A stretch of 5,077 nt of DNA from Deltaproteobacteria bacterium (GTDB lineage: Bacteria > Bdellovibrionota > O2-12-FULL-43-9 > JACQJE01), in the NCBI GenBank assembly GCA_016205125.1, contig JACQJE010000150.1, positions 1 to 5,077 on the forward strand. The letters are read 5' to 3'. The notes under the pieces were generated by a model, which searched no databases, was not told where the DNA came from, and saw nothing but the letters and a program-made list of their open reading frames with translations. Positions 1-5,077 of the stretch are shown in pieces. Made by a program: the position numbers and the translations under genes. How positions within the stretch are numbered: the first letter of the stretch is position 1; each line of letters begins with the position of its first letter.

Positions 1-565
1 GGCCAGATTCGCCATCCCACCCTCTCTTGTCAGCCTGCGAAGGACCCGCGTGGCGACTGGAGGGGGCAGCGCCATCTCTCGCTTTCTCTCTTTTAAGTGA
101 ATGCGGCGCGTCAAAAAGAGGAGAACTATCCACGGTTCCCAGTACTTTTTTCCAGCGAGGAAGCGCAGTCGTCTCTCTCGGAGGCAATAGCTTTTCCCGT
201 CGGCTGTCATTACCTCTGACAGCGTCGAATCGACGCGCGTGAACTTCCAAATCGTGTCCGTCCGTCAGAAGGCTTCCCCCTGGGTAGATGATGAGTAAGT
301 TTGTGACAGTAAGAACGGCATCTTCATCGACAAGGAGTTCACCACCGCGGTGTATAACGAGTGATCGAATGCGATAACGAGGAAGAGACTCACCATCTTT
401 CACGCCCTCAGGCTCCTTCTCCAGAATCTCATTCAATCTGACTTGTACGCCAGACCCCACTGTCACAACCACTTCCGACGAGTCCGCCAACAGCCTAAGC
501 GGCAGCACGCAGAAGGTGATGATAAAGAGAGCGGTACAAAGTCGAAAAAACATATTCATCTTCAT
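1..565 (-). CDS. Exported protein with a short beta-rich domain, partial (3' end beyond the window)
   Basis: This reading frame stays open for 188 codons from ATG at 565 to the left edge, so the C-terminus is missing. Residues 1-27 look like a Sec signal peptide: a short basic start, a hydrophobic core (FFRLCTALFIITFCVLPLRLLA) and a plausible cleavage after Ala27. Residues about 64-112 alternate hydrophobic residues with Gly turns (LVIHRGGELLVDEDAVLTV, then LLIIYPGGSLLTDGHDLEVHA), as in stacked-strand or beta-helix surface proteins. From about 118 the chain is charged and low in complexity, rich in Arg, Lys, Pro and Gly, and may be a linker. ATG codons at 565, 559 and 553 are all in frame. 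I chose 565 because AGGAAAGG lies 9 nt upstream; 559 has TAAGG at a similar distance. A TTGACA promoter candidate lies about 80 bp upstream. I do not recognise the family. An extracytoplasmic or cell-surface location is inferred from the signal peptide alone. Confidence 0.62.
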   Translation of the reverse strand, partial: MKMNMFFRLCTALFIITFCVLPLRLLADSSEVVVTVGSGVQVRLNEILEKEPEGVKDGESLPRYRIRSLVIHRGGELLVDEDAVLTVTNLLIIYPGGSLLTDGHDLEVHARRFDAVRGNDSRREKLLPPRETTALPRWKKVLGTVDSSPLFDAPHSLKREKARDGAAPSSRHAGPSQADKRGWDGESG

Positions 566-621
566 GAACCTTAGCCTTTCCTTTTAGGTATGACTAAAAA
601 ACAGGCACACAGACAGGCGGG

Positions 622-651
622 GAGATAACATGGCGATTTTGCCGCTGTCAA
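622..651 (-). promoter_or_regulatory. Candidate sigma70 promoter for the exported-protein gene
   Basis: The minus strand has a perfect TTGACA -35 box (651-646). After an 18-bp spacer comes TATCTC (627-622), preceded by TG at the extended -10 position; read with 17 bp the -10 would be TTATCT. The -10 is weak, but the consensus -35 and the roughly 50-nt leader to the ATG at 565 fit. It would let this gene be transcribed independently of the tRNA operon. Confidence 0.42.
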
Positions 652-715
652 CCTAAAATTGAAGAGCTTGACCTACCGTCTCCTCTCTTTTACAGCCCAC
701 CACAGTGGCATTTCA

Positions 716-732
716 TATCCGGATGAGAACTA
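716..732 (-). repeat. Solo copy A of the TAGTTCTCATCCGGA motif, after tRNA-Leu(CAG)
   Basis: The minus strand reads TAGTTCTCATCCGGATA, starting 7 nt past the tRNA 3' end. It shares the exact 9-mer TAGTTCTCA with the copies at 843-859 and 1351-1368. It also shares ATCCGGA with the termini of the palindrome at 4763-4943. The function is unknown. Confidence 0.5.
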
Positions 733-739
733 AGAGAAC

Positions 740-822
740 TGCCGAAGGGGAGACTTGAACTCCCACAGGGTTGCCCCCACTAGACCCTGAATCTAGCGCG
801 TCTGCCATTCCGCCACTTCGGC
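740..822 (-). tRNA. tRNA-Leu (anticodon CAG)
   Basis: This is a class II tRNA of 83 nt with a long variable arm. The acceptor stem GCCGAAG pairs with CTTCGGC, and the discriminator base is A73. The anticodon stem CTAGA/TCTAG encloses the loop TTCAGGG, giving anticodon CAG (complement of 787-789), which reads CUG codons. The D arm contains GGAATGGCAGA, and the T arm carries GTTCAAGTC. The base after the discriminator begins GTT, so CCA is not encoded and must be added by tRNA nucleotidyltransferase. Its sister tRNA at 881-964 does have an encoded CCA. The acceptor stems of the two are identical, which suggests they arose by tandem duplication. It is the last gene in the operon direction, and I see no clear intrinsic terminator after it. 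Confidence 0.95.
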
Positions 823-842
823 ATAATCAAAGTGCCTATGCG

Positions 843-859
843 AATTTGCGTGAGAACTA
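843..859 (-). repeat. Solo copy B of the motif, degenerate, after tRNA-Leu(GAG)
   Basis: The minus strand reads TAGTTCTCACGCAAATT. The first nine bases match copies A and C exactly, but the CCGGA half is lost. It lies in the 58-bp spacer between the two tRNA genes. On its own it would not be called a repeat; the support is the exact 9-mer and the matching position relative to a tRNA 3' end. Confidence 0.35.
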
Positions 860-877
860 TTTTTTCATCATTTGTGA

Positions 878-964
878 TGGTGCCGAAGGGGGGACTCGAA
901 CCCCCACAGGATTTCTCCCACTGCCCCCTCAAGACAGCGTGTCTACCAGTTCCACCACTTCGGC
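878..964 (-). tRNA. tRNA-Leu (anticodon GAG), with encoded CCA
   Basis: This is a class II tRNA: the 84-nt body (964-881) is followed by an encoded CCA (880-878). The acceptor stem GCCGAAG pairs with CTTCGGC, and the discriminator base is A. The anticodon stem CTGTC/GGCAG, with one G-T pair, encloses TTGAGGG, giving anticodon GAG (complement of 928-930), which reads CUC and CUU. The variable arm folds as GGA-GAAA-TCC, and the T arm contains GGTTCGAGTCC. It begins 11 bp after the secG stop codon, so it is almost certainly co-transcribed with secG and released by RNA processing. It is a close paralogue of the CAG tRNA downstream. Confidence 0.95.
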
Positions 965-975
965 GGCAGAAGGTC

Positions 976-1320
976 TCACTTTCCTCCCGTATCTGGCGGT
1001 AAATTCTGAGGGGTCTCGGGTGCAGGTGCTGGAGATTCCGGAGTGGCCGGCTCCGATACAGGGGGAGGCGATTCTTGTTCCGAGATCACAGACGCCTGCC
1101 ATTTTTGCGAGGTGAGAAGAGTCAGCGCTATAGAAGTGCACATAAAAATAATAGCCGCTCCTGCAGTCAATCGGGTGAGGAGAGTGTTCCCCTGAGTTCC
1201 AAAAATGGTCTCACTCGAACCTCCTAACCCCATGATCATCCCCGATCGACCCGCCTGAAGGAGAATGATGAAAATCAGCATGAAAGAAACAACCACATGA
1301 ACAATCACCAGTAAAAGCAT
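976..1320 (-). CDS. secG: Preprotein translocase subunit SecG
   Basis: SecG is the small inner-membrane subunit of the SecYEG channel and assists the SecA-driven export cycle. The 114-residue protein shows the family layout. A first membrane helix (about residues 2-21) ends in LLQAGRSG. Next is the conserved cytoplasmic Gly-rich loop GLGGSSETIFGTQG (31-44), then LLTRLTAGAAIIF leading into a second membrane helix (about 52-70). A Pro/Glu-rich tail (81-110) is dispensable-looking and typically variable in the family. The ATG at 1320 follows AAAGGTGAG (1332-1324), a good ribosome binding site. The gene lies downstream of tpiA, as in many bacteria, but 290 bp separate them, filled by a foldback element and a promoter candidate. 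It may therefore be transcribed largely from its own promoter, together with the two leucine tRNAs. Confidence 0.95.
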   Translation of the reverse strand: MLLLVIVHVVVSFMLIFIILLQAGRSGMIMGLGGSSETIFGTQGNTLLTRLTAGAAIIFMCTSIALTLLTSQKWQASVISEQESPPPVSEPATPESPAPAPETPQNLPPDTGGK

Positions 1321-1350
1321 AGGCTCACCTTTAGAAATGGGTACTGTTTA

Positions 1351-1368
1351 GTTTCCGAATGAGAACTA
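1351..1368 (-). repeat. Solo copy C of the motif, in the secG leader
   Basis: The minus strand reads TAGTTCTCATTCGGAAAC, one base different from the consensus core CATCCGGAAAC. It starts about 8 nt downstream of the -10 box of the candidate secG promoter, so it would lie at or just after the transcription start. It could be an operator or leader element, or a remnant of a repeat. Confidence 0.45.
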
Positions 1369-1375
1369 TCTAATA

Positions 1376-1404
1376 TTTATAGACTGAAAATGCAACAGCG
1401 TCAC
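1376..1404 (-). promoter_or_regulatory. Candidate sigma70 promoter for secG and the leucine tRNAs
   Basis: The minus strand has GTGACG (1404-1399, 4 of 6 matches to TTGACA), a 17-bp spacer and TATAAA (1381-1376, 5 of 6 matches to TATAAT). The local sequence is AT-rich. The predicted start lies near 1369, giving a leader of about 50 nt to the secG ATG. It sits between the foldback element and secG, where an internal promoter would be needed if the element blocks read-through from tpiA. Confidence 0.5.
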
Positions 1405-1422
1405 TACCAAAAACCTGCGGAA

Positions 1423-1633
1423 GGAGGGTCCCGGCAAAGTCATGACAGGGCGGCATAGGGATCTCTCGTAAAGGGGCTATGGAGCCGCCCAGAAATTTCG
1501 CAAATGATGGCTGGGCGGCGGAATGCAGCGCGGACTCATGCGACAAAAGGCAGCCTATGAATCATGATCGTGTCCGCGCGTCCCTTAAGAGAGATCCCTA
1601 TGCCGCCCTGTCATGACTTTGCCGGGACCCTCC
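1423..1633. repeat. Foldback element with 45-bp perfect inverted arms and two inner hairpins
   Basis: Positions 1423-1467 are the exact reverse complement of 1589-1633 (45 of 45). The stem continues imperfectly through TAA and GGG to about 1475/1582. The enclosed DNA is almost fully used by two smaller hairpins: 1484-1492 with 1511-1519 (GCCGCCCAG/CTGGGCGGC), and 1528-1535 with 1572-1579 (GCGCGGAC/GTCCGCGC), the latter extended by TCATG/CATGA. The predicted fold is a long stem ending in a T or Y of two arms. No protein is encoded. The right arm enters tpiA and provides its final codons and stop codon. I see no target-site duplication. It could be a MITE-like or other non-autonomous element, or a local inverted duplication of the tpiA end. 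Confidence 0.85.
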
Positions 1634-2390
1634 ATCTAAACGCTCCTGCTATGGCTAAAAACTCTTTCACTTTGAGACTTGCCCCCCCCACGAGGAATCC
1701 ATTTACTTCTGGCCGGCTTGCAAACTGAGCGGCGTTTTGAGAATGCACACTCCCTCCATAGACGACGCTCGCTTGATTCCCCCATGCCGGACTAAACTTC
1801 GCACAAAGGATCTGCCGAATGGCCCGATGAATATCGGCAATCTCTTCAGCTGAAGGGGTCTTGCCACTCCCAATGGCCCACACCGGCTCATACGCCACGA
1901 CCATTTCACCCCCTTTTTTTACGCCTCTCAAGCCTTCCAACAGTTGGCGTTCAATCTTTTGCAAAGTCTCCCCTCTCTCCCGCTCAGCCCATTGCTCGCC
2001 AATACAGAGGATTGGGACAAGTCCCGCCTCGACAATCGTGGCGACTTTCCTCCCCACAACTTCGTCAGATTCTCCAAAATGCATCCTTCGCTCTGAATGG
2101 CCGGCAATCACATAGCGGCAGCCGACGTCAGCCAGCATGAATGGCGAAATTTCACCTGTGTATGCCCCCCCCTTTTCCCAATGGCAATTCTGAGCACCTA
2201 AAGAATAGAGTCCCTTTTGAAATGGTTTCAGAATATCAAGTGCCGTCAAGGGGGGGATCAGAATCCACGCAACTCTTTTTGCAAGAGATGGCGACTGGAC
2301 CAAAGCAGAGTGCAGTTCCTGACAATAGGCCTTCGCCTCTTCACGGAACATGTTCATTTTCCAATTGGCAATCAGGAGGGGAGGCCGCAT
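1611..2390 (-). CDS. tpiA: Triosephosphate isomerase
   Basis: This cytoplasmic TIM-barrel enzyme interconverts dihydroxyacetone phosphate and glyceraldehyde 3-phosphate, usually as a dimer. All catalytic elements are visible in the 259 residues: Asn9 and Lys11 in ANWKMN, the electrophilic His98 in AGHSERR, and the base Glu168 in AYEPVWAIGSGKT, which also carries the mobile loop 6. The phosphate-binding YGGSV (211-215) and GGASL (235-239) follow. The ATG at 2390 overlaps the pgk stop codon by one base (TAATG), with GAGG about 10 nt upstream, so coupling to pgk is likely. The barrel ends normally near Phe251. The last residues (RWRVPAKS) look foreign to the family, because from the second base of the Trp253 codon the DNA belongs to the foldback element, which also supplies the TGA. 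Activity should be unaffected, since the catalytic core is complete. Confidence 0.97.
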   Translation of the reverse strand: MRPPLLIANWKMNMFREEAKAYCQELHSALVQSPSLAKRVAWILIPPLTALDILKPFQKGLYSLGAQNCHWEKGGAYTGEISPFMLADVGCRYVIAGHSERRMHFGESDEVVGRKVATIVEAGLVPILCIGEQWAERERGETLQKIERQLLEGLRGVKKGGEMVVAYEPVWAIGSGKTPSAEEIADIHRAIRQILCAKFSPAWGNQASVVYGGSVHSQNAAQFASRPEVNGFLVGGASLKVKEFLAIAGAFRWRVPAKS

Positions 2391-3640
2391 TAGGGATGAG
2401 CCTCATTTAAGACTTTTAGCGCAGGGAGAGAGGCGCCGCTCAATAATTTAAGCATCGCTCCGCCTCCTGTAGAACAGTGAGACATGAGCGATTCATATCC
2501 GCTCTTGCGAATCGCCGCCAACGAATCCCCCCCTCCGACAATTTTAAATGCATTCCCTTCCGCAACAGCTTGAGCGATAGCGAGAGTCCCCTTCGCGAAC
2601 CTCTCCTGTTCAAAGACTCCAAGAGGCCCGTTCCAAATAATGCTCTTCGCTTCAGCAATCACATTGCTCCATTGCTCTACCGTATGCGGTCCGATATCAA
2701 AGGCCAAAAAATCATCTGAAATATCGGCAGCAGAAGAGATTTCTAAGGGACCTTCTCCTTTAAGATCCAGAGCCATCACATGATCCTGCGGAAGATAAAT
2801 GGCAACTCCACGCCTCTCCGCACGCTCCATCACGCGCCTCACCAAACCGATATTGGCGCGGTCGACTGGAGATTTACCAGTGCGATGGCCTTGTGCCGCC
2901 AGGAAAGTATAGGCCATAGCACCCCCAATACAGCAGGCATCGACAGATTCGATTAAATGTTCAATCACCGGCAATTTGTCGGAAAGCTTTGCACCGCCGA
3001 TAATCAATAGAAAAGGTCTGGCCGGATTGGAAAGAGCCGCAGAAAAAGCGATCAGTTCCTGCTCAACCAGCCGCCCAATCCCTTTCTCCGAGACCAGGGC
3101 AGGGAGACCTACGGTAGAGGCGTGCAGACGATGCACGCTGCCAAAAGCATCATTAATGTAGACATCCGTAAAGAGGCTTAACTGGCGTGAAAAATCAGGG
3201 CTGTTCTCTTCCTCTCCAGCCCAATAACGCAAATTTTCAAGCAACAGCATCCCACCGCCCTTTAAACCATTCACCAGATGCCTCACCTGAGTCAGATCGC
3301 ATTCTCCACTGAACACCACATCTTTGCGCAAATGTTCAGATAACGATATGCCAACCGGCTCCATGCTGAGAGATCGTTCATCACGCCCTGAAGGGCGCCC
3401 CAAATGAGAGGCAAGAACCACGCGCGCCCCAGCATCAGAGAGCCACTGAATGGTGGGAAGAGCTCCCCGAATCCGCGCATCATCCGCGACAGACATTCCG
3501 GTGGGCGATGCTTGTGAAGGCACAAGGGGGACATTAAAATCAGCGCGCACAAAAACGCGGCGGCCTGTCACGCGAAGATCCTCGAGTCTGCGGAAAACGA
3601 ATTTCTCATTTTTTAAGGAGAGCGACAGAGGTGAATTCAT
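2390..3640 (-). CDS. pgk: Phosphoglycerate kinase
   Basis: Pgk transfers phosphate between 1,3-bisphosphoglycerate and ADP, the first ATP-forming step of glycolysis, in the cytoplasm. The 416-residue protein has both domains. N-terminal, substrate-binding motifs are RADFNVP (32-38), SHLGRP (78-83), LLENLRY (133-139) and NDAFGSVHR (163-171). C-terminal, nucleotide-binding motifs are GGAKLSDK (215-222), DIGP (315-318), WNGPLGVFE (336-344), GGGDS (369-373) and STGGGA (390-395). I chose the ATG at 3640 because it forms an ATGA overlap with the gapA stop codon. An in-frame GTG at 3652 would add only four residues and deepen the overlap. The protein carries about 13 extra residues before the usual start and a short insertion (VPSQASPTGMS) after the first motif. 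Its TAA overlaps the tpiA start by one base. Confidence 0.97.
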   Translation of the reverse strand: MNSPLSLSLKNEKFVFRRLEDLRVTGRRVFVRADFNVPLVPSQASPTGMSVADDARIRGALPTIQWLSDAGARVVLASHLGRPSGRDERSLSMEPVGISLSEHLRKDVVFSGECDLTQVRHLVNGLKGGGMLLLENLRYWAGEEENSPDFSRQLSLFTDVYINDAFGSVHRLHASTVGLPALVSEKGIGRLVEQELIAFSAALSNPARPFLLIIGGAKLSDKLPVIEHLIESVDACCIGGAMAYTFLAAQGHRTGKSPVDRANIGLVRRVMERAERRGVAIYLPQDHVMALDLKGEGPLEISSAADISDDFLAFDIGPHTVEQWSNVIAEAKSIIWNGPLGVFEQERFAKGTLAIAQAVAEGNAFKIVGGGDSLAAIRKSGYESLMSHCSTGGGAMLKLLSGASLPALKVLNEAHP

Positions 3641-4632
3641 CGAAATACCCACTTGACTAAATCGATCATCCGATGCGAAAAGCCCGTTTCATTGTCGTAC
3701 CACGCAAAGACTTTCACGAGCCTTCCATCTACGACATCCGTCAGAGCGCCGTCAACTATCGCGGAATGGGAGTTCCCATTGTAATCGATCGAAACGAGTT
3801 CTTCGCCAGAATAAGCAAGGATACCCGCCAATGCGCCTGAAGCGGCGTCCTTAAGAAGTTCATTCACCTCTTCTGCCGTCACACTTTTTTTCACTTCCAC
3901 AGTCAGGTCAATCAGCGAGACATTGGGTGTAGGGACTCGAATTGAAATCGCTGTGAATTTTCCCTGTAAGTGAGGCAAAACGATATCGATACTCTCCGCC
4001 GCTCCTGTCGTCGTTGGAATCATCGAAATCGCCGCCGCGCGCGCTCTGCGCAAATCGCGGTGGTTAAGATCGAGCAATCGCTGGTCGTTAGTGTAGGAGT
4101 GGATGGTTGTCATCGCTCCCCAGCGAATTCCAAGAAACTTGTCAAGAAGATAGACAATCGGAGTGACTGCATTTGTCGTACAAGAACCATTTGAAATAAT
4201 CTGATGTTTTTTTGAATCGTATCGGGTGTGATTGACTCCCATGACAAGCGTCGCATCTGCATCTGGCGCGGGAGCCGATATAATCACTTTCCTGACCTCT
4301 GCCAAGTGTTTTCCCGCTTCTGCACGCTTTGTAAACCGACCGGTACATTCCAAAACACAATCTGCTTTTACCTCTTTCCATGGAATCTTTTCAGGAGCCG
4401 GAATCTGATAAATGCAAATTTCCGAGCCATTGAGAAAAATGGATCGGTCTGACGCTGTCACTGTTGCGTCAATCGCTCCATGAACAGAATCATATTTAAG
4501 GAGATGCGCGAGCGATTTGGCTTCAGAAAGGTCATTAATCGCGACACATTCTATGGATGCGTCGCCAATGGCGGCCGTTAAAATCGATCGTCCAATTCTC
4601 CCAAATCCGTTGATCCCCACCCGAATCGACAT
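3637..4632 (-). CDS. gapA: Glyceraldehyde-3-phosphate dehydrogenase, phosphorylating
   Basis: GapA oxidises and phosphorylates glyceraldehyde 3-phosphate to 1,3-bisphosphoglycerate with NAD(P), in the cytoplasm, normally as a tetramer. The 331-residue protein starts with the dinucleotide-binding INGFGRIGR (7-15). Cys151 in NGSCTTN is the nucleophile and His178 in TIHSYTND its partner. The S-loop is DQRLLDLNHRDLRRARAAA, and the C-terminal signature is AWYDNETGFSHRMIDL. Asp34 in AINDL and Leu189 favour NAD, but Asn190 stands where NAD enzymes usually have Pro and chloroplast-type NADP enzymes have Ser. Cofactor use is thus most likely NAD but not certain. The ATG at 4632 has AGGAGAGG just upstream. 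It is the first gene of the gapA-pgk-tpiA operon, and its TGA overlaps the pgk ATG. Confidence 0.97.
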   Translation of the reverse strand: MSIRVGINGFGRIGRSILTAAIGDASIECVAINDLSEAKSLAHLLKYDSVHGAIDATVTASDRSIFLNGSEICIYQIPAPEKIPWKEVKADCVLECTGRFTKRAEAGKHLAEVRKVIISAPAPDADATLVMGVNHTRYDSKKHQIISNGSCTTNAVTPIVYLLDKFLGIRWGAMTTIHSYTNDQRLLDLNHRDLRRARAAAISMIPTTTGAAESIDIVLPHLQGKFTAISIRVPTPNVSLIDLTVEVKKSVTAEEVNELLKDAASGALAGILAYSGEELVSIDYNGNSHSAIVDGALTDVVDGRLVKVFAWYDNETGFSHRMIDLVKWVFR

Positions 4633-4666
4633 CGCCCTCTCCTCATTTCACACCAAACCCGAAGAT

Positions 4667-4672
4667 ATCATA
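4667..4672 (-). promoter_or_regulatory. Candidate extended -10 promoter of the gapA operon
   Basis: The minus strand reads TGCTATGAT: a TATGAT -10 box (5 of 6 matches) preceded by TGn, an extended -10. No convincing -35 box lies 16-18 bp upstream (the best is TATAGA). The predicted start would leave a leader of about 25-30 nt before the gapA ATG, with AGGAG (about 4645-4640) as ribosome binding site. Confidence 0.4.
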
Positions 4673-4707
4673 GCACAATAAGGTAGGCATCTATATTGGA
4701 ATTGGGT

Positions 4708-4720
4708 GTTCATCCGGAAA
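4708..4720 (+). repeat. Solo copy F of the motif, upstream of gapA
   Basis: The plus strand reads GTTCATCCGGAAA. It equals the left terminus of the adjacent palindrome (GTTCGCATCCGGAAA) with two bases missing. It has the same orientation as that terminus and lies about 45 bp from it, upstream of the gapA -10 box. Confidence 0.45.
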
Positions 4721-4762
4721 TGCTGATCGTCATAAGGCCGAGGGAAATAATCGTTCTTTTAA

Positions 4763-4943
4763 AGTTCGCATCCGGAAACAGCTTTCGTAGCGAGGCCGCG
4801 CGAAAGATTTTTGGTCAAGGCCGCAGGTGAAAAAGGATCCGAAGGCGTACCCCTGGGTACGTCGAGGATCCTTTTTTGCCGAGAACGCAGACCAAAAATC
4901 TTGCAGCCGGCCGCAGCAGAAAGGCTGTTTCCGGATGCGAACT
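4763..4943. repeat. 181-bp palindromic element with the TTTCCGGATGCGAACT motif at both ends
   Basis: The whole element is symmetrical about position 4853. Perfect inverted pairs are 4763-4782 with 4924-4943 (20 bp), 4804-4816 with 4890-4902 (13 bp, AAGATTTTTGGTC), 4830-4840 with 4866-4876 (11 bp, containing GGATCC) and 4846-4852 with 4855-4861 (7 bp). The stretches between them are partly complementary. It carries no credible gene and would extrude as a single long hairpin. Its ends match short motif copies elsewhere in the window, which suggests a dispersed palindromic repeat family of REP or MITE type. I see no target duplication. Confidence 0.8.
4830..4877. terminator. Bidirectional intrinsic terminator at the palindrome core
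   Basis: The stem is GGATCC/GGATCC plus CGTACCC/GGGTACG, interrupted by a small internal loop (GAAGG against TCGA). It is followed by six T on the plus strand and five T on the minus strand. It would stop transcripts arriving from either side and so isolate the gapA promoter from whatever lies to the right. Confidence 0.6.
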
Positions 4944-5077
4944 AGTAAATATGGAACTTGACCCCACCCCCCCCAACCGCGACGTAGCTCACTCCCACCC
5001 CGCCACCAGCGACCCGCACAAACTAAGAGGTTAACCAGCATCCCACGTGGACCCACAAACAATCCCATCCCTGACCC
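4944..5077. other. C-rich gene-free tract to the right edge
   Basis: No convincing coding frame was found here; the gene-free stretch 4633-5077 otherwise holds only the palindrome and the gapA leader. The plus strand is very C-rich, with CCCC-A-CCCCCCCC at 4962-4974 and many short C runs, unlike the rest of the window. It begins with TAAATATGGAACTTGACCCC (4946-4965), which resembles the short flanks I associate with REP-associated tyrosine transposase loci. That resemblance is from memory and unverified. Confidence 0.35.

Follow-up and report, generated by a model that had tools for sequence, protein, structure and literature searches.

A T-folding 207-bp repeat at the end of tpiA is one copy of a dispersed, probably MITE-type family in a member of the Bdellovibrionota

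Small palindromic elements are common in bacteria, and the role of their folded shape is mostly unknown. Two described MITEs stand close to the element reported here. MITEAba12 is given as 113 bp long, with 16-bp TIRs, a 9-bp TSD and ISAba12 as its proposed mover (PMC6382973, passages cited), and QMITE2 as about 190 bp long, with 7-9-bp direct repeats and TIRs of 23-29 bp (PMC10969869, likewise). For the stems of RNA genes, template-switch maintenance has been outlined, in which the arms are corrected from each other and both sides change together (PMC8794818, in the part consulted here). The genome analyzed below amounts to a natural experiment, as a similar T-shaped core occurs in two families with different ends, and as paired changes separate shape from sequence. 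This makes it testable whether the fold itself serves movement. In addition, the elements supply gene ends, as in tpiA, or make proteins such as Der longer outside recognised domains.

The element at the tpiA end

The window, i.e., the whole stretch of 5,077 nucleotides that was analyzed, is contig C75 (JACQJE010000150.1) of a single MAG (assembly of 1.36 Mb in 219 contigs, 78% complete). The gene order on its minus strand is gap, pgk, tpiA, the element, secG and two tRNA-Leu genes. The original prediction, 45-bp perfect arms around two hairpins, proved exact: the arms are reverse complements at 45 of 45 positions, and the two stems could be mapped back from alignment columns. The arms sit within a 55-nt inverted repeat (1420-1474 and 1582-1636, 95% identity). 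The ends of the other copies described below, (C)AGGGT...ACCCT(G), place the true element, termed F1, at about 1425-1631, so that the predicted unit 1423-1633 exceeds it by two flanking base pairs per side. Judging by these ends, the outermost two pairs of the window copy (GG/CC) are probably flanking DNA that matches by accident. The features are as follows.

976-1320, minus strand: secG, the next gene, on the same strand as tpiA
1425-1631, no strand assigned: F1 element, 207 bp, one of 19 genomic places
1423-1467, plus strand: left arm, perfect reverse complement of 1589-1633
1471-1477, plus strand: junction-closing stem, 5' side, pairing with 1580-1586, invariant in 7 of 7 copies
1478-1583, plus strand: T-core common to F1 and a second family, F3
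1484-1519, plus strand: inner hairpin A, 8-bp stem (1484-1491/1512-1519) with 20-nt loop, conserved in F1 and covarying between F1 and F3
1528-1579, plus strand: inner hairpin B, 8-bp stem (1528-1535/1572-1579) with 36-nt loop, conserved in F1
1580-1586, plus strand: junction-closing stem, 3' side, partner of 1471-1477
1589-1633, plus strand: right arm, containing the TGA stop of tpiA at 1611-1613
1611-2390, minus strand: tpiA (triosephosphate isomerase), with its last six residues, RVPAKS, and its stop within the element

Folding as DNA and as RNA, suggested together with the prediction, showed a T far more stable than shuffled sequence in both cases. For the 231-nt stretch 1415-1645, the RNA fold has -161.3 kcal/mol, at z -15.0 relative to 200 shuffles with a mean of -81.5 and an sd of 5.3. 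The DNA fold has -94.2 kcal/mol (z -15.9), and none of 200 shuffles was as stable in either calculation. The element has a G+C content of 58% (window, 51%) and stop codons in all six frames.

Another inverted-repeat family, F2, is also present in the window (4763-4943), with at least 30 matching rows in the same genome at 67-100% identity, 40 of 41 candidates having been scored. In 12 inspected copies its layout is kept (GTCGAGG and GCAGC pieces), and the arm and end sequences differ widely. The F2 centre has weak matches in at least 3 of 58 related genomes, for some of which scoring stopped at 13 candidates. Lone F2-like ends, TCCGGATGAGAACTA at 711-732 and TCCGAATGAGAACTA at 1347-1368, flank the two tRNA-Leu genes and secG; this end occurs at 35 sites in the genome with up to two mismatches (reversed control, 0).

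Dispersal, gene ends and candidate movers

Searching the whole genome with the 211-bp unit revealed a dispersed family. With E ≤ 0.001 as cut-off, the unit gave 42 BLAST rows, all 25 candidates having been scored, and the end motif of the arms was found at 26 sites with up to three mismatches (reversed-pattern control, 0). By our own count, rows and sites together reduce to 19 places, which fall into four groups.

Full or nearly full (7): window, C189, C121, C98, C159 at 3434 (right end missing), C159 at 7275, C41
Cut by contig ends (5): C151, C42, C162, C54, C62
Halves (3): C168, C9, C206
Internally shrunken (4): C101, C39, C28, C107

That contig ends hold 5 of the 19 places is in keeping with a repeat at which assemblies break. 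A recent origin, which had been offered as one reason for the perfect arms, is not supported by the family as a whole, as full copies are only 86-94% identical to the window copy (cut copies as low as 81%) and many others are cut or shrunken. What remains in C107 is a perfect palindrome of 36 bp, joined at GTCATGAC, which occurs in both arms; clear overlap at the junction was seen here and in C39 (where it is short) only, and the junctions of C101 and C28 have no overlap resolved by our script. In C101, C39 and C28, the target duplications described below are kept even though the middle is shrunken, and these copies have therefore lost the middle and not the ends.

No F1 copy was found in 58 relatives, of which one belongs to the same class and the others to the same phylum, and a covariance-model search with stricter filters agrees for the candidates scored, at most 40 per relative genome. 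The same 58 genomes, with their single member of the class, did not yield an empty F1 site.

Flanking sequences support insertion with target duplication for part of the family. Among ten two-ended copies, four match at 8-9 of the 9 adjacent positions (C101 and C39 at 9/9, C121 and C28 at 8/9), C159b matches at 7, and the remaining ones at 4-6. The window copy reaches 5/9 at best and is thus without a target duplication, as are five of the nine other two-ended copies at a threshold of 8/9. In the controls, none of 90 cross pairs exceeded 6, and 35 of 20,000 shuffles reached 8.

Perfect arms in a fragmented MAG of 219 contigs could in principle have arisen by local inverted duplication or as an assembly artefact. 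The 19 dispersed places with common ends rule out the local duplication and, together with the diverged bodies and the target duplications, leave this explanation as a whole with next to no credibility. We consider it probable instead that the T in the window represents one copy of a palindromic 207-bp element, dispersed through the genome, which spreads as a non-autonomous DNA transposon of the MITE type. A non-autonomous mobile element had been one of the options in the original prediction, and dispersed copies, common ends and target duplications all speak for it. A transposase would cut and paste F1 by its (C)AGGGTCCCG ends, duplicating about 9 bp of target. This enzyme would presumably be a DDE transposase acting in trans, encoded by an element that is missing from the assembly or has been lost.

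In 5 of the 19 places, a gene reads into F1 and stops there.

tpiA: ends in RVPAKS and a stop within F1
DHO_dh gene: ends in RVPSNS and a stop within F1
Epimerase gene: ends in RVSAKS and a stop within F1
UDG-family gene: ends in RVPS and a stop within F1
Proline-dehydrogenase (PutA-type) gene: stops within F1 in another frame

The frame of the tpiA tail thus recurs in three other genes. Triosephosphate isomerase nevertheless looks whole, as the match to the TIM profile ends at residue 249 of 259, five residues ahead of the codons supplied by F1, and as, in an alignment, 12 of the 14 relatives terminate no more than two columns from the start of these codons (one of the other two extends as far as the final column, and the other carries a stray residue at its end). 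We infer that the supply of the tpiA end by F1 reflects neutral wear at a gene end and not regulation.

These gene ends also bear on the possibility that F1 acts as RNA, with a transcribed T protecting or processing the 3' end of tpiA mRNA in an RNase III-type fashion and with the copies kept for that function. The very stable fold would suit such a role, genes terminate in F1 at the five places just listed, RNase III cleavage is reported at Correia elements in the cited part of PMC10969869, and there is one weak terminator-like site at 1418-1433 on the minus strand, i.e., the tpiA strand, at the secG-side edge (5 pairs, GTTTTTG; 0.4 expected by chance). No T run directly follows the stem of the T-fold, as an intrinsic terminator would have it. 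As a reason for the spread of the family, an RNA function is a poor fit, because copies are found among co-directional genes (8 of the 19 places by our own count, C98 being uncertain), divergent genes (5) and convergent genes (1), the other 5 being cut. A tally of 11 copies gave no sign that gene ends are preferred (among the left genes, 6 minus and 4 plus; among the right genes, 6 plus and 2 minus, with many pointing away), although it is small and its rule miscalled the left gene of the window. The orientations of the genes around F1 do not form a terminator pattern. Overall, we regard the RNA-level explanation as improbable.

Candidate movers were sought with profiles for DDE_Tnp_1, Transposase_mut and Y1_Tnp. 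Among the sites found in the 78%-complete assembly, no gene is flanked by F1 end pairs as in an autonomous F1. DDE_Tnp_1 matched one gene in the genome, located in an IS with ends other than those of F1, and Transposase_mut had no matches in the genome. The IS at L120 122-1450 combines DUF4372 with a DDE_Tnp_1 transposase and has 19-bp perfect ends, CCACTGCTGTCCCAACGTT, without an exact target duplication of 4-13 bp.

Y1_Tnp matched two genes, an intact one of 327 amino acids on C206 and one with an internal stop on C98. As both contigs also carry F1, and as a T shape suits a single-strand substrate, F1 might be REP/REPIN-like, with the Y1 tyrosine transposase (RAYT) of this genome moving it in the form of folded single-stranded DNA. 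This would be hard to reconcile with the target duplications of F1 and F3, since members of IS200/IS605 are described as producing no larger ones (PMC2817692, in the section cited). Moreover, F1 ends lack a GTAG/GTGG head, and no F1 end was found with up to four mismatches within the 3.3-kb RAYT locus. We regard movement by a RAYT as improbable, too. An intact RAYT-like gene is located at L119 889-1872 (Y1_Tnp, with a Bac_DnaA_C match below the cut-off), and a REP-like imperfect inverted repeat (26-nt arms, 85%) lies about 100 nt downstream of it at L119 716-786.

The original prediction had also compared the T to the T-shaped hairpin ends of some viral and transposon DNAs. The likeness holds for the shape only. 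Viral contigs contained no exact match to the 20-nt F1 end pattern. With the shape as the single point in its favor, the view of F1 as a remnant T-shaped replication end of a virus or linear replicon, integrated many times, also meets target duplications and, in the window, neighbors that are glycolysis genes, secG and tRNAs; we judge it very unlikely. A match in Oscillibacter was dismissed, as it consisted of a single exact 20-mer without a partner arm in the 500 surrounding bases, about one chance match being expected by our own estimate. Rfam gave no match above the gathering score; MIR2118 scored 36.9 bits versus a gathering score of 85, which we read as an effect of the palindrome.

Paired changes and a core common to two families

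The three-way T fold is present in outline in 7 of 7 full F1 copies, and RNAalifold recovers the arms, the closing stem and the two hairpins from them. Among the 43 arm pairs, 24 are invariant, 9 have changed on both sides, 1 on one side, and 9 have unpaired cells only; these counts refer to seven related copies and to cells rather than events, and a one-base shift in the alignment of C41 accounts for some of the unpaired cells. Taking the structure as a whole, no shuffle out of 500 had as many two-sided changes or as high a covariation score, further pair types were reached by 78 of 500 shuffles, and structures slid along the alignment gave 0-2 two-sided pairs.

Of 289 letter cells in the arms, a single one is G.U, which counts against the RNA-level explanation; the point is a weak one, since the nine unpaired cells include four A-C, the equivalent of G.U on the other strand. 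The arm pattern is what template correction between the arms would give, and selection on paired ends could produce it as well. The arm changes by themselves do not separate selection from template correction. In the MITE-type reading that we prefer, the arms would stay complementary through DNA synthesis that is templated from one arm and corrects the other, or alternatively because paired ends are needed for movement.

Within F1, 3 of 56 inner-stem columns (a set that includes two weak pairs) are variable versus 31 of 66 inner-loop columns (Fisher p 1.4e-7). The original prediction had named a unit confined to this locus, with unconserved inner hairpins, as the outcome that would speak against it; we found 19 places and conserved stems.

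A covariance model of the T detected, besides F1, two places at E-values (rough ones) of 4e-5 and 0.004. Both belong to the second repeat family, F3, which has at least 13 places in this genome, where 13 of 57 candidates were scored, and none among the 58 relatives. F3 is 184 bp long in seven complete copies and 178 bp in one, starts with CAAAATCC (once CACAATCC) and ends with GGTGGATCAAGG. Its target duplications are 4-5 bp long: in eight places tested, four match at 5/5 and four at 4/5, compared to two of 56 cross pairs that reach 4 and none that reaches 5 (shuffles: 1487 of 20,000 reach 4, 91 of 20,000 reach 5). One F3 copy (L158, about 1463-1870; C36, two rows) has the usual left-end sequence inverted behind it, as if the end had been rewritten.

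The outer arms of F3 are unlike those of F1, but the core is alike, approximately TGGAG-stem A-CGGAA...AGCGnGGAC...GTCCGnGCGTCC. Hand-typed consensus cores of the two families aligned with a score of 93 (maximum of 56 in 2000 dinucleotide shuffles), and the local alignment score was 35 (maximum of 29 in shuffles). Across 18 F1 and F3 cores, 6 of 18 pairs changed on both sides, with 31 cells, a total that none of 500 shuffles attained (shuffle mean, 10.5). As many two-sided pairs were seen in 26 of 500 shuffles and as many further pair types in 22 of 500, slid structures having 0-2 pairs; as these shuffles ignore the split into two families, the independent changes are fewer than counted.

Stem A reads GCCGCCCA/TGGGCGGC in F1, and GCACCACA/TGTGGTGC or GGCGAGCA/TGCGAGCC in F3. 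In the latter form (4 copies), G.A and A.G take the place of two adjacent Watson-Crick pairs, and in stem B the same replacement of two neighboring pairs is seen in 10 of 10 F3 cores. Tandem G.A pairs are stable in helices. They cannot arise when one strand is copied from the other, which argues for selection on the fold of the core. Selection on the folded form, as originally suggested for the element, is thus supported for the inner T by the joint stem changes between F1 and F3, and it may be what keeps this part of the element in shape.

With its 5-bp duplication, an F3 insert adds 189 nt (184 + 5), i.e., 63 codons, and the copy that is 6 bp shorter still adds a multiple of three. In three genes, F3 lies in frame.

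L148 1489-3186: der/EngA
L147 27-2480, minus strand: secreted subtilase
L156 5-1729: GH3 lipoprotein, reading frame open at the contig start

In der, F3 enters after MKRE, and the frame without F3 reads MKRELPTVVLIGRPNVGKSS; in the subtilase and the lipoprotein it is positioned before the catalytic domain. All three inserts are outside the recognised domain. Several other F3 copies adjoin gene starts. Selection on the F3 peptide itself is not supported: the three codon positions vary alike (18, 16 and 23 variable positions of 50, 50 and 49; p 0.29, 9 copies), the insert frame has one stop among the 9 copies, and a minus frame has none. A search of proteins with the insert brought up 10 candidates without any scored match; as the Der of this genome was missed as well, the database may lack it.

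A broader reading is possible, though we hold it only tentatively. The T would be a structural cassette selected for its folded shape and carried by two mobile families with duplications of 9 bp and 4-5 bp, of which F1 is intergenic and supplies gene ends, and F3 writes 63 codons into proteins such as Der. This would make it a Rickettsia-like system in apparently another lineage, with a functional folded core.

Relation to known elements

In the traits given for MITEAba12 and QMITE2 in the passages cited above, F1 resembles these elements: it is short, non-coding and multicopy, with inverted ends, a duplication of about 9 bp and a stable fold, and as in those MITEs there are truncated and shrunken copies. 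One copy of MITEAba12 is likewise described as fusing a gene end to its own stop codon (PMC6382973). Unlike them, F1 has a G+C content of 58%, 43-bp arms plus two conserved hairpins and nearly complete self-complementarity, its parent IS was not found, and its core is shared with a family that has other ends. Measured against MITEs in general, F1 is short (207 bp, below 500 bp), contains no protein gene, and has 43-bp inverted arms and 19 places; target duplications are present in the family, not in the window copy, and the A+T-rich body that is typical of MITEs, although not required, is absent. Searching the literature by titles and the beginnings of abstracts, we found no report of a MITE whose structured core shows covariation or tandem G.A pairs, which is not proof of absence.

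Three other systems, compared here as far as the cited sections describe them, share single aspects. REP/REPIN elements with RAYTs (PMC2817692) resemble F1 in being palindromic and dispersed, with a RAYT-like gene present, and differ from it in size, ends and target duplications. They are palindromes of 20-40 bp with a GTAG-like head and a flanking RAYT, a combination that F1 lacks; such a length is reached only in its shrunken copies. Rickettsia palindromic elements (RPE; PMC2229807), compared by description only, resemble F3, which is palindromic and in frame inside three genes; for the RPE, the TSD is marked with a question mark in the table of that review, and F3 has 4-5-bp duplications. 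F1 differs from the RPE, as it has stops in all six frames, was found between genes or at gene ends, and lacks the in-frame insertion inside protein genes that F3 shows in three cases. Correia/NEMIS elements (PMC2229807) resemble F1 and F3 taken together, in that they too come as a pair of related forms: one carries stops and is mostly intergenic, and the other is fused into reading frames. In the Correia case, however, a single element occurs in two sizes (155 and 107 bp), whereas F1 and F3 have different ends and duplications of different length. Stem correction by template switching, finally, has been described for RNA genes (PMC8794818, in the part consulted), whereas for F1 it is proposed in a mobile element. 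In outline, then, F1 is probably a MITE, a known kind of element, but one with an unusual body, namely a shape-conserved core found in two mobile families.
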